Below, in pieces: positions 1-64,000 of a stretch of DNA of 64,000 nucleotides (its first letter is position 1; each line of letters opens with the position of its first letter). Made by a program: the position numbers and the translations under genes. This stretch comes from Acrocarpospora catenulata (GTDB lineage Bacteria > Actinomycetota > Actinomycetes > Streptosporangiales > Streptosporangiaceae), in the NCBI RefSeq assembly GCF_018476525.1, contig NZ_JAHCST010000042.1:1-64000 (forward strand), written 5' to 3'. Below the pieces are notes generated by a model. The model did no database searches. It was not told the origin of the DNA and worked only from the letters and a program-made list of their open reading frames with translations.

Positions 1-468
1 GCCCTTCCTCGTTGGGCGCTTGGCCAGTCGTTACCCCGCTCTTCACTCCGTACGCAGCCCGCGCCCCAGGCTCAGCGGTACCGGAGAAACCAAACCCGGA
101 CGAAACCTCGATACGCCGGGGCCCTGGCTGTTCATGTTGCGTATTGTGACGAAGCACATACGGCGATGAAGGGGAAATAGGGTTTCCTGCATGGGAGGAG
201 ACTTCACAAGAAGCTCCAGGCTCGCTCCTCCTTCGGGCTGTGACGCCGCAGCTTCCGAGCTCCTCAGGAAGCGTGCAGACGCTCCCTCTGCTGACGATTC
301 CCCACCGGACCGACAGACTGGTGGCAACATCGCAATGGGGTTCGGCGTGGAGCGCGATGATCAACCAGGCTCGCACCGAACTGACCGCGTAAATCTGCCG
401 AATTGGTCTTACGGACCAAGTGCAGTACAAGCGCCGTTCTAGCGCGCAGCCAGGCTCTGGGCGCAGCA
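1..468. other. No gene recognised (left edge)
   Basis: Short open frames exist on both strands, but none has a convincing ribosome binding site, recognisable domain or consistent codon bias. I see no gene here. Confidence 0.4.
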
Positions 469-1095
469 TCATGACGCATCATTGCCGAGTTCACTCAACA
501 ACTTGGCCGCTCTAGGGTCTGCAATTCCTGCCGCTCCTAGATACGCACGCACTGCTGCCTGGAATCGCTCGCGTACCAACCTTAGCTCAGGCACCGCTTC
601 AATATAGGCCCCATCACAAGTGATCATCCGATCCACCACTTCATCAGCGGCACGAACAAGGGCACGAGCAGCGTCCACTACAAGCTGATCAGCCAGAAGA
701 AAAAGTTCACCGACTAAAGCAGGCATTCTATTTAACGTCAAGTCAACGGCTACATCAAGCCCTTCCTCCCACCCCTTTAGCTCAGTAGCCGAGATAAGCT
801 CTGCAACGCCTGCCGGCGGGACATCGTGAAACTCCGTAAAACCTGCCCCATAAAGCTGATCAAACACACGGCGGGACGGGATTTTCGGGCCAAGCGCCAA
901 TTCTTCTATCTTAAGGGACGCGGCCACTAGCAACTTAAATACCTGAAATCTCTGCTCAACCCAATAACGCTCTCGCTCGAAATTTCGTCGCTCACGCTCT
1001 GCTTGGCGCTGAAATATCTGAGTAAATATAGCCGCCCCAAGCGTCCCACCTATCCCAATAAGTGCGGTGAGAACTTGCGCTACGGAGGCGTCCAT
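469..1095 (-). CDS. Hypothetical protein with N-terminal membrane anchor
   Basis: A 208-aa protein of unknown function. Residues about 5-27 form one hydrophobic, glycine/alanine-rich segment (LIGIGGTLGAAIF) that reads as an N-terminal membrane anchor. It is followed by a highly charged Arg/Glu stretch (about 28-48) likely to be helical or coiled coil, then a mostly helical domain. No catalytic motif is seen. The ATG at 1095 is used because the anchor follows it directly. The ribosome binding site is weak. Its DNA is noticeably more AT-rich than the genes further right, which suits horizontally acquired DNA. Small proteins of this shape are common hypotheticals in mobile regions. No function is assigned. 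Confidence 0.6.
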   Translation of the reverse strand: MDASVAQVLTALIGIGGTLGAAIFTQIFQRQAERERRNFERERYWVEQRFQVFKLLVAASLKIEELALGPKIPSRRVFDQLYGAGFTEFHDVPPAGVAELISATELKGWEEGLDVAVDLTLNRMPALVGELFLLADQLVVDAARALVRAADEVVDRMITCDGAYIEAVPELRLVRERFQAAVRAYLGAAGIADPRAAKLLSELGNDAS

Positions 1096-1471
1096 ACGAT
1101 CAAGGGTACTTAGCTAACGGGTTGTACGCCCGTCCAAAGGGCAGCCTCCGGCGGGACGCTCCGGCACCCGGTGATCGCCAAAGACCGCGCTCAGCGGCGC
1201 GGACCGCAGGTAGCTGAGGAAGGTAGCTGATCATCCGCCCGCCATCGACCCAGGACAAGCCGGGATGCGAGAATAAATGAACATCTCTCACATTAGACGT
1301 CTTTTGTCGTTTTCCGTTCCCGAAAGCCCCGATTGATCCACGGCGAGTTCAGGAAGGCTGAAAGATGAAGCAGGCCACGCCCGATCTCTGGGGCGTGGCC
1401 GATGGCTAGCGGACGGGGGCTTGGACCGCTGCCCGGCATCGTGGGCGGCGGTCCAGGTTCACTGATGTGGG
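1096..1471. other. Intergenic, nothing convincing
   Basis: A 63-codon minus-strand frame (1100-1291) ends just before the preceding gene, but it has no ribosome binding site and a low-complexity Arg/Pro-rich sequence typical of GC-rich noise. Confidence 0.35.
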
Positions 1472-1597
1472 TTAGCGGTGGGTAATCCACCAAATGGCCA
1501 GCTGGATCGGGGCGGCGGCCAGAGCTGCGGCCAGACCGCGTAGGGCGGCCATCAGCGCAATACGGGCCAGGCCGCGGTCGAGTCGTCGGTTGATCAT
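1472..1597 (-). CDS. Small hydrophobic protein, 41 aa
   Basis: A short minus-strand ORF found by eye. An ideal ribosome binding site (GAGGAGC) sits 5 bases before the ATG at 1597, and the frame runs 41 codons to TAA. The product begins MINRRLDRGLARIALMAALR and ends IWWITHR: a basic N-terminus, a helix rich in Ala and Leu that could cross or lie on the membrane, then a Trp-Trp pair. Tiny basic-hydrophobic proteins like this are common in actinomycete mobile elements, but I recognise no family. The strong ribosome binding site is the main support. Confidence 0.45.
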   Translation of the reverse strand: MINRRLDRGLARIALMAALRGLAAALAAAPIQLAIWWITHR

Positions 1598-1830
1598 AGA
1601 TGCTCCTCACGGTGACCCCCGCCTCTCGAGTGGGTGCGGGGTGTTGACCGTGATTGAGCCGGTACGGACGGTTTTCCGGTTCGCCCTTGCTGCCAACTGC
1701 TCAGCGGGCAAGCTGGTGACCTCGAAGGGCGTGAACAAAAGGCTTTCCGGCTACGGTACGGATCGGATCTGGATCCGGATTCTCCTGGCCGGGGTGGTGC
1801 CGTCGGCAGGGATATGAGTGGGAGCGCGGT

Positions 1831-4380
1831 GTGAATCAGCAGCAGGACGCTACGGCCCGCTACGCGGCCGCTTTACGCGCCCTTCACCAGGCGGCGGGCA
1901 AACCAACCGGCGCCATACTCAAGCGCCAAGCCGCCGCCCAACAACCGGCGCTGAAGCTGTCAGAGACGTCCTGGAGCGACTGGCTCAACGGCAAGAACGT
2001 CCCCTCCAACGCCCAACTCGCTCAGTGGGTGATCACCTACCTGGCCGCGCGCACCCGCACCACCGCACCCGACTACGTTCCAACCCCTCCGGCTGCGTGG
2101 GAGGCTCTGCGCCAACAAGCGCTGACCGAACGCCGCCGGGGAACAGGTGCAGGCGGCCGCCCCCACGCCCTCCGCCCCGCGCGGCCCACACCGCTCACCG
2201 ACGACGCGACCCCCGCCTCCCACGGCTTAGAGGGACTGATACACGTTCATCAGGGGCTGCCTCGTCACATGGGCGTGCATAAACCCATCGACGTGCCTGG
2301 CGCAACCACCGACCTGCCCGCCTATATCTCTCGTGACATCGACATCGGCCCCCGTAGTGTCCGCACCCTGATCCGTGCTGCCGCCGACAGCGGGCAGGGC
2401 GGGATGGTGCTACTGGTCGGCGGCTCCTCGGCGGGCAAGACCCGCTGTGCATATGAGGCCATCACCGCCGAAGTGCCGGACTGGTGGCTGCTTCACCCCG
2501 ACAGCGCTGACCACATTGCCAAGGCCGCAGCCGCGCGTCCGGCGCGGCTGGTGGTATGGCTGGATGAACTCCAGCGCTATCTACCTGCCTTGACCGCAGC
2601 GACCGCCCGCCGCCTCATGTCAAGCGGCGCGGTACTGGTAGGCACGTTGTGGCCGGACCGCTACACCGCCTACACCACCAGGCCAGCCGGTGGCCAGCCC
2701 GATCCCTACGCTCTTGAACGTGAACTGGTCGGCTTGGCCGAGGTAATCGACGTCGCAGACAACTTCACTTCTGCCGAGCGCGCCCGTGCCCAAAAAATCG
2801 CCGAATCCGGCGATGCACGCATCACCTTGGCCTTAAAGTCCACCGATTACGGGTTGACCCAGGTCATCGCCGCTGCCCCACAACTGATCCAGCGATGGAG
2901 AAATGCCGCCGCCGCCGAAGCCGGCCCCTATGCCGCAGCAGTTCTGAACGCAGCAATCGACGCCACCCGCTTGGGCGTCCGCTCACCGTTGACCACCGAC
3001 CTACTGCGCGCGGCCGCGCCTGGCTACTGCACCCTGCGCCAGCGCGCGACAGCACCATCGAACTGGTTTGAGGTCGCACTGGCGTATGCCACCACCACTC
3101 TCAATGGCGCGGCCTCCGCCTTGGCCCCCACCGCGCCGCCTGGCCCCATCGATCAGATGGGACAGATCCACGGCTACCTAGTTGCCGACTACCTTCAGCA
3201 GCAGGCTGGCGCCGAGCGCCGCTGGGCTATCGCGCCAGGGTCGCTGTGGCGGGCGCTGACCACCCATCTCACCGACGCTGACGATCAGCGGCTCGCCGCA
3301 GATGCGGCGATGAGTCGGTTGTTGTACTGCTTTGCCGAGCCACTATTTGCGGCGGCCGCCGACTCCGGCCGTGAACTGGCTGGCGCAGAGAATATCCTGC
3401 ACCGTCTATACGCCCAGCAACAGCTGGCCCTTCTGCTGCACAAACAAGTCGACACCGACCGGCTCCAAGCCCGCTCTGACGCAGGCGACCTGCACGCCCG
3501 CGAGCAACTGGCCCTTCTGCTGCGCGAACAGGGCGACGCCGACCGGCTGCGAGCCCGCTCTGACGCAGGCGACTTATACGCTCGCGATCAACTAGCAGAG
3601 CTGCTACGCGAACAAGGCGACGCCGACCGGCTCCAAGCCCGCTCTGACGCAGGCGACTTATACGCTCGCGATCAACTAGCAGAGCTGCTACGCGAACAAG
3701 GCGACCTCGACCGGCTCCAAGCCCTCGCCGACGCCGACGCCAATACCAACGACTGGCACGCCTACGAACAACTGGTCATGCTGCTGCACGAACGCGGCGA
3801 CCTCGACCGGCTCCAAGCCCTCGCCGACGCCGGCGACCGGTACGCCCTCGACCACCTAGCCGAGCTGCTGAGCGAACGCGATGACCTAAACGGCCTCCAA
3901 GCCCTCGCTGACGCCAAAGCCGACGACTGGGTCGTCCGCACTTACTTAGACGCGCTGCTGCACAAACGCAACTACTTTGCCCGGCTGCAAGCCGTAGCTG
4001 AGACTAACTCCGACGCTGGCCACCGGGTCTCCAGCCGACAGTTGGCCGAACTGCTTCGTAAACAGGGCGACCTTGACCAGCTGCAAGCCCTCGCAGACGA
4101 GAACGCCAACGACTGGATGGTCCGCCACCAACTGGCCGCGCTACTGCGAGAACGCGGGAACCTCGACGATCTCCAAGCCCTCGCCGATGCTGGCGACCGA
4201 CAGGCCCGCGACCAGCTGGTGGAGCTGCTGTGGGAACGCGGCGACGCTGACGAACTCCGGGTCCGCGCCCTGGCAGGCGACACGTCCGCTGCCCGTCACT
4301 TGGTCGATGCTCTTCGGAAAAGTGGCCGGGCGGAGGAGGCAGAGCGCGTGCGGCGGTTCGGGTTACCAGCTCCGGAGTGA
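1831..4380 (+). CDS. P-loop (STAND-like) ATPase with N-terminal HTH-like region and C-terminal 28-residue repeats
   Basis: An 849-aa protein starting at GTG with GGGAG six bases upstream. Residues about 5-75 look like the helical XRE-like region that opens many actinomycete regulators. A P-loop ATPase follows: Walker A GGSSAGKTR (197-205) and Walker B LVVWLDEL (240-247). Residues about 530-835 are at least ten copies of a helical-hairpin repeat of about 28 residues (DRLQALADAGD then a QLAELLRERGD-like half). This sensor-like array after an NTPase is the layout of STAND/NLR proteins, which serve in signalling and in anti-phage defence. I infer a stress or invader sensor; no effector domain is evident. 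Two neighbouring DNA repeats are almost identical, indicating recent expansion. Confidence 0.7.
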   Translation: MNQQQDATARYAAALRALHQAAGKPTGAILKRQAAAQQPALKLSETSWSDWLNGKNVPSNAQLAQWVITYLAARTRTTAPDYVPTPPAAWEALRQQALTERRRGTGAGGRPHALRPARPTPLTDDATPASHGLEGLIHVHQGLPRHMGVHKPIDVPGATTDLPAYISRDIDIGPRSVRTLIRAAADSGQGGMVLLVGGSSAGKTRCAYEAITAEVPDWWLLHPDSADHIAKAAAARPARLVVWLDELQRYLPALTAATARRLMSSGAVLVGTLWPDRYTAYTTRPAGGQPDPYALERELVGLAEVIDVADNFTSAERARAQKIAESGDARITLALKSTDYGLTQVIAAAPQLIQRWRNAAAAEAGPYAAAVLNAAIDATRLGVRSPLTTDLLRAAAPGYCTLRQRATAPSNWFEVALAYATTTLNGAASALAPTAPPGPIDQMGQIHGYLVADYLQQQAGAERRWAIAPGSLWRALTTHLTDADDQRLAADAAMSRLLYCFAEPLFAAAADSGRELAGAENILHRLYAQQQLALLLHKQVDTDRLQARSDAGDLHAREQLALLLREQGDADRLRARSDAGDLYARDQLAELLREQGDADRLQARSDAGDLYARDQLAELLREQGDLDRLQALADADANTNDWHAYEQLVMLLHERGDLDRLQALADAGDRYALDHLAELLSERDDLNGLQALADAKADDWVVRTYLDALLHKRNYFARLQAVAETNSDAGHRVSSRQLAELLRKQGDLDQLQALADENANDWMVRHQLAALLRERGNLDDLQALADAGDRQARDQLVELLWERGDADELRVRALAGDTSAARHLVDALRKSGRAEEAERVRRFGLPAPE
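3420..4340 (+). repeat. Tandem 84-bp coding repeats
   Basis: In-frame tandem repeats inside the P-loop ATPase gene. The unit is 84 bp (28 codons), for example gacttatacgctcgcg at 3571 and again at 3655. The first copies are nearly identical and later ones diverge, with some units lengthened. The array could change length by recombination. Confidence 0.8.
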
Positions 4381-5014
4381 AGTCTGTCGATGGCGGAATT
4401 TTATAGCTGGTGCCAGCCACCCGCGCAGTCCCGCCACGCAGGCCTATCGGAAGAAGTGGACAACTCGCCATTGTCACGCCCGCACACCGCCGCGAGCGTG
4501 ACACCGAACATGCATCGGGCTCCCGGCGCCCGCGAGTCCAAACGCGAGCCTTCCCACCAGCCCGACCGCCACCGCTTCCGCCCCTTTCGCTAGGTCGGCA
4601 GGTCCGAGGTGCAAAGACACCGCGCCTCTCCTGATCCCTCTGGACAGGGTCCCCACGACCCAAATCTGGCCAAATGCGGTCATTTAAGACCCTGGACCTT
4701 AATGTCGGCCGAGGGCTCCATCTGACACCTGCCCAATGGAGAGGCCCGCCTAGATGAGCTGAGCGTTTAGGCTGGTCAGCACCGCATCGTGAGCCGCAGG
4801 GGATGCGTGCTTCCTAACCCAATGCCGCCCCACGATTCGCCCTGGGCCGATCGAACGGTTAGCCGCAGTGACCATCCCCCCGGACACCGACCAATTGCGG
4901 AGCCAAGACCAGCTTCCACGTACGAGGATTCGCGTACGCAAGGTGGCCAGGTCGTGCCATGCGTCAGGTTCGAGGGCCTCGAATCTGTGACCGATGTTGC
5001 CGTTGACGGCTGGG
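4381..5014. other. Intergenic, no gene recognised
   Basis: This gap lies between two convergent genes. Overlapping short frames on both strands lack ribosome binding sites and domain signals. Confidence 0.35.
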
Positions 5015-5893
5015 TCAGCGGCCGATCCCGCGGACCAGTGTGGATAGGAATCGAATCGAGTCCTCGACGCGGTGCTTGATCGTGCGAAGGGTGGGGATGT
5101 CGAAGCGTCCTGCTGTGCCGTGTGTGCCCTTGTTGAACTGAGAGAACAGGTTCATCACGTCGTTGACGTTGGTCTCTATGAAGTCGCCCAGGGCCTCGTA
5201 GCCGACACCGTTCTGATCGAGCAGGTAACCGATCTTCTCGCGCCGCGCAACCGCCTTGCCGTCCGGTCCTCGCTCGCAGCTCGGTTTGGCCTGCAGCACT
5301 GCGGCGTCGGGAGCCTTCATGTTGATCAGTTCCACGATGACCTCGCGAGCGCTGGTGCAGAAGTGTCGCGCAGCGTCGGGGTTTCGCGGATTGATCGCGA
5401 AGAGGGCGCCCTCCCAGCGGTTGTGCAGGTCTTGTGACAGAGCGGACAGTTCGTCGTTGAGTGACGTTTCCTCGGTCTCCTCCACATCGGCGGCCGTCTC
5501 GCCCAGAAGGGCGTTAGCGACATGCGCGCTGTTGGCCGTCTCGGCTTCCGCCAAGTCGGCCAGCTCTTGCCCGCGCTCGTTCCACAGCGCGGACTGCTCG
5601 TCGACGTGGGAGTACGCGGTGTGCAGCGCGATGGTGGAGGCCTGCACCGTGACGTAGCGGGTCGTCGAGCGCTGGCGGTTGAGTCGCGCGATCTCGGTGT
5701 TGAGCCGCTGTCGATTGGAACGCACGCGCGCGTTGTACGCGCGTACGTCGCGGTTGTAGTCGTCGATGGCCTGCTTCACCTTGCGGTTGTGTGCCGCAGC
5801 GTCGCGGTTGTACTTGTCGACGGCCTGCTTCAGCTTACGGTTGGCGTCGCCGACCATGCGCTTGAACTGGGCAGGGGTGACCTTTCGTGGCAA
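5015..5893 (-). CDS. Coiled-coil protein with conserved C-terminal domain, possibly pPIWI-associated nuclease type
   Basis: I choose the TTG at 5893 because GGAGG lies five bases before it; an upstream TTG at 5911 lacks this. The product is 292 aa. Residues about 8-75 are a long charged helix with repeating YNRxV and YNARV blocks, a clear coiled coil. The C-terminal part (about 160-290) carries HFCTSAREVIVELI, KAPDAAV and a conserved GTHG. From memory this pattern resembles the domains described as predicted pPIWI-associating nucleases found next to prokaryotic defence genes, but I cannot verify that here. No Argonaute/PIWI gene lies nearby. It is a lone gene in accessory DNA. Confidence 0.55.
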   Translation of the reverse strand: MPRKVTPAQFKRMVGDANRKLKQAVDKYNRDAAAHNRKVKQAIDDYNRDVRAYNARVRSNRQRLNTEIARLNRQRSTTRYVTVQASTIALHTAYSHVDEQSALWNERGQELADLAEAETANSAHVANALLGETAADVEETEETSLNDELSALSQDLHNRWEGALFAINPRNPDAARHFCTSAREVIVELINMKAPDAAVLQAKPSCERGPDGKAVARREKIGYLLDQNGVGYEALGDFIETNVNDVMNLFSQFNKGTHGTAGRFDIPTLRTIKHRVEDSIRFLSTLVRGIGR

Positions 5894-6436
5894 TTCAACC
5901 TCCGCGAGCAACGATAACGCCAGACGTACGACACAAACGGCGGGTAGCGCCGAGGTCCTTCCTATTTTCTGCGTCGCTCAGGATAGCTCTCCGGGCCGAC
6001 AGCCCGGCCCCCACTATCGAGCGTGAGCGAACAAATCAGGACCACCTGCGATTCCAGAAGCTCCGATTTGCCCATCTGCGTAGCCAACCGACCAGATCGT
6101 GCCTGACATCCCACGACGTACAAATCGTCCTGCACGCCCTAAGCCAATGTCGGTGCCCGTGTCCCCACCCGTTGTCGACGCCGCAGGACGATTGCGTCCT
6201 GGGCCTCCTGCACCCCAGTTCGCCCCGTTCCAAACGGACGTACCAAGGTTCGCTTGAGGCGCCTTCGCCACCGGAGCGCCCCGCGATACGCCACCAGGTG
6301 TTGGCTGGGATCGGGCGACTTCGGGGTGAGTGGCCGGGTGCGACGATGCCGGTCGCCGGGGTTGCCGCGGTGGCAGCCAAGCGGGTTACGGCGGTGGCCT
6401 GTGTCCGGTCTGTCGTCTGCCGAGGCCGGGGCGGGT
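5894..6436. other. Intergenic, no gene recognised
   Basis: No frame has a ribosome binding site and plausible codon use. The region probably includes the promoter of the leftward gene starting at 5893. Confidence 0.3.
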
Positions 6437-6468
6437 GGGGCCCTTTCCTGTCTGTACGGGAAGGCCCC
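6437..6468 (-). terminator. Hairpin terminator downstream of the DUF6461-like gene
   Basis: An inverted repeat with arms GGGGCC-TTTCC and GGGAAGGCCCC around a 9-base loop lies just past the stop of the minus-strand gene at 6482. The GC-rich stem without a long T-run is typical of actinomycete terminators. Confidence 0.5.
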
Positions 6469-6481
6469 TTTCCGTGGCTGC

Positions 6482-7066
6482 TCAGCTGTGTGATGAGGGC
6501 TCTCCCTCGGTTTGGACGGTGCCCCACCTGAATGTGAGGCCCTTCAGGAGTTCCTCGGTCGGCCTGATTCCGGTCAGGTGTTCGATGAGGAGGAACGCCG
6601 GTCCTCTGTAGAGGCGGGGAATCGACGGGTAGAGCTTGTCGATCTCGTCGATGACGTCGGCGAGTTCGGCGGGGGGATCCATGACGAAGGCGTCGTCGCC
6701 TCCGTAGAGGTATTTGATTTCGCCGTCTTCGCACCAGTAGAAGTCGTCGGTGTCCTCGACGCCGAGCGCGGTGTGGAAGACGAGGCGAGTTCCTTCGGAG
6801 AGCCGCGTGAGCAGTTCTTCCTCGATGCCGATCCAGTCGGGGTAGAAGATGATGCTCCAGTCACCTACGGAGGCGACTCCGAGGGGTTCCCCCCGGCGTG
6901 GCCAGTTGTCGGGTTCGTCAGGCAGGCGGGCGGGTTCGAAGGCTGCGTAGTGGCCGCCGAGGCGAGCCACGGCCTGTTCGGGAGTGGTGCGGAGGTAGAT
7001 GAAGCCGTAGCACTCCTCGCCGTATTCGCCGGAGAGCCAGGAGACGTCGATGGGCTGCATGATCAT
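6482..7066 (-). CDS. DUF6461-like hypothetical protein
   Basis: About 194 aa, starting at MIMQPIDVSW (7066). An upstream in-frame start at 7204 would add a Cys/Arg/His-rich stretch that does not look coding. The opening pattern (YGEECYGFIYLR then PEQAVARLGG) and the later single WSIIFYPDW strand resemble the DUF6461 family, common in Streptomyces and relatives and linked by many genomes to contact or immunity-type loci, with no known activity. The protein is acidic and soluble, with no signal peptide. It is a single gene, separated from its neighbours, with a hairpin just after its stop. Confidence 0.55.
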   Translation of the reverse strand: MIMQPIDVSWLSGEYGEECYGFIYLRTTPEQAVARLGGHYAAFEPARLPDEPDNWPRRGEPLGVASVGDWSIIFYPDWIGIEEELLTRLSEGTRLVFHTALGVEDTDDFYWCEDGEIKYLYGGDDAFVMDPPAELADVIDEIDKLYPSIPRLYRGPAFLLIEHLTGIRPTEELLKGLTFRWGTVQTEGEPSSHS

Positions 7067-7392
7067 GTCGTCATGGTGACAGCCGCTACCGACAGAAACG
7101 TGCCGCCCCGGGAGCGCAATCAACTTATCTCGCGGCCTGTGCTGTACATGCTCGCATTTCCCCCCCGTGGCCTGCTCGTCGAGGCAACGACAGTAGGAGC
7201 GCACCGGGGCCGACCGCAGCCATCAGAAGGCGACCGTAACCATCACAGCCGGCAGGTCACAGGCTTACCGCCTTGGAGGAAATCTCGCCCCAAGTGTGTC
7301 TCTGCCCAATGCTCGCCCAACCGATCGCTCAAGGCCGACCACGAATGACGTATTCGCTGGTCAGAGACTTGTCGGCGGACGTGTGAGGGTGC

Positions 7393-7432
7393 GCTTCCTA
7401 AACCTGGTGTCGTAGGTTCGATTCCTACCGGG
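7393..7432 (+). repeat. Left attachment-site copy (3' half of tRNA-Arg)
   Basis: A 40-bp sequence starting gcttcctaaacc and ending ttcctaccggg is identical to 25443-25482. It contains the anticodon loop TTCCTAA (CCT), variable loop and T-arm of a tRNA-Arg, but no 5' half lies upstream. The adjoining integrase frame ends inside it. This is the classical form of an att core left by a tyrosine integrase. Confidence 0.85.
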
Positions 7433-8320
7433 ACGGCCAACCTGTGACATCGGTTCTGAGAGCGGCGTCCAGGATATCCCCGAGCTCGCTGCCGTGCTGC
7501 GGGGACGAGATGGCCGTAGATCTTGTAAGTGATCTCAATGCTTTGGTGGCCGAGCCAGCGCGACACATCGGTGATCGGGATTCCCGCGGTCAGGGCGGTT
7601 GAGGCGAAGCAGTGCCGGAGCGAGTGGGGCGTGAATTCGGCCGGCAACCCCGCCTTGGCGACGGCGCGTGTGAAATCCTCCTGGTAGGTCCGGCGAGTCA
7701 CCAGGGGCTTGCGTCGTCCCCCGAACAGGTACCCCTGGGCGCCGTCCCGTGATCGGCGAGGTGCTTGTCGATCACCTCCGACACGTACTGCGGTAGCGGT
7801 ACATCGCGGTATTCGCCTTTTGTGCGGAACTTCAGCGGGCGGAGCCGTGCCTTCGTGTCCACCTGCTCCTGCACCCGCAGTGTCCGGCCATCCGATAGGC
7901 GGCAGGCCCTTTTTCACGGTCAGCGCCTCGCCGATCCGAAGCCCGCAGCCGAGCATCAGCCAGACCGTCGCGGCCCAGTCCGCAGGCAGCCCCCAGCGAG
8001 CGCCTCCACCGATCAGGATCGGGAAGGATGAACTCCTTCGTGTGCACCACTGCGGGAAGCTCGATGCGGACGCAGGGTGACTCGGCGAGTTTCTTGTCAC
8101 GGACCGCCTCGTTGAAGATCGCGTTCACCACCAGGTGAGCTAAGTTGATCCGGCTGGCTCCCAGGCCTTTGCGCCGCATGGCCGTCACCAGGTTCTTGAT
8201 GTCCTGACGGCGGACCAATGCTGAGAGACTTGCCGCCGAATGCGGGAAGAATGTGGATCCGCAGCACCGACTCGTAGGCCTCCACGCTGCTGTCGGCGAT
8301 CAGGCTGGGAGACATGCCCG
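7425..8320 (-). pseudogene. int: Tyrosine site-specific integrase, frameshifted
   Basis: Pieces of one integrase are spread over all three minus frames. From the N-terminal side: a core-binding start (SVEAYESVLRIHILPAFGGK, about 8230-8290), then KNLVTAMRRKGLGASRINLA and VVHTKEF (8218-8030), then the catalytic part with LMLGCGLRIGEAL, TPHSLRHCFAST (the HxxR box) and the tyrosine in EITYKIYGHL. Removing one G from the GGGG run near 7466 extends the C-terminus to ILDAALRTDVTGWPSR followed by a TAG at 7425-7427, inside the att core. At least four frame breaks separate the parts, so it cannot encode an active enzyme unless the sequence carries errors. It identifies the element bounded by the 40-bp repeats. 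Confidence 0.85.
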
Positions 8321-8329
8321 CACAGCTGG

Positions 8330-8903
8330 GTGGTCCGCTACCGGGCCGATGGCGGGCGCACCGGCGGACAGCGGGAGCGGAGCTTCGGTGGTCAGCCGCG
8401 ACCCCTCCGGCCACGAGCAGGCGGTCACCGTCGATCGGATCGTGTCGGCGACCGGCTACCGCCCGGACCACGCCATCGCCTCGGAACTGCGCCTGGACCT
8501 CGACCCGATCCTCGGCTCCACCCGCCAGTTGGCTCCGCTGATCGACCCCAACCAGCACTCCTGTGGCACCGTCCCCGCCCACGGCGTCGACGAACTCGCC
8601 CACCCCGAGCCCGGCTACTACGCCGTCGGCGTCAAGAGCTACGGCCGCGCCCCGACCTTCCTGATGGCCACCGGCTACGAGCAGGTCCGCTCGGTGGCCG
8701 CCGCGCTGGCAGGCGACTGGGAGGCGGCCCACGACGTGCAGCTCGACCTGCCCGCTACCGGTATCTGCTCCTCCGCGCTCGCCGAGGCCCAGGAGCAACG
8801 AGTCTGCCTGGCCACCGTGATCAGCGGCGGCCTGCTGAGCACCCCGCTCGCGCTGACGACCGTGTCCGCCTCGGCTTCGGCCGAGGACGGCTGCTGCGGC
8901 TGA
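8330..8903 (+). pseudogene. C-terminal part of an ArsO-like flavoprotein monooxygenase
   Basis: A frame ending at 8903 encodes about 170 residues of the C-terminal half of a flavin-dependent oxidoreductase: VDRIVSATGYRPDHAIASEL, SCGTVPAHGVDELAHPEPG, YAVGVKSYGRAPTFLMATGYEQVRSV. The ATGYRPD strand is the usual NAD(P)/FAD-binding class signature. The sequence resembles the flavoproteins of actinomycete arsenic-resistance operons (ArsO). The FAD-binding N-terminus is missing, replaced by the integrase N-terminal region. The C-terminus includes a Cys-Cys-Gly end. It is a deletion remnant, not a functional enzyme. Confidence 0.65.
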
Positions 8904-8937
8904 GCCGTAAGCACACCAGGAAGGAAGAGCACGAAAG

Positions 8938-9069
8938 ATGTCCGAGGCGAACGCCGCGGCCCAGGAGGTGCTGGACTTGCTCTGCGGCCATAGCTCGCTG
9001 GACACCAACCGCTTGGACGAGGATCTGAAAGGCTGCCCCCTCATCGGCAGCTCCGGACGGGCCGTATGA
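8938..9069 (+). CDS. 43-aa protein in arsenic-operon remnant
   Basis: A small ORF with a good ribosome binding site (AGGAAGG, 12 bases before ATG) encodes 43 residues beginning MSEANAAAQEVLDLLCGHSS and ending LIGSSGRAV. It sits between the ArsO-like remnant and the MFS remnant, and its stop overlaps the next start (ATGA), so it was once translated as part of that operon. It contains two cysteines (CGH and GCP). I do not know this family. It may be a full small protein or a shortened one. Confidence 0.4.
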   Translation: MSEANAAAQEVLDLLCGHSSLDTNRLDEDLKGCPLIGSSGRAV

Positions 9070-9392
9070 GCGCCGTCTCCGAGACCGCCGCTCCTGTCTC
9101 GGGCGGAGGTCTGTCCGGCGGCCGGCGGATCGTCGCCGCGCTGGCCGTCACCCAGACCATCGGCTACGGCGTGCTGTACTACGCCTTCTCGGTCTTCCTC
9201 ATCCCGATGAGCCGCGACCTGCACGTCGGCAGCGCCCAATCGCGGCCGCCCTGACCATCTCGATCCTCATCGCCGCGCTCTGCGCGCCTCTGGTCGGAAA
9301 GCTGCTGGACGCCCGCGGCGGCCGGGGACTGATGACCGCGGGCTCGGTGCTCGGCACGGTCGCCGTGCTCGCCTGGTCCCAGGTCCACGGTG
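9066..9392 (+). pseudogene. MFS transporter, N-terminal fragment with frameshift
   Basis: The frame from ATG 9066 encodes the first transmembrane helix of a major facilitator (VAALAVTQTIGYGVLYYAF, SVFLIPMSRDL). It breaks near 9239, where CAATCG would restore CAAATCG, and continues in the next frame as AALTISILIAALCAPLVGKL, LDARGGRGLMTAGS and VLAWSQVHG. The LLDARGGR loop is the MFS A-motif region. The coding signal then stops near 9392; the other ten or so helices are absent. Its place after an ArsO-like gene suggests an arsenic-efflux-type MFS. It is a one-base frameshift plus a truncation. Confidence 0.7.
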
Positions 9393-9554
9393 CGCGCTCA
9401 GCTCCTCCAGTACGGCGTCCCCCTTCTCCGGTCGCCACCAGAGCGTCCTCCTGACCAGTACCGCTTCGCGCCTGATGTGCAGCGCGCCGCGCTTTACGGA
9501 GTGGTAGCGTCGTGGAGAGTTGTCGATCTGTCTGATAAGCGGCCGGAGCCCTTC

Positions 9555-10460
9555 ATGAGCCTGGCAAGTGTCGACCTCAACCTGCTCGTCGCGCTGGACG
9601 CGCTGTTGACCGAGCGCAACGTCACGCGGGCGGCCAAGCGAACGTCGGTCGGGCAGCCTGCGATGAGCGCCTCACTGGCGAGACTGCGCAAACATTTCGA
9701 TGATCCGCTGCTGGTGCGGGAAGGGCGGAGCCTGCAGCGGACGCCGCTCGCCGATACGCTGGTCGGGCCGGTGCGGGAGGCGCTGAGCGCCGCCGAGGCG
9801 GTTTTACTTCGCTCGCCCGGCTTCGACCCGGCGAAGGACAAGGCCGCGTTCACGATCATGGCGGCGGATTACGTCACGATAGTGCTCCTGAGCCCACTGC
9901 TGGAATCGATCGCCGGTACGGCGCCGCACATTCGAATCTGTATGCGTCCGGTCGATGCCGACTTCGCCGACCAGCTCCGCTCTGGAGCGGTCGACATGGT
10001 CATCATCCCGACCAAGCTCGCCGACCGGAAGTTTCCCTTCCCCCACGAGCCGCTGTTCACCGATCGCTACGTGCTGGTGGTCGATCGGAACAACCCTGAC
10101 GTGCGCGATTCGGTGACACCCGAACAGGCCACCGCACTCCGGTACGTCGCCTTCAGCGGGGGAACCGTCTCACCGATCACCAACGTGGATCTGGAGGCGC
10201 TGAATGTGCACATTCCGGTGGAGCTGACGACGGAGAGCTTCGTGGTGCCGCTGCTCCTGCTCACCGGAACCCGGCTGGCCACCATCGCGCCGGAACGTCT
10301 GGCTCTCAAACTGGTCAGCATGGCACAGCTGCGGATCGTGGAATATCCGTTGTCGCTGAGCGCCATCCACGAAGCCATGTACTGGAACCCTCGCGACAAC
10401 GACGACCTCGCGCACCAGTGGCTCCGCCGCCGGCTCATCGACACGGCTCGCAGCATCTGA
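9555..10460 (+). CDS. LysR-family transcriptional regulator
   Basis: 301 aa. I choose ATG 9555 because it gives the standard LysR N-terminus (SLASVDLNLLVALDALLTER). Residues 5-65 are the winged helix-turn-helix (NVTRAAKRTSVGQPAMSASLA), and the rest is a periplasmic-binding-like effector domain. The subgroup resembles NodD/LinR-type regulators of aromatic degradation. It runs convergently into the ABC permease gene with only 4 bases between the stops. Because LysR proteins commonly control neighbouring catabolic operons, I infer that it senses the substrate of the monooxygenase/ABC operon, although it lies at the 3' rather than the 5' end of that operon. Confidence 0.85.
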   Translation: MSLASVDLNLLVALDALLTERNVTRAAKRTSVGQPAMSASLARLRKHFDDPLLVREGRSLQRTPLADTLVGPVREALSAAEAVLLRSPGFDPAKDKAAFTIMAADYVTIVLLSPLLESIAGTAPHIRICMRPVDADFADQLRSGAVDMVIIPTKLADRKFPFPHEPLFTDRYVLVVDRNNPDVRDSVTPEQATALRYVAFSGGTVSPITNVDLEALNVHIPVELTTESFVVPLLLLTGTRLATIAPERLALKLVSMAQLRIVEYPLSLSAIHEAMYWNPRDNDDLAHQWLRRRLIDTARSI

Positions 10461-10464
10461 TTTC

Positions 10465-11262
10465 TCAACGATTCTCCTCCGCCCACGGGAGAATTACCTT
10501 CTCAAGCGCGTTCAGACCGTAGAAGAGAACGATGCTGATGACGCCGAGCAGGGCCATGGCGGCGAAGGCCAGCGGGGTGTCCGCGCTCGCGCCCGACTGC
10601 ACGATGACGAAGCCGAGTCCGGCGTCGGCACCGACGAATTCCGCGATGACCGCGCCGATGACCGCCAACGAGATCGCCGTCTTGAGACCCACCATCACCT
10701 GCGGCAACGCGTACGGAAAACGGACTTTGAAAAACACCTGCAGACGGCTGGCGTCGTAGGAGCGGACCAGCTCGGTCAGCTCGGCGGGAGTGGATTTCAG
10801 GCCGGTGGCCGTTGAGATCACGATCGGGAAGAAACAGAGCAGGAACACCATGACGATCTTCGGAAACTGCCCGAAGCCCAGCCAGACCACAAGGATCGGC
10901 GCGATCGCAATCTTCGGTACGGCATTCACCGCGAGCAGCAGCGGATAAATCATCTTCTCAAGTAACCGCGAACTGGCGATCGACATCGCCGTGGAGATTC
11001 CGACGACGACCGCGACCGCAAACCCCTGCACCGTCTCCAGCAGGGTCACCCAGGTCTGCTCCAAGAGGAAGCCGGACTGGCCGACGAAGGCCTCGATCAC
11101 GTCGTCCGGCGCGGGCACCAGGAACTTCTCGATCGAGAAGACGATCGTGGCCAGCCACCACAGGGCGACCAGGGCGACCAGGGCGATGACGGGGAGGCCC
11201 CAGTCCACCAGACGCCGCGTCGCCCTGGAGCCGATCCGCCGCGTCCGCGGCACGGCGGTCAT
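10465..11262 (-). CDS. ABC transporter permease (SsuC/TauC/NrtB type)
   Basis: 265 aa, starting at ATG 11262 where it overlaps the ATPase stop by four bases (ATGA). Six or so hydrophobic helices are visible. The cytoplasmic coupling loop reads ELVRSYDASRLQVFFKVRFP, the EAA-type motif that touches the ATPase. Family members form homodimeric channels that import sulfonates, taurine, nitrate, pyrimidine precursors or phthalate-like aromatics with an NMT1/THI5-like binding protein. It is the last gene of the minus-strand catabolic operon. The substrate is probably the aromatic or related compound handled by the upstream monooxygenases. Confidence 0.88.
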   Translation of the reverse strand: MTAVPRTRRIGSRATRRLVDWGLPVIALVALVALWWLATIVFSIEKFLVPAPDDVIEAFVGQSGFLLEQTWVTLLETVQGFAVAVVVGISTAMSIASSRLLEKMIYPLLLAVNAVPKIAIAPILVVWLGFGQFPKIVMVFLLCFFPIVISTATGLKSTPAELTELVRSYDASRLQVFFKVRFPYALPQVMVGLKTAISLAVIGAVIAEFVGADAGLGFVIVQSGASADTPLAFAAMALLGVISIVLFYGLNALEKVILPWAEENR

Positions 11263-12035
11263 CCGGCGCCCTCCGATGCCATCGGCGCCGGCATCAACAG
11301 CTCGTGCAGTTCGGCGCTGACCTCGGCGACTCGGTCCGCGTACGCGTTGCGCCCGAGTGTGCGCGGGCGTGGGATGTCCACGTCGATGATCTTGCGGAGC
11401 CGACCGGGCCGGGGGCTGAGCACCGCCACCCGGTCGGCGAGCAGCACCGCCTCCTCGATGGAGTGGGTGACGAAGACGATGGTCATCTCCTGCTCCATCC
11501 GGATGCGTTGCAGCTCTATCGACAGCTCCTCCCTGGTCAGCGCGTCGAGCGCGGAGAAGGGCTCGTCCATGAGCAGGACGAGGGGATCCTGGATCAGCGA
11601 ACGGCACAGGGACGCGCGCTGCTGCATGCCGCCCGACAACTCGTGCGGCAGCCGCTTCTCGAAACCGGCGAGACCGACGAGTTCCAGCAGCTCATGGGCC
11701 CGCCGGCGCTTGGCCGCCCGGTCCAGGCGGAGAATCTCCACTGGGAGCAGGACATTGTCCAGCACCGTACGCCACGGCAGTAGGGCCGCACGCTGGAACA
11801 TGAAGCTGACATCCTGCCGGGGTTTGCCCACCAGCTCACCGGCGACCGTGACCGTTCCCGACGAGGGCCGCAGCAGCCCGGCGACCATCCGCAACATGGT
11901 CGACTTGCCGCAGCCCGAGCGGCCCACGAGCGTCACCAGCTCGTTGCGGCGCACCTCAAGGGTGATGTCGTCCAGCGCGTGGACCTCACCCTGACGTCCG
12001 GCGAAGACGTGCGAGACGTGCGTGAGCTTGATCAT
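11259..12035 (-). CDS. ABC transporter ATP-binding protein (SsuB/TauB/NrtD type)
   Basis: 258 aa with every expected motif: Walker A GRSGCGKST (38-46), Q-loop in FMFQRA, signature LSGGMQQRASL, Walker B LLMDEPFSALD and the switch His in FVTHSIEEA. It energises import through the permease encoded after it, with which it overlaps by four bases. The binding-protein gene ends 10 bases before its start. Length and motif spacing are normal for the nitrate/sulfonate/taurine group. Confidence 0.92.
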   Translation of the reverse strand: MIKLTHVSHVFAGRQGEVHALDDITLEVRRNELVTLVGRSGCGKSTMLRMVAGLLRPSSGTVTVAGELVGKPRQDVSFMFQRAALLPWRTVLDNVLLPVEILRLDRAAKRRRAHELLELVGLAGFEKRLPHELSGGMQQRASLCRSLIQDPLVLLMDEPFSALDALTREELSIELQRIRMEQEMTIVFVTHSIEEAVLLADRVAVLSPRPGRLRKIIDVDIPRPRTLGRNAYADRVAEVSAELHELLMPAPMASEGAG

Positions 12036-12045
12036 GCCGCCTCGC

Positions 12046-13050
12046 CTAGCCCTGCGGCGTCAGGGACAGGTCGATGACCTGCTCGGGAGTCATTCCGGCC
12101 GGGATCGCACCCGAATCGGTGAGAAGCTTGATGTTCACCTCGACCTTGGCCTTGCTGACCGCGCCGATCGTCTGGCCCTGCGCGGTGACGTAGGGAGCCA
12201 TCGCCCGTACCTCCGCGGCCGCGACCTCCGCGTTCTGGGTGGGCTGGTACTTCTTGAGGATCTCGCCGGATTCCTCGGGGTTGGCGATGGAGTACTCCAG
12301 GCCCTTGAACAGGGCGGCGGCGAACCTCTTGACCACCTCGGGCTTCTCCCTGGCCATGGTGTTCGAGGTCAGCAACGCGTTGCCGTACAGGTCGGGCAGG
12401 ACCTCGCCGTACGGGAGGACGACGGCCTTCTTCCCCTGTGCGGCCTTCTCGATGAGCCCTCGGCCGACGACGAACTGGCCGATCGCGTCCACCGAGCCGC
12501 TCGCCAGCAGCTGCGGCAACGCGGGCGGGGCGCCCGGGACGAACTTGACCTTCGACGCGTCGACGCCGGCGGCCTTGGCGTAAACCGGGAAGGTCACCTG
12601 GACGGTGGAACCCGGCTGGTCGCCGATGGTCTTTCCCTCCAGGTCCTTCGGCGTTCTGATCCCGCCCTCCTCCAGCGCGATGATCGCGGCCAACGAGTTC
12701 TGGTGCACCATGCCGACGGCGATGACGGGCAGCTTCTCCTTGGCCATCGTGATCAGCGTGCCGGTGAAGTCGCCGATGCCGAAGTCGGCCCGGCCACCGG
12801 CCAGCAGCTTCATCGCGTCGACGGTGCCGGTGCCCGGCTTGATGTCGACGTTGAGCCCTGCGTCCTTGAAGTAGCCCTTCTCCAGCGCCACATAGGCGTA
12901 CGCGTCGCGACCAAAAGTGTTGAACGAGGTCAGATAGCGGACGGTGTCGGCGGCTTGACCTTCGTCGCCGCCTCCTCCGCCGCCGCACGCGGCGACCATG
13001 AGCACGACGCCGGCGGCCCCGGCGATGCGGGTGAACCAGGTGGCCTTCAT
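12046..13050 (-). CDS. ABC transporter substrate-binding lipoprotein (NMT1/THI5-like)
   Basis: 334 aa. ATG 13050 is chosen because AGGAGGAAC lies directly before it; upstream in-frame starts would put the signal peptide internally. Residues 1-21 are a lipoprotein signal with a VAAC lipobox (Cys22) followed by a run of glycines. The mature part begins VRYLTSFNTFGRDAYAYVAL and has the two-lobed NMT1-like fold (EKGYFKDAGLNVDI, GGRADFGIGD). It captures the substrate outside the cell for the adjacent permease and ATPase. The gene overlaps the cupin stop by four bases. The ligand is unknown. Confidence 0.9.
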   Translation of the reverse strand: MKATWFTRIAGAAGVVLMVAACGGGGGGDEGQAADTVRYLTSFNTFGRDAYAYVALEKGYFKDAGLNVDIKPGTGTVDAMKLLAGGRADFGIGDFTGTLITMAKEKLPVIAVGMVHQNSLAAIIALEEGGIRTPKDLEGKTIGDQPGSTVQVTFPVYAKAAGVDASKVKFVPGAPPALPQLLASGSVDAIGQFVVGRGLIEKAAQGKKAVVLPYGEVLPDLYGNALLTSNTMAREKPEVVKRFAAALFKGLEYSIANPEESGEILKKYQPTQNAEVAAAEVRAMAPYVTAQGQTIGAVSKAKVEVNIKLLTDSGAIPAGMTPEQVIDLSLTPQG

Positions 13051-13409
13051 TGTTCCTCCTTGTCGTTCTCTCCCAGGCACTTGAGTTCGACCAGACGGCA
13101 GCGGTAGCGGTCCTCGCCACGGTTGGTGAGCATGTGGATCTCGCCGGGATCGCGGTAGACAACTCCCCCGACGGGCTCGTGCACCAGACGCGGGTCACCC
13201 CCGTGGATCGAGTCGATGCGGTTGTCCGCCGTCTCCAGGGCGATCACCAGGTAGGGGTTGAGGTGGTGGTGCCACGGCTGCGACCGGCCGGGCTCCAGCT
13301 CGATCTCCCAGACCCGCACCTGCTCGTTCTCGAAAACGATCTCCTGGCCGACGGGGCCCAGTTCGACGGGCTGCCCGTCGGGGCCGGGCACGGTCTTGGC
13401 GCTGGTCAT
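13047..13409 (-). CDS. Small cupin-domain protein
   Basis: 120 aa from ATG 13409. The start overlaps the monooxygenase stop (ATGA) and the stop overlaps the binding-protein start, so it is translationally coupled on both sides. A single cupin barrel is visible: the metal-binding first motif PWHHHLNPYLVIAL and a second motif ending DPGEIHML. Small cupins in degradation operons act as ring-cleavage or quercetinase-like dioxygenases, isomerases or ligand sensors. Here the coupling between an FAD hydroxylase and an importer favours a catabolic or accessory step. Specific chemistry cannot be read from sequence. Confidence 0.8.
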   Translation of the reverse strand: MTSAKTVPGPDGQPVELGPVGQEIVFENEQVRVWEIELEPGRSQPWHHHLNPYLVIALETADNRIDSIHGGDPRLVHEPVGGVVYRDPGEIHMLTNRGEDRYRCRLVELKCLGENDKEEQ

Positions 13410-15055
13410 GCCTTCTCCTCGAACTCCTCGAACTCCTCGAACTCCTCGAAACGGATCGGAGCGCATCCGGTGATGCGCTGATAAACGGCCGCGGCGACGT
13501 CCTCATCCGACGTGGAAGTAAAGGGCAGGATCGCGGCCACGTGCGCGTCGGGCCTGAGCAGGACAAGGGTGTCGGTGTCCACGCCGAACCGGCGGCGCAC
13601 CCGGTCGGCGGGGTCGAACAGGGCTCGCTCACGCAGCCCTGAGTCGTGCGGCGCGTCCCAGCGGGAGACCGCGAAACGCCGCAGTGCGGGGCTGTCCTGA
13701 GCGGGCACCCGCGGGCGTCGCCGGGTGTCGGTGAAGTAGAGCGCGACGAAGGACTCGGCGGTGAGATCGTGCAGGTGAACCGGCCCTTCGGGGCCGAAGA
13801 GCGGCAGGTCGGGAGCGCGGTCGCCGGTGCGTACCGGCAGCGGGGCCGAACCGGTCCTGACCATCGACCAGTCGCCGGTGCCGTCGACGTCGAGGCGGAC
13901 CCCGAGCAGACCGCGCGTGAACGCGTTGCCCCAGTTGCCGTCGGTCATCGCCGTGACGGCCTCGCCCTGCCGGCTCATGGCGGCGCGGGCCGCTTCGGCC
14001 ATCTGGCCTGAACCCTTGATCGCGACTGGGGCCTGCTCCACCTCGTAGCCGGTGAGCAGCGACTCCTCCGCCCAGCCGCGCAGCACCCAGGCGAGCCGCC
14101 ACGGCAGGTTGCACGCGTCGAGCACGCCGGTGTTGAGGCCGAGCGCCCACATCGGAGTGATCAGGTGCGCGGCGTCGCCCATGAGGAACACCCGGCCCGC
14201 ACGCCACCGCCCGGCCACGCGGTGGTGGACGGAGTAGAGGTTGGTACCGAGCACCTCGATGCCCTCGACCTCACCGATGAACCGGATGGCCTTGTCGCGC
14301 AACTCCTCGTACGTCGGCTCGGCGGCCTCCTTGGGCAGGGGGTAGAGGAAGCGCCAGCAGTGCGGCTGACGGACCAGGACCACCCACTCGGAAGGGTCGG
14401 AGAAGTAGGCCAGGTAGGGGTAGTCGCGCGGGTTGGCGATATCCAGATCCACCTTGAGGTCGACCAGCACGTAGCGCTCGTCGAGCGTGTGCCCCTCCAC
14501 CGTGATACCGAGCCGCTCACGCACCCGCGAGCGGCCGCCGTCGCAGGCCAGTAGATAGCGGGCCTTGACGTGCCGCTCGCCGTCCGGGGTGTCGAACGTC
14601 AACTCGACGTGGTCGTCGTGTTGTTCGAAGGTGGTCAGCCGGTGCGCCATGTGCAGGGTCGCCAGCTCACGCGCCACGAGGCGGTCACGCAGGACCGGTT
14701 CGAGTTGGTGCTGGGGGATGTTGATGACGAAGGGGAAGCGGGTGTCCTCGGTGAGGTCTCCCGTACGCACGCTCAGCGTGGGTTCGTTGGTGACCCGGTC
14801 GATCTCACCGATCTCGTCGATACGCAGCGAGGCGCGCAGCACGTCGGGCAGCACCCCGTACCGGTGCAGCACCTCCAGGGTGCGGGTGAGCACGGTGCCA
14901 GCCTTGGTGTCCAGCGAGAGCCGGTCGTCTTCCTCGAAGACGGCCACCGGCACGTCGTACCGGGTCAGTCCGAGGGCGGTGATCAGGCCGACCGGGCCCG
15001 CGCCCACCACCGCGACGGAAAGGGTCTCCCCGGTGGCGTCGAACCTGGCTCTCAT
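13406..15055 (-). CDS. FAD-dependent aromatic monooxygenase (PHBH/MhpA-like)
   Basis: 549 aa from ATG 15055. GAGPVG (18-23) binds the FAD ADP moiety, the DG motif is in LLACDGGRSRVRE, and the GD motif is in VFLMGDAAHLITPMWALG. This is the class A flavoprotein hydroxylase set. A C-terminal thioredoxin-like domain without catalytic cysteines (from about 400) matches the 3-(3-hydroxyphenyl)propionate, resorcinol and 2,4-dichlorophenol hydroxylase group. It inserts oxygen into a phenolic or enolic ring with NAD(P)H. The last residues are an unusual Glu-Glu-Phe repeat. The SDR and P450 genes precede it and the cupin gene overlaps its end. Confidence 0.88.
   Translation of the reverse strand: MRARFDATGETLSVAVVGAGPVGLITALGLTRYDVPVAVFEEDDRLSLDTKAGTVLTRTLEVLHRYGVLPDVLRASLRIDEIGEIDRVTNEPTLSVRTGDLTEDTRFPFVINIPQHQLEPVLRDRLVARELATLHMAHRLTTFEQHDDHVELTFDTPDGERHVKARYLLACDGGRSRVRERLGITVEGHTLDERYVLVDLKVDLDIANPRDYPYLAYFSDPSEWVVLVRQPHCWRFLYPLPKEAAEPTYEELRDKAIRFIGEVEGIEVLGTNLYSVHHRVAGRWRAGRVFLMGDAAHLITPMWALGLNTGVLDACNLPWRLAWVLRGWAEESLLTGYEVEQAPVAIKGSGQMAEAARAAMSRQGEAVTAMTDGNWGNAFTRGLLGVRLDVDGTGDWSMVRTGSAPLPVRTGDRAPDLPLFGPEGPVHLHDLTAESFVALYFTDTRRRPRVPAQDSPALRRFAVSRWDAPHDSGLRERALFDPADRVRRRFGVDTDTLVLLRPDAHVAAILPFTSTSDEDVAAAVYQRITGCAPIRFEEFEEFEEFEEKA
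13415..13450 (-). repeat. Four tandem 9-bp repeats encoding Glu-Glu-Phe
   Basis: Four exact copies of ctcctcgaa lie at the 3' end of the monooxygenase gene and give it a C-terminal EEF-repeat tail. This is a simple in-frame microsatellite that can slip by whole codons without shifting the frame. Confidence 0.9.
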
Positions 15056-15160
15056 GCTCCGACGCCTCTCCCGAATGCCCGGCAGTCGCATAACCAGTCG
15101 GCCCGCTGCGTCAGACCAATCACCGATTCCCCCAAACTGCTGTAGCGGACGACGCCTCTC

Positions 15161-15946
15161 TCAGGTGAAGGCGCGTCCGCCGTTGACGAAGAGGTTCTGG
15201 CCGGTCACGAAGTCCGAGCCGTGCCCGATCAGGTAGAGCATCGTGCCCACCAGGTCGTGCTGGGTCATCTCGCGTTTGAAGGCCCGCTCGTTGATGATCG
15301 CGGCGCCCATGGCGTCGTCCTGCCTGGCGACGTACGAGGCGTCGTGGGGCACGTAGCACGGCGAGATGGTGTTGACCGCGATGCCGTACTGAGCCACCTC
15401 GTGGGCGAGGGAGCGGGTGAGACCGACGATCGCCGACTTCGACGCGACGTAGTGCAGGAACATCGGCATCGCGGTCGGCACCACCATCGAGGACGTGTTA
15501 ATGATCTTCCCGTAGCCCTGTTCGCGCATGACGGGAAAGACGGCCTTGCAGCACAGCCAGGTGCCGAGAACGTTCACGCGGAACGCCTTCTCCCACTCCT
15601 CGGCCGTGAGTTCGTCGAACGGCGCCTTCCGGACGGCGGTGAAGTAGGCGGCGTTGTTGATGAGGCCGTCGATGCGGCCCCACCTCTCGGCCACCTGCCC
15701 GGCCATCGCCTCGGCCGACTCCGGCGAGGCGACATCGACGTCGACCGCGAGGGCCTCGCCGCCGTTGTCCAAGATCTCGGTGACGGTGTCGGAGGGGTCG
15801 GCGATGTCGGCGATGGCCACCCGGTAACCGGCGGCGGCGAGAGCGTGGGAGTAGGTGCGGCCGATGCCCTTGGCACCACCGGTGACGATGACGACTTCAC
15901 CATTCGGCTTGTTCAATGCGTTCTCCAAGAACCTGCCAAAGCGCAT
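15161..15946 (-). CDS. Short-chain dehydrogenase/reductase
   Basis: 261 aa. Classical SDR: cofactor motif TGGAKGIG (about 22-29), NNAAY structural motif, active-site Ser in TSSMV and the YVASK catalytic Tyr/Lys. Acidic residues after the second strand (AIADIADPSD) favour NAD+ over NADP+. It oxidises or reduces a hydroxyl/keto group. It lies between the P450 gene (154 bp upstream) and the FAD monooxygenase gene (105 bp downstream) on the same strand, so a P450-made alcohol is a reasonable substrate. The start at 15946 leaves a slightly long N-terminus, and a start closer to the cofactor motif is possible. Confidence 0.88.
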   Translation of the reverse strand: MRFGRFLENALNKPNGEVVIVTGGAKGIGRTYSHALAAAGYRVAIADIADPSDTVTEILDNGGEALAVDVDVASPESAEAMAGQVAERWGRIDGLINNAAYFTAVRKAPFDELTAEEWEKAFRVNVLGTWLCCKAVFPVMREQGYGKIINTSSMVVPTAMPMFLHYVASKSAIVGLTRSLAHEVAQYGIAVNTISPCYVPHDASYVARQDDAMGAAIINERAFKREMTQHDLVGTMLYLIGHGSDFVTGQNLFVNGGRAFT

Positions 15947-16099
15947 GCGTGCGACGCTCTGTGCGTACAGCGAAGTGCGTGCAGCGAAATGACCTGTACC
16001 GGTCGCTCAACCGATGATCCGGAAGCGTTTACCTGGCGAGCTGAGAAATGTGCCCTGCGGTGAACCTATGCGACGACGGGGAAGCACCGGAAACGATTG

Positions 16100-17386
16100 T
16101 CATCGATGGATGTCATCGCTGTGATCGATAAGCTCAGGACAGCCCGGGCTGTCTTTCACGTCCCATTCGATCTCGAGCCTCTTGAAGCCGCGCGCGAAGA
16201 AGATGGTGTCGCGCACGGCGGTGTCCTCGCCCGCGGCCATGCGGAGATTCGGCAACCGCTCGAACAGCCGGGGTAACGCGATCTTCAACTGCAGGCGGGC
16301 GAGCGGGGCGCCCAGGCAGGCATGGACTCCCTTTCCGAAGGCGACGTGGGTGGCTATGGAGTCGCGGGTGACATCGAAGACGTCGGACTCGCCGAAAACC
16401 TGCTCGTCACGGTTGGCCGACGCCCAGTGGACCATCAGGTGAGCGCCGGCCGGGATTGCCACGTCATTGAGCACGGTGTCCTTGCGGACGGTACGGAAAA
16501 GTCCCTGCGCGGGTGACTCGAAGCGCAGGATCTCCTCCACCATGGCCGGCACCAGGTCCGGGTCGTTCAGCACGGCCTGAAGCTGGTCCGAGTGCGCCAG
16601 CAATGTGGTGAGACCGTTGCCGATGCTGCGGGTGACGGTCACATGTCCGGCGATGAGGAGGTTGATCGTCACGCGCATGGCTTCCTCATGCCTGATGGGC
16701 TCGCCATCGGCCACGCGGGCGTCCAGCAGGCTCGACATGAGGTCCTCTCCCGCCTTGCCCACCCGCGATTGAAGCGCGTCCATGAAATACCGCTGCATCG
16801 TCACGACGTCGTGCGCGCGGGTGACGAGTTCCTCGACGCCGTCGGTCGCCTGCAGGATGCGCAACCAGCTGACGCTCCACCGATGCAGGGTGGGGATGTC
16901 GTCGCGGGGGATACCGAGCATGTCGGTGAGGGTGAACATCGGAAGATTCCACGCGAACCTCTCGATGATATCCGCGCGGCCGTCGCCGGCGAACTCGTCA
17001 ATGAGAGCGTCGACGTTCTCCCGGATGCGGCCTTCCAGCTCGGCGACGCGCTTGGGGGTGAACGCCTTGCTGACCAGCAGGCGGAGCCTGCGGTGAACCT
17101 GCCCGTCGCTGTCGGTGAGCGTCGGCGCCATGGGCCGGCCCGTGGCGAGGACGTCCAGCACCGGCTGCGGAAGCGGTCGCACGGAGGCACGGACCGCGTT
17201 CTGGGAGGAGAAGGTCTCCGTGTCGCGTACGACCGCGAGCACGTCCTCGTACCGGCTGACGACCCACAGCCCGTGCGCCTCGGAGTAGAAGACCGGGGCC
17301 TCACGTCGCAGCCGAGCGTAAAGCGGATACGGATCCGCCAGTTGCTCCGGTGAGAGCGGGTCAAAGCGGATTGGGCAACTGGTCAT
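16100..17386 (-). CDS. Cytochrome P450
   Basis: 428 aa from ATG 17386, with GGAGG upstream; the size is normal for a bacterial P450. The haem-binding loop is FGKGVHACLGAPLAR with Cys357, the ExxR motif is EILR (285-288) and the K-helix context is normal. The I-helix reads LLIAGHVTVTRSIG: the Thr250 of the oxygen-activation pair is kept, but the preceding acid (Glu or Asp in nearly all relatives, as in AGHETT) is Val249. That may mean altered proton delivery or a non-standard reaction. No ferredoxin or ferredoxin reductase gene is nearby. It leads the minus-strand catabolic operon. Confidence 0.9.
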   Translation of the reverse strand: MTSCPIRFDPLSPEQLADPYPLYARLRREAPVFYSEAHGLWVVSRYEDVLAVVRDTETFSSQNAVRASVRPLPQPVLDVLATGRPMAPTLTDSDGQVHRRLRLLVSKAFTPKRVAELEGRIRENVDALIDEFAGDGRADIIERFAWNLPMFTLTDMLGIPRDDIPTLHRWSVSWLRILQATDGVEELVTRAHDVVTMQRYFMDALQSRVGKAGEDLMSSLLDARVADGEPIRHEEAMRVTINLLIAGHVTVTRSIGNGLTTLLAHSDQLQAVLNDPDLVPAMVEEILRFESPAQGLFRTVRKDTVLNDVAIPAGAHLMVHWASANRDEQVFGESDVFDVTRDSIATHVAFGKGVHACLGAPLARLQLKIALPRLFERLPNLRMAAGEDTAVRDTIFFARGFKRLEIEWDVKDSPGCPELIDHSDDIHR

Positions 17387-17491
17387 GACGGACGCCACCT
17401 CCGATGTGACGGCATTCCTGGCAGCGCGGTGTTGAACCAGCGTATGTACGCGGGATCGATCTCCAGAAACGACTTTTATCAATGGGGTTCA

Positions 17492-17512
17492 TCGATGGCT
17501 TCGATCCATCGA
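17492..17512. promoter_or_regulatory. Inverted repeat in the P450/SARP divergent intergenic region
   Basis: TCGATGG and CCATCGA arms (7 bp each) are separated by 7 bases, between the P450 start (17386) and the SARP start (17554). Its size and place suit a dimeric regulator operator. No binding protein can be named. Confidence 0.35.
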
Positions 17513-17553
17513 GCCGGTGGCGGCTTTCGTGTGGGTTGCGGATGATGTGTGCC

Positions 17554-19033
17554 ATGCGGTTCCAGATCCTGGGTGTCACGCGGGCGTGGCGTGACGACGG
17601 GAGCGAGGTGGCGCTCGGCGGTCCGGCCCGGCGGGGACTGCTCGCGCTGCTGGCGATGCGGGCCGGCGCGGCGGTGTCCTCCGAGCGGCTGATCGACGAT
17701 CTGTACGGCGAGCGGTTCTCCGACGGGTCGGCGCACGCCCTGCAGTCGCAGGTGTCGCGGCTGCGGCGGGCGCTGAACCCGGGGGCCGAGATCGAGTTCG
17801 TGCCCGGCGGCTACCGGCTGGCGGCAGGGCCGGAAGAGGTCGACGCGTACCGGTTCGAGCGGCTGGCGGACGAAGGCCGGCGAGTTCTGGCGGAGGGCGA
17901 TCCCGCGCGGGCGGCGGAGTCGCTGCGCGAGGCGCTGGGCCTGTGGCGCGGTCCCGCGCTGGCCGACGCTGCCGACGCCGGGTCCGCGCGGGCCGAGGCG
18001 GCGCGGCTCGAAGAGCGCAGGCTCGGCGCGCTGGAGGACCGGATCGAGGCGGAGCTCCGGCAGGGCGGGCATCGGGGGGCCGTACCGGAGCTGCGGGAGT
18101 TGACCGCGTCGCATCCGCTGCGGGAACGGCTTGGGGGCCTGCTCATGCGCGCTGCGGGCCGACGGCAGGCAGGCCGAGGCACTCATGGTCTTCGAGGAGA
18201 TCCGCCGGTCGCTCGCCGACGAGCTCGGCGCGGACCCCGGGCCGGAACTCGCCGCGATCCACCGTTCGCTGCTGCGCGGCGAGCCGGCCGCGCCCGGGCT
18301 CCCCGCCCGGCTTACCACCTTCGTGGGACGCGCGGACGACCTCGCGGCGGTCGCCGACCTGCTGGCCAGGACCCGCCTGGTCACCCTCGTGGGCGCCGGT
18401 GGCGTAGGCAAGACGCGCCTGGCCATCGAGGCGGCGGACACGGTGGCGGGGACGGCGCTCGAAGTGTGTCTGGTGGAGCTGGCCCGGGTGCGTGACGGCG
18501 CGGAGGTGCCCGCCGCCGTGCTCGGCGCGCTCGGGCTGCGGGACAGCGGCTTCCACGCCGGGCAGGCCGTTCCGGAGTCGCGGCTGGTGGCCGCCTGGAC
18601 CAGCCGCCGGTGCTGTTGCTGCTGAACAACTGCGAGCATCTGGTCGACGCGGTGGCGGCGCTGGCCGAACGGCTGCTGAGACGCTGCCCCCTGCTGCGGG
18701 TGCTGGCGACCAGCCGGGAGCCGCTCGGCATCACCGGTGAGAGCCTGTGGCCGGTCCGCCCGCTCGCGCCGGATCCGGCCGCGCGGCTGTTCGCCGACCG
18801 GGCGGCCGCCGTACGGCCCGGCTTCATCGTGGACGAGGCCGCCTCCGCGACCGTACGGCGGATCTGCGACGGGCTGGACGGGCTGGCCCTCGCGATCGAG
18901 CTGGCGGCGGCGCGACTGCGCACGCTCGACGTCGAGGAGCTCGCGGCAAGGCTCAACGACCGCTTCGGGCTGCTGTCGCGGGGCAGCCGCACCGCCGATG
19001 CGCGGCACCGGACGCTGCGCGCGGTCGTGGCTG
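17554..19033 (+). pseudogene. SARP/AfsR-type regulator with NB-ARC, frameshifted and truncated
   Basis: From ATG 17554: a winged-helix SARP domain (MRFQILGVTRAWRDD, SSERLIDDLYG, GGYRLAAG) and a BTAD helical domain. The frame breaks near 18150 (one base lost after LLM), continues as ALRADGRQAEALMVFEEIRR, then an NB-ARC P-loop GAGGVGKTR. It breaks again near 18593, where GCCGCCTGG would read GCCGCCCTGG, then continues LLLLNNCEHLVDAV and ATSREPLGI. It ends abruptly after RTLRAVV at about 19033; the winged-helix and TPR parts are missing. Divergent from the P450 gene, it may once have controlled that operon. With two frameshifts and a truncation it is unlikely to be active. Confidence 0.85.
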
Positions 19034-19247
19034 GTGAAGAGCAGTGCGCCCATGGCGGAGCGAAGGGCGGCATGCAAGGCGTGCCGGGAGTAGACGGCAG
19101 CGGCGAAGCTCCGCTTCGGGGTACCTTCGGCCGCTGATCGCAGCCTACAAAGGACCCTACGAGGTGTCCCCGATCTGAAACTGATCCGTGATCACGAGTG
19201 CTTGACGCGAAAACCGCACGTCGTGGCGCTGCCCATCTGTGCAGTGC
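19034..19247. other. Junction region without recognisable gene
   Basis: The coding signal of the SARP gene stops at 19033 and unrelated DNA begins. Nothing here matches a family I know. It ends at the short tRNA-end copy at 19248, so it may mark the edge of an earlier insertion. Confidence 0.35.
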
Positions 19248-19264
19248 CCTACCGGGGGCACCCA
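19248..19264 (+). repeat. Third, short copy of the tRNA-Arg 3' end
   Basis: The 17 bases cctaccgggggcaccca repeat the end of the tRNA-Arg fragment at 25473-25489 exactly, and overlap the last part of the 40-bp att core. A hairpin follows directly, as downstream of a real tRNA gene. It may be a residual attachment site inside the island. Confidence 0.55.
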
Positions 19265-19269
19265 ACGAA

Positions 19270-19307
19270 AGCGCCCGTGACTTGGGAAAACTCAGGCCAC
19301 GGACGCT
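19270..19307 (+). terminator. Hairpin terminator following the tRNA-end copy
   Basis: Two 17-base arms (agcgcccgtgacttggg and ctcaggccacggacgct) flank an AAAA loop, pairing at 15 of 17 positions including two G:U pairs, followed by cttct. Its position six bases after the tRNA end suggests the original tRNA terminator was carried along. Confidence 0.6.
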
Positions 19308-19477
19308 CTTCTACGTCCGGCTGCGTACGGCTAGAAATGATCGTTTGCGGGTGGCCGTGCCAAATGCGTCTTAAGTAGGATCCCGAGACGACAACGACAC
19401 GCAAAACGCCACCTCCCTTGCCTCTACGACGCCCGCTGCAACGCCTTTGAACGCAAGGGCATCCGATCGTGTCCGGC

Positions 19478-19863
19478 CTACAGCCAAACTCCGGCGATCA
19501 TGCCAAGCGCCGACAACTTGATCAGCCAATCTCCGGCGTGGATCACGGCTAGCCGGACGTGCTCTCATGGACGATGGCGCCCACCCATAACACCACCGGG
19601 AAGCCGAGCCACAGAGCCAGGCCCAGAGTCAGGCCACCGATCCAACCGCCGGCCTGGAGATGGATAGCGAGCCCGGACACCACGGCGGCCAGAACGAGGC
19701 AACGCCCGGCCTCGGCCGCGAACATCCACGGCTTCATGGTGGTGGTGGTTCCTCCCGCAGCGGCCAGTCGTTCGCCCAGGATCGCGTAGTAGAACCCGCC
19801 CAGGACGAACGTCGCAGTACCCGCGGCCACGACAAGCAGCACGAACTCAGGCATCGCAACCAC
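19478..19863 (-). pseudogene. DUF1761-like membrane protein, frameshifted near its end
   Basis: The frame from ATG 19863 encodes 104 residues with a hydrophobic N-terminal helix (LLVVAAGTATFVLGGFYYAI), a second at LVLAAVVSGLAI and a third at LGLALWLGFPVVLWV, ending VHESTSG then a stop at 19549. The next frame continues in register with LAVIHAGDWLIKLSALGMIA and GVWL to a TAG at 19478. IHAGDWL is a conserved end of DUF1761-type proteins, so the full protein of about 128 aa was split by one small indel near 19557. DUF1761 members are small integral membrane proteins of unknown role. Its start overlaps the upstream gene by 17 bases. Confidence 0.6.
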
Positions 19864-20560
19864 CGGCGTTCATGGCCGAAGCGAGGGTGGTGAGACGTTC
19901 GCGCCACCACCGTTTCATGCGATCCCCCTCATCGGGGTTCGCGAGCCGGGCGTGTTCGACGGTGACCGTGCTGCGGGTCTCGCCTTTGGCGACGATTGTG
20001 ACGTTCACGCGGGTTCCGTCGTCAGCCCAGTCGAAGCGCGCGGATCGTGGCCGGGTGGCGGCACGTTCGCGGAGGTCTGCGCCGGGCAGTCGGCGTTGAC
20101 GTTCGGCGGGGTCGGCGAACACGGTGAAGAGCCGGTCGGCGGGGGCGTTCACGGTCCGGGTCACGGTGATGGCGAAGCCGTCGGCGCGCTGGCCGACGGC
20201 GCGTCCGCCTCGAGCGCGCTCGTAGCTCACTGTGACCGCCTGCGCGGCCCACGCCAGCGGCACGATGCCCAGCGAATCGGCGACCCATCGGGCGATCTCC
20301 CGGTGCGGCCGCTGATCCATCCCCGCGCCGTCGAGCAGATCAAACCACTCCTCCCAGCCACGCCCGGTCCGCTCCCGGATGGCCGCGTCGGAGGTCGCCA
20401 GCACAGGACCCTCGCGGTACGCGGGACTGGTCGCCGCGCCGTCAGCGGACCCCGTCCGCCCGCCGGTCGCCAGCAGGGCGGCACGTGCTGCGGAGTAGCT
20501 CTCACCGGTCTTGGCCATCCGTGTTCGGACGAGCCGTTTGAAAGACCTTCGCGCCGTCAT
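19847..20560 (-). CDS. SRPBCC/AHSA1-like protein with N-terminal basic region
   Basis: 237 aa from ATG 20560, preceded by GGGAG. Residues 1-35 (TARRSFKRLVRTRMAKTGES) are basic and helical, a pattern seen in DUF4287-type domains. The C-terminal part (about 125-230) reads as a START/SRPBCC fold: TVTRTVNAPADRLFTVFADP, then RFDWADDGTRVNVTIVAKG and VTVEHARLANPDEGDRMKRW, the last being typical of the Hsp90-activator-like (AHSA1) subgroup. Such proteins bind hydrophobic ligands. The gene is coupled by overlap to the DUF1761-like gene, a pairing often seen in actinomycetes. Function unknown. Confidence 0.7.
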   Translation of the reverse strand: MTARRSFKRLVRTRMAKTGESYSAARAALLATGGRTGSADGAATSPAYREGPVLATSDAAIRERTGRGWEEWFDLLDGAGMDQRPHREIARWVADSLGIVPLAWAAQAVTVSYERARGGRAVGQRADGFAITVTRTVNAPADRLFTVFADPAERQRRLPGADLRERAATRPRSARFDWADDGTRVNVTIVAKGETRSTVTVEHARLANPDEGDRMKRWWRERLTTLASAMNAGGCDA

Positions 20561-20578
20561 CATCTGCTCCCTGTCCAC

Positions 20579-20885
20579 GGCGGCGACCCACGACTCACGC
20601 TCGTGCGACCCCGCCGGAAAGGGGCGTATATGACCGGCGTCCCAAGGGCTCCAGCCCCCTTTGCTCCCGCATGACCGGCGGCGTGAGCACCGGAACCGGG
20701 AGTTGGGCGCAGGACGGCGCCGCCATCAACAATACGCGGCCACCCATCACCGCGGTACCACGCCCTCCCGGCTGCCGTGGGGTCAGTTCTACAACCACCA
20801 CCGCGGACCTCGAAGTTCCAGTCGCCCAGATAGCCGGACAGCAGCAAAGTCTCACCGCAGAAGGGATGCTTCGCACTGCCGCACG
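20579..20885. other. Intergenic, no gene recognised
   Basis: The region lies between the SRPBCC gene and the P450 fragment. Overlapping frames occur but carry no family signal or ribosome binding site. Confidence 0.3.
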
Positions 20886-21110
20886 GACCCCGATCGGCGC
20901 GACAACCGGCATCTGGGATTCGGCGGCGGCATCCATTACTGCTTCGGCGCGCCGCTGGCCAGGCTGGAGACGCAGATCGCGCTCACCGAGCTCACCCGCC
21001 GGCTGGCCGGGCCACGACTCGTGGTCGATCCGCCGCCGTACCGGCGCCCACCGAACCTGCGCGGACCCGAACACCTGCTCATCGACGTCGACCGCGTCAT
21101 CGGCAGATAG
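20886..21110 (+). pseudogene. Cytochrome P450, C-terminal fragment
   Basis: About 74 codons match only the end of a P450: DPDRRDNRHLGFGGGIHYCF, GAPLARLETQIALTELTRR and a normal C-terminus LIDVDRVIGR with TAG. The haem cysteine is present, but the preceding 330 or so residues are missing. It differs clearly from the intact P450 in the same island (FGGGIHYCFGAPLARLE against FGKGVHACLGAPLARLQ), so it is the trace of a second P450 gene rather than a duplicate. Confidence 0.8.
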
Positions 21111-21286
21111 CCAGAGGTAAGGTGCCGACCAAGCTGACAGCAGTGAGACCGAGATTCCTTGTCCGCGAATGCATTGACGTACTCAGCGAATGAATAAATC
21201 CGCACAAATAGCTACACGGGCCAAAAGCCTTCCGAAACGCCTTGGGTAGCAGTCTGGGGAGGAAGCCGATCGAAGAGGAGGTCGAG

Positions 21287-21832
21287 ATGACCACCGAATC
21301 GGCAGAGCGGGTCTCGTGGTCGGGCCGCTACTTTGAGGACTTCTCCGTGGGCGACATGTACCGGCATCCGCTGGGGCGAACAGTGACCGCCACGGACAAC
21401 GTATGGCAGGCCCTCCTGACCCAGAACACCATGCCGGTGCACTTCGATGCGCACTATGCGGCCCAGACCGAGTTCGGCCGGCGCCTGGTGGACTCGACGT
21501 TCACGTTGGCCCTGGTCACCGGTCAGAGCGTCACGGACGTCTCGCAACACGTGATGGCGAACCTCGGCTGGGACAAGGTGCGGCTGCCGAACCCGGTGTT
21601 CGAGGGCGACACGATCTACTCGCAGTCGGAGGTGCTGTCCGTCCGGGAGTCGCGCTCGCGCCACAATGTGGGCATCGTGACGGTCCGCACTATCGGTTTC
21701 AACCAGCGTGGTGAGATCGTCATCATCTTCGAGCGCACCATGATGATCTACCGACGGGGTCACGGACCCGACGTGACCGCTGTGCAGCCGGTGTGGGACG
21801 AGCGTGCGCAGCGGGCGATGCAGGGGCCATGA
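21287..21832 (+). CDS. MaoC-like acyl-CoA hydratase
   Basis: 181 aa from ATG 21287, with GAGGAGG upstream. The hot-dog fold is plain: YFEDFSVGDMYRHPLGRTVT, the active-site region TDNVWQALLTQNTMPVHFDA with conserved His, and a long C-terminal sheet (FEGDTIYSQSEVLSVRESRS). Members hydrate enoyl-CoA, mesaconyl-CoA or itaconyl-CoA. It opens a three-gene plus-strand operon with a CoA-transferase (60 bp downstream) and an acyl-CoA dehydrogenase, together giving activation, dehydrogenation and hydration of a carboxylic acid. Confidence 0.85.
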   Translation: MTTESAERVSWSGRYFEDFSVGDMYRHPLGRTVTATDNVWQALLTQNTMPVHFDAHYAAQTEFGRRLVDSTFTLALVTGQSVTDVSQHVMANLGWDKVRLPNPVFEGDTIYSQSEVLSVRESRSRHNVGIVTVRTIGFNQRGEIVIIFERTMMIYRRGHGPDVTAVQPVWDERAQRAMQGP

Positions 21833-21892
21833 GGGCCAGATCGTGGCTCGGATCGGCGACACGACAGCAGTTGCGGTCCATCAGGAGGTGTC

Positions 21893-23152
21893 ATGAACGT
21901 ACCGACCGACGTGCTGGACTTGGTACGAGACGGCGCGGACCTGATCGTGCCGATCCACCACGGCGAACCGCATACTGTCATTGACGCTCTTGAGGCCCAC
22001 GCCGACCGCTTGACCGGTGTTCGGATCCATCAGATGGATCCCGCCCGCGAACGCCCCTATATCAACGGCAAATACCCAGGGCGGCTGACCCATGTCAGCT
22101 ATTACCTGGGGCCGGGATGTCGGCAGGCGTACTGGAACGGCACGTGTGAGCTCGTTCCGGCGCACTTCAGCGAGGTGCCCCTGCTGCTACGCGAGTACAC
22201 CCGGCATTCCCTGGTCCTGGCCGCGTCGACCATGCCGGACGAGCACGGCTACTTCAGCCTGGGCACCAATGCCGACTACGTGGCCGCGTTCATCGGTGAG
22301 GTGCCGTTCTTCCTGGAGGCCAGCCCGCGAATGCCACGCACTTTCGGGCAGAACCAGATCCACGTCAGCCAGGTCGCCGGCTGGTGCGTCGCCGACTATC
22401 CCCTGCAGGAGACGATGCCGGCCGTACCCGACGACCGGGACACGCGCATCGCGGAACTGGTCGCCGAGCGCGTGCCGAACGGGGCATGCCTGCAGATCGG
22501 CGTCGGCCGCATCCCCAACGCGCTGCTGGCAGAGCTGGCGGGGCACCGCGATCTGGGCGTGCACACCGAGGCGATGTCCGACGGCGTCATGCACCTGGCG
22601 GAACAAGGCGTCGTCACCGGTACGCGTAAGAAGCACCAACGCAACAAGCATGTCGCCACCTTCTGCATCGGCACCCGGCGTTTCTTCGACTGGCTCGACG
22701 GCAACGCGTCGGTGGCCATGCTGCCGGTCGACTGGGTCAACGACCCACGAGTGGTGGCCCGCGAACCCGCCATGATGTCGATCAACGCCACCAGTGAGAT
22801 CGACCTCATGGGCCAGGCGGCCAGCGAAACCATCGCGGGTCGTTACTGGTCGGGCTCGGGAGGGCAGGCTGACTTCGCCCGCGGCGCCATGTACTCCGAC
22901 GGCGGGCAGGCGTTCCTGGTCACCCACGCGGCCACCAGCGACGGCACGAGCAGAATCAAGGTCCAACTCGGCCACGCCACCCCGGTCACCACGCTGAAGA
23001 ACACCATCGACCACGTCGTCACCGAGTACGGCATCGCCGAGCTGAGGGGCCGCAGCATTTCCCAGCGCGCGGCCGCACTGATCGCCATCGCCCACCCCGA
23101 TCATCGCGACCGGCTCACCCACGAGGCCCGCCACGCCGGGTTGTTGCACTGA
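21893..23152 (+). CDS. CoA-transferase (4-hydroxybutyrate/itaconate CoA-transferase type)
   Basis: 419 aa, ATG with CAGGAGGTGTC before it. Acetyl-CoA hydrolase/transferase family: N-terminal domain with PYINGKYPGRLTHVSYYLGP, then the catalytic region LGVHTEAMSDGVMHLAEQG, where the Glu forms the glutamyl-CoA intermediate, and the oxyanion-type loop WSGSGGQADFARGA. It moves CoA from acetyl- or succinyl-CoA to a carboxylate. The pairing with MaoC recalls the itaconate (Rip) pathway of actinobacteria, but that pathway ends in a CitE-like lyase and this operon has an acyl-CoA dehydrogenase instead, so the acid is probably different. Confidence 0.88.
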   Translation: MNVPTDVLDLVRDGADLIVPIHHGEPHTVIDALEAHADRLTGVRIHQMDPARERPYINGKYPGRLTHVSYYLGPGCRQAYWNGTCELVPAHFSEVPLLLREYTRHSLVLAASTMPDEHGYFSLGTNADYVAAFIGEVPFFLEASPRMPRTFGQNQIHVSQVAGWCVADYPLQETMPAVPDDRDTRIAELVAERVPNGACLQIGVGRIPNALLAELAGHRDLGVHTEAMSDGVMHLAEQGVVTGTRKKHQRNKHVATFCIGTRRFFDWLDGNASVAMLPVDWVNDPRVVAREPAMMSINATSEIDLMGQAASETIAGRYWSGSGGQADFARGAMYSDGGQAFLVTHAATSDGTSRIKVQLGHATPVTTLKNTIDHVVTEYGIAELRGRSISQRAAALIAIAHPDHRDRLTHEARHAGLLH

Positions 23153-23175
23153 ACGCGTCCAGGAGGGAACCGGGC

Positions 23176-24363
23176 ATGGACGATATCGCCATTCTCGACA
23201 CCGACACCGCCCACCAGCGGCTATCCGCGGAGGTGCGCGAACTCTGTGACCGTTTCGGCGACGAATACTGGCGCGCCCGCGACCGTGAGCGGGCCTATCC
23301 GGAGGAGTTCGTACGCGCCCTCACCGAGGCCGGGTATCTGTCGGTCCTCATCCCGAAGGAGTACGGCGGGCTGGGGATGGGGGTCACTGAGGGAAGCATC
23401 ATCCTGCAGGAAATCAACCGTTCCGGCGGGCACTCCGCCGCTTGCCACGCCCAGATGTACACCATGGCACCGTTGCTGCGGCACGGCAGCGAGGAGCAGA
23501 GACGGCGCTATCTGCCCGAGATCGCGACCGGCAGGCTGCGGCTGCAGGCATTCTCCATCACCGAGCCCGAGGCCGGCTCCAACACCACCCGGATCCACAC
23601 CATGGCGGTGCGCGACGGCGAGGATTACGTGGTGACCGGCCACAAGAACTGGACCAGCCGGATCGCCCAGTCGGACCTTCTGATGCTGCTGGCCCGCACT
23701 CGCCCACTGGCGGAGGACCCCGCTGAACGGACCGAGGGCATCAGTCTCTTTCTCGTCGACCTGCGTCAGATCCGCGAGGAGCAGCCCGGCGCGCTGGTCG
23801 TCGAACCGGTCCGCACCATGTTCAACTACGCCACCAACCAGGTCTGGTACAAGGGTATGCGGATCCCCGCCGACAGCCTGATCGGCGAGGAGGGGCATGG
23901 ATTCCGCTACGTCATCGACGGCTGGAACGCCGAACGCATCCTGCTGGCCTCCGAGGCCATCGGCGACGGGTACTGGTTCCTCGACCGGGCGATCGCCTAC
24001 GCCAGGAAGCGTGACGTCTTCGGTCACCCCATCGGGGCCGACCAGGGCGTGCAGTTCCCGCTGGCCCGCGCCTACACCCAGGTCGCCGCGGCGGACCAGA
24101 TGCGCACCCGCGCAGCCGCCCTGTTCGACAGCGGGCGGCACAGCGGAGCTGAGGCGAACACGGCCAAGTTCCTGGCGAGCGAGGCCAGCTGGCAGGCGGC
24201 CAACGTCTGCCTGGACATCCACGGCGGCAACGGGTTCGTGGACACCTGGAACGTCGAGCGAAAGTTCCGCGAGACCCGCCTCTACCAGGTCGCCCCTGTC
24301 AACAACAACCTGATCTTGGCCTTCCTCGGACAGCACGTCCTCGGACTGCCCCGCTCCTACTGA
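23176..24363 (+). CDS. Acyl-CoA dehydrogenase
   Basis: 395 aa with AGGAGGG before the ATG. N-terminal helical domain (EFVRALTEAGYLSVLIPKEY), FAD-binding middle (LQAFSITEPEAGSNTTRI), C-terminal domain ending KFRETRLYQVAPVNNN and LGLPRSY. The usual Y-x-G-T-S-E segment around the catalytic base in short-chain enzymes is replaced by YQVAPVNNN, which is normal for this subgroup. It introduces the alpha-beta double bond of an acyl-CoA and reduces ETF. It is the third gene of the MaoC/CoA-transferase operon, 23 bases after the previous stop. Confidence 0.9.
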   Translation: MDDIAILDTDTAHQRLSAEVRELCDRFGDEYWRARDRERAYPEEFVRALTEAGYLSVLIPKEYGGLGMGVTEGSIILQEINRSGGHSAACHAQMYTMAPLLRHGSEEQRRRYLPEIATGRLRLQAFSITEPEAGSNTTRIHTMAVRDGEDYVVTGHKNWTSRIAQSDLLMLLARTRPLAEDPAERTEGISLFLVDLRQIREEQPGALVVEPVRTMFNYATNQVWYKGMRIPADSLIGEEGHGFRYVIDGWNAERILLASEAIGDGYWFLDRAIAYARKRDVFGHPIGADQGVQFPLARAYTQVAAADQMRTRAAALFDSGRHSGAEANTAKFLASEASWQAANVCLDIHGGNGFVDTWNVERKFRETRLYQVAPVNNNLILAFLGQHVLGLPRSY

Positions 24364-24464
24364 ACGCTCACGATCGTGCTCACCGAGCGGCTACCAAGCC
24401 AACCGCCGAAGACAACCAGAACACGGGCGCTCCTCCACGTCCGGCTACAACTGATCGTTGGTGG

Positions 24465-24866
24465 ATGGTCGCGTTCGGAAGCGTAGAGACTCCCCCGATT
24501 TCACAGCGTCGGTGTCACTTCGGCACGGTGGATCCAAACCTGGCTCCTTCGCCTGATTTTGGGAGACGCGGGAAGCCCAAGGTTCCATCCGTGAACGAGA
24601 TGTACTGGCCGACCCTGATCACGCTTCGAGCCATCGGCGGCTCTGGAACCAATGACGAGATCACCAAGGGCGGTTTCAGCGAGGAGCAGCAGGCGGTGCC
24701 CCATGGAGACGGTCCCACGACAGAGCTTGAGTATCGGCTCGCGTGGGCGCGTTCGCACCTCAAGGGCATGGGACTCACCGTGAACAGCGCGCGGGCCGTT
24801 TGGTCGCTCACCGAACACGGCAGGACAGCAACCAAGGAAGATGTGCAGCAGGCACGGGTCGGGTGA
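24465..24866 (+). pseudogene. Mrr-type restriction endonuclease, N-terminal domain only
   Basis: The region about 24580-24850 encodes the winged-helix Mrr N-terminal domain: NEMYWPTLITLRAIGGSG, then LEYRLAWARSHLKGMGLTV and RAVWSLTEHGR. In intact Mrr proteins a PD-(D/E)xK nuclease domain of 150-200 residues follows. Here the frame stops after EDVQQARVG at 24866 and no nuclease sequence follows in any frame I checked. The likely true start is the GTG at 24591 or slightly upstream. It is a broken modified-DNA restriction gene just inside the right edge of the island. Confidence 0.65.
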
Positions 24867-25442
24867 CAGCAGAACGCCAAGTTCCCGCCACGCAACCCGG
24901 AGCGCTCGACGCTGGAACACCTCCACTTGCGCGGCCGCCTCAGCATCCGGCAGCCTTCAGCCCTGCTGATGCTGTCGAACTGCCCGCTGCCGTCGAGACT
25001 TTTTGGCCACGCCGGCAATCTACCTGCGGGGTCCGACATCTCGTCCGCATTTATCGCGGTGGTCGGTAGATCGGAAGTCTTCGCTGTGAGTTCTGACCTG
25101 GATTGCGCCGAAGCGAAGTGGATCCTTAGCGAAGCATCGGACATGCTGCTCGGAACCGAGCGGACCAGCAGGTTGTGCAGCGCGATAGCGTCGGCTTCCA
25201 AACGGGCCAGCGCAGCGCCCGTGCAGAAGGGCAGGTCGCAGCTTCGCGACAGGTGGTTCTTGCATGATCTGGCGACCTTGGCCGGTAGCCCATGATCACA
25301 TAGCCTGCCACCGAGCCTGACCTAGCGGGGCCTTGGAGGCCACCGAAGGCACTACCAAATGCCTCCCCGATCACCGTTCCAGAGAGGGCACAGCTGACGA
25401 TTTCCGCAGGTCAGCACTGATGTTCAGCTCGCGAGTTCTCTT
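24867..25442. other. No gene recognised at the right end of the island
   Basis: Open frames occur on both strands, but none has domain signals. The reverse frame 24515-25201 overlaps the Mrr remnant and looks like a shadow. The stretch probably holds deletion debris next to the right att copy. Confidence 0.35.
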
Positions 25443-25482
25443 GCTTCCTAAACCTGGTGTCGTAGGTTCGATTCCTACCGGG
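25443..25482 (+). repeat. Right attachment-site copy (3' half of tRNA-Arg)
   Basis: The same 40 bases as 7393-7432. Here the tRNA sequence continues to about 25489 as ggcaccca, completing the acceptor strand (CGGGGGC, discriminator A). The 5' half is not found upstream, so this is not an intact tRNA gene. Confidence 0.85.
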
Positions 25483-25823
25483 GGCACCCACTAAACGAAC
25501 CCATCACCTGCACAAACGCAAGTCCGGTGATCTACGGCCAGATACGGCCGATTACGGCCGTCCGGTCCGGCGGCGGCCAGCGCGTTCGAGGCCCAGTCGA
25601 GCAACTCCAGGCTCTCCCGGTACGGCCACGGCGACCGGAGCGCTGGGGCTGCGGTCAGCAGATCCTGATCGATCGGTCCATTGGCGAGCAGCCCGCGCCC
25701 GAGCCTCTCCCTGCCCACGGCGCCAGTGTGCCGGTTCCCGCCGCGACCGGGCGACCGAATATCGGCCCAGCCAGGCTCGATCCGGTGAACGATGCCCGGC
25801 GATGCCAGCGAAATACTGCATGT
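25483..25823. other. Region right of the island, no clear gene
   Basis: A minus-strand frame across 25491-25841 carries a plausible helical stretch (YRESLELLDWASNALAAAG) but no start, ribosome binding site or recognised family. It may be the remains of a host gene. Confidence 0.3.
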
Positions 25824-25852
25824 TTGGACTATCTGCTGCATTATTGTACTTT
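25824..25852 (+). promoter_or_regulatory. Putative promoter of the MarR gene (leaderless start)
   Basis: TTGGAC at 25824-25829 and TACTTT at 25847-25852 are separated by 17 bases within an AT-rich stretch rare in this window. The GTG of the MarR gene begins 7 bases after the -10 box, where transcription would start, and no ribosome binding site is present, so the mRNA may be leaderless. Confidence 0.4.
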
Positions 25853-25858
25853 ATTTCC

Positions 25859-26467
25859 GTGACCAACGATCCTTCGCCGCCGTCTGCCGGCCCGATGTCC
25901 CTGCTGTTCGACGTGTGGCTCGTCATGAGCCTCGCCTCCCGTCTGCTCGACGACGCACTGGCGGGCAGCGGCCTCACTGGGGACGACTTCGGTATGTATT
26001 CGCTGGTGCGCCGGTTCGGACCGGTCACTCCGAGCCAGCTCAGCCGATGGACGGGGATGGGCGCCACGACCGTCTCGGCGTACCTGAAGCGGATCGAAGC
26101 GCGCGGCCACGCCCAGCGGACGCCCAATCCGGCCGACCGCCGGTCGTACCTCATAGGGCTCAGCTCGGACGGCGTCGCCACGCACGACGCGGCGACGGCG
26201 GCCTTCCTTGCGGCGATGCACACCCTTGCACCGGCGTTTCAGCCGGATTCCCTCGACGAACGGCTCGCGTTGCAGCGCCTCGACACCGCGTTGCGCGACG
26301 CGACCGGCATGGATCCCCGCCCTTACACCGTGACCGGCGACATCGGAGAGAACGCCGAAAGCCGACGACTCTCCTACCGCGGCGAACCGCTGAACACCGA
26401 GCAGGAACGGCTCGTGCGGCACTACATCGACTTCGTACGGGCTCAGCCCGTCGACGATCGTCCTTAG
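25859..26467 (+). CDS. MarR-family transcriptional regulator
   Basis: About 202 aa from GTG 25859 (an ATG at 25895 is the alternative). Residues about 30-110 form the MarR winged helix: FGMYSLVRRFGPVTPSQLSR, the recognition-helix region GMGATTVSAYLKRIEARGH and the wing NPADRRSYLIGLS. The C-terminal extension is longer than usual. The serine hydrolase gene starts 14 bases after the stop, so the two are almost certainly co-transcribed; MarR proteins usually repress themselves and their partner until a ligand binds. Confidence 0.8.
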   Translation: MTNDPSPPSAGPMSLLFDVWLVMSLASRLLDDALAGSGLTGDDFGMYSLVRRFGPVTPSQLSRWTGMGATTVSAYLKRIEARGHAQRTPNPADRRSYLIGLSSDGVATHDAATAAFLAAMHTLAPAFQPDSLDERLALQRLDTALRDATGMDPRPYTVTGDIGENAESRRLSYRGEPLNTEQERLVRHYIDFVRAQPVDDRP

Positions 26468-26480
26468 GAAGGAACAGGAC

Positions 26481-27647
26481 ATGGCTCTCAATTACCGGCC
26501 CCGGTCGCATGATGACCCCAGTGGACAATCGCCGGTCGCGACCGACGACGGCATCGACGTGACGTCGATCAGGGCGGCGGTCACACACGTCATGCAGACA
26601 TCGAAGATCCCCGGCCTGTCGCTTGCGGTCACCCGCCACGACCGGCTGCTGTATGCCGAGGGGTTCGGGCTGGCCGACCGCGCCGCTGACCGCCCCGCGA
26701 CTCCCCACACCAGCTACCTGTGGTTCTCCTTGTCCAAGATCGTGACCGCCACCGCCGTGATGCGCTTGGCGGATGAGGGGCGTCTCGACCTTGACGCACC
26801 TGTGCGCGAGTACATCGCTGCCTATCCCGCTGTCACGCCGCAGCCACGGGTACGACAGTTGCTCAACCACACGGCCGGCTTGGCCAACCCACTGCCGATC
26901 CGCTGGGTGCGGCCCGCCACGGCCGCCGTCGATGACGAACCAGACGCGTTCCTGGCGCGCGTTCTGCGCAAGTACGGCAAGCCCCGGCATCCCGTTGGGG
27001 GCTCAGCACGCTACTCCAACCTCGGATATCTACTCGCGGCCGAGGTCGTCGCGGCGGTGGCGGGCCGGCCGTTCGAGCGGTACGTCACCCAGGCCGTACT
27101 GGCCCCGGCAGGTATGAGCGCCACCGGATACCAGTACGCGCCCGAAGCCGACATGGCCACCGGCTATGTTCGGGGGCCGCGCCTGCTCACGACCGTGCTC
27201 TCGGCGCTTCTGCCCCCCGGCATCGCCGGTGAGCGCCACGGCCACTACCTGAGCCTTCGTCCGTTCCTCGTCACCGGCGCAGGCTACGGCGGACTCGTCG
27301 GCAACGTCGTGGATGCGGCCCGCCTCGCCGCGGTCCATCTCGGCGACGGTGTCGCCATCAACGGGCAACGCCTCCTGTCCACGCAATCCGCCCGAGCGAT
27401 GCGGCTAATACAGGCCCGCGGAAAGCCGTTCGACCATGGCATCGGCTGGTTCCGCAGGCCGGACCACCGCGGCAGCATGCCGGAGTTCGTCGAGCACTAC
27501 GGCACAGGCGCGGGCTTCTGGAACGGCATGCGCCTCTACCCCGGCCTGGACCTCGCAATCACCGTCATGACCAACACCACGCACGCTTACGACATCCACA
27601 CGCTGCTCACCGACATCATGCGCGCCGCTGGCCACCCGCCACGATAG
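26481..27647 (+). CDS. Beta-lactamase-family serine hydrolase
   Basis: 388 aa with AGGAAGGAAC before the ATG. Class C beta-lactamase/DD-peptidase-like fold: nucleophile motif SLSK in YLWFSLSKIVTAT, Tyr motif YSN in GSARYSNLGYLLAAEV, and HGIGW near the C-terminus in place of the KTG triad. There is no signal peptide, so it is probably cytoplasmic and acts as an esterase or peptidase rather than a resistance enzyme. It is the partner of the MarR gene. The substrate is unknown; members include EstB-like esterases and D-aminopeptidases. Confidence 0.85.
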   Translation: MALNYRPRSHDDPSGQSPVATDDGIDVTSIRAAVTHVMQTSKIPGLSLAVTRHDRLLYAEGFGLADRAADRPATPHTSYLWFSLSKIVTATAVMRLADEGRLDLDAPVREYIAAYPAVTPQPRVRQLLNHTAGLANPLPIRWVRPATAAVDDEPDAFLARVLRKYGKPRHPVGGSARYSNLGYLLAAEVVAAVAGRPFERYVTQAVLAPAGMSATGYQYAPEADMATGYVRGPRLLTTVLSALLPPGIAGERHGHYLSLRPFLVTGAGYGGLVGNVVDAARLAAVHLGDGVAINGQRLLSTQSARAMRLIQARGKPFDHGIGWFRRPDHRGSMPEFVEHYGTGAGFWNGMRLYPGLDLAITVMTNTTHAYDIHTLLTDIMRAAGHPPR

Positions 27648-27654
27648 GAGGCGG

Positions 27655-27775
27655 ACCCGGTTCGCATGCACGTGCCCGGGTTGGGGTTCGGTGGCGAGAT
27701 CCCGGCCGACGAGGCGCTTGAGTTTGGCGCGGACGCCTTCGACGGCGTTCTTCCCGAGGTCGGGTAACCCACGAC
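27655..27775 (-). pseudogene. Possible transposase-like fragment
   Basis: The minus strand encodes LGKNAVEGVRAKLKRLVGRD followed by LATEPQPG, resembling an HTH-like stretch common in actinomycete transposase-related genes. There are no terminal repeats and no start. This is a weak call from memory of the motif. Confidence 0.25.
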
Positions 27776-27777
27776 TG

Positions 27778-28332
27778 CTATGGCTGGGCCAGTTGCCAGA
27801 GCGCTGCTGAGGACCACAGGATCGCGACGAGAGTGACCAGGGTGCCGCCGGCGAGTGGCAATGCCCAGCCGGGTAGGTGCCTGCTGCGGACGATGAGTAC
27901 CTTCGCGGCGAATGCGCCATAGAAGAAGCAGCCGGCGAGGGAGTGCAGGGCGACCCGGGCGCTGTCCGTCTGCACTCCGTAAGCGGTGATGCAGTGGTAG
28001 GCGATGGGGAGGGAGAGCACAAACAGCACGGCTCCGCCGATGCGGTGGGCGAGGTGTACCGGGCGGGGGGCGGCACCGGCCCCGGGTAGCCGTTGGTAGA
28101 TCCACAGCGCCAATATGAGCTGGTAGATGGCCAGGCCCAGCATGGCGGTGCCGAGTTGCGCCTTCAGAAGGTTCGCGTCGTTGCCGCGGCGTCCGAACAG
28201 GCTGCTGGCGATGTCCGGGGTGTGTATCCGGCCGAAGGCGTACAAGGCCACCGCCACGGCCAGGGCGAGCCCGAGGGCTGTCGCCAGCCGCAGCCGGGCC
28301 GGGCGCGGTGACATCTTCGGCGGGGCTCCCAC
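27778..28332 (-). CDS. DUF6529-like integral membrane protein
   Basis: 184 aa. The start is GTG 28332, with GGGAGGGAG 5 bases before it. Four or five hydrophobic helices are visible (LATALGLALAVAVALYAFG, LGTAMLGLAIYQLILALWIY, IGGAVLFVLSLPIAYHCITA, LHSLAGCFFYGAFAAKVLIV, LAGGTLVTLVAILWSSAALW). Histidines in YHCIT and ALHSLAG could bind haem as in cytochrome b561-like proteins. It is followed upstream by a secreted COG4315 protein, a pairing seen in many actinomycetes and suggestive of an extracytoplasmic electron-transfer or redox role. Confidence 0.7.
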   Translation of the reverse strand: MGAPPKMSPRPARLRLATALGLALAVAVALYAFGRIHTPDIASSLFGRRGNDANLLKAQLGTAMLGLAIYQLILALWIYQRLPGAGAAPRPVHLAHRIGGAVLFVLSLPIAYHCITAYGVQTDSARVALHSLAGCFFYGAFAAKVLIVRSRHLPGWALPLAGGTLVTLVAILWSSAALWQLAQP

Positions 28333-28421
28333 GTCCGTCTCTCCCTCCCGTGATCCCGGCCGCCGGGGCCGTCGCGACAGCCCGTTCGACGCGTTGTGCG
28401 TACGGCGGCTACCGTGGCCAC

Positions 28422-28955
28422 TCAGCCTTTATCGATCTTGTTGCCGTGCGGGTCGAGCACGTACCACTTGGCACCAAAGGAGTTGAGACCCTGCCCGGTG
28501 GTGTCACCGGGCTTGGCGTCGGTGACGAAGTAGTACAGCGGGTGGCCGTTGTAGGTGACCTGGGTGGTGTGGTCGGTCCTGGCGGTGGTGCCGAGCAAGG
28601 CGGGTGATGCGCCGCTGCCGGCCTGCGGCTTGCCCTTGATGGTCAGGGGCGGCCAGACGGTCGTGCACTTGCCGTAGCAGGTCGAGCTGGTGCCCTTGTC
28701 CGCCTCGAACAGGTACAGCGTGCGTCCTCGGCCGTCGACGAGGATCTTCCCGAGCTTGGAGTCTCGGACCGCGACGGTGGCGTTCGCGACGGTGGCGCTG
28801 GCGGGGCGTGCGACGACGTTCGCGGTCCCGGGCGGGGCGGCATGGGCGGCGGGTGCCGCGGCGTGCTGGGCGCCGAGGGCCAGGAAGGCCACGGCGAGCG
28901 CGAGCACAGACCGCCGCTGGGTTCTCCGCGGTTCTGGAAGCGCGAAAATTCTCAC
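28422..28955 (-). CDS. Secreted COG4315-type protein (Yx(F/W/Y)xxD repeat)
   Basis: 177 aa. Residues 1-40 are a signal peptide with basic N-terminus, hydrophobic core LALAVAFLALGAQ and an AHA cleavage site. The mature part contains two copies of the COG4315 repeat: GRTLYLFEADKG with TCYGKCTTVWPPL, and HPLYYFVTDAKPGDTTGQG. The two cysteines in the CYGKC motif are typical. Function unknown; it is adjacent to the DUF6529-like membrane gene, which starts 89 bases downstream on the same strand, and the two may act together outside the membrane. Confidence 0.8.
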   Translation of the reverse strand: MRIFALPEPRRTQRRSVLALAVAFLALGAQHAAAPAAHAAPPGTANVVARPASATVANATVAVRDSKLGKILVDGRGRTLYLFEADKGTSSTCYGKCTTVWPPLTIKGKPQAGSGASPALLGTTARTDHTTQVTYNGHPLYYFVTDAKPGDTTGQGLNSFGAKWYVLDPHGNKIDKG

Positions 28956-29747
28956 GGTCCTGCTCCTGTTCAGGTAGCGGAGGTAAGGAAACTTCAGCGT
29001 CTCTACGAGCGCCCACCGTGTCAGGGGCCGTCGCCCAGTCGGGGTTCGGCCCGGCTCGTAGGGCTTGCGCCGTCAGAACTTGCCCGGCGCATTGCCAGTT
29101 CGGCCGCCCTCCAAATCATGGCGAAAGGCAGCATCGCAACGACAGGACGCAACTGAAATCTATGATCTCGTTGTTCTCTATCGTGGAGAACCTTCGTCAG
29201 TATTGCTCGCTGGTTCGAATATTGAGCGCTGAAGACTCTCTCCTGAGTGGAGAAACTTCCCGGTCGGGTGGTCAGCGGCGATAATTTTCTGTTCATTCGG
29301 CCGCTACACTCGCAACACCCTACGGTTCCGGGTGTCATCAAATACTGTCGCATTCACCACCATAGCCGACAGTGAGTGCGCGTAAACATTGCCGAGGCAA
29401 AGCCCTATGCAAGCTGCACCATCCACTCCGCGGTGCCGGTAATCCTAACCCCGACGCGGAGTGTAAAGAAAATGGTTCAGGCACAAAGTCCTGGTGACGA
29501 TGCGTCATGTGGTGCGGGTGATTTCGAGCCAGTTGGCGGACCCTCCTCGTGGGGCTATCGCCGTAACCACGCGGGAATCGGCCGCGCTTGGGTTCGAGGT
29601 CGCCGCCTCCACGGTTGGGGAGATCCGCAAAGACCACGGCCCGGCTCGAACCGCTTCGACCTTGATCGCCTGGGCGATCCAGTCCTCGGTGGGTGGCGAA
29701 TCCACCTTAAGGATGAGACGTTCACCCCGTAAGTTGTTGACCATCGG
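28956..29747. other. Long intergenic region without a supported gene
   Basis: Several frames occur on both strands but have no ribosome binding sites or domains; a plus frame through 29494-29740 runs into the shadow of the DUF1707 gene. GC content is lower than its surroundings between 29100 and 29460, so upstream promoters may lie here. Confidence 0.35.
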
Positions 29748-29759
29748 AAAGGTGACCGT

Positions 29760-30308
29760 ATGGACCTGGAAGCCCGTGCTTCCGACCAGGATCGGGAGAC
29801 GACCGTCAGGCGCCTCCAGCAAGCGTACGCCGATGGCCGTCTGGGCTCGGAAGAGATGGAACAGCGCGTCGAGCGCGCCCTGACCGCCGTGTCCCAAGGC
29901 GATCTGGCCACCTTGACCACCGACCTGCCCGAACGCCCTGGCGAGGTGGTGAACCTCACCTCGAAGGCGGGCAAGATCGTGCGCACCGGGCAGTGGCGGG
30001 TGCCCCGGGTGCTGCGTGTCGAGTCCGAATACGGCAGTCCGCGCCTCGACCTGAGCGAAGCGGTGATCGACTACCCCGAGGTCACCTTGGACCTCGACCT
30101 GCAGTTCGGCTCCGCCCATATCACCCTGCCGCAAGGCGCGAGCGCCGACACAGACGGCGTGAACTGCGAGTGGGGCAGCGTGTTGTCGGAGGTCCCGGGC
30201 GCACCTCGGCCGGGTCTGCTGCATGTGCGGGTGACCGGCAAGCTCGGGTACGGGAAGGTGCGCATTCGTTACCGGAGAACCCGCAAACACCGCTGGTTCA
30301 CGCGCTGA
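29760..30308 (+). CDS. DUF1707 (SHOCT-like) domain protein
   Basis: 182 aa with GGAAAGG 8 bases before the ATG. The N-terminal DUF1707 domain is clear: ASDQDRETTVRRLQQAYADG, RLGSEEMEQRVERALTA and LATLTTDLPE. The C-terminal 110 residues form a strand-rich domain resembling the LiaF/DUF2154-like cell-wall-active type (VESEYGSPRLDLSEAVIDYP). No transmembrane segment is seen, unlike many relatives. Function in actinomycetes is unknown, and it appears to be a single gene. Confidence 0.8.
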   Translation: MDLEARASDQDRETTVRRLQQAYADGRLGSEEMEQRVERALTAVSQGDLATLTTDLPERPGEVVNLTSKAGKIVRTGQWRVPRVLRVESEYGSPRLDLSEAVIDYPEVTLDLDLQFGSAHITLPQGASADTDGVNCEWGSVLSEVPGAPRPGLLHVRVTGKLGYGKVRIRYRRTRKHRWFTR

Positions 30309-30526
30309 GCACGCCCGACACTGCCATCAGAACTGAACTGAGCGTCGGCGCGGCGAGCACAATAGCCCCTGATCGGACAGCCAGTTCCGCTCGAAGCCAG
30401 CTATCTCCACCATCAGCTGTCCCAAGACCAAAGGACCATCTTCCCGATCATAGAAATGGCCGTTGAGCCTGCCGATGACGATCGGTCACCAGTGCGCCTC
30501 CGTACAAGAGTCACTAGATTGCGTCC

Positions 30527-30916
30527 GTGACTGATACGCCCGTCGAACCGGCTTGGCCGCGCCGACGTCCCTCGGTTCCGGGCTTGCACCTTGGTCAGCT
30601 GTTCGGCGTGGCGGTCACGACATGGAGTCTGGAATTCTTCGCCTGGCTTGGCAGCACGTCGATAGAGCTCAAGGAGTGTGGACTCGATCCACTGACCGAG
30701 TACGAGACCGACCTGTGCGCCCCAGCGAGCTTCTGGAGCTCGACCGCGTTCATTCTCTGGATGGCCAAACCGCTTGCCTGGGCGGTGGCGGCACTCTTTC
30801 TCTGGCGGTCACCTCAGCGCTGGACCCGCCGAAGGCGGCTCACCGCGTGGTCCATCCCCGGCTTCCCGATGATCAGCATCATGGCGCACGTCATCGTTGT
30901 CCTCCTGTACGCATGA
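30527..30916 (+). CDS. Small integral membrane protein
   Basis: 129 aa from GTG 30527. Three hydrophobic segments: LFGVAVTTWSLEFFAWLG, FILWMAKPLAWAVAALFLW and ISIMAHVIVVLLYA. The loop between the first two contains two cysteines (KECGLD and DLCAP) that could form an extracytoplasmic disulfide. No family is recognised. Its last 26 bases overlap the end of the convergent Lnt-like fragment. Confidence 0.55.
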   Translation: MTDTPVEPAWPRRRPSVPGLHLGQLFGVAVTTWSLEFFAWLGSTSIELKECGLDPLTEYETDLCAPASFWSSTAFILWMAKPLAWAVAALFLWRSPQRWTRRRRLTAWSIPGFPMISIMAHVIVVLLYA

Positions 30917-31373
30917 CCTCAGCCGAACGCTTCGTACGAGTCAGTGCACCGAGCGCGATCAGCAGTAATCCGGCCGAGGCCCACGCGGCCCAATCGCCCA
31001 AGGTGGTGTAGAGGGTGGTTGAGCCCTCCCGAGGCAGGGTGGCCGTGACCGTGGTCATGGTCGTTCTGTCGGTGTGGTGCTCGGTTAGGATTCGGCCGCG
31101 GTTGTCGCTGACTGTCAGCCAGCCTTCGCGTGCGGTGCGGGCCACCGTCAGGCCGTTCTCCACGCCGCGTGTCACTGCCATGCGGCTGTGCAGCCACGCG
31201 TCCACCCCGAAATCCCAGGCGGGTGCGAGCAGGGCGGCGGCGCCGGCCCGGCCGTACTGTCTGACCAGGTCGGGGAAGTCGAGGTCCTTGCAGATGATGA
31301 GGCCGAGGCGGGTGTCGTCGAGGAAGGCCAGGCTGGTGCCGGGGCGGAAGTTGCGCTCAATACCGGGGATCAT
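30891..31373 (-). pseudogene. Truncated apolipoprotein N-acyltransferase-like nitrilase domain
   Basis: 160 residues match only the C-terminal half of an Lnt/carbon-nitrogen hydrolase: MIPGIERNFRPGTSLAFLDD, the nucleophile Cys in LGLIICKDLDFPDLVRQYGR, and a C-terminal membrane helix WASAGLLLIALGALT. The catalytic Glu and Lys of the triad and the N-terminal membrane domain are missing. The frame begins 5 bases after the histidine kinase stop. It looks like a deletion junction that joined an Lnt gene tail to the kinase gene. It cannot be catalytic alone. Confidence 0.75.
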
Positions 31374-31378
31374 GCGGG

Positions 31379-32457
31379 CTATTCAAGCGGGAATTCAGCT
31401 TTCACCATGAATCCTCCGTTTTGTCCTGCTCCGGCGCTGAGCGTCCCGCCGCAGGCCGCTGCGCGTTCGCGCATCCCGGCCAGCCCGTACCCGCCGCCCT
31501 CACCGGCCCTCGGCCGTCGTCGGCGATCTCCACCGTCAGGCTGTCCCGCCAGGTCAGAGTGAGGCGTACGGCGCGCGTACCGGCGTGTTTGCGTACGTTG
31601 GTCAGCGCCTCCTGGACGATGCGGTAGACGGCGGCCTCGACGCTTTCCGCGAGCAGGCGCGGGGTGCCGACGGTCGTGCTCGTCACATCGAGGCCGCTGC
31701 GGTCGAGCAGCGCGGGGAGGTTGGCCAGACGGGGCTGAAAGAGCGACTGCGCCGGTTCGCCCGGGGTTCGCAGGGCGGCGAGCACCCCGCGAAGCTCGGT
31801 CAGCGCGCTCCTTCCGGTGTTGGCGATCGCGTCGAAAGCCGCTTCGGCCTTGTCTGGGTCGCTGCGTACCACCACCGGCCCGGCTTCGGCTTGGACCACC
31901 ATGAGTCCGACGGAATGGGTGAGGATGTCGTGCATGTCGCGCGCGATTCGGGTGCGTTCCTCGGCCACCGCCGCGATGTGCTCCTGCTCCCGGCGCCGTG
32001 CTCGCTCGGCCAGTTCGGCGGCTCGTGAGCGGCTTGCCCTGGCGCTGGTGCCCAGGGCGTACGCGGCTACGAAGGCGGTCCCCACCAGCCGGAAGGTCTC
32101 GTCGTTCTCCCCTGGCAGTACCAGTGAGGCGCCCACGGCCGCCACGATCATCGGGATCGCCGCCAGCCGCTTCCACGTGGGACTCAGGTCGGCGATCGTG
32201 TAGACGGCCAGCAGCGGCCCGAAGGGCAGGAACGGCTTCTCCCACATCACCATCGCCGACATCGCCGCCCCGACCACCACGGCTACCACCATCGGCGCCC
32301 GCCTGCGCCACCACACCGGCACCGACGCCAGCAGCCCCAGGCCGATGATCCACCACGGTTTGGGATCGGGCAGGAGAAGCGGCCCGACCGTGGCCAGGAC
32401 GACGCCGGCCATGAGCGCCCCGTCAACCGCCCTCCCGGCCCGGCCCGCTGCGAACAT
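31379..32457 (-). pseudogene. Two-component sensor histidine kinase (HisKA_3), one-base frameshift
   Basis: From ATG 32457: four or five membrane helices (LMAGVVLATVGPLLL, WWIIGLGLLASVPVWW, VVAVVVGAAMSAMVM and more), then the NarL-type dimerisation domain RTRIARDMHDILTHSVGLMV with the phosphorylated His, and the ATPase N-box AVYRIVQEALTNVRKHAG. The frame is lost at IADDGRGPV (about 31505). The next frame continues correctly with GEGGGYGLAGMRERAAACGG and VKAEFPLE to a stop at 31379, so one base is missing. Such kinases are normally followed by an overlapping LuxR-type response regulator; none is present. Confidence 0.85.
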
Positions 32458-32476
32458 CCGTCCATTATCGATCTGG

Positions 32477-34306
32477 TCAGTGCAGCACTGCGGGCTCCTG
32501 GAAACCTGCGGCCTGGCGGGTGAACAGCCGTGCGTACTCACCGCCCAGCGCCATCAGCTGGTCATGCGTCCCCTCCTCGGCGACCTTGCCCTCGGCGAGC
32601 ACGATGATGTGATCAGCCTGGCGTACGGTGTTGAGCCGGTGGGAGATCAGCAGGCTGGTACGGCCCGCGCGGCAGGCGCGCAGCTGCTCGGCGATCGCGT
32701 ATTCGGCGTCAGGATCCAGGCCGGAACTCGGCTCGTCCAGGATGAGCAGGTCCGCCGATTCGGCGCGGAGCAGGGCCCGGGCGATGGCCACCCGCTGCCA
32801 CTGCCCGCCGGAAAGGAGCACACCCTGACCGGCCTCGTCTCCCGGTCCTGCGGCGAAGAATCGGGACAGAACGGTCTCGTATCCGAGCGGCAGCCCGGCG
32901 AGTGCCTCATGGACGCCCGCTTGGTTCGCCGCGACCTGAATCCGCCCAGAAGAGTCCAGCGCGGTGAGGTCGCCGATGGCGATGTTCTCGGCGGCGGTCA
33001 GGTCGTAGGCGACGAAGTCCTGGAAGACCGCGCCGATCCGGCGGCGAATGCCGTCGACGGGCAGGTCGCGCAGGTCGGTGCCGTCCCAGTGGATGCCGCC
33101 GCGGCCGGGGTCGTACAACCGGCACAACAACTTGACGAGCGTGCTCTTGCCCGCGCCGTTCAGCCCCACCAGGGCGACGGTCTTCCCGTACGGAATGGTC
33201 AGGCTCAGGCCGCTGAGCACCCACGGAAGACCCGAGCCGTAACGGAACCAGACGTCGCGCACCTCGATGGCGTGCCGCAGCGTGGCGACCACCCCCTCCG
33301 TGGCCGGTTCCGCCAGGTCGGCCTGCGCGCGCACGACATGCTCGTAGTGGTTCACGAGAGTGAGCGCCTGCTGGAGCTGGCCGAGTTGGACCGTCATCGA
33401 CGACAGGCAGGACAGTACGCCCGCCACGGCGGCGGTGAGGACCGCCAGGTCGCCGACGCTGGCCCGGCCGGCCCCGATCTGCGCCACCATCGCGATCAGC
33501 GCGCCGCCCGCGACGACGGCGGCGAACAGGGTCAGCGCGCCGTTCTGGCGGACCGCGACGGTGTCGAGGCGGCGCTCGGCGCGCTGCCCGGCGTCGAGTT
33601 CGGCGAGCATCCGGCCGCGCAGGAAGCCGCCGATCCCGAACAGCCGGATTTCCTTGGCGGCCTGGAGGTCCAGCAGGAGCAGCTGGTAGAAGACCCTGCG
33701 GCGTTCGAGAGGCGCGGTCTCCCACATCATCTTCGTACGCGCCCGGCTGAGGCGGAGCTGGACGACCACGTCGGGTACGGCAGCGGCGGCCACGACCAGC
33801 GTGAGCCACGGGCTGAAGGTGCTGACGGCCCCGGCGAACCCCACCAGCGTCACTGCCCCGCTGAGCAGGCTGAGCAGCGCGTGCACCACGATCTGCGGAG
33901 TCGCCTGGCCGGACTTCTGGGCCAGTTGGAGGCGGTCGTGGAACTCCGGGTCCTCCAGCCGCGCCAGCCCCTTGATCCGGGACACGGCCGTGAACAGATC
34001 GTCGCTGGTCCGGCGAACGATCCGGCGCTGCTGCTCGCGCTGGACGTAGTCGGTGAGATGGGGCAGCAGGGCCACCACTCCCCCGGCGACGGCCAGCAGC
34101 AGTGCCGGCACGAGCGGGCTCGGCCCGGATCCCGTGGTGAGCCGGTCGATCAGCAGCTTGGTCAGCCAGGCGAGCGCGACGGGCGCCGCGCCGCCGGCGA
34201 TCGCCCCGGCGAGCTGGATCATGGCGAGAACCGGCCCAGCCCGCCAGACAAGCGCCCCGACGGCGAGCAGCGCGGCTCCCGTCCCCCGCGACTCCGGTGA
34301 CCTCAT
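32477..34306 (-). CDS. ABC exporter, membrane-ATPase fusion
   Basis: 609 aa from ATG 34306, overlapping the thioredoxin stop by four bases. The N-terminal half is a six-helix exporter domain (LMIQLAGAIAGG-like helices, VVALLPHLTDYVQREQQRRI). The C-terminal ATPase has Walker A GLNGAGKST, signature LLSGGQWQRVAIARALL and Walker B LLILDEPSSGLD. It lacks an N-terminal C39 peptidase, so it does not cut a leader itself. Heterologous relatives export lanthipeptides and other small peptides. It is the third gene after the six-cysteine peptide and thioredoxin genes, so export of that peptide is the obvious inference. Confidence 0.88.
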   Translation of the reverse strand: MRSPESRGTGAALLAVGALVWRAGPVLAMIQLAGAIAGGAAPVALAWLTKLLIDRLTTGSGPSPLVPALLLAVAGGVVALLPHLTDYVQREQQRRIVRRTSDDLFTAVSRIKGLARLEDPEFHDRLQLAQKSGQATPQIVVHALLSLLSGAVTLVGFAGAVSTFSPWLTLVVAAAAVPDVVVQLRLSRARTKMMWETAPLERRRVFYQLLLLDLQAAKEIRLFGIGGFLRGRMLAELDAGQRAERRLDTVAVRQNGALTLFAAVVAGGALIAMVAQIGAGRASVGDLAVLTAAVAGVLSCLSSMTVQLGQLQQALTLVNHYEHVVRAQADLAEPATEGVVATLRHAIEVRDVWFRYGSGLPWVLSGLSLTIPYGKTVALVGLNGAGKSTLVKLLCRLYDPGRGGIHWDGTDLRDLPVDGIRRRIGAVFQDFVAYDLTAAENIAIGDLTALDSSGRIQVAANQAGVHEALAGLPLGYETVLSRFFAAGPGDEAGQGVLLSGGQWQRVAIARALLRAESADLLILDEPSSGLDPDAEYAIAEQLRACRAGRTSLLISHRLNTVRQADHIIVLAEGKVAEEGTHDQLMALGGEYARLFTRQAAGFQEPAVLH

Positions 34307-34830
34307 GCCCGTGCGAGGCGTCGCATCGGGTCGAGTTCGTGGCTGGAGGCCAGGACCGCGCCGTCCGGCCCGACCAGGAAGAACAGCGGATAGGCGGCGA
34401 CCGCGAAGGCCGTGGCCACGGGACCGGCCTCCCCTTCGACGACCACCCTGCCGACCGCGTCCAGCGCCTGCAGCAGGTCGTCCGCGGCCGTACGACCGGT
34501 CGAGACGACAGCGAGCGCCGGGGTGGCGGTGGCGGTGTCGGCGAAGGCGGGGGCCTTCGGCAGGCACGACCCGCAGTCGGTGGAGAAGAACCCCACCAAG
34601 GTGACACCGTCGCGCAGGACCTCCTCGTCGACCGTCTCGCCCGTGGTCGTGGCGGCGGTGAACGAGGGGACCTTCGTCCCGTCGGCCAGCCCCACCTGCC
34701 ACCGGCCGTCGGTGTGCCTGGCCCTCTCCCGCTCGTATTCGCGCAGCTTCCTGATGATCCCGCCGGTCAGCACCAGGTTGACGGCGACGAGCCCGGTCAG
34801 GACGAGCACGGCGGACAGACCGATGGTCAT
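34303..34830 (-). CDS. Membrane-anchored thioredoxin-like protein (TlpA/MauD type)
   Basis: 175 aa. ATG 34830 is chosen: GGAAAGGGAAG precedes it and it puts a single membrane helix (IGLSAVLVLTGLVAVNLVL) at residues 3-21. The thioredoxin fold follows: VPSFTAATTTGETV, then GFFSTDCGSCLPKAPAFAD with redox-active Cys86 and Cys89 and, later, AVAAYPLFFLVGPDG containing the cis-Pro loop. Such outward-facing thioredoxins reduce or form disulfides in exported proteins. It lies between the six-cysteine peptide gene and its probable exporter. Confidence 0.85.
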   Translation of the reverse strand: MTIGLSAVLVLTGLVAVNLVLTGGIIRKLREYERERARHTDGRWQVGLADGTKVPSFTAATTTGETVDEEVLRDGVTLVGFFSTDCGSCLPKAPAFADTATATPALAVVSTGRTAADDLLQALDAVGRVVVEGEAGPVATAFAVAAYPLFFLVGPDGAVLASSHELDPMRRLARA

Positions 34831-34907
34831 GAGCGCTTCCCTTTCCGATCGTGGTCGTGGCTCCGGAGCCGTCATGGGTCCGGAGCCCGGAACGTGAGTT
34901 CAGACCG

Positions 34908-35117
34908 TCAGCACTGACCGAGGTAGACCCAGCTGGCGCTGCACGTCGCCCGGGAGTAGGCCAGGCAGATGTTGCCGGTGGGGTTGGGGTAGCACTGCTT
35001 GTAGTGGTAGCAGCCGCCGGTGAGGGCGGAGTAGTAGCACGTGTCCGCCTGGGCTTCGGTCTTCGGCAGGAACGCGCTGAGGAGCCTGTCCCCCATTCGT
35101 GCGATTGTCCGGGTCAT
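34908..35117 (-). CDS. Six-cysteine small peptide, candidate exported precursor
   Basis: 69 aa with GGGAG 8 bases before ATG 35117. The first 24 residues (RTIARMGDRLLSAFLPKTEA region) have no cysteine and end AQA, resembling a leader with a small-residue cut site but without a hydrophobic core. Residues 25-69 hold six cysteines (27, 36, 42, 51, 59, 69), many tyrosines and a C-terminal Cys, enough for three disulfides. No known family is recognised. The genes for a thioredoxin and an ABC exporter follow in order, and a SARP gene lies just upstream, so it is likely the substrate of a dedicated maturation and export set. Confidence 0.6.
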   Translation of the reverse strand: MTRTIARMGDRLLSAFLPKTEAQADTCYYSALTGGCYHYKQCYPNPTGNICLAYSRATCSASWVYLGQC

Positions 35118-35238
35118 GAATCGCTCCCTTCGGATGGACGTGACCGGCCCTGTCGGGCCGCCTCCTCACGATGGACGGCGCCGGCTGCGCGGCGGTGAAC
35201 GGGTGACGCGCAGGCCCGCGTAACCGGCGCGACACCGG

Positions 35239-37475
35239 TCACAGCTCAGCGGTCAGCCGGGCCGTGCGCAGCGTGGCCAGGTTGCGCGCCATGATCTCCT
35301 CGCCCCACAGGTTGTCCGCGTGCCGGCAGGCGCGCAGGGCGCGCTCGTGGGTGTCCGCCCAGTCCTCGTGCAGCCCGCGGGCGGCGTAGTAGTTGACCGA
35401 GCGGGCCGCGAGCTCCCAGGCCAGCTCGTGCTGCCCGGACGCGGCGGCCTGCGCGACGCACGCTCTGATCGCGGCGCGTTCGACGTCGAACCAGTCGAGG
35501 GCGTCCAGGACGAGCCCCCTGGCCCGCGCCGGCTTCATGTACCAGCGGGGGGCTACGCCGCCGATGTCCCAGGTGAGGCGTTCGAGGAGGGAACGGTCCG
35601 CGGCCTCGGCGAGCGCGAGCCAGCCGCCGATCGCCCGCTGCACCGCCCCCGCGCGCAGCTCGGGCGGTTCCTCCGCGGTGGCGCGTTCGCGGGCGTGCAG
35701 CCGCAGGAGATCGATCAGGCGATAGCGCAGCCGGCCGCACGCGTCGGCACCGGTGCACTCCAGCAGATGGACGTCGAGCATCTCTTTGATCAGCGCCTCC
35801 GCCTGCTCCGGAGAGACGTCGAGCAGCGCGGCCGGGACCCAGGACGCGAAGTCGGGGACGTCGAGCAGGCCGAGCAGCCGGTACGCCCGCCGGCTCGGCT
35901 CACTGAGCGCGGCGTAGCTCGACCTCAGGCGGTCCCGTACGGACAGGTCCCCCGCGGTGAGCTCGTCGAGGCGGGACGGCTCCGCCCGCAGCCGGGACGC
36001 CAGACGGGCCAGGCCCAGATGCTCGTCCCCGGCCACCCGGGCGCCCGCGATCCGCAGCGCCAGGGGAAGCCGGTCGCAGAGCCGGACGATCTCGGCGGCC
36101 GCCCACTCGTCCGCGCTCTCCGCGCCCGCGACCCTGGCGAACAGCTCCTGCGCCGCCGCCTGGTCGAGCGCGGACAGCCGCATCGTCGTCCGGGCGCCCA
36201 GCGCGGCCAGCCTGCGGCGGCTCGTGACCAGCACCGCGCAGTGCGGGCCGCTCGGGATCAACGGCCGGACCTGCGCCTCGCTCGCGGCGTCGTCCAGGAT
36301 CACGAGCACCCGCCGGCCCGCGGTCAGCGCCCGGTACGCCTCCTGCCGCTCCTCCGGCGTGGCCGGAAGCCTGCGGCAGTCCGCCCCCAACGGCACGAGA
36401 AAGCGGCCGAGCACCCGGTCGGGGGCGACCGGCCGGTCGCCGGACCCACCCAGTTCGGCATAGAGCTGGCCATCGGGGAACTGCTCGCGCAGCCGATGGG
36501 CCACGTGGACGGCCAGCGCGGTCTTGCCGGTCCCCACCCCGCCGACCACCAGCGCCACGGATCCTCCGGCGGCCAGAGTGCGGCGCAGCGTCTCGGCCTG
36601 CTCCCACCGCCCGGCGAAGTCGGCGAGATCGGGCGGCAGGAGACGGGGGGAAACCGGGTCCGCCCCGCAGGTGTGCTGGACGGCCGGCAGCCCGAGCGCC
36701 GCCTCGGCCGCCAGGGTCATCGCTCCGTCGTCGAGGACGGCGTCGTGCACGCTCCTGAGCAGCCGGCCGGGCACCACCCCGAGCTCCTCGCGCAGCGCCG
36801 TACTCGTGCGGTGATAGATCTCCAGCGCCTCGGCCTGCCGCCCGGTGTGGCACAGGGCGAGCATCAGAAGGGCGCAGAGCCGTTCACGGTACGGGTGGAG
36901 CGTGGCCAGCGGGGCGAGCTCGGCCGACACCTCGTCGTGCAGGCCGAGGGCGAGTGTGACGGCGGCGCAGTCCTCGTGGACGCGCAGTTGCTCCTCCTCC
37001 AGCCGCCGCGCCTCGGCGGCGACCAGCAGCGGCTCCTCGATGTCGGCGAACGCGGGGCCGCGCCAGAGGGCGAGCCCTGGCGGAAGAGCGCGCGGGCCGC
37101 CTCCAGGGATCCCCGTTCGACGGCGGCACGCGCGTCCCCGGTCAGCTCGGCGAAGCGCAGCGCGTCCAGTTCGCCGGGCGTGACGACCAGGGCGTAGCCG
37201 CCCGGGCCGTACGCGATGCGCCCCTGTTCTCCGGTCAGCTGCCGGAGCCGCCGCACATACACCTGGACGGTCTTGCGTGAGCTCGGCGGCGGTGCCTCGC
37301 CCCACAACGCCTCGATCAGCGTGGGCACCGCGACGGCCCGGCCCGGCCGGCACAGCAGGACGGCCAGCAGCCGGCGCACCATCGGGGCGCCGATCGCGAT
37401 GTGTGCTCCCCCGTGGCGGACCTGCAATGGCCCAAGAACGCCGAAGTCCGTGGTCATCAGATTCCCATCCGGCAT
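35239..37475 (-). pseudogene. SARP/AfsR-type regulator, one-base frameshift
   Basis: From ATG 37475 (or 37457): a SARP winged helix (TTDFGVLGPLQVRHGGAHIA, VPTLIEALWGEAPPP, GGYALVVTPGELDAL) up to ARALFRQG. The frame breaks near 37078, where GGCTCGCC should read GGCCTCGCC, and continues LALWRGPAFADIEEPLL, the BTAD domain (GRQAEALEIYHRTSTALREE), an NB-ARC P-loop VGGVGTGKTA, ILDDAASEAQVRPLIPSG and TPR-like helices ending at 35239. Apart from that one base it is complete, so a sequencing error is quite possible. SARPs activate antibiotic and peptide clusters; it stands beside the six-cysteine peptide gene, on the same strand. Confidence 0.85.
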
Positions 37476-37557
37476 CGCTCCATGGTGATCTGCCGGGGAT
37501 GTCGCGACCAGGCAGTTGACCGGCAGTTGGTTCCTGCCTGACGGGGCGGGCCGATGG

Positions 37558-37563
37558 CATAAT
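37558..37563 (+). promoter_or_regulatory. Putative -10 box of the XRE-NB-ARC gene
   Basis: CATAAT preceded by TGG resembles an extended -10 box about 28 bases before the ATG at 37591, in the divergent gap between the two regulators. No good -35 box is visible. Confidence 0.35.
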
Positions 37564-37590
37564 GCGGCTTCGCGCCCCGAATCCAGCAGG

Positions 37591-40329
37591 ATGACCAGGA
37601 TGATCGCTCCGCTAGTGATCACGCACCGGCGTCGGCTCGGCCTGACCCAGGAAGAACTCGCGGACAGGTCCGGCCTGAGCGTACGGGCGATACGCGACAT
37701 CGAGTCCGGCCGCGTGGGCAGCCCGCGGCCGACCACGCTCCGCCTGCTCGCGGACGCCTTCGGGCTCGCGGACGACGACCGCGACCTCTTCGTCGGCTCC
37801 GCGCGTGTGCCCGCTCCCGCGCCGTCCCGCGAACCCGCAGGTGAGCGCCCGTGGACGCGGGTGGCGCAGCTGCCGCCCCCGGGCGGCGTCTTCGTGGGCC
37901 GGGCCGAGCAGCTCGCCCGGCTCGACGCCCTGCGGCCCGCGGGGCGGCGCCTTCCGGCACCCGTCACCGCCACGGTCGTGGGCACCGCCGGGGTGGGCAA
38001 GACGGCCCTCGCCGTGCACTGGGCGCACCGGTCCGCCGCGCACTTCCCCGACGGGCAGCTCTACGCCAACCTGCGCGGGCACTCCGCCGAATCGTCCGTG
38101 ACACCCGAGTACGCGCTCGCGGGCTTCCTCCGCTCACTCGAGGTTCCGGCCGAACAGATCCCGCGCGACCTCGACGCGCTGGCAGCGATGTACCGTTCAT
38201 TGACTTCCGGGCGGCGCATTCTGGTCCTGCTGGACGACGCAGGGGCGCCCGGCCAGGTGCGCCCGCTCCTGCCCGCGAGCGGCATGGCCCTGATCACCAG
38301 CCGGGACGAGTTGCGCGGGCTGGTCGCGCTCAACGGCGCGCACCCGGTCGTGCTGGCTCCGCTCCCGGCGGCCGAGTCGCTCGTGCTGCTTGGCCGCATC
38401 CTCGGACCGGACAGGGTCGAGGCCGACCCGGACGCCGCCGGTGAACTGGCCGGGCTCTGCGCCCACCTCCCGCTGGCGCTGCGCATCGCCGCCGCCGACC
38501 TGACCACCCATCCCGAGCTCACCGTCCGTACGGCCGTGAGCCGCCTGGCCGCGGACCGCCTGGACCACCTGGAGATCACGGGAGACCCCTCGGCGGCGGT
38601 CCGCGTCAGCTTCGACCTCTCCCTCGACGCCCAGCCGCCGCCCGTCCAACGGGTCTTCCGCCTGATGGGCACGGCCCCCGGCGGTGACATCTCGATTCCC
38701 GCCCTCGCGGCGCTGGCCGGGATCTCGACCGGCGAGGCGGCCGAGGCGACCACGCTGCTGGCGGGCGCGCATCTCGTCGACCGCTCTCCCACCGGCCGCT
38801 CCGCCATGCACGACCTGCTGCGCGCGTACGCGGTGGAGCGCGCGGCGCGCGAGGACGGCGCGGCCGAGACGCGGGCGGCCCTGACCCGGCTCTACGACCA
38901 CCTCCTCGGCCGGGCCGAGGCCGCCGCCGATCTGCTCTATCCCGAGGTGCTCCGGCTTCCGCGATTCGCGGACACCTTCGAGTACACCTTCGAGGACACC
39001 AAAGCCGCCGCCGACTGGCTGGAGGCCGAACGGGAGAACCTCGTCGCCGCCGTCCTCCGGGCCGCGGCGGACGGCCCCCCGCATGTCGCCTGGACCCTCA
39101 CCGCCGCGCTGCGCGGCTACTTCTCCATGCGGATGCTCGCCGTCGACTGGTCGGCCTGCGCCGAAGCCGCGCTGACCGCGGCCTACGCGGCCGGCGAGTG
39201 CCGGCCCGCCGCCGTACTCGAACTCGGCCTGGCCTGGCTGCACGTACGGCACAGCAGGGAGAAGGAGGCGATCGACCACTACACGAAGGCACTGGAGCTC
39301 GCCGAAGAGGCCGGGTGGGTGGACTGTCAGGCCGCCACCCTGGGCGCGCTCGCCTCCGTGCACTTCTACTCCGGGCGGCTGGCCCAGGCCGCCGACGTCT
39401 ACGCGCGGTCGTTACGGGCCAACGAGGAGGCCGGCAACGTCGGCGGCCAGGCCGTACAGTCGAGCAACCTCGGCCAGGTCTGCTACGAGCTGGGCCGGAC
39501 CGCCGAGGCGGCGCACCACCTCGCCCGCGCGCTGGAGCTCTATCGGCGGATCGGGTCCCGAGCCGGCGAGTCGCACACGCTCTCGGACCTGGGCGCGGTG
39601 TACCGCGTCGCGGGCGACTTCCGCCTGGCCGAGAGCCACCTCGACCAGGCGTGCGCCCTGCAGCGGGAGGTCGGCGACCGGCTCGGCGAGGCGGAGTCAC
39701 TCCATCGGCTCGCCGCGGTCCACTGCGACACCGGCCGGCTGCCGCGCGCGCACGAACTCGCGCAGGAGGCCATCGCCGTCGCCCAGGAGATCGGCCACCT
39801 ACGCCTCCAGGTCCGGGCCAGGGCCGTGCTCGGGACCGTACAGTTCCATCTCGGTGACCACCGGCAGGCGTTCGACACCGACCGCGAGACGTTGCGGATC
39901 GCACGCGACGCCGGAGAGCGTATCTCCGAGATCACCGCGTTGATCGGCCTGGCCCGGGCACGGCACCGGCTGGGCGGCGCGGACGACCAGGCCCTGGACT
40001 ACGCCACCGCGGCCCTCGCGCTGGCGCGCGGCACCGGCCACCGCATCCTCGCGGCCCAGGCCATGACCACCGCCTCCGAGATCCACCTCACCCGGGGCGA
40101 GACCGCGCCGGCCCTCAGCCGGGCCTCGGACGCCATCGCCCTCCACGAGGAGACCGGCCACCGCCCCGGCGCCGCCCGGAGCCTGATCGCGCTGGGCAAC
40201 GCACTGCGGCGCGAGAACGGCACCGCCAAGGCCCGTCCGGTCTGGGACGCCGCCCGTGCGCAGCTGGCCGAACTCGGCATGTCCGACGAAGAGTTCCGCG
40301 ACCTGGTCGACCCGTCGTACTGGAGCTAG
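37591..40329 (+). CDS. XRE-HTH, NB-ARC, TPR regulator (NLR-like)
   Basis: 912 aa. The ATG at 37591 precedes an XRE helix-turn-helix (HRRRLGLTQEELADRSGLSV, RAIRDIESGRVG). An NB-ARC domain follows with P-loop GTAGVGKTA, LVLLDDAGAPGQVRPLLPAS and ITSRDELRGL, then at least six TPR units (for example QSSNLGQVCYELGRTAEAAH and HTLSDLGAVYRVAGDFRLAE). Proteins of this layout control secondary metabolism or development. It is transcribed divergently from the SARP gene, from a 115-bp gap holding a -10-like box, and may be co-regulator of the adjacent peptide genes. Confidence 0.85.
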   Translation: MTRMIAPLVITHRRRLGLTQEELADRSGLSVRAIRDIESGRVGSPRPTTLRLLADAFGLADDDRDLFVGSARVPAPAPSREPAGERPWTRVAQLPPPGGVFVGRAEQLARLDALRPAGRRLPAPVTATVVGTAGVGKTALAVHWAHRSAAHFPDGQLYANLRGHSAESSVTPEYALAGFLRSLEVPAEQIPRDLDALAAMYRSLTSGRRILVLLDDAGAPGQVRPLLPASGMALITSRDELRGLVALNGAHPVVLAPLPAAESLVLLGRILGPDRVEADPDAAGELAGLCAHLPLALRIAAADLTTHPELTVRTAVSRLAADRLDHLEITGDPSAAVRVSFDLSLDAQPPPVQRVFRLMGTAPGGDISIPALAALAGISTGEAAEATTLLAGAHLVDRSPTGRSAMHDLLRAYAVERAAREDGAAETRAALTRLYDHLLGRAEAAADLLYPEVLRLPRFADTFEYTFEDTKAAADWLEAERENLVAAVLRAAADGPPHVAWTLTAALRGYFSMRMLAVDWSACAEAALTAAYAAGECRPAAVLELGLAWLHVRHSREKEAIDHYTKALELAEEAGWVDCQAATLGALASVHFYSGRLAQAADVYARSLRANEEAGNVGGQAVQSSNLGQVCYELGRTAEAAHHLARALELYRRIGSRAGESHTLSDLGAVYRVAGDFRLAESHLDQACALQREVGDRLGEAESLHRLAAVHCDTGRLPRAHELAQEAIAVAQEIGHLRLQVRARAVLGTVQFHLGDHRQAFDTDRETLRIARDAGERISEITALIGLARARHRLGGADDQALDYATAALALARGTGHRILAAQAMTTASEIHLTRGETAPALSRASDAIALHEETGHRPGAARSLIALGNALRRENGTAKARPVWDAARAQLAELGMSDEEFRDLVDPSYWS

Positions 40330-40404
40330 CACCAGCTCGGCGCGGGACCGCAACAGAGAGTAATCAGGTCGAACGAGGAATCATTCACGTGAAATTATGA
40401 TCTT

Positions 40405-41004
40405 GTGCTGGAGTTCGCGGGCATCTTCGACATTCATCTCACGGTCGCCGGTGATGGTGACCTTGACGCCCTGGCCGCCTGTGCGGCCCCAGGCCACGTC
40501 AAGTTCACCCACATCGTCCTGGCCGCCGGCGCCACCCCCTCCCAGCCCATGCTCACTCTCACCGGCCGCGGCACCCTCTCCGAACAGCGCGTCCTCGTCG
40601 ACGGCTGGACGGCCAGACTCGCCGCGGAAGGCCACCGGGTCATCCGCGCCAAGATCGAAGCCGCGCCCTGGAACGCTGACATCCCCCAGGACAGCGGGAT
40701 CGACGGCTGCTACTTCGAGCACCACGTCAAAGTGCTCGTCAAAGACGACCTCGCCGACCTCACCGAGACGGCCGGGAGGCACGGCGCGCACGTGTCGGCC
40801 AATGCGCGGCGGAGCCGTACCGATGGATCGCACGAGTGGTTCGTCACCCAGCGGTGCCATCGCGTCGGCCTGACCGAAGCGCGGCGCAGGTTGGACGCGC
40901 TGCTCGCCGATCTGCGCGGCTTCACCGTGCTGGAGGCGGAACAAGAATTCGTGGTGTACGACGACAATCCCGGCGCCGACCGGGGCTGGATCGAGGAACG
41001 ATGA
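40405..41004 (+). CDS. Unknown protein coupled to an AbiEii-like nucleotidyltransferase
   Basis: 199 aa from GTG 40405. I recognise no family. Notable features are two HV-containing strands (KFTHIVLAAG and YFEHHVKVLV), a central AEGHRVIRAKIEAAPWN and a C-terminal EQEFVVYDDNPG. It is soluble, has no membrane segment, and its stop overlaps the start of the nucleotidyltransferase gene (ATGA), so the two are translationally coupled. It is not an AbiEi-type winged-helix antitoxin. It may be an antitoxin, adaptor or sensor for its partner. Confidence 0.65.
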   Translation: MLEFAGIFDIHLTVAGDGDLDALAACAAPGHVKFTHIVLAAGATPSQPMLTLTGRGTLSEQRVLVDGWTARLAAEGHRVIRAKIEAAPWNADIPQDSGIDGCYFEHHVKVLVKDDLADLTETAGRHGAHVSANARRSRTDGSHEWFVTQRCHRVGLTEARRRLDALLADLRGFTVLEAEQEFVVYDDNPGADRGWIEER

Positions 41005-41945
41005 CGACGTCCTGGGATGATTACTCCTCCTTTCCGTGGGTGCCCGAGGGCTGGATTCCGGAGCGGGGAGAGGAGAAGTTCCCCACGACCTACCTGCCGG
41101 TCACGATCGGCGCGGGAACCCGGCAGAAACCGATCTTCGATCCGGCGTTGAAACAGTTCGAGCGTGCCTACCGGGCGGGGGAGCCGGAGTTCGACGCCCC
41201 GGAGACCGGGCGGCGGTGGCGTACCGCGCGGCGGCACGCGATCGACCTGGTGCTGGAGGTCATCTCCGGGTCGGTGTGGTCGGAACACCTGGTGCTGAGA
41301 GGGAGCCTCCTGCTGGAGGCGTGGATCGGGGACATCGCCCGCGACCCCGGTGACCTCGACTTCGTCGTCGTGCCCGCCAAACTGACGCTGGACAGCCCCG
41401 AGGTCGCCGCGATGTTCCGGGACCTGGTCGAGGGTGTGACGAGCCGGACTCTGGACGGGGTACGCCTCGATCCCGCCGACGTCGCGGTGGACGACATCTG
41501 GACCTACGACCGGGTGCCGGGGCGGCGCCTGGTGTTCACCTGGCACGCCGACGGGCTACCGCCCGGCACGGTGCAACTCGACTTCGTGTGCGGGGAGAAG
41601 TTGCCGGTGCCGCCCCAGGTCACCGGCATACCCCGAGCCGGGGGCGGCGAGCCGACGCCGATCCTGGGGGCCACGCCCGAACTGTCGCTGGCCTGGAAGA
41701 TCCTCTGGCTGGTGACCGACATGCACGCCCAGGGCAAGGACCTGTACGACGCGGTCTTGCTGGCCGAGCGGGTGACCCTGCCACCCGACCTGCTGACCGA
41801 GGTCCTGGACGGCGAGCCGTTCGACGCCGGGATGATCCGTGGGCTCGGGACCGAATGGGAGGAGTTCCGGGCCGAGTATCCACAGGTGCCCGGGGACCAG
41901 TTCTACTGGCGCGACCGGCTGGCCGACGCGCTCGGCCTGCCCTGA
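41001..41945 (+). CDS. AbiEii/AbiGii-type nucleotidyltransferase
   Basis: 314 aa. The nucleotidyltransferase core is present: LVLRGSLLLEAWIGDIA holds the GS motif and DPGDLDFVVV the DxD metal-binding pair; GTVQLDFVCG supplies a third acid. The helical C-terminal region (PELSLAWKILWLVTDMHAQG, GKDLYDAVLLAE) is the usual AbiEii KxxD block. Proteins of this family act as toxins that modify tRNA or as phage-abortive-infection effectors. It overlaps the gene before it by four bases and nothing follows on the same strand. I call it a probable toxin or defence effector. Confidence 0.75.
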   Translation: MTTSWDDYSSFPWVPEGWIPERGEEKFPTTYLPVTIGAGTRQKPIFDPALKQFERAYRAGEPEFDAPETGRRWRTARRHAIDLVLEVISGSVWSEHLVLRGSLLLEAWIGDIARDPGDLDFVVVPAKLTLDSPEVAAMFRDLVEGVTSRTLDGVRLDPADVAVDDIWTYDRVPGRRLVFTWHADGLPPGTVQLDFVCGEKLPVPPQVTGIPRAGGGEPTPILGATPELSLAWKILWLVTDMHAQGKDLYDAVLLAERVTLPPDLLTEVLDGEPFDAGMIRGLGTEWEEFRAEYPQVPGDQFYWRDRLADALGLP

Positions 41946-41973
41946 TCGCAACCCCGACCCGGGGCACCTCACA

Positions 41974-42792
41974 TCAAACCTGGCCGCCGCTATCAGGTGC
42001 TGGCAGCGCCACGACGGCCTCGCCTGTGTAGGCCGTGAAGGTCAGGGTCTCCTGGAAGTACAGGTGGATGTTGGCCGTGTCGTGTGCGAGGTAGCCGATC
42101 GAGAGGTCCTGGCCGAGGTGCAGTTCGAAGTCGCCGCCCCGGGTGGACAGCAGGAAGGCCCCGTCGATGGCGGGTGCCCAGATGGGGTCGCCGTCCACCA
42201 GCCGGGTGAGGTGATCCTGGACCGGGTAGCCCTGGTCGGCGGCCTCGGCGACCGCGGTGTAGGCGTCGGCGCCGAGGGCCAGCGTGTATGGGCCGTTGAC
42301 GCCGGCCAGTCGCAACGCGGTCACGGCCTGGGCGATCGCGGTGGGATAGTCGCGTACGTGTGGCGGGAGGGCGATCGCCGGGTTGGTGGCGGCGGCGCGA
42401 ACACCGACGATGCCGGCCGCCGCGTACCCTTCGAAGATCGCAAGGTCCTCGGCGAAGGCGATCTGGCGGGCCGCGTCCTTGACCGGCTGCCAGTCCGCGT
42501 CCTTGGCCCCGCGTTCGACGTCGTCGACCTGCTGCCGGTCGATAGTGAAGGGCACGCGGAGTTCGACGATCGGCTGGGATTGGCGGATCCGGGCGATCAC
42601 GCTCTCCGAGTGAGAATCGATGGTCTTCAGGTGCCCGGTGCCGACCGCCGACAACAGAACGCCTTCCGGGCCGGCGACGTCGACGATGCGTCGGCCGGCC
42701 ACATGACGCCGGAAGGTCCGCGCCGCCTCGTTCTCCAGGTCGGCCCAGGCGGCGGCGGAGATCGGCGCGAGCTCGCGATGCAGGTTGTTCAT
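41974..42792 (-). CDS. enc: Family 1 encapsulin shell protein
   Basis: 272 aa from ATG 42792; the preceding codon is TTG. The HK97-like sequence is typical: NNLHRELAPISAAAWADLEN, EAARTFRRHVAGRRIVDVAGP, VELRVPFTIDRQQVDDVERG, FAEDLAIFEGY and a C-terminal FQETLTFTAYTGEAVVAL. It self-assembles into a protein compartment that encloses cargo bearing a short C-terminal signal. Its ATG overlaps the DyP stop by one base, so shell and cargo are made together. The ribosome binding site (GAGGAAG) lies inside the cargo-peptide coding region. Length and order match the known DyP-encapsulin operons. Confidence 0.93.
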   Translation of the reverse strand: MNNLHRELAPISAAAWADLENEAARTFRRHVAGRRIVDVAGPEGVLLSAVGTGHLKTIDSHSESVIARIRQSQPIVELRVPFTIDRQQVDDVERGAKDADWQPVKDAARQIAFAEDLAIFEGYAAAGIVGVRAAATNPAIALPPHVRDYPTAIAQAVTALRLAGVNGPYTLALGADAYTAVAEAADQGYPVQDHLTRLVDGDPIWAPAIDGAFLLSTRGGDFELHLGQDLSIGYLAHDTANIHLYFQETLTFTAYTGEAVVALPAPDSGGQV

Positions 42793-43841
42793 CAAACTTC
42801 GCTTCCTCTGAGATCCCCGATCCCCAGGGATTGCGGCGACCGCGTGTCACGCTCAGCCGGCGCGGGCGTCTCGTCCTCGACCGGGGGCGCGGCCGCGATG
42901 GCAGGCGGGTCGGGGAGGTCGTCGAGGAAGTCGGCGCTCGGGACGAAGAACAGGTTGCCGGTCGCGGGGACGGAGAAATCCAGGATCCGGTCGTGTCGGG
43001 CCGGTGGGTCGCCGAGGAACATCCGCTCCAGCATCCGTTCCGTGACGGCCGGAGTGCGGGCGTAGCCGATGAAGTACGTGCCGAACTCGCCGCGACCCAC
43101 CGAGCCGAAGGGCATGTTGTCACGAAGGATCTGGCGTTCGGTGCCGTCAGGGTCGGTGATGGTGGTCAGTGCGACGTGGGAGTCGGGCGGTTTGACGGCG
43201 TCGTCGAGTTCGACGTCGGACAGTTTCTTCCGGCCGATGACCATTTCCTGGGCTTCGACCGGCAGGGCGTTCCACGCCTGGAGATCGTGCAGGTACTTCT
43301 GGACGATCACGTAACTTCCGCCGGTGAATCGCGGGTCCTCCGCACCGATCAGGACGGCGGCGCTGGCTGCCGGGCCGACCGGATTTTCCGTGCCGTCGAC
43401 GAAGCCCAGCAGGTCTCGTACGTCGAAATACTTGAATCCCGGCACTTCATCGCGGACCGTCACCACGTCCCGCACCCGGTCCATGATTTCCGCCCCCAGC
43501 GCGAAGCACAGGTCCGGCCGCTGGGCCCGGATGTGGAACAGCAGGTCACCCGGTGTGGCCACCGCGTGGTGGACCGGGCCGGTGAGTTCGCGGAACGGGT
43601 GCAGTTCGGCGGGGCGCGGCCCGGCGAACAGCCGGTCCCAGGCCCGCGAGCCGATCCCGGTGACGCAGCTCAGCCTGCCCTCCTGCGACCGGAATCCGAC
43701 CGCCCTCTCCAGGCCCGTCAGATCGGCGAGCAAGTCCCGCACGCGGGACTCGCCTCCTGGATCGATCGTCACCACGAGGAAGAGCGCCGCCCTGGTCAGC
43801 GGGCTCAGCACCGCCTGGGGAATCACCTGCGACTCCGCCAT
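42792..43841 (-). CDS. dyp: Dye-decolorizing peroxidase (DyP) with encapsulin targeting peptide
   Basis: 349 aa. DyP signatures: LLGFVDGTENP (GxxDG with distal Asp149), a haem-ligand His in the SHVALTTI region, and FGSVGRGEFGTYFIGYARTP. A proline/acid-rich linker (about 310-335) leads to SLGIGDLRGSEV, the consensus cargo-loading peptide that docks on the inner face of family 1 encapsulins. It oxidises phenolic or dye substrates with hydrogen peroxide and would be held in the shell encoded immediately downstream. Start: ATG 43841. Confidence 0.95.
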   Translation of the reverse strand: MAESQVIPQAVLSPLTRAALFLVVTIDPGGESRVRDLLADLTGLERAVGFRSQEGRLSCVTGIGSRAWDRLFAGPRPAELHPFRELTGPVHHAVATPGDLLFHIRAQRPDLCFALGAEIMDRVRDVVTVRDEVPGFKYFDVRDLLGFVDGTENPVGPAASAAVLIGAEDPRFTGGSYVIVQKYLHDLQAWNALPVEAQEMVIGRKKLSDVELDDAVKPPDSHVALTTITDPDGTERQILRDNMPFGSVGRGEFGTYFIGYARTPAVTERMLERMFLGDPPARHDRILDFSVPATGNLFFVPSADFLDDLPDPPAIAAAPPVEDETPAPAERDTRSPQSLGIGDLRGSEV

Positions 43842-44081
43842 CGCCGTTCACCCCTTGGTGGCATCGCCCCGTGCGGACTCCGTCAGCGGACCACTCGAAC
43901 GCCCGGTACAACCGATCACGTCATCGAGCCGCGCCGCCCGGCCCCGTACCCACTCCCAATAATCGCTCTCCGTCATACCCCACTCACTCAACGTCTACGC
44001 GGCGCGTCGGGCGGTCCGGTTTTCAACGCCTAGTAGAGAAAGGTGAAACGGAGCGTTCCAAGGCCAGAATCAAACGCTGCC

Positions 44082-45014
44082 CTACTGCTGAACATGGTCT
44101 CCGTGCCTGGTCTCCGCCTTGAACGGATCGGTCAGCCATCCGCTGTCGGCCGCGGTGGTTCGCGCGGCCGACTGAAACGCGCGAATCCGGTCGCTCATCC
44201 GGTCAGGTCGCCACACCAGGGACCACGGATAGACAGGTGAGGGATGAACGATCGGCCGGACGACCAGACCCGCACCGGGGGGCGGGCAGGATTCGGGCCA
44301 GGCCGCCACCGCGTCCCATTCGCGTACCTGCTCCAGCATGCTCGACAGTGGAGTCTGACCGGAATGCGGTGGGCGGGGCCGGACGCCGGCCTCGGCGAGG
44401 AACGCCAGGACGAATTCGACCCAATCAGGGGTGTGGTCGCTGTTTCCGAACACCCAGCGGCATTGGTCAAGCCGGCTCACGGGGATCTCTCCGTGCGCCG
44501 CCAGCGGATGGTCCTCGCGCAGCACCAGTCTCACTGGATCGAGGCGGATCACCTCAGCCTCCAGTTCGGTCTGCTGCTCGGTGAACAGGCCGACGGCCAG
44601 ATCCAGACGACCGGCGCGAACTTCGGCGATCTGGCGGATCATTCCCGCGATGCCGTGGACGACCTCGAGCGACGGACGCTGCCGACGCAGCGTCCGGAGA
44701 ATCAACGGCACCGTGTCCAGGCCGTCGACGATACTCGCGATCCGCAGGGGTTCGTCTCCTGCGGCGGCGTAGACGGCGTCCTGAGCCGCCGCGAGCAGTT
44801 TCCTGGCCGCCTCAAGGAACCGCTCTCCGGCGGGAGTGAGCTCGACCTTCCGTGTGTTGCGCGACAGCAGGGGCGTGCCCAACTCCTGCTCAAGGCGGCG
44901 AATCTGGGTGGACAGGGATGGCTGCGCGATGAACAGCCGCGCAGCGGCACGACCGAAGTGCATCTCCTCCGCAACCGCTACGAAATAGCGCACCAGCCGT
45001 AGGTTGAGATCCAT
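44082..45014 (-). CDS. LysR-family transcriptional regulator
   Basis: 310 aa. I use ATG 45014 because it gives the standard start MDLNLRLVRYFVAVAEEMHF; an upstream start at 45083 adds an unrelated stretch. Winged helix-turn-helix: FGRAAARLFIAQPSLSTQIR then RLEQELGTPLLSRNTRKVEL. The effector domain is normal in length. It is divergent from the amidohydrolase gene (215 bp between starts) and is probably its regulator. A palindrome overlaps its own start codon. Confidence 0.87.
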   Translation of the reverse strand: MDLNLRLVRYFVAVAEEMHFGRAAARLFIAQPSLSTQIRRLEQELGTPLLSRNTRKVELTPAGERFLEAARKLLAAAQDAVYAAAGDEPLRIASIVDGLDTVPLILRTLRRQRPSLEVVHGIAGMIRQIAEVRAGRLDLAVGLFTEQQTELEAEVIRLDPVRLVLREDHPLAAHGEIPVSRLDQCRWVFGNSDHTPDWVEFVLAFLAEAGVRPRPPHSGQTPLSSMLEQVREWDAVAAWPESCPPPGAGLVVRPIVHPSPVYPWSLVWRPDRMSDRIRAFQSAARTTAADSGWLTDPFKAETRHGDHVQQ

Positions 45015-45027
45015 ACCCCAAGTATGG
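45011..45027. promoter_or_regulatory. Palindrome at the LysR start, possible operator
   Basis: CCATAC and GTATGG arms are separated by five bases and cover the LysR start codon. The ATAC-N5-GTAT core resembles LysR-type target sites and would allow autoregulation. Confidence 0.35.
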
Positions 45028-45229
45028 GCACCCTCCTTCAGCCGGTCTTTTGACGGGAAGGCGACAAGGTCATAGGCGCTCACGGCGTTCCCCTGCCTGC
45101 GGGAGGCAAGCTGGGACCGGGTTGGCGCGATCGCCGAATGGCTATCAATCGGGCCGCGACAGGTCTTGGACGCGACGCGAGGCGATGGGTTGTGCTTGGC
45201 GCGGAACCTCTCATGACTGTGGAGCGCAC

Positions 45230-46609
45230 ATGCCCGACCGCATTCTCCTCCGCGACGGCACCGTCCTTACCATGGAGCCCGGTAGCCGCCCTCTCCGCGC
45301 CGACGTCCTGGTGGAGGATGGTCTGATCGCGGCCGTAGAGCCCAATCTGTCTGCCGCCGACGCTGACATGGTGGACGCGAGCCGCTGCCTCGTCCTGCCT
45401 GGCATGGTCGATACGCACCGGCACGTCTGGCAGACCCAGCTCCGCGGTGTCACCCATGAATGGTCGCTGAAGGACTACATCCGCAGTGTCCGCTTCCAGT
45501 CAGCGGTCTTCTACCGTCCCGAGGACATGTACGTGGGCAACTACCTCGGCATGCTGGAGGCGATCGACGCAGGTATCACGACGGTCCTGGACTTCTCCCA
45601 CTGCATCAACACACCTGAGCACGCGGAGGCCGCCCTGCGAGGCACCCAGGAGTCGGGGATCCGGTCGGTCTTCGCACTCGGGCTCAACGACGTCCCCGTA
45701 CCCCATCCGCACTTCGCCACCCTCGCCGCGCGCATCGAGCATGCCCGGGCGCTGAGGGCCAAGGAGCTCTCGTCCGACCAAGGGCTCGTCACCATGGGGA
45801 TCAGCCTGTCCGACGTGCTGGTCGCGGGCATCGAGAGGGTTACCGAGGAAGTGACCGTCTCCCGCGATCTGGGGCTGCGGATCACCCTCCACGCCAACGC
45901 CGTCATGTTCCCCCAACCGGTGAGTGAGGTGGCGTTCCTGGACGACGCCGGGCTGCTGGGCCCGGACCTCATCTGGGTGCACATGAATCAGACAACGGAT
46001 GACGAACTGCGCCGGGTGGTCGAGACCGGCGGCGCCATCTCGACCACGCCGGAAACCGAGATGCAGATGGGGATGGGACATCCGGCGCACGGGCGGTTCA
46101 TGGCCGTGGGCGGCAAATGCACGTTCGGTTGCGACGTGATCTCGAACAATTCCGGCGACCTTTTCCCTCAGGTGAGACTCGCCCTGCAGACGGAGCGGAT
46201 GCTGCGAAACGACCTGGAGTTGGCCCGCCATCACGGCCCCGACGACATCCGGCCGTCCACCCTGTCCCACCTCGAAGGCGCGACGATCAACGGCGCGGAG
46301 GCGCTCGGGCTGGCGTCACGGATCGGCACGCTGACTCCGGGCAAGGAAGCCGACATCATCGTCATCCGCGGCGACGCCCCGAACATGCTGCCCGTGAACG
46401 ACCCGGTGGCGGCCGTCGTGATGCACGCGCACGCGGGCAACGTCGACACGGTCATGGTCGCCGGCCGGATTCTGAAGCGAGACGGACGGCTCCTGGCCGA
46501 CCCCGCCCGCCGACTGGCCCTGATGGACGAGTCACACGGGCACCTCATGGACGCCATCCAACGCCACGGCGGCCTCATCCCACAGCCGCCCGCGCCTCTC
46601 CCCTGGTGA
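45230..46609 (+). CDS. Amidohydrolase (8-oxoguanine deaminase/TrzA-like)
   Basis: 459 aa from ATG 45230 with GGAGCG before it. Metal-dependent deaminase of the TIM-barrel amidohydrolase superfamily: metal motif VDTHRHVWQTQLRG, a second His in RITLHANAVM, HMNQTTDDELR, and the Asp region FGCDVISNN. The last domain (LTPGKEADIIVIRG) is typical of cytosine/atrazine-chlorohydrolase-like deaminases. It hydrolyses an amino or chloro group from a purine or triazine-type ring. It stands alone, divergent from the LysR gene. Confidence 0.85.
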   Translation: MPDRILLRDGTVLTMEPGSRPLRADVLVEDGLIAAVEPNLSAADADMVDASRCLVLPGMVDTHRHVWQTQLRGVTHEWSLKDYIRSVRFQSAVFYRPEDMYVGNYLGMLEAIDAGITTVLDFSHCINTPEHAEAALRGTQESGIRSVFALGLNDVPVPHPHFATLAARIEHARALRAKELSSDQGLVTMGISLSDVLVAGIERVTEEVTVSRDLGLRITLHANAVMFPQPVSEVAFLDDAGLLGPDLIWVHMNQTTDDELRRVVETGGAISTTPETEMQMGMGHPAHGRFMAVGGKCTFGCDVISNNSGDLFPQVRLALQTERMLRNDLELARHHGPDDIRPSTLSHLEGATINGAEALGLASRIGTLTPGKEADIIVIRGDAPNMLPVNDPVAAVVMHAHAGNVDTVMVAGRILKRDGRLLADPARRLALMDESHGHLMDAIQRHGGLIPQPPAPLPW

Positions 46610-46613
46610 GACG

Positions 46614-48134
46614 TCAGTCCGGCGGAGTCGGTGGTCGGCCCGTCTGTGGGTCGATGAGCACCGTCAGCGCGTCGAAATCCGGCGGTGTGCGGTACGGCGT
46701 CGTCCAGGCCCTCCGCCCGAAGTTCGCTTCGAGGCTCGCCAGAAGCGGGGTCGCCAGCCATTCCTCGGTCGGATACTCCTGAGCCGTCCAGCCGAGCTCG
46801 TACTGCTGGCCGCAGAGGGTGCCGTCCAGATCGCAGTGCACGAGCGACGGGAGCGTGGTGGTGGTGTACAGATGAGCCAGGCCGATGGCGCTGATCGGGT
46901 TCGAGCGCAGGTTCAGCGACCGGAGGCGGGTGAGTCCCGAAGCCCCGGCGATCGCCGCCACGTGATCGTCGTCGAGTCCCTCACCGGAGAGGTCCAGCGC
47001 GAGCAGCCGGGACAGCAGTCCGGAGGCGAGCACGTCGGGCAGCAGCGGTGCCACGCCGGTGAGCTTGACGTACAGGATCGGCGCCACCGCGAAGAGCTCG
47101 GGTGCCCGCCGCAGGAAGGTCCCGGCATCGATGCTCACCCATTCGACGAAGCCACGGCGGAAGGCGACCTCCTGCGCGCCCAGCCGTCCGACGGCCGCCG
47201 CCCACTCCGAGTGCCACTCGATCAGCAACCTGCTCCGCCGAGGTTCGGACCGTCCGAGGCTGGGCCAGTCCCGCACCTTCTCCCGCACCTCGACCTGCGT
47301 ACGGACCAGCGCGGCCTGGGGAGCGCCACGCGCCTCGGCGAGTTCCGCCCAACGTAACCGGGCCTCGGTGTCGTCCGGGCGGGCGAGGATCTCCGCGAGC
47401 GCGGCGGCCTCGGCGTCCGACGGTGGTGGCGGAGGCCAGGCCGGAGCCTGCGGGAGAGAGAAGGCCACCTCCAGAGCCCAGATCGCTTCTTCGATCCGCT
47501 TACACCAGAGCTCCCCCGGACGCCGGCGCCGGTCGGCCGAACCGTCGAAGGCCGGGAGCGCCTGGCCCGCCAGCCTGGACAACGACCTGGCGGCCCATTC
47601 GACCTTCGACGGGAAGAGCCGCGTACGCGGCATCCTGTTCAGCAGCCGCACAGCCCTGACCACCGCCATCCGCGCGATGCTCAGGTCCTCCATCGCCTGC
47701 CCGAACAGCTCCCGGATCCGAGGGACATGCTCATGGCCCGCGAAAAGGTCACCGATCACCCCCAGCCGCTCGGCGACGCGTCCGATCACATACAGGTCAG
47801 CGGCAGCCAGCCCAAGGCCGAGCACCACCTCCTCATAGGAGCGGCTCCCAACACGGACGGCAGCGGCGGCACCGACCGCCTGCCGAACATCCGGCCCACA
47901 AGGGCCAAGCAGAGCCTCGATCTGCGCTCTCGCCCCCTTGATGACAGGCGGATACCCCTCTTCGTCGGCGATTGTGTGCCGCGCGACCGTAGGCCAGTCG
48001 CTTCGCCGAGGCGGCAAGGAGTCCCGAATGCGCCGGAGAGCGTCGGGGGTGGCCAGGACAATGGTCAGCTCGGCGATGTGCATGGCCTGGCCGACGGAGA
48101 GCCTGCCAACCGCCGACGAATTCGGTGCCGTCAT
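46614..48134 (-). CDS. TIGR02996-domain protein with C-terminal leucine-rich repeats
   Basis: 506 aa from ATG 48134. Residues about 255-300 (LAEILARPDDTEARLRWAEL then GAPQAALVRTQVEV) are the short TIGR02996 repeat-companion domain, which accompanies LRR proteins in actinomycetes and planctomycetes. Two or three LRR-like units follow (LLSRLLALDLSGEGLDDDHV, GLTRLRSLNLRSNPISAIGL). The N-terminal 250 residues are helical and unknown. It has no signal peptide. Biological role not established. It ends 5 bases from the convergent amidohydrolase. Confidence 0.72.
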   Translation of the reverse strand: MTAPNSSAVGRLSVGQAMHIAELTIVLATPDALRRIRDSLPPRRSDWPTVARHTIADEEGYPPVIKGARAQIEALLGPCGPDVRQAVGAAAAVRVGSRSYEEVVLGLGLAAADLYVIGRVAERLGVIGDLFAGHEHVPRIRELFGQAMEDLSIARMAVVRAVRLLNRMPRTRLFPSKVEWAARSLSRLAGQALPAFDGSADRRRRPGELWCKRIEEAIWALEVAFSLPQAPAWPPPPPSDAEAAALAEILARPDDTEARLRWAELAEARGAPQAALVRTQVEVREKVRDWPSLGRSEPRRSRLLIEWHSEWAAAVGRLGAQEVAFRRGFVEWVSIDAGTFLRRAPELFAVAPILYVKLTGVAPLLPDVLASGLLSRLLALDLSGEGLDDDHVAAIAGASGLTRLRSLNLRSNPISAIGLAHLYTTTTLPSLVHCDLDGTLCGQQYELGWTAQEYPTEEWLATPLLASLEANFGRRAWTTPYRTPPDFDALTVLIDPQTGRPPTPPD

Positions 48135-48174
48135 GCCTGGATGCTCCCATCCGCGCCACGAACCGGACATGTCC

Positions 48175-48852
48175 TCACCCGTACAGATCTGGGGGCTCGG
48201 GACGGCGTCTGTTTCCTTCCGGAGTGAACGTGAAGCTGTCCTCGAAGGGCCCGCGTCCGACCCGGACCGCCAGGAGAACGGGCTCGTCGAAGATCGGTCG
48301 CCGGACCGGTTCGTCGGAGGTTCCGTTCCAGAGGTGGAAGAAGACCATCGGCTCCGTCGTACGTTCGGTCAGGTAGGCAAGTGTTGAGCCGAAGTGGGGG
48401 TTGGTGCTGCCGAAGAGAACGCTAGGCGGGCCAAAAGCCTCGTGCACATCGGCGAGTATGCGGTCCTGAGCAGTCCAGGTGGCGAGTTCCCGCCGCAGGG
48501 ACGCGTATTCCTCGCCTGTCAGCGTTCTCTCCACGTCCAGCCAGCCGCGATCCCGGGCGAACTCCGCGTAGATCGAGGCAACGGCGTTATCGTCGCGGCC
48601 GGGTATCACGCTGCTGAAAGCTCCGGCCACACCGAATGCGTTGAACGCCCCCCGCGAATGCAGCGCCTCATGTTCCTCCGCCCAGGCGTCCTCCTCACGT
48701 TCCGCGTAACTCAGGTAATCGAGCAAGAGTCGCAGCGCCACCTCCGGGCCGTACATGCCGGGCCGGCGGAGCATATTGTTCAGCTGGGTTCTGAGGTAAG
48801 CACGGATCTCGGCTGAGGGTCGGGGGCCGGGGTGTGCAGTCACATTGATCAT
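48175..48852 (-). CDS. Hypothetical protein
   Basis: 225 aa, upstream of the LRR gene on the same strand with a 40-base gap. Notable stretches are NNMLRRPGMYGPEVALRLLL, AWAEEHEALHSRGAFNAFGV and MVFFHLWNGTSDEPVRRPIF. RPGMYG followed by a helix resembles small immunity-type proteins of actinomycetes. It is soluble, without signal peptide or membrane helix. I do not recognise a catalytic motif and assign no function. Confidence 0.6.
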   Translation of the reverse strand: MINVTAHPGPRPSAEIRAYLRTQLNNMLRRPGMYGPEVALRLLLDYLSYAEREEDAWAEEHEALHSRGAFNAFGVAGAFSSVIPGRDDNAVASIYAEFARDRGWLDVERTLTGEEYASLRRELATWTAQDRILADVHEAFGPPSVLFGSTNPHFGSTLAYLTERTTEPMVFFHLWNGTSDEPVRRPIFDEPVLLAVRVGRGPFEDSFTFTPEGNRRRPEPPDLYG

Positions 48853-48903
48853 TCTCGGTCACCAGACTCCGCGATACTGCGGCGGCGCCTGGGGAAACAC
48901 CGT

Positions 48904-49353
48904 CTAGATCTGGATGGTCAGGACGTGTGCTTCCAACGCTCTCAGGGATGCTGCGACCTCGTCCCGCAGCATCCAGCCGCGGACATGTACGAGCAGGCGT
49001 TGGCGCCAGAATGTCAACGGTGTGAGGGTCCATTTCACGGTGACTGCGCATCCTTTGGAGTGGGGGGCGATCTGCCACGTCCAGTTGGTATGCGATGGGT
49101 TGCCGTCGTCGGTCTGGGACACGTATGAGAAATGGCGTGTGGCCTGGTCGAGAGAGAGGATCCGCGAACGTGATCGCCATGTGTAGCCCGGTATGTGTAA
49201 CTGGCTGATCCATACCGCGTCGGGGGTGAGCTCGGGTGGTACTTCAGGCACCGCGATGATGCGTTCGTTCCAGGAAGGCAGGTTCGGCAGGTCGGTGATG
49301 GCGGCGAAGGCGGCGTCGGGGTCGACGCACAGGACGGAAGTCACGCTTGGCAT
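48904..49353 (-). CDS. SRPBCC (START-like) family protein
   Basis: 149 aa. The START fold is plain: the N-terminal strand SVTSVLCVDPDAAFAAITDL, NLPSWNERIIAVPEV, then HFSYVSQTDDGNPSHTNWTW and a long C-terminal helix (WMLRDEVAASLRALEAHVLT). Members bind hydrophobic ligands or act as cyclases. It is encoded alone, between a hypothetical gene and the azlCD genes on the same strand, with no sign of co-transcription. Confidence 0.78.
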   Translation of the reverse strand: MPSVTSVLCVDPDAAFAAITDLPNLPSWNERIIAVPEVPPELTPDAVWISQLHIPGYTWRSRSRILSLDQATRHFSYVSQTDDGNPSHTNWTWQIAPHSKGCAVTVKWTLTPLTFWRQRLLVHVRGWMLRDEVAASLRALEAHVLTIQI

Positions 49354-49406
49354 GGCTCGACGTTAGGGTTTCGTTCTTCCCGGGGTCTTCCTCGGTTTGG
49401 CGCGGC

Positions 49407-49730
49407 TCAAGTCCAGGCCCACAGGGCTGCTTCGGCGGTCCATGCCGTCACCAGGCCCACGACAAGGGCCAGCGGTGTGCTGCGGGTACGCCGCCAGGCC
49501 AGTACGCAGGCGGCTGCCGCGATGAGTGTGGGTGCCGTTGCGTGGAGGGACAAGGAGCCGCTGGGCAGGATGAGAGCGGGCAGGACCAGCGCGCCCAGTA
49601 CGGCGGGGCCGATGTGCGGGAGGGTACGTCGTACCGCCGCCAGGGCTGCGGCGCGGTGGGAGAGGAGGAACGCGACGCGCATCAGGTAGGTGCCGGCGCC
49701 CACCGCCAGCAGGACTAGCCAGTCACGCAT
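49407..49730 (-). CDS. azlD: AzlD, small subunit of branched-chain amino acid exporter
   Basis: 107 aa with four hydrophobic helices (LVLLAVGAGTYLMRVAFLL, IGPAVLGALVLPALIL, APTLIAAAACVLAW, LALVVGLVTAWTAEAALW). RxxP-type charged residues in helix 1 are normal for the family. AzlD partners AzlC to export leucine, isoleucine and valine or toxic analogues. It overlaps the end of azlC by eight bases. Confidence 0.85.
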   Translation of the reverse strand: MRDWLVLLAVGAGTYLMRVAFLLSHRAAALAAVRRTLPHIGPAVLGALVLPALILPSGSLSLHATAPTLIAAAACVLAWRRTRSTPLALVVGLVTAWTAEAALWAWT

Positions 49731-50439
49731 GACGACTCCCGATGTAGGCGCCGGCCATGGCTCCCGCGGTGCCGCCGGCGAGCACGTTGAGGCCCAGGGG
49801 GAGGCCGGTGGTGGCGAGTGCGACGGCGCCTCCGGTGAGGGCGGCGGCGTAGCCGGGGCGGTCTTTGAGCATGGGCAGGAGGAGGAGCAGGAAGCCCAGG
49901 GGTACGGCGAACGTCAGTGGTAACGCGGCGGGCAGTACGCCGGTGAGCAGGACGCCGATGCCGGTGAGCAGGAGCCAGCCGGACCATAGGACTGCGGCGA
50001 CGCCGGCGTAGTACTGCAGCCGCTGGAGGGGCTGCTCGTTGACGCGCTCGTACCGGACGATGGCGAGGGCGTAGATCGGGTCGGCCAGGAAGTAGGCGCC
50101 GAGCAGCCTCCACTTGCGCGGCCATGACTGGGCGTAGGGGGCCAGCGAGGCGCTGTACAGCAGGTGGCGGATGTTGACAACGAGGGCCATCGCCACGACG
50201 AGCGCGGCGTGGGCGCCGCTGTCGAGCATCTGGACTGCCACCAGCTGGGCGCTGCCGCCCACGATGAGCCAGGACGATGACCATCCGGTGAACGCGGGCA
50301 CGTTGGTGGACGCCATCGCCGCACCCACGGCGAGCGCGAAGGGGATGAGCGCCATCACCATCGGGAGCGCGTCGCGCGCACCGGCGTAGACCGCCAGCGC
50401 GCGCGATTGCTTTCCGATGGCTGAGTCAAGCAGGTTCAC
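49723..50439 (-). CDS. azlC: AzlC, branched-chain amino acid exporter
   Basis: 238 aa from GTG 50439, where AGGAG precedes and the start overlaps the methyltransferase stop. About seven hydrophobic helices, with the family hallmark SSSWLIVGGSAQLVAVQML followed by MALVVNIRHLLYSASLAPY. AzlC forms the export channel with AzlD. Here it lies between a methyltransferase and azlD, all overlapping, so transport may go with a modified amino acid or related compound, though co-location alone is weak evidence. Confidence 0.88.
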   Translation of the reverse strand: MNLLDSAIGKQSRALAVYAGARDALPMVMALIPFALAVGAAMASTNVPAFTGWSSSWLIVGGSAQLVAVQMLDSGAHAALVVAMALVVNIRHLLYSASLAPYAQSWPRKWRLLGAYFLADPIYALAIVRYERVNEQPLQRLQYYAGVAAVLWSGWLLLTGIGVLLTGVLPAALPLTFAVPLGFLLLLLPMLKDRPGYAAALTGGAVALATTGLPLGLNVLAGGTAGAMAGAYIGSRHA

Positions 50440-51236
50440 CCGGTTCTCCTGATGACCGCCTCCAGGTAGTCCATCCGGAGCACCACCGTGTCGTCGTCGG
50501 AGGTGTTGAAACGCTTGACCAGGTCGAACATCTCGGCCTTGAGGTCGGCGGCGCGGTCCGCTCCCAGCGCCGCGACAGCCCGATTCGTTGGGCCGTAGTG
50601 GGTGGTGAAGAAGTCGACCTGGTGGTCGGCGGACGGGAACCGCCACAAAAAGCTTCGCCGCGGAGCCGAGATGGTCACCTCGGGGCCGAAGAGTTCGCGC
50701 AGCCGGTCCTGGCTGCCCCAGAGCACCGGAGGCTGAAGCCCGGGCGGGGACGGCAGGTAGCGGCTGATGGTGCGGAACAGCTCGCCGACGTAGCTGTCGG
50801 GGACCCAGTTGACCATGCCGATCCGTCCGCCCGGCCGGCAGACCCGGAGCAGTTCACGGGCGGTCTGCTCCTGGTCGGGGGCGAACATGGCGCCGCAGGT
50901 GGATACGACGACATCGAATGAGGTGTCGGGGAAGGGCAGGGCCTCGGCGTCGGCCTCCTCGAAGGTCGCGTCCAGGCCTTCCGCGTGGGCGCGCGCGCGG
51001 GCCCGGTCGAGCAGGGCGGGGACGAAGTCGACGCCGACGACGTTGCAGAACCGGCGGGCCGCGGCCAGGGCGGCGTTGCCGTTGCCGCAGGCCACGTCCA
51101 GGACCCGCTCGCCGGCACGCAGGTCGACGGCCTCGCACAGCAACTCGGCCGTGAGCAGCAGCCGGGTTCCCACGGCCGCGTAGTCGCCCGCGGCCCAGGT
51201 GGCCTGCTGCCGTTGCTTGATGGTGGGGATGTCCAT
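50436..51236 (-). CDS. Class I SAM-dependent methyltransferase
   Basis: 266 aa from ATG 51236 with AGGAGAAG upstream. Motif I VLDVACGNGNAALAA binds SAM, motif II-like EEADAEALPFPDTSFDVVVS follows, and the post-motif segment ends RVCRPGGRIGMVNWVPDS, the COQ5/UbiE-like layout. The C-terminal domain is of normal length. Its target is unknown. The stop overlaps the azlC start. Confidence 0.87.
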   Translation of the reverse strand: MDIPTIKQRQQATWAAGDYAAVGTRLLLTAELLCEAVDLRAGERVLDVACGNGNAALAAARRFCNVVGVDFVPALLDRARARAHAEGLDATFEEADAEALPFPDTSFDVVVSTCGAMFAPDQEQTARELLRVCRPGGRIGMVNWVPDSYVGELFRTISRYLPSPPGLQPPVLWGSQDRLRELFGPEVTISAPRRSFLWRFPSADHQVDFFTTHYGPTNRAVAALGADRAADLKAEMFDLVKRFNTSDDDTVVLRMDYLEAVIRRTG

Positions 51237-51313
51237 TGCGCTTCTCCTGTCAGTCACCACGGATGAGCGCAACGCTAAAACCGGTCTCCCGGGGGGAGAT
51301 CGGGAGCGTTTCC

Positions 51314-53923
51314 CTACCTCTCGCCGTCCGGCTCCCCATTTTTGGCCGGTACGATCGCCAGCCGCCGAGCGACCGCGACGGCCTCGTGGCGCGACGCGAC
51401 GCCGAGTTTCGCCAGCAGTGCCGAAATGTGGTGGCCGACGGTCTTCGTGGACAGCGACAGCCGACCGGCGATCCCGGCGTCGGTCAAGCCCTCGGCCACC
51501 AACCCGAGCACCTCGATCTGCCGGGCGGTGAGACCGGCCGGGTTGGCGGCGGTGGCCCGGATCGGACCGCGGGGGATGCTCCGGTGACCACGACGCCGAA
51601 GATCGCGGCGCACGCGCAGCGCCGTCTGCCTGGCCCCCAGTCCGTCCAACAGCGCCAGCGCCGCCACCACCGCGTCCCGGTCACCGCAGGCCAGCGCCAA
51701 AGCCTGCTGGTACGGGCACCCGAGCTCCTGCCACGCCGCCGCGGACGCGCGCCAGTCCCCGGTCAGCAGAAGCAGGTACGGCTCGGCGACCACCGCCGGG
51801 ATCTCCGGCAGGGCTCCTGCCAGCCACAGCCAGCTGGCCAGTTCTCCGGTGAACCACGGGTGAGCCGCTTGTACGGCTCGCTCGAACAGACCGGTGGCCT
51901 CCTCGGCGATGCGGTGGTCCTCGCCTTGCAGCCAGGCGTACTCGGCTCGGGCCGCGGCCACCGGCGCGGTCCATTGCAGCTCGGCGGTGGCGAAACCGCG
52001 TTCGGTCGCTTCTTGCAGGGTGGCGGCTGCGGTGGCGTCGCCACGGCGGGCCTGCAGCAGGCCCAATGGCACCAGGGCGTCCACCACCCAGGAGCCGTCC
52101 ACCGCTTCCTCGGTCAGCGCCGCCTCGGCGTCCTGCCCGGCACCGGGCCAATCCCCTTGATCCATGCGCAGGCGAGCGCGGTGCCCCAGCAGGTGCTGTG
52201 CGTATCCGGCCAGCTCGTGCGCCTTGACGAAGGCGAGTCCTCGGTCCAGGTCCTGGCGGGCGTGGCGGTAGTCCCGCATCTCCGCACTGCAGGTCGCCAG
52301 GTTGCACAGGGCACGGGCGGCGTGATCCTCCAGTCCGGCGGCGACCGCCACCTCGAACCCTCGCTCCAGGTCCGCCCGGCCGGCCGGGTCGCGGGCGAGG
52401 ATCCGGGCCGAACCGATGTTGGTCAGGGCGTGGCTGAGCGTCTCCTGGTCGCCGAGCCGCTGGGCCATCTCGATCGCCCGCTCGGCCCAGCCCGTGGCCG
52501 CCGTCAACCGGTTGGCCAGCATGTCCAGCTGGGCCAGGTTGCTGTAGGCCATCGCCAGCTGGTGCCCCTGCTCCAGGGTCTCCAGTACGGCGATGGCGCG
52601 GGCGGCTGCCACCTCGGCTTCGCGCCGGTTGCCGTCCCACCAGTGCAGGCGGGACAGCCAGCGCAGGCCAGCGCCGACCGCCTCCCGGTCACCGGCGGCC
52701 TCGCGGAGGTCCAGGGCGGCCTGGCGGGCCGAGACCGCCTCGACGGAGAGCCCGGACAGGTAGCACTCCACCGAGTACCCCTCCAGCAGCTCGGCTCGGA
52801 CCGCCGCGGGGAGCCGCTCGGCGTGTGCCAGCACCGCCCGGTAGTGCCCGACGGCCTCCCGGTGGGCCGCCACGGCGGCCGCCTGCCGGGCCGCCTCCGG
52901 CGCGTACCGCAGTACGGCCTCGAGGTCGCCGGCCTCGCGTGCGTGGTGCACCAGCCGGGCGACGTCGGCGGGGGTGCCGGTGAGCACCTCCAGCACCCGC
53001 CGGTTCAACTCCCGGCGGCCGAGTGCCGACAGCGAGCTCTCCACCGCCCGGCGCAGCAGTTCGTGCCGGAACCCGATCGCGTCGGGGCCCGCGACCAGCA
53101 GCCCGGCCGCCACACCGGCGTCGGCCGCCGCCGCCTTCGGGCCCATCGCCTCCTCCAGCAGCCACAGCTCGGCCCGAGTCGGCACCACCGCGACCAGCCT
53201 GACCACCTCCTGCGCCTCGGGCGGCAGGCCGGCGAACCGGGCCAGCACGAGGTCGCGTACGGTCAACGGCACCCCGGCGTCGCGGGCCGCCAGCACCTCG
53301 CCGACCAGTAGCGGGTTCCCACCGGTGAGGGCGTGCAGCCCGGTGGCGGGACGGCCGACCCGCCGGGCCAGCTCCGCCACCGCCGCCTCGGAAAGCGGCG
53401 CCGGTCGCAGGCGCCGGACGGTGTTCTGCGGCAGCCTGCCGAGTACGGCACGCAGCGGATGCTCGACCGTCAGCTCGTCGTCCCGGTAGGTGACGATCAA
53501 CAGCGCCCGGGTGCGTTCGATTCGCCGGCCCAGGAACAGCAGGAGGTCCAGGGTCGCCTCGTCCGCCCAGTGCGCGTCCTCGATCACGACCACCTGCCGC
53601 CGCGAGCGCTGGTCCAGTTCGTCGAGGAGGGCGGCGAACAGGTGCTCGCGCGGGCTCCCGTCGGCCAGCAGGGCGGCCAACCGGCCCCCGGTCTCGCGCC
53701 CGAGGTCGTGCAGCGGGCCCAGCGCCCGTGGCGTCAGCAGCGGGTCACACGCTCCGAACAGGAAGCGCGCCTCCCCCGAATGCCGTTCGGTGAACCGATT
53801 GACCAGCGCCGACTTGCCGATGCCGGCCTCGCCCGCGATCAGGACGACGTGGCCGGCAGCGGCGGTCGCGGCCAGCACGCCACTCAGCTCGTCCAGCAGC
53901 GACGAGCGCTCAAGCAGGTCCAT
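51314..53923 (-). CDS. LuxR-family ATP-binding (LAL) regulator
   Basis: 869 aa from ATG 53923. N-terminal AAA/NTPase: Walker A GEAGIGKSA (31-39) and VVIEDAHWADEATLDLLLFL (Walker B plus arginine finger area), then TPR-like helices in the middle, and a LuxR helix-turn-helix at the C-terminus (LTARQIEVLGLVAEGLTDAG, LSLSTKTVGHHISALLAKLG). LAL proteins activate metabolic and antibiotic clusters. It lies between azlC/methyltransferase genes and the NRAMP/prm block, all on the minus strand, so it is a candidate regulator of the alkane-monooxygenase operon, but this is inference. Confidence 0.9.
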   Translation of the reverse strand: MDLLERSSLLDELSGVLAATAAAGHVVLIAGEAGIGKSALVNRFTERHSGEARFLFGACDPLLTPRALGPLHDLGRETGGRLAALLADGSPREHLFAALLDELDQRSRRQVVVIEDAHWADEATLDLLLFLGRRIERTRALLIVTYRDDELTVEHPLRAVLGRLPQNTVRRLRPAPLSEAAVAELARRVGRPATGLHALTGGNPLLVGEVLAARDAGVPLTVRDLVLARFAGLPPEAQEVVRLVAVVPTRAELWLLEEAMGPKAAAADAGVAAGLLVAGPDAIGFRHELLRRAVESSLSALGRRELNRRVLEVLTGTPADVARLVHHAREAGDLEAVLRYAPEAARQAAAVAAHREAVGHYRAVLAHAERLPAAVRAELLEGYSVECYLSGLSVEAVSARQAALDLREAAGDREAVGAGLRWLSRLHWWDGNRREAEVAAARAIAVLETLEQGHQLAMAYSNLAQLDMLANRLTAATGWAERAIEMAQRLGDQETLSHALTNIGSARILARDPAGRADLERGFEVAVAAGLEDHAARALCNLATCSAEMRDYRHARQDLDRGLAFVKAHELAGYAQHLLGHRARLRMDQGDWPGAGQDAEAALTEEAVDGSWVVDALVPLGLLQARRGDATAAATLQEATERGFATAELQWTAPVAAARAEYAWLQGEDHRIAEEATGLFERAVQAAHPWFTGELASWLWLAGALPEIPAVVAEPYLLLLTGDWRASAAAWQELGCPYQQALALACGDRDAVVAALALLDGLGARQTALRVRRDLRRRGHRSIPRGPIRATAANPAGLTARQIEVLGLVAEGLTDAGIAGRLSLSTKTVGHHISALLAKLGVASRHEAVAVARRLAIVPAKNGEPDGER

Positions 53924-54024
53924 CACAGGGCGACGTTACGCCCACCGGCGAGCCGGGTCACCCTGACCGCACGCCCGCCGACAAAGCCAGCCGCATGATC
54001 GCACAGACGCCCACGGCGAAGCGA

Positions 54025-55272
54025 CTACGCGAAAGTCAGGATGACCAGTACCGCGTTGAGCGCGATGATCACCAGGCTGGCCAAGGCGGCAAGGGTAGTG
54101 GTGATCTTCCGGTTCGCCCACTCCCCCATCACGTCCCGTCGCCGAGTCAGCAGGATGAGCGGAACCAGGGCAAAGGGAATGCCGAACGACAGCACCACCT
54201 GACTGAGCACAAGCGCCTGAGTGGGTTCCACATCAAGCGCGAGAACGGCCAGCGCAGGCACCACGGCAAGACATCTCCGCACGTACAGCGGAATTCGGCG
54301 CCGGAGGAAGCCCTGCATCACCACCTGTCCCGCGTACACGCCGACGCTGGAGGAGGCCACCCCCGAAGCGAGCAGCGCGATGGCGAACAGCAGCGCGGTC
54401 AGCGGACCCGAGCTCTGCGCGAACTCGGCGTGCGCCCCCGCGAGCGTCGGCTCGGCGGCCGTGCCGTACAGCATGGCGGCGGCGACCACCAGCATCATCA
54501 TGTTGACCAGGCCCGCCACGCTCATGGCCAGCACGACGTCCAGGCGCTGTACGCGGATCAGCGTGCCACGCCGAGCCCCAGGGTCGGGACCGAACCGCGA
54601 CTGGGTGAGGGCCGAGTGCAGGTAGACGGCATGCGGCATCACCGTGGCACCGACCACCCCAGCAGCCAGGAGCAACGATGCCGGACCATCGAAACGCGGC
54701 ACGAAGCCGGAGGCCACCTCGTCCAAAGGCACCCTGACCTGGAGCATCTGGTAGAGGAACCCGCCCGCCACCACGGCGAGCATCGCGCTGATCGCCGCCT
54801 CGAACCTGCGCTGCCTGGCCGTGAAGGCCAGGATCAGGAAGGAGACGACGGCGGTCACGATTCCGCCCTGCAGCAGCGGCAGTCCGAACAGCAGGTTCAG
54901 CGCCACAGCGGCACCGATGAACTCCGCCAGATCGGTCATGATGATCACGACCTCCGCCTGGAGCCACAGCCCCCACACCACCGGCCGCGGATAGCGGTCG
55001 CGGATGAGCTCGGGCAGGGTCCGGCCGGTGGCGGCGCCCAGCTTGGCCGACAGGTACTGCAGCAGCATGGCGACGACGTTGGCCACCAGGACGACCCAGA
55101 GCAGCAGGAACCCGAAGCGGGCCCCGCCCTCCACGTTGGTGGCGAAGTTGCCGGGATCGATGTACGCGACGGCGGCCACGAAGGCGGGACCCATCATGGC
55201 GATCACGCGCTGCTTGGCGCCACCGGGCGCGGGGACGGGGATGGTGTCGGGCGAGACTTCGGGGGACTTCAC
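54025..55272 (-). CDS. mntH: NRAMP-family Mn2+/Fe2+ transporter (MntH)
   Basis: 415 aa with about eleven transmembrane helices. Family motifs: DPGN (39-42) in AYIDPGNFATNVEGG, and VVGATVMPHAVYLHS with the metal-binding Ala-x-x-Met and Met-Pro-His. TDLAEFIGAAVAL is the conserved helix 4. It imports divalent Mn or Fe with protons. It starts 57 bases after the prm-associated GroEL stop on the same strand, so it may be co-transcribed with the diiron monooxygenase operon. Confidence 0.9.
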   Translation of the reverse strand: MKSPEVSPDTIPVPAPGGAKQRVIAMMGPAFVAAVAYIDPGNFATNVEGGARFGFLLLWVVLVANVVAMLLQYLSAKLGAATGRTLPELIRDRYPRPVVWGLWLQAEVVIIMTDLAEFIGAAVALNLLFGLPLLQGGIVTAVVSFLILAFTARQRRFEAAISAMLAVVAGGFLYQMLQVRVPLDEVASGFVPRFDGPASLLLAAGVVGATVMPHAVYLHSALTQSRFGPDPGARRGTLIRVQRLDVVLAMSVAGLVNMMMLVVAAAMLYGTAAEPTLAGAHAEFAQSSGPLTALLFAIALLASGVASSSVGVYAGQVVMQGFLRRRIPLYVRRCLAVVPALAVLALDVEPTQALVLSQVVLSFGIPFALVPLILLTRRRDVMGEWANRKITTTLAALASLVIIALNAVLVILTFA

Positions 55273-55329
55273 GGAACGCCTTCCGGGGGTATGCGGGGAC
55301 GGGGCCAGGCCCGTCCCCGCGGGCTCGGC

Positions 55330-56994
<1,665 letters not shown>

Positions 56995-58020
56995 TCAGGG
57001 GACGAGAATCGCGCGGCCCCGGATGCGGCCGTGCTCCAGGTCGTGCAGCGCCTCGGCGAACTCCGTCAGGCGGTAGGTGGTGGTGTGCAGCGCCACCTTG
57101 CCCTCGGCTGCCAGCGCCATGAGTTCGGCCAGGTCGGTGTAGGAGCCGACCAGGTTGCCGACGAAGTTGATCTCGGTGGAGATGATGTCGATCGTCGGCA
57201 CGGACAGCACACCGCCGTACCCGATCACCAGGAAGCTGCCGGCCCGCCGGAGCATCGCGACGCCGTCCGCGATCGCGCCGCCTTCGCCGACGAAGTCCAG
57301 GACCACCTCGGCGCCCTGGCCTTCGGTGAGGTCCTGCACCGCCTGGACCTGCGTGCCGTCGGCCTGCACGACGTGGTCGGCGCCGAGGTCGGCGGCGAGT
57401 TTGAGTGCCTCGGCGGACCGGTCGACCACGATGATCTGTGCCGGGCTGAGCGCTTTCAGCACCTGGACGCCGATGTGGCCGAGCCCGCCGGCGCCGATCA
57501 CCACCACCCGCTGCCCCGGTGCCAGCAACCGTGCCGCCTTGCGGGCGGCGTGGTAGGCCGTCAGCCCGGCGTCCGCCAGTGCCGCGACCGAGGCGGGTTC
57601 CAGGGACGGCGCCAGCTTGACCACCGCCCTGGCGTTGGTCTTCAGCAGTTCGGCGAAGCCGCCGTCGGTGTTGATGCCGGGGAAGGCCGAGGCCGTGCAG
57701 TGCACGTCGTCGCCCGCCCGGCAGGCGGGGCAGAGCCCGCAGGTGATCAGCGGGTGCAGGATGACCGGGTCCCCCACCGCCACGTTGCCGACGGCGGACC
57801 CGACCGCGTGCACCCAGCCGGCGTTCTCGTGCCCCAGCGTGTACGGCAGCGCGACGCCGGACTTCTCCCGCCACTGCCCCTCGACGATGTGCAGGTCCGT
57901 ACGGCACAGGCCCGCGCCCCCGATGCGAACGATGACATCGAGCGGGCCGGTGATCTCCGGTTCCGGCACCTGGTCCACCTGGGGGACCCGGTCATAGCGA
58001 TGAAGTCTCACGGCCTTCAA
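56995..58020 (-). CDS. Zinc-dependent alcohol dehydrogenase (Prm cluster)
   Basis: 341 aa starting at TTG 58020, with GGAGG 6 bases before it and the start overlapping the DUF59 stop (TTGA). GroES-like ADH: catalytic Cys in GAGLCRTDLHIVEG, zinc-binding GHENAGWVHAVG, structural cysteines HPLITCGLCPACRAGDD, Rossmann motif VIGAGGLGHIGVQ and QIIVVDRSAEAL indicating NAD+. In propane-oxidising actinobacteria such ADHs oxidise the secondary or primary alcohol made by the monooxygenase. Confidence 0.9.
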   Translation of the reverse strand: MKAVRLHRYDRVPQVDQVPEPEITGPLDVIVRIGGAGLCRTDLHIVEGQWREKSGVALPYTLGHENAGWVHAVGSAVGNVAVGDPVILHPLITCGLCPACRAGDDVHCTASAFPGINTDGGFAELLKTNARAVVKLAPSLEPASVAALADAGLTAYHAARKAARLLAPGQRVVVIGAGGLGHIGVQVLKALSPAQIIVVDRSAEALKLAADLGADHVVQADGTQVQAVQDLTEGQGAEVVLDFVGEGGAIADGVAMLRRAGSFLVIGYGGVLSVPTIDIISTEINFVGNLVGSYTDLAELMALAAEGKVALHTTTYRLTEFAEALHDLEHGRIRGRAILVP

Positions 58021-58697
58021 GCGGCACCTCCTAGATCATCTGAGTAGCGGGCGGCCAGCAGCGCCCGGCAGTGTTCGGCGTTGCCCTCGACACTCACCCG
58101 CAGGGCGTTGCCGAAGCGGAGGTGGCGGTCGACGCGCTCGGCGGGGACCCTGCTCCCGTCCGGCTGGGTGAGCAGCCAGGCGTCGGGATCGACCGGCTGG
58201 CCGACCGCGGCGCGGGCCCGCTCGTAGTCGGCCGCGAGCGGAGAAGGCGGCAGGTCGCCCAGCCGCAGGCCGGTCAGGTCGGCCGGGGTCCACCCCTGGG
58301 CGAGCAGGTCACGGCAGAGGCGGGCCTGCGCCGCGATGAAGGCCTTGCGCCGGAAGACGCTCCGCAGGTCGGCCAGGTCCCCGTCGGCCAGGCCGGGGAA
58401 CGTCGCCTCGAACCCGCGGCCCACCCCCTCGCTGATCTCGCCCCCGGTGAAGTGGTCGTCGAGCTCGACCCGCACCTCGGCCGCTCCGGGCAGGGCCCGC
58501 AGTGCCTCGTCCGCGTCGGCGACCATCATGAAGACGAAGTTGGGCGCGCAGAAGTAGGTCGGCAGCCGAAGCTGCGCGTGGACGGCGCCGCCGTCCACCC
58601 GCAGCTTCCGCACGAAGCCCAGGTCGGTGATGGGCTCGTCCAGTTCCGGGTCGCGGACCTGGGCGAGCGCCGCCCAGGCCGCCTGCCGGGTGATCAT
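58017..58697 (-). CDS. DUF59/MIP18-like iron-sulfur assembly protein (Prm cluster)
   Basis: 226 aa, overlapping the amidohydrolase stop (ATGA). DUF59 motif: AALAQVRDPELDEPITDLGF near the N-terminus and the conserved Cys in LPTYFCAPNFVFMMVADAD. The domain is known for metal or Fe-S centre maturation. The C-terminal 100 residues (DPDAWLLTQPDGSRVPAERV region) are particular to these monooxygenase clusters. It may help build the diiron or 2Fe-2S centres. Confidence 0.82.
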   Translation of the reverse strand: MITRQAAWAALAQVRDPELDEPITDLGFVRKLRVDGGAVHAQLRLPTYFCAPNFVFMMVADADEALRALPGAAEVRVELDDHFTGGEISEGVGRGFEATFPGLADGDLADLRSVFRRKAFIAAQARLCRDLLAQGWTPADLTGLRLGDLPPSPLAADYERARAAVGQPVDPDAWLLTQPDGSRVPAERVDRHLRFGNALRVSVEGNAEHCRALLAARYSDDLGGAA

Positions 58698-59716
58698 GAT
58701 CCGCCGCCGGCCGTGGCGCCCGCGGGCACGGAGTCGAGCTGGGCTTCGGCGGGGACCTTGAGGTCGTACAGGGCGGCGGCGTTGAGGCCGAGGATGCGCT
58801 TCTTGGCCGCCACGCTGAGCGTGCCGTACTCGCCCTGCATGTCCTCCGGGATCTGGAAGTCGACGAACCGCTCCACCAGCCAGCGCGGGCTCCAGATGGC
58901 GTAGTCGCTGGCGAACAGGAGCTTGTCCTCGCCGAGCCAGTAGAGCAGCTCGCCGATGATCTGGGCGAAGTAGCGGGGCCGGGTGTGGATGAACGGCATG
59001 GCCACGGCGAGCCCGCCGTACACGTTGGGCTCCTGGGTGGCGATCCAGCAGAAGTCCTCCAGGCGGGGCAGCCCCACGTGCTCGACGATGAAGTTCAGGT
59101 CGGGGAAGGCGGTGGCCACGTCGTCGATGTCGGCCACGTCGAAGGCGTCGCGGTTGAGCGGCCAGATCGTCGGGCCCTTGTGCACGTGGACGTTGACGAT
59201 GCCGAGCTCACGGCACTTCTCCAGGTACCGGTACGCCGCGGGGTCTGAGAGCTTGTACCCCTTGGAGTCGCCCTTCCACTCGGCCGTGTAGAGCTTGACG
59301 CCCCTGAGCCCGTACCGTTCGGCCTGCTCCTCCAGCACGCGCAGGCCCTCGTCCCCGTCGCGCGGGTCGAAGGAGCCGTTCAGCACGAACCGGTCCGGGT
59401 GCCGCTCCTTCAGTACGGCGTTGCGCTCGGTCGTGTTGAAGCCCTCGCCGGGGTAGAAGTCGCGCAGGTAGGTCGGCTGGAAGATGGCCGTGTCCACGTA
59501 GCCCGTCTCGAACAGGTCGTGGATCATGTCCTGCTCGGTGTACTTGCAGAACTTGTCGTACGGCCAGATCCACTCGGCCGGGCTGAGGCTCGTCTGGTAG
59601 TTGTAGAAGCACTCGATGAAGCCCTCGCCGTACTTGTTGCGGTTCTCCGGGCTGGCGTTCCAGTAGTGGACGTGGCCGTCCACCACGTAGTAGCTCACGC
59701 CGTCCTTGTGATACAT
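58694..59716 (-). CDS. Amidohydrolase-family protein of the Prm cluster
   Basis: 340 aa, ATG 59716. The amidohydrolase-2 fold has the metal His pair HVHYWNAS, a second His in GIVNVHVHKGPTIWPLNRDA, HVGLPRLEDFCW and the catalytic Asp in LLFASDYAIWSPR. Genes of this type sit directly after prmD in related actinobacteria, and some are needed for activity, though their substrate is not settled. Twelve bases separate it from prmD. Confidence 0.87.
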   Translation of the reverse strand: MYHKDGVSYYVVDGHVHYWNASPENRNKYGEGFIECFYNYQTSLSPAEWIWPYDKFCKYTEQDMIHDLFETGYVDTAIFQPTYLRDFYPGEGFNTTERNAVLKERHPDRFVLNGSFDPRDGDEGLRVLEEQAERYGLRGVKLYTAEWKGDSKGYKLSDPAAYRYLEKCRELGIVNVHVHKGPTIWPLNRDAFDVADIDDVATAFPDLNFIVEHVGLPRLEDFCWIATQEPNVYGGLAVAMPFIHTRPRYFAQIIGELLYWLGEDKLLFASDYAIWSPRWLVERFVDFQIPEDMQGEYGTLSVAAKKRILGLNAAALYDLKVPAEAQLDSVPAGATAGGGS

Positions 59717-59728
59717 GCCGGGGCTCCT

Positions 59729-60073
59729 CTACTGGATCGGGCGCAGGTCGAAGTCGATGTACTCCGCCGCGTCCTCGGGGTTGGCGAACAGGAAGGTGCG
59801 GTCGTCGAGGTGCACCATGCGCCCGTAGTGGGTGGACATGATCTCCTCGAAGTCGGCGGGGCCGAACTCGAAGCCGATGGCCTCGGAGATCTCGTCGAAG
59901 TCGAATTCGATCTTGCCTTCGCCGTCCACGCGGATCATGGACGGGTACTCGCTGACCGTGACGCCGGACTTGCCGCGCATCACGTCGGCCACCACGTGGC
60001 CGTTCTGGTTGTTCATCAGCGTGACGCCGCACATGTTGGAGGACGTCGGGTTCGCCGCACCGAATGCACTCAC
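59729..60073 (-). CDS. prmD: Propane monooxygenase coupling (regulatory) protein
   Basis: 114 aa from GTG 60073, whose start overlaps the prmC stop (GTGA). Typical coupling protein (MmoB/TmoD family): [40 protein letters not shown] and [20 protein letters not shown]. It binds the hydroxylase to tune oxygen activation. A frame starting further upstream overlaps prmC and is not the real start. Confidence 0.9.
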
Positions 60074-61206
60074 TGGTTCAGCTCCTTCGGCTCGTTCAGG
60101 CCAAGGTCGGACAGCAGGCCGCGGAGGCGTTCCTTGGCCCGGTCGAGGGAGTCTTCGAAACGCAGCGCCTTCTCCTGCGGCTGCGACCAGATCGGCTGGA
60201 GCCGCCGCGTCGCGTCGAGGCTCACCGGGACCCACCTGGCCAGCCAGCCGTCGACCACCTCGGCGTTGGCGGCGCCGTACTTCTCCTCGCGCAGCAGGAC
60301 GGTGAAGAGCGCGCGGGCGGCGCGCAGGTCGCGGTCGTAGTCGTGCTCGCCGGTCCCCATGACGGTCGGCGTGGAGTAGTCGCCGTTCCTGGCGGAGATC
60401 TGCATCACCAGATGGCTGCGGAACAGCTCGCCCACGAGGGGTTCGAAGACGAAGTTGGTGGCGAAGACCGCCTCGGCCCAGTCCTCGATCGCCGTCAGCC
60501 GCTCGACGTTCTCCCGCACGCCCTGCCAGATCGGGTCGGTGTGCCAGACGGCGCGGTGCGCCGTCCCGTCGAAGTCGGGGAGGTTCTCGCTCAGTTCGAG
60601 GTTGTAGAGGGCGAGGTCCTGCGCGAAGCGCAGCTTGTGCGTGCCGTTGACGGCCAGCATGGTGTTGATCATGTTGGTGGGGGCCGACCGCTGCACGGAC
60701 ACGAAGACGTGCATGCCGAGCCCGTTCTCGGCGTGCATCCAGGCGCCCACGTGCCGTTCCACGAACTCGCTCCAGCTCCGCGTCCACACCTGGTAGGCAC
60801 CGGCCCGGCGCGCGTTGTCGAGGTTGAGCTGGGTCTGCCGCACGATGCTCGCGTTGTTGCGGTAGATGGTCTGCTCCCACTCCTCGTTGGGGTCGAGGAA
60901 GGCGTGCCAGTTGCCGGAACGCAGGGCGGTCCAGTCCTGGGGGTAGCCGGCGTCGCCGTTGGCGAAGGCGTAGATCCAGCCCTGGGTGAGGTGCCTGTCG
61001 GGGTCGGGCTGCACGTCGAAGGTGACGTCCTCGTACATCGAGGCGCGCAGCTTCTTGGGCTTGAAGTAGTTGAACGCCCGGCTGGTGGAACTGGGGAACG
61101 TCAACGCCCCGGCCTCGGCGTCGGTGAGCTCAGGTTTGGGGAAACTTCTGCGGGCCTGCTGCTCGGTCGGAGTCGCCACGGCTGTGCTCCTGTTCTGGTT
61201 GGTCAC
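60070..61206 (-). CDS. prmC: Propane monooxygenase hydroxylase small (beta) subunit
   Basis: 378 aa from GTG 61206, overlapping the prmB stop by four bases. The upstream ATG at 61314 lies inside prmB and is not used. The helical beta-subunit fold is clear ([36 protein letters not shown]-like helix, [20 protein letters not shown]), without diiron ligands, as expected. It pairs with PrmA to form the hydroxylase. Confidence 0.93.
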
Positions 61207-62207
61207 TGCGATCCAGCGGTGGTGGTGAACTTGTCGAAGTAGATGCGCTCGCGCGGCACGCCCTTGCTCTCCAGCAGCGGGATGGCCGCGTCGATCATGG
61301 GTGGCGGGCCGCACAGGTAGGCGTCGACCTCGGACAGGTCGGCTTCGGCCTGGTCCAGCGCCTCGGTGACCAGTCCGCCGCCCTGCTCCGACAGCACGGG
61401 CACGAACCGGAAATCGGGCAGGTCGTTCTCGAACCCCGCCATGAGGTCCAGGTGGAACAGGTCGTGTGCCGTACGGGCCCCGTAGTAGTAGCGCGTGCGC
61501 CGCCGGACGTCCTGCTCGCGCATCTGGGTGAGCAGGGAGAGGATCGGCGCCATGCCGGCGCCGCCGCCGACGAAGACGATGTCCCTGGCCGACTTCTCCC
61601 GCAGCGTGAACGCGCCGTACGGGCCCTTCACCTGGAGCAGGTCACCGGGGCGAAGGCCGTCCCGCAGCAGCCCGGAGAACCTGCCGCCGGGGTAGCACTT
61701 GATGATGAAGTCGAGGCGGTCCCGCCCGGTGTTCGCCATCGAGAACGAGCGCCACTCGTCGTCGGTGCCGGGGATCCGGATGTCGGCGTACTGACCGGGG
61801 AGGAAGGGCAGTTCCTCGACCGGCACGAGCCGCAGCGCGGTGATGTCGTGGGTGAGGGGCTCGATCGCGGCGACCTCGGTGTCCACCAGCCGGGGCGGCA
61901 CCCCGGCGCGGATCGTCTCCTCGTCGTAGTTGATCAGCTCGATCTCGAGGTCGCTGTAGGCGTGCGCCTTGCAGAGCAGGACGTAGCCTTCCTCGCTCTC
62001 GTAGTCCGCGAGCGCGAACGTGGAGTAGCGGTCCATCTGCAGGTCGCCGTCGAGCAGGAAGGACTTGCACGACGAGCACTGGCCCTCCTTGCAGCCATGC
62101 ATCAGCATGACGCCCTGGCGGAAGGCCGCGTCGAGGATGGTCTCCTCCTCGTCGACTTCGATCTCCACATCGACCGGCTCGAACCGGACCCGGTGCTTGT
62201 CTCCCAT
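61203..62207 (-). CDS. prmB: Propane monooxygenase reductase
   Basis: 334 aa. N-terminal plant-type 2Fe-2S ferredoxin with Cys39, Cys44, Cys47 and Cys79 (GCKEGQCSSCKSF and LLCKAHAYSD), then an FAD domain (WRSFSMANTGRDRLDFIIK) and an NAD domain (VFVGGGAGMAPILSLL). It passes electrons from NADH through FAD and the cluster to PrmA. It starts 75 bases after the prmA stop. Confidence 0.95.
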   Translation of the reverse strand: MGDKHRVRFEPVDVEIEVDEEETILDAAFRQGVMLMHGCKEGQCSSCKSFLLDGDLQMDRYSTFALADYESEEGYVLLCKAHAYSDLEIELINYDEETIRAGVPPRLVDTEVAAIEPLTHDITALRLVPVEELPFLPGQYADIRIPGTDDEWRSFSMANTGRDRLDFIIKCYPGGRFSGLLRDGLRPGDLLQVKGPYGAFTLREKSARDIVFVGGGAGMAPILSLLTQMREQDVRRRTRYYYGARTAHDLFHLDLMAGFENDLPDFRFVPVLSEQGGGLVTEALDQAEADLSEVDAYLCGPPPMIDAAIPLLESKGVPRERIYFDKFTTTAGSQ

Positions 62208-62282
62208 GTGGTCGTCTCCTCGTGGGCTTTCTGTCCGAGAGGCGCGGCAGCCGCGACTCCACCGCGCCCCGGACGCTGGGGG

Positions 62283-63920
62283 TCAGACCGACGTGACGTT
62301 GGGGTTCGCGCGGTACGCGGCGAGGTGCGCCTCGCGCTGCTCGGGGGTCATCTCGTTGAGCGAGACGTTCGGGCTGGCGAACGGCAGGCCGCGGACGTCG
62401 TCGAGGGTCCAGAGCTTCCTCGGGTCATCGAGGTCCAGGTGCGGCTGCGGGACGAGCGTCCTGCCGTCGTCCCGGACGTAGCCGAGGTCCTTGATGATGT
62501 CGGCGAGATCCCAGTTGTGGTACAGGGTCTCCCACTCGCGCTTGCCGGTCAGCCGGCCCATGGACGGGGTGTCCCGGCCCTCGTAGGTGGGCCGGAAGGC
62601 CACGGTGTCGGTCCAGTGGCAGGTCTCCGAGCAGTAGGTACGCCACTGGCCGTCGACCTCGTCGGCGACCAGGTCCTCCCGGACGAGGCAGGGCACCATG
62701 CAGGACCAGCAGCGGTGCGGGTACTCGTAGCCGACGTTCTCGAAGGCGATCGGCTTGTTGCCGCCCGGGTGGCGCAGCCGGTTGTAGGCCTCCCACCAGC
62801 GGCCGTACTGGTTGTACCAGCCGGGGTACTTGTGCTCGAACCACTCGAAGTCGTCGTCGGTCATCCCGTCGATGCGCCAGAAGTTCACCGGCCACCCGGT
62901 GGCGAAGAACTGCGCGACCTTGTGGACGTAGCCCTTGTTGTAGATCCGGTTCCAGGCCTCCTCGACCAGGTCGTGCGGGATCTTCAGGCCGTACTTCTCC
63001 AGCGGGATGAGGTAGCTGCGGTAGTAGTCGTCGTAGATCCACCGCCGCCACATCTCGGCGTAGCTGTCGCGGTCCTTGCGGCGGTCCTTGGTGCCGTACT
63101 CGATGAAGGTGCCGATGGCCGCGTCGACCACGCAGTGGTTGTTCCACCAGGCGTAGCGCAGGTCGCGCTGGAGCAGTTGCCGGTTCTCCTCGTCGGCCAG
63201 GGCCATCAGCAGGATCGAGTAGCCGTTGCTGATGTGCCGCGACTCGTCGGACTGGACCGAGTGGAACACGGTGGGCAGCAGGTAGTCGCCGTTGGCCGCC
63301 GCCTCCGACGGCATCGCGACGAACAGGGTGTTGGTGAACGCGGTCTCGGCGACCAGGGTCAGGTAGACGTTGGCCGCGGTGATCGCGTCACCGGTGATGA
63401 ACCCCTCGCCGAACTGCCGCCCGATGGTGCCCGCGTAGCAGTTGGCGAAGGCCTTCTCACTGATGTCGAAGCCGGCGGGGTCGATGTAGTGGTTCATGTA
63501 CAGACGCTTGAGGTTCATCTGGATCGTCGAGTGCCGGACCTCGTCGATCATCTGTACGGCCAGGCCGTTGTGGATCTCGGGGTTCGGCACCGCTCCGATG
63601 GCCATCGGCATCGCCCGCGCGGCCGAGATCTCCGGGAACGGGATGATGGACAGGAACAGCTTCTGCCACTCCATCCAGCGCTGCTGGACCTGGCGGAACA
63701 TGTTGCCGCGGATCGCCCCGTCCATCGCCCCGAACACCCGGTTGTCCTTCTCCTCCTCCATCGGGAAGTAGGAGCGCAGGACCTGCTTGAGCGGGTCTTT
63801 CTTCGGGGACTTGTCGAACTTGTAGTCGGTGGCGAAGCGCGTGGCTGGCGTCGCGAAGGTCGGCTCCCAGGAGAGCTCGGTGATCTTCTGGTGCGCCTTG
63901 GTGAGACTCTGTCGGCTCAC
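62283..63920 (-). CDS. prmA: Propane monooxygenase hydroxylase large (alpha) subunit
   Basis: 545 aa from GTG 63920 with GGGAG 6 bases upstream; the ATG at 63950 is out of line with known relatives, which start [10 protein letters not shown]. Diiron ligands appear as E97 (PFPEISAAR), E127 and H130 ([11 protein letters not shown]), E192 (LVAETAFT), E226 and H229 ([10 protein letters not shown]). The sequence is close to PrmA/MimA of Rhodococcus and Mycobacterium, enzymes that hydroxylate propane, acetone and phenol. It opens the nine-gene minus-strand block to the NRAMP gene; its promoter lies near or beyond the window edge. Confidence 0.96.
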
Positions 63921-64000
63921 GTCGTCTCCCTGCTTTTCGGTCGGAATCACGACACGGCAATGACAACGGAGACGAGGTCGGCATAGCGTCTCATCTTGAG

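Follow-up and report, generated by a model that had tools for sequence, protein, structure and literature searches.

A locus in Acrocarpospora catenulata probably belongs to a large, often SARP-linked family of gene clusters making exported, disulfide-cross-linked peptides by the route proposed below. It lies within positions 1 to 64,000 of contig NZ_JAHCST010000042.1, the 64,000-nucleotide stretch that was analysed as a whole and is called the window here. The family to which we assign it is widespread and largely unstudied; its conserved leader, even cysteine counts and conserved gene set were all observed directly in this analysis.

Organization of the A. catenulata locus

The genes form a minus-strand run, in transcription order SARP regulator, 69-aa precursor, redoxin and ABC exporter, with an XRE–NB-ARC–TPR gene divergent on the plus strand:

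32477..34306, minus strand: ABC exporter (permease and ATPase), assigned by Pfam
34303..34875, minus strand: membrane-anchored, thioredoxin-like redoxin with a CGSC motif, assigned from its sequence and from Pfam matches below cut-off
34908..35117, minus strand: precursor peptide gene (69 aa; leader 1–24, core 25–69, six Cys)
35118..35238, no strand: intergenic stretch upstream of the precursor, with a breakpoint at about 35238 relative to A. macrocephala
35239..37457, minus strand: SARP regulator (BTAD and NB-ARC, AfsR-like), with a one-base frame break in a run of G near 37077
37591..40329, plus strand: XRE-HTH/NB-ARC/TPR regulator, divergent from the SARP gene, accessory

The exporter and redoxin genes overlap by 4 nt, and 32 nt separate the end of the precursor gene from the start of the redoxin gene. 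The redoxin has a single N-terminal hydrophobic stretch, and its Pfam matches (Redoxin, AhpC-TSA and Thioredoxin) all fall slightly under the curated cut-offs. No C39 peptidase was seen in the exporter among Pfam matches at E ≤ 1, which agrees with the preliminary description of this DNA, made from the sequence alone, in placing a membrane thioredoxin and a peptidase-less ABC exporter beside the precursor. That description had also reported no lanthionine gene, and the Pfam scan of 15 window proteins, a part of the window's genes, likewise found no lanthionine synthetase, lasso cyclase or B protein; none of these three recurred near the relatives' precursors when neighbouring genes were grouped. 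MauE was found neither in the window by tblastn nor by profile over 26–44 kb. Of the two regulators said to adjoin the peptide genes, SARP and XRE–NB-ARC, both are present, although the SARP gene is not one open frame and the XRE gene, which occurs in 5 of the 80 relatives' regions, is accessory and not a core part of the cluster.

Leader/core architecture is visible in the window precursor. The leader, MTRTIARMGDRLLSAFLPKTEAQA, has 24 residues and no cysteine, ends AQA and fits the family pattern RxLxRLGDRLLxxLxPxxxAxA; the core, 45 residues long, includes six cysteines and seven tyrosines, as anticipated by the claim of a 69-aa precursor with a Cys-free leader and a six-Cys, Tyr-rich core. 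If three disulfides form, the calculated monoisotopic mass of the core is 4988.09 Da. A double-glycine class II bacteriocin was considered and rejected on two grounds, a leader ending AQA rather than GG and an exporter with no C39 domain among its Pfam matches.

The window precursor has no NCBIfam or Pfam match at E ≤ 1, and the 22 members of the precursor profile give weak single matches at most (best E 0.16 in NCBIfam and 0.0097 in Pfam). Searched against the PDB by sequence, the window precursor returned four chance-level matches (best E 0.2). Its AlphaFold model (mean pLDDT 69.2) has a disordered leader (below 50) and a core of four strands at moderate confidence, and a fold search of this model against the PDB gave no match at E ≤ 0.001 (best 1.7).

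Spread of the precursor family and cysteine parity

A search of 297 genomes in the taxonomic family of A. catenulata with the window precursor gave matches at E ≤ 0.01 in 61, among them the A. catenulata genome, where two further precursors both lie on contig C160. At E ≤ 0.001, a 22-row precursor profile had matches in 152 of the 345 genomes sampled from the order; none of 40 control regions matched. At the same threshold, 4 of 396 genomes in a phylum-wide sample matched, one of them A. catenulata itself; among the three others, the gene set is present in G367 (E 1.8e-6), and the remaining two matches (E 6e-4 and 7e-4) contain internal stops. A search with the precursor of G367 through 246 genomes of its genus gave matches in 6, G367 among them. 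The family therefore appears to be rare outside the order, as far as these searches indicate.

The window and 80 other regions yielded 106 precursor ORFs in 81 regions, reduced to 105 by dropping one exact duplicate. The relatives share the leader RxLxRLGDRLLxxLxPxxxAxA above widely variable cores. Every one of the 105 cores has an even number of cysteines (4 in 21, 6 in 67, 8 in 16 and 10 in 1); 104 leaders are free of cysteine, and 103 end in AxA, with Ala at the fourth and sixth places after the leader Pro. Twenty of the 105 were seeds of the profile, and in the remaining 85 the same features were found (85 with even cysteine number, 83 with AxA). Parity is also even in each of the 25 groups into which the cores fall at 50% identity.

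Judged by a simple Kyte–Doolittle scan (11 residues) alone, the leaders look too polar for a Sec signal: their maximum hydropathy has a median of 0.75 and exceeds 1.6 in 5 of 105. Comparison with A. macrocephala NBRC 16266, of the same genus and the closest relative of the locus, revealed no amino-acid change in the leader, a dN/dS of about 1.2 in the core (44 codons) and 0.24 in the ABC exporter, and values of at most 0.69 for the precursor-locus genes other than the core. In this pair, the core changes faster than the leader and the exporter.

Arrangements vary among the relatives. In region L048:9139-15064, seven different precursor ORFs surround one redoxin/ABC/S26/MauE set. A third, divergent precursor of the A. 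catenulata genome (L035, C160:64201-84200) is accompanied by redoxin, S26, MauE and ABC genes, all on one strand. In three regions (L113, L126 and L140), precursor genes have a SARP gene nearby and no exporter within 5 kb; these may be orphan precursors or clusters split across the genome. An alignment of the sequences upstream of 12 precursor genes showed similar stretches, from which no operator was defined.

A conserved gene set surrounds the precursors

The 80 regions, mostly better-scoring matches, were drawn from 66 genomes spanning 15 genus codes, with two from the A. catenulata genome itself, and were compared with 40 arbitrary 18-kb control regions from 20 genomes of the same family. 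The leader profile had been built from 22 members. An ABC exporter was present in 77 of 80 regions (0 of 40 controls), an S26 signal-peptidase-like protease in 74 (0 of 40), a redoxin in 67 (0 of 40), MauE in 53 (0 of 40; absent in 27) and SARP in 45 (3 of 40). These fractions lean high, since the very 81 regions used for the count had also served to grow the profiles for redoxin, MauE and S26; as the control regions show, however, these profiles do not match indiscriminately. All five genes lie within 5 kb of a precursor in 34 of 80 regions. An exporter lies at most 5 kb from the precursor in 76 regions, and S26 is also there in 73 of these. When neighbouring genes of at least 80 aa were grouped, no sixth family exceeded 14 of the 81 regions. 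The preliminary description had staked its proposal on the peptide being conserved with the thioredoxin and the exporter, and the peptide indeed recurs in 80 regions, 77 with an exporter and 67 with a redoxin.

In the A. catenulata genome, the redoxin search at E ≤ 0.001 gave three matches, the window's included, one adjoining each of the genome's three precursors. MauE was not found in the paralogous A. catenulata cluster L034 or in the A. macrocephala cluster (L036). Redoxins are weakly recognized by Pfam: two that were tested, from the window and from one relative, fell under the cut-off, and a third had no match at E ≤ 0.01. Three tested MauE proteins match PF07291, two of them also matching DoxX weakly. 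All 74 S26 proteins carry loose forms of the Ser (GxSM) and Lys motifs that mark type I signal peptidases, and 42 of the 74 satisfy a stricter Ser pattern; three tested S26 proteins match PF10502, and one S26 aligns to signal peptidase IB.

Proposed route to the mature peptide

We infer each biochemical step of the following route from gene content. The precursor would be made with the amphipathic leader RxLxRLGDRLLxxLxPxxxAxA, which the peptidase-less ABC exporter would recognize as it moves the precursor out of the cell. Cleavage after AxA would then fall to a small, signal-peptidase-I-type S26 protease, and the membrane-anchored redoxin, in many relatives together with MauE, would form or proofread the disulfides of the core. 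The product would be a mature 45-aa peptide, here with three predicted disulfides, which would be released and most likely act as an antagonistic, bacteriocin-like agent. In the window strain, the cleavage step would have no local gene, and the copy would be silent or served in trans.

A separate protease had been suggested for maturation from the outset. This was right for the family as a whole, but the S26 gene is absent from the window and present in A. macrocephala. Only the exporter accompanies the precursors more constantly than S26 (74 of 80 regions), and such persistence would be odd for a dispensable gene if housekeeping signal peptidases cut the leader and the S26 genes were auxiliary, as postulated for the cinnamycin-type AxA motif. 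We regard that alternative as quite unlikely, even with two points on its side: the available text of PMC12837462 likens the AYA of coerumycin to the AFA of CinA and postulates a general type I signal peptidase, and the window copy has no local S26 in a genome with an apparent housekeeping S26 pair on contig C57.

Redoxin and cysteine number

The presence of redoxin is associated with cysteine number over the 80 loci (Fisher p = 2e-4), with the four-Cys class forming one clade. On an exporter tree of 76 loci, redoxin is absent from 9 of 18 four-Cys clusters and from 1 of 58 clusters with six or more cysteines. Parsimony over the whole tree places 7 redoxin changes, 5 within four-Cys loci and 1 within the rest, and the four-Cys subtree makes up 3.79 of 21.47 units of branch length (18% of tree length). 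An independent-pairs test of redoxin against cysteine number had 1 informative pair of 5. The concentration of redoxin changes in the clade with the fewest cysteines suits a disulfide role, though all four-Cys loci fall in one clade; a disulfide-forming redoxin is plausible in this family.

The redoxin/MauE pair might instead support export, yield or quality control, with disulfides arising spontaneously or through general oxidases, as for SviE/SviF and MslE/MslF of class I lasso peptides. In the available text of PMC9266682, loss of the thioredoxin from a DoxX/thioredoxin pair left the disulfides of a class I lasso peptide able to form, the peptide then staying in the mycelium. Among the deletions described there, that of SviF allowed sviceucin production but confined the peptide to the mycelium, and removal of MslE or MslF lowered the yield of MS-271 without abolishing its production. 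Because these lasso disulfides formed without the thioredoxin, the redoxin may likewise serve export or yield here, and the 9 of 18 exporter-bearing four-Cys clusters that have no redoxin point the same way. Set against this are the even cysteine numbers of all 105 cores and the clustering of redoxin changes in the fewest-Cys clade (5 versus 1, in 18% of tree length), as expected if redoxin serves cysteines. We consider a redoxin without a part in disulfide formation somewhat unlikely.

State of the window copy

Relative to A. macrocephala, about 444 bp containing the S26 gene are missing from the window between the precursor and SARP genes, with the breakpoint near 35238; tblastn of S26 in the window gave chance-level matches only (E 0.62 and 0.68). 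S26 is absent from 6 of the 80 relatives' regions as well. The window SARP gene has one base fewer than its A. macrocephala counterpart, in the G run near 37077, and no single open frame. With S26 missing and the SARP frame broken, the window copy may be idle or silent, or it may be served in trans. The S26 loss and the SARP frame break could each be an assembly fault.

Service in trans is possible, either by an S26 protein of the C160 clusters or by housekeeping signal peptidases. In the A. catenulata genome, both C160 clusters still contain one S26 gene each, and an adjacent pair of S26 genes on C57 apparently encodes the housekeeping signal peptidases. Over 115 residues, S26 of A. macrocephala shares 63% identity with the S26 protein encoded in the nearest paralogous cluster.

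Just downstream of the exporter lies a histidine kinase gene (31379-32541, minus strand) whose C-terminal ATPase end is in another frame and which had no match beside the A. macrocephala cluster in the 20 kb compared. It is followed by a carbon-nitrogen hydrolase fragment (30891-31373, minus strand) that matches only positions 130–249 of the 256 in the Pfam model. The fragment and the frame-broken kinase suggest local gene decay, and the window cluster may itself be a decaying relic, with its S26 lost and its SARP frameshifted beside a kinase whose end is in another frame and a truncated hydrolase. The missing stretch of about 444 bp with S26, the one-base SARP indel and the hydrolase fragment (130–249 of 256) all fit such a history, yet the reading frames for precursor, redoxin, ABC and XRE are unbroken, dN/dS is at most 0.69 except in the core, the frame breaks could be assembly errors and S26 may act in trans. 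We treat decay as a serious possibility, although one that falls a little short of even.

Predicted activity of the peptide

The most likely activity of the peptide would be antagonistic and bacteriocin-like. A peptide with a signalling or developmental (pheromone-like) role, or one that inhibits an enzyme, would be compatible with the SARP genes, whose presence in 45 of 80 regions fits any switch of specialised metabolism or development, and with the lack of a recurring immunity-like gene among neighbours of at least 80 aa. A shared signal is, however, a poorer fit than an arms-race peptide to diversified cores under a conserved leader and to the seven different precursors of region L048, and we think a signalling or inhibitory role unlikely.

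Comparison with known systems

The locus had been called undescribed in the preliminary description, which was too strong. In its available text, the decRiPPter study (PMC7794033), whose filter required transporter, peptidase and regulator genes, flagged similar Streptomyces candidates: three families with mauE, one of them also with mauD, whose Cys-rich precursors contain at least 8 cysteines. The present family is like these in combining mauE/mauD-type redox genes with a small Cys-rich precursor. The window differs from them in having no MauE and a precursor with 6 cysteines; the peptidase type and leader are not named in the portion of their text at hand. One region outside the taxonomic family of A. 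catenulata and within the same class, L155, contains MauE, redoxin, S26, ABC and an 8-Cys precursor with a leader ending AxA, and is a probable cousin.

Three other systems share parts of this gene content. Sviceucin, MS-271 and humidimycin are described in the available text of PMC9266682 and PMC7168211 as class I lasso peptides with DoxX/thioredoxin pairs; their clusters resemble the present ones in that transporter genes for a disulfide-bearing peptide are accompanied by genes for a DoxX-type membrane protein and a CxxC thioredoxin, whereas neither a lasso cyclase nor a B protein recurs near the precursors studied here. Cinnamycin-type lanthipeptides have an AxA motif in the leader, postulated in the accessible part of PMC12837462 to be cut by a type I signal peptidase; by contrast, no lanthionine synthetase recurs near the present precursors or appeared among the 15 window proteins scanned, and most relatives carry their own S26 gene. 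TMcins, described in the available text of PMC13252029 from Gram-positive bacteria with a model in Staphylococcus, are likewise disulfide-bonded peptides with a leader protease and an ABC transporter, to which staphylococci add a DsbA-like oxidoreductase dedicated to the peptide. In contrast to the present family, their precursor has a transmembrane helix, their protease is of the S2P type and the DsbA-like protein stands in place of redoxin/MauE.

In the open-licence literature, we found no experimental study of this peptide family and no report in print of this leader combined with an S26 gene, and a search for MauE and RiPP as whole words returned only PMC7794033. Whether the clusters constitute a new class, we consider evenly balanced: such a class would comprise disulfide-only exported peptides centred on Streptosporangiaceae, with a peptidase-less ABC exporter, an S26 protease cutting non-Sec leaders after AxA, a MauD/MauE-type folding pair and fast-diversifying cores for bacterial antagonism. 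If so, a family matched in 152 of the 345 genomes sampled from a single order would offer a large and so far untapped supply of stable disulfide miniproteins. Experiments could then ask whether an ABC exporter, in place of Sec, can be served by a homologue of signal peptidase, and what function pairs of the MauE/MauD type have when methylamine metabolism is not involved. Genome miners looking for LanM, YcaO, radical SAM or C39 genes alone would be expected to overlook such clusters.

Other genes near the locus

Beyond the XRE regulator gene, and adjoining it, is a gene for an AbiEii-type nucleotidyltransferase (PF08843; 40836-41945, plus strand). Farther along, on the minus strand (41974-43841), a DyP-type peroxidase gene is followed by an encapsulin (Linocin_M18) gene, an adjacency that is the arrangement of a peroxidase-loaded encapsulin.
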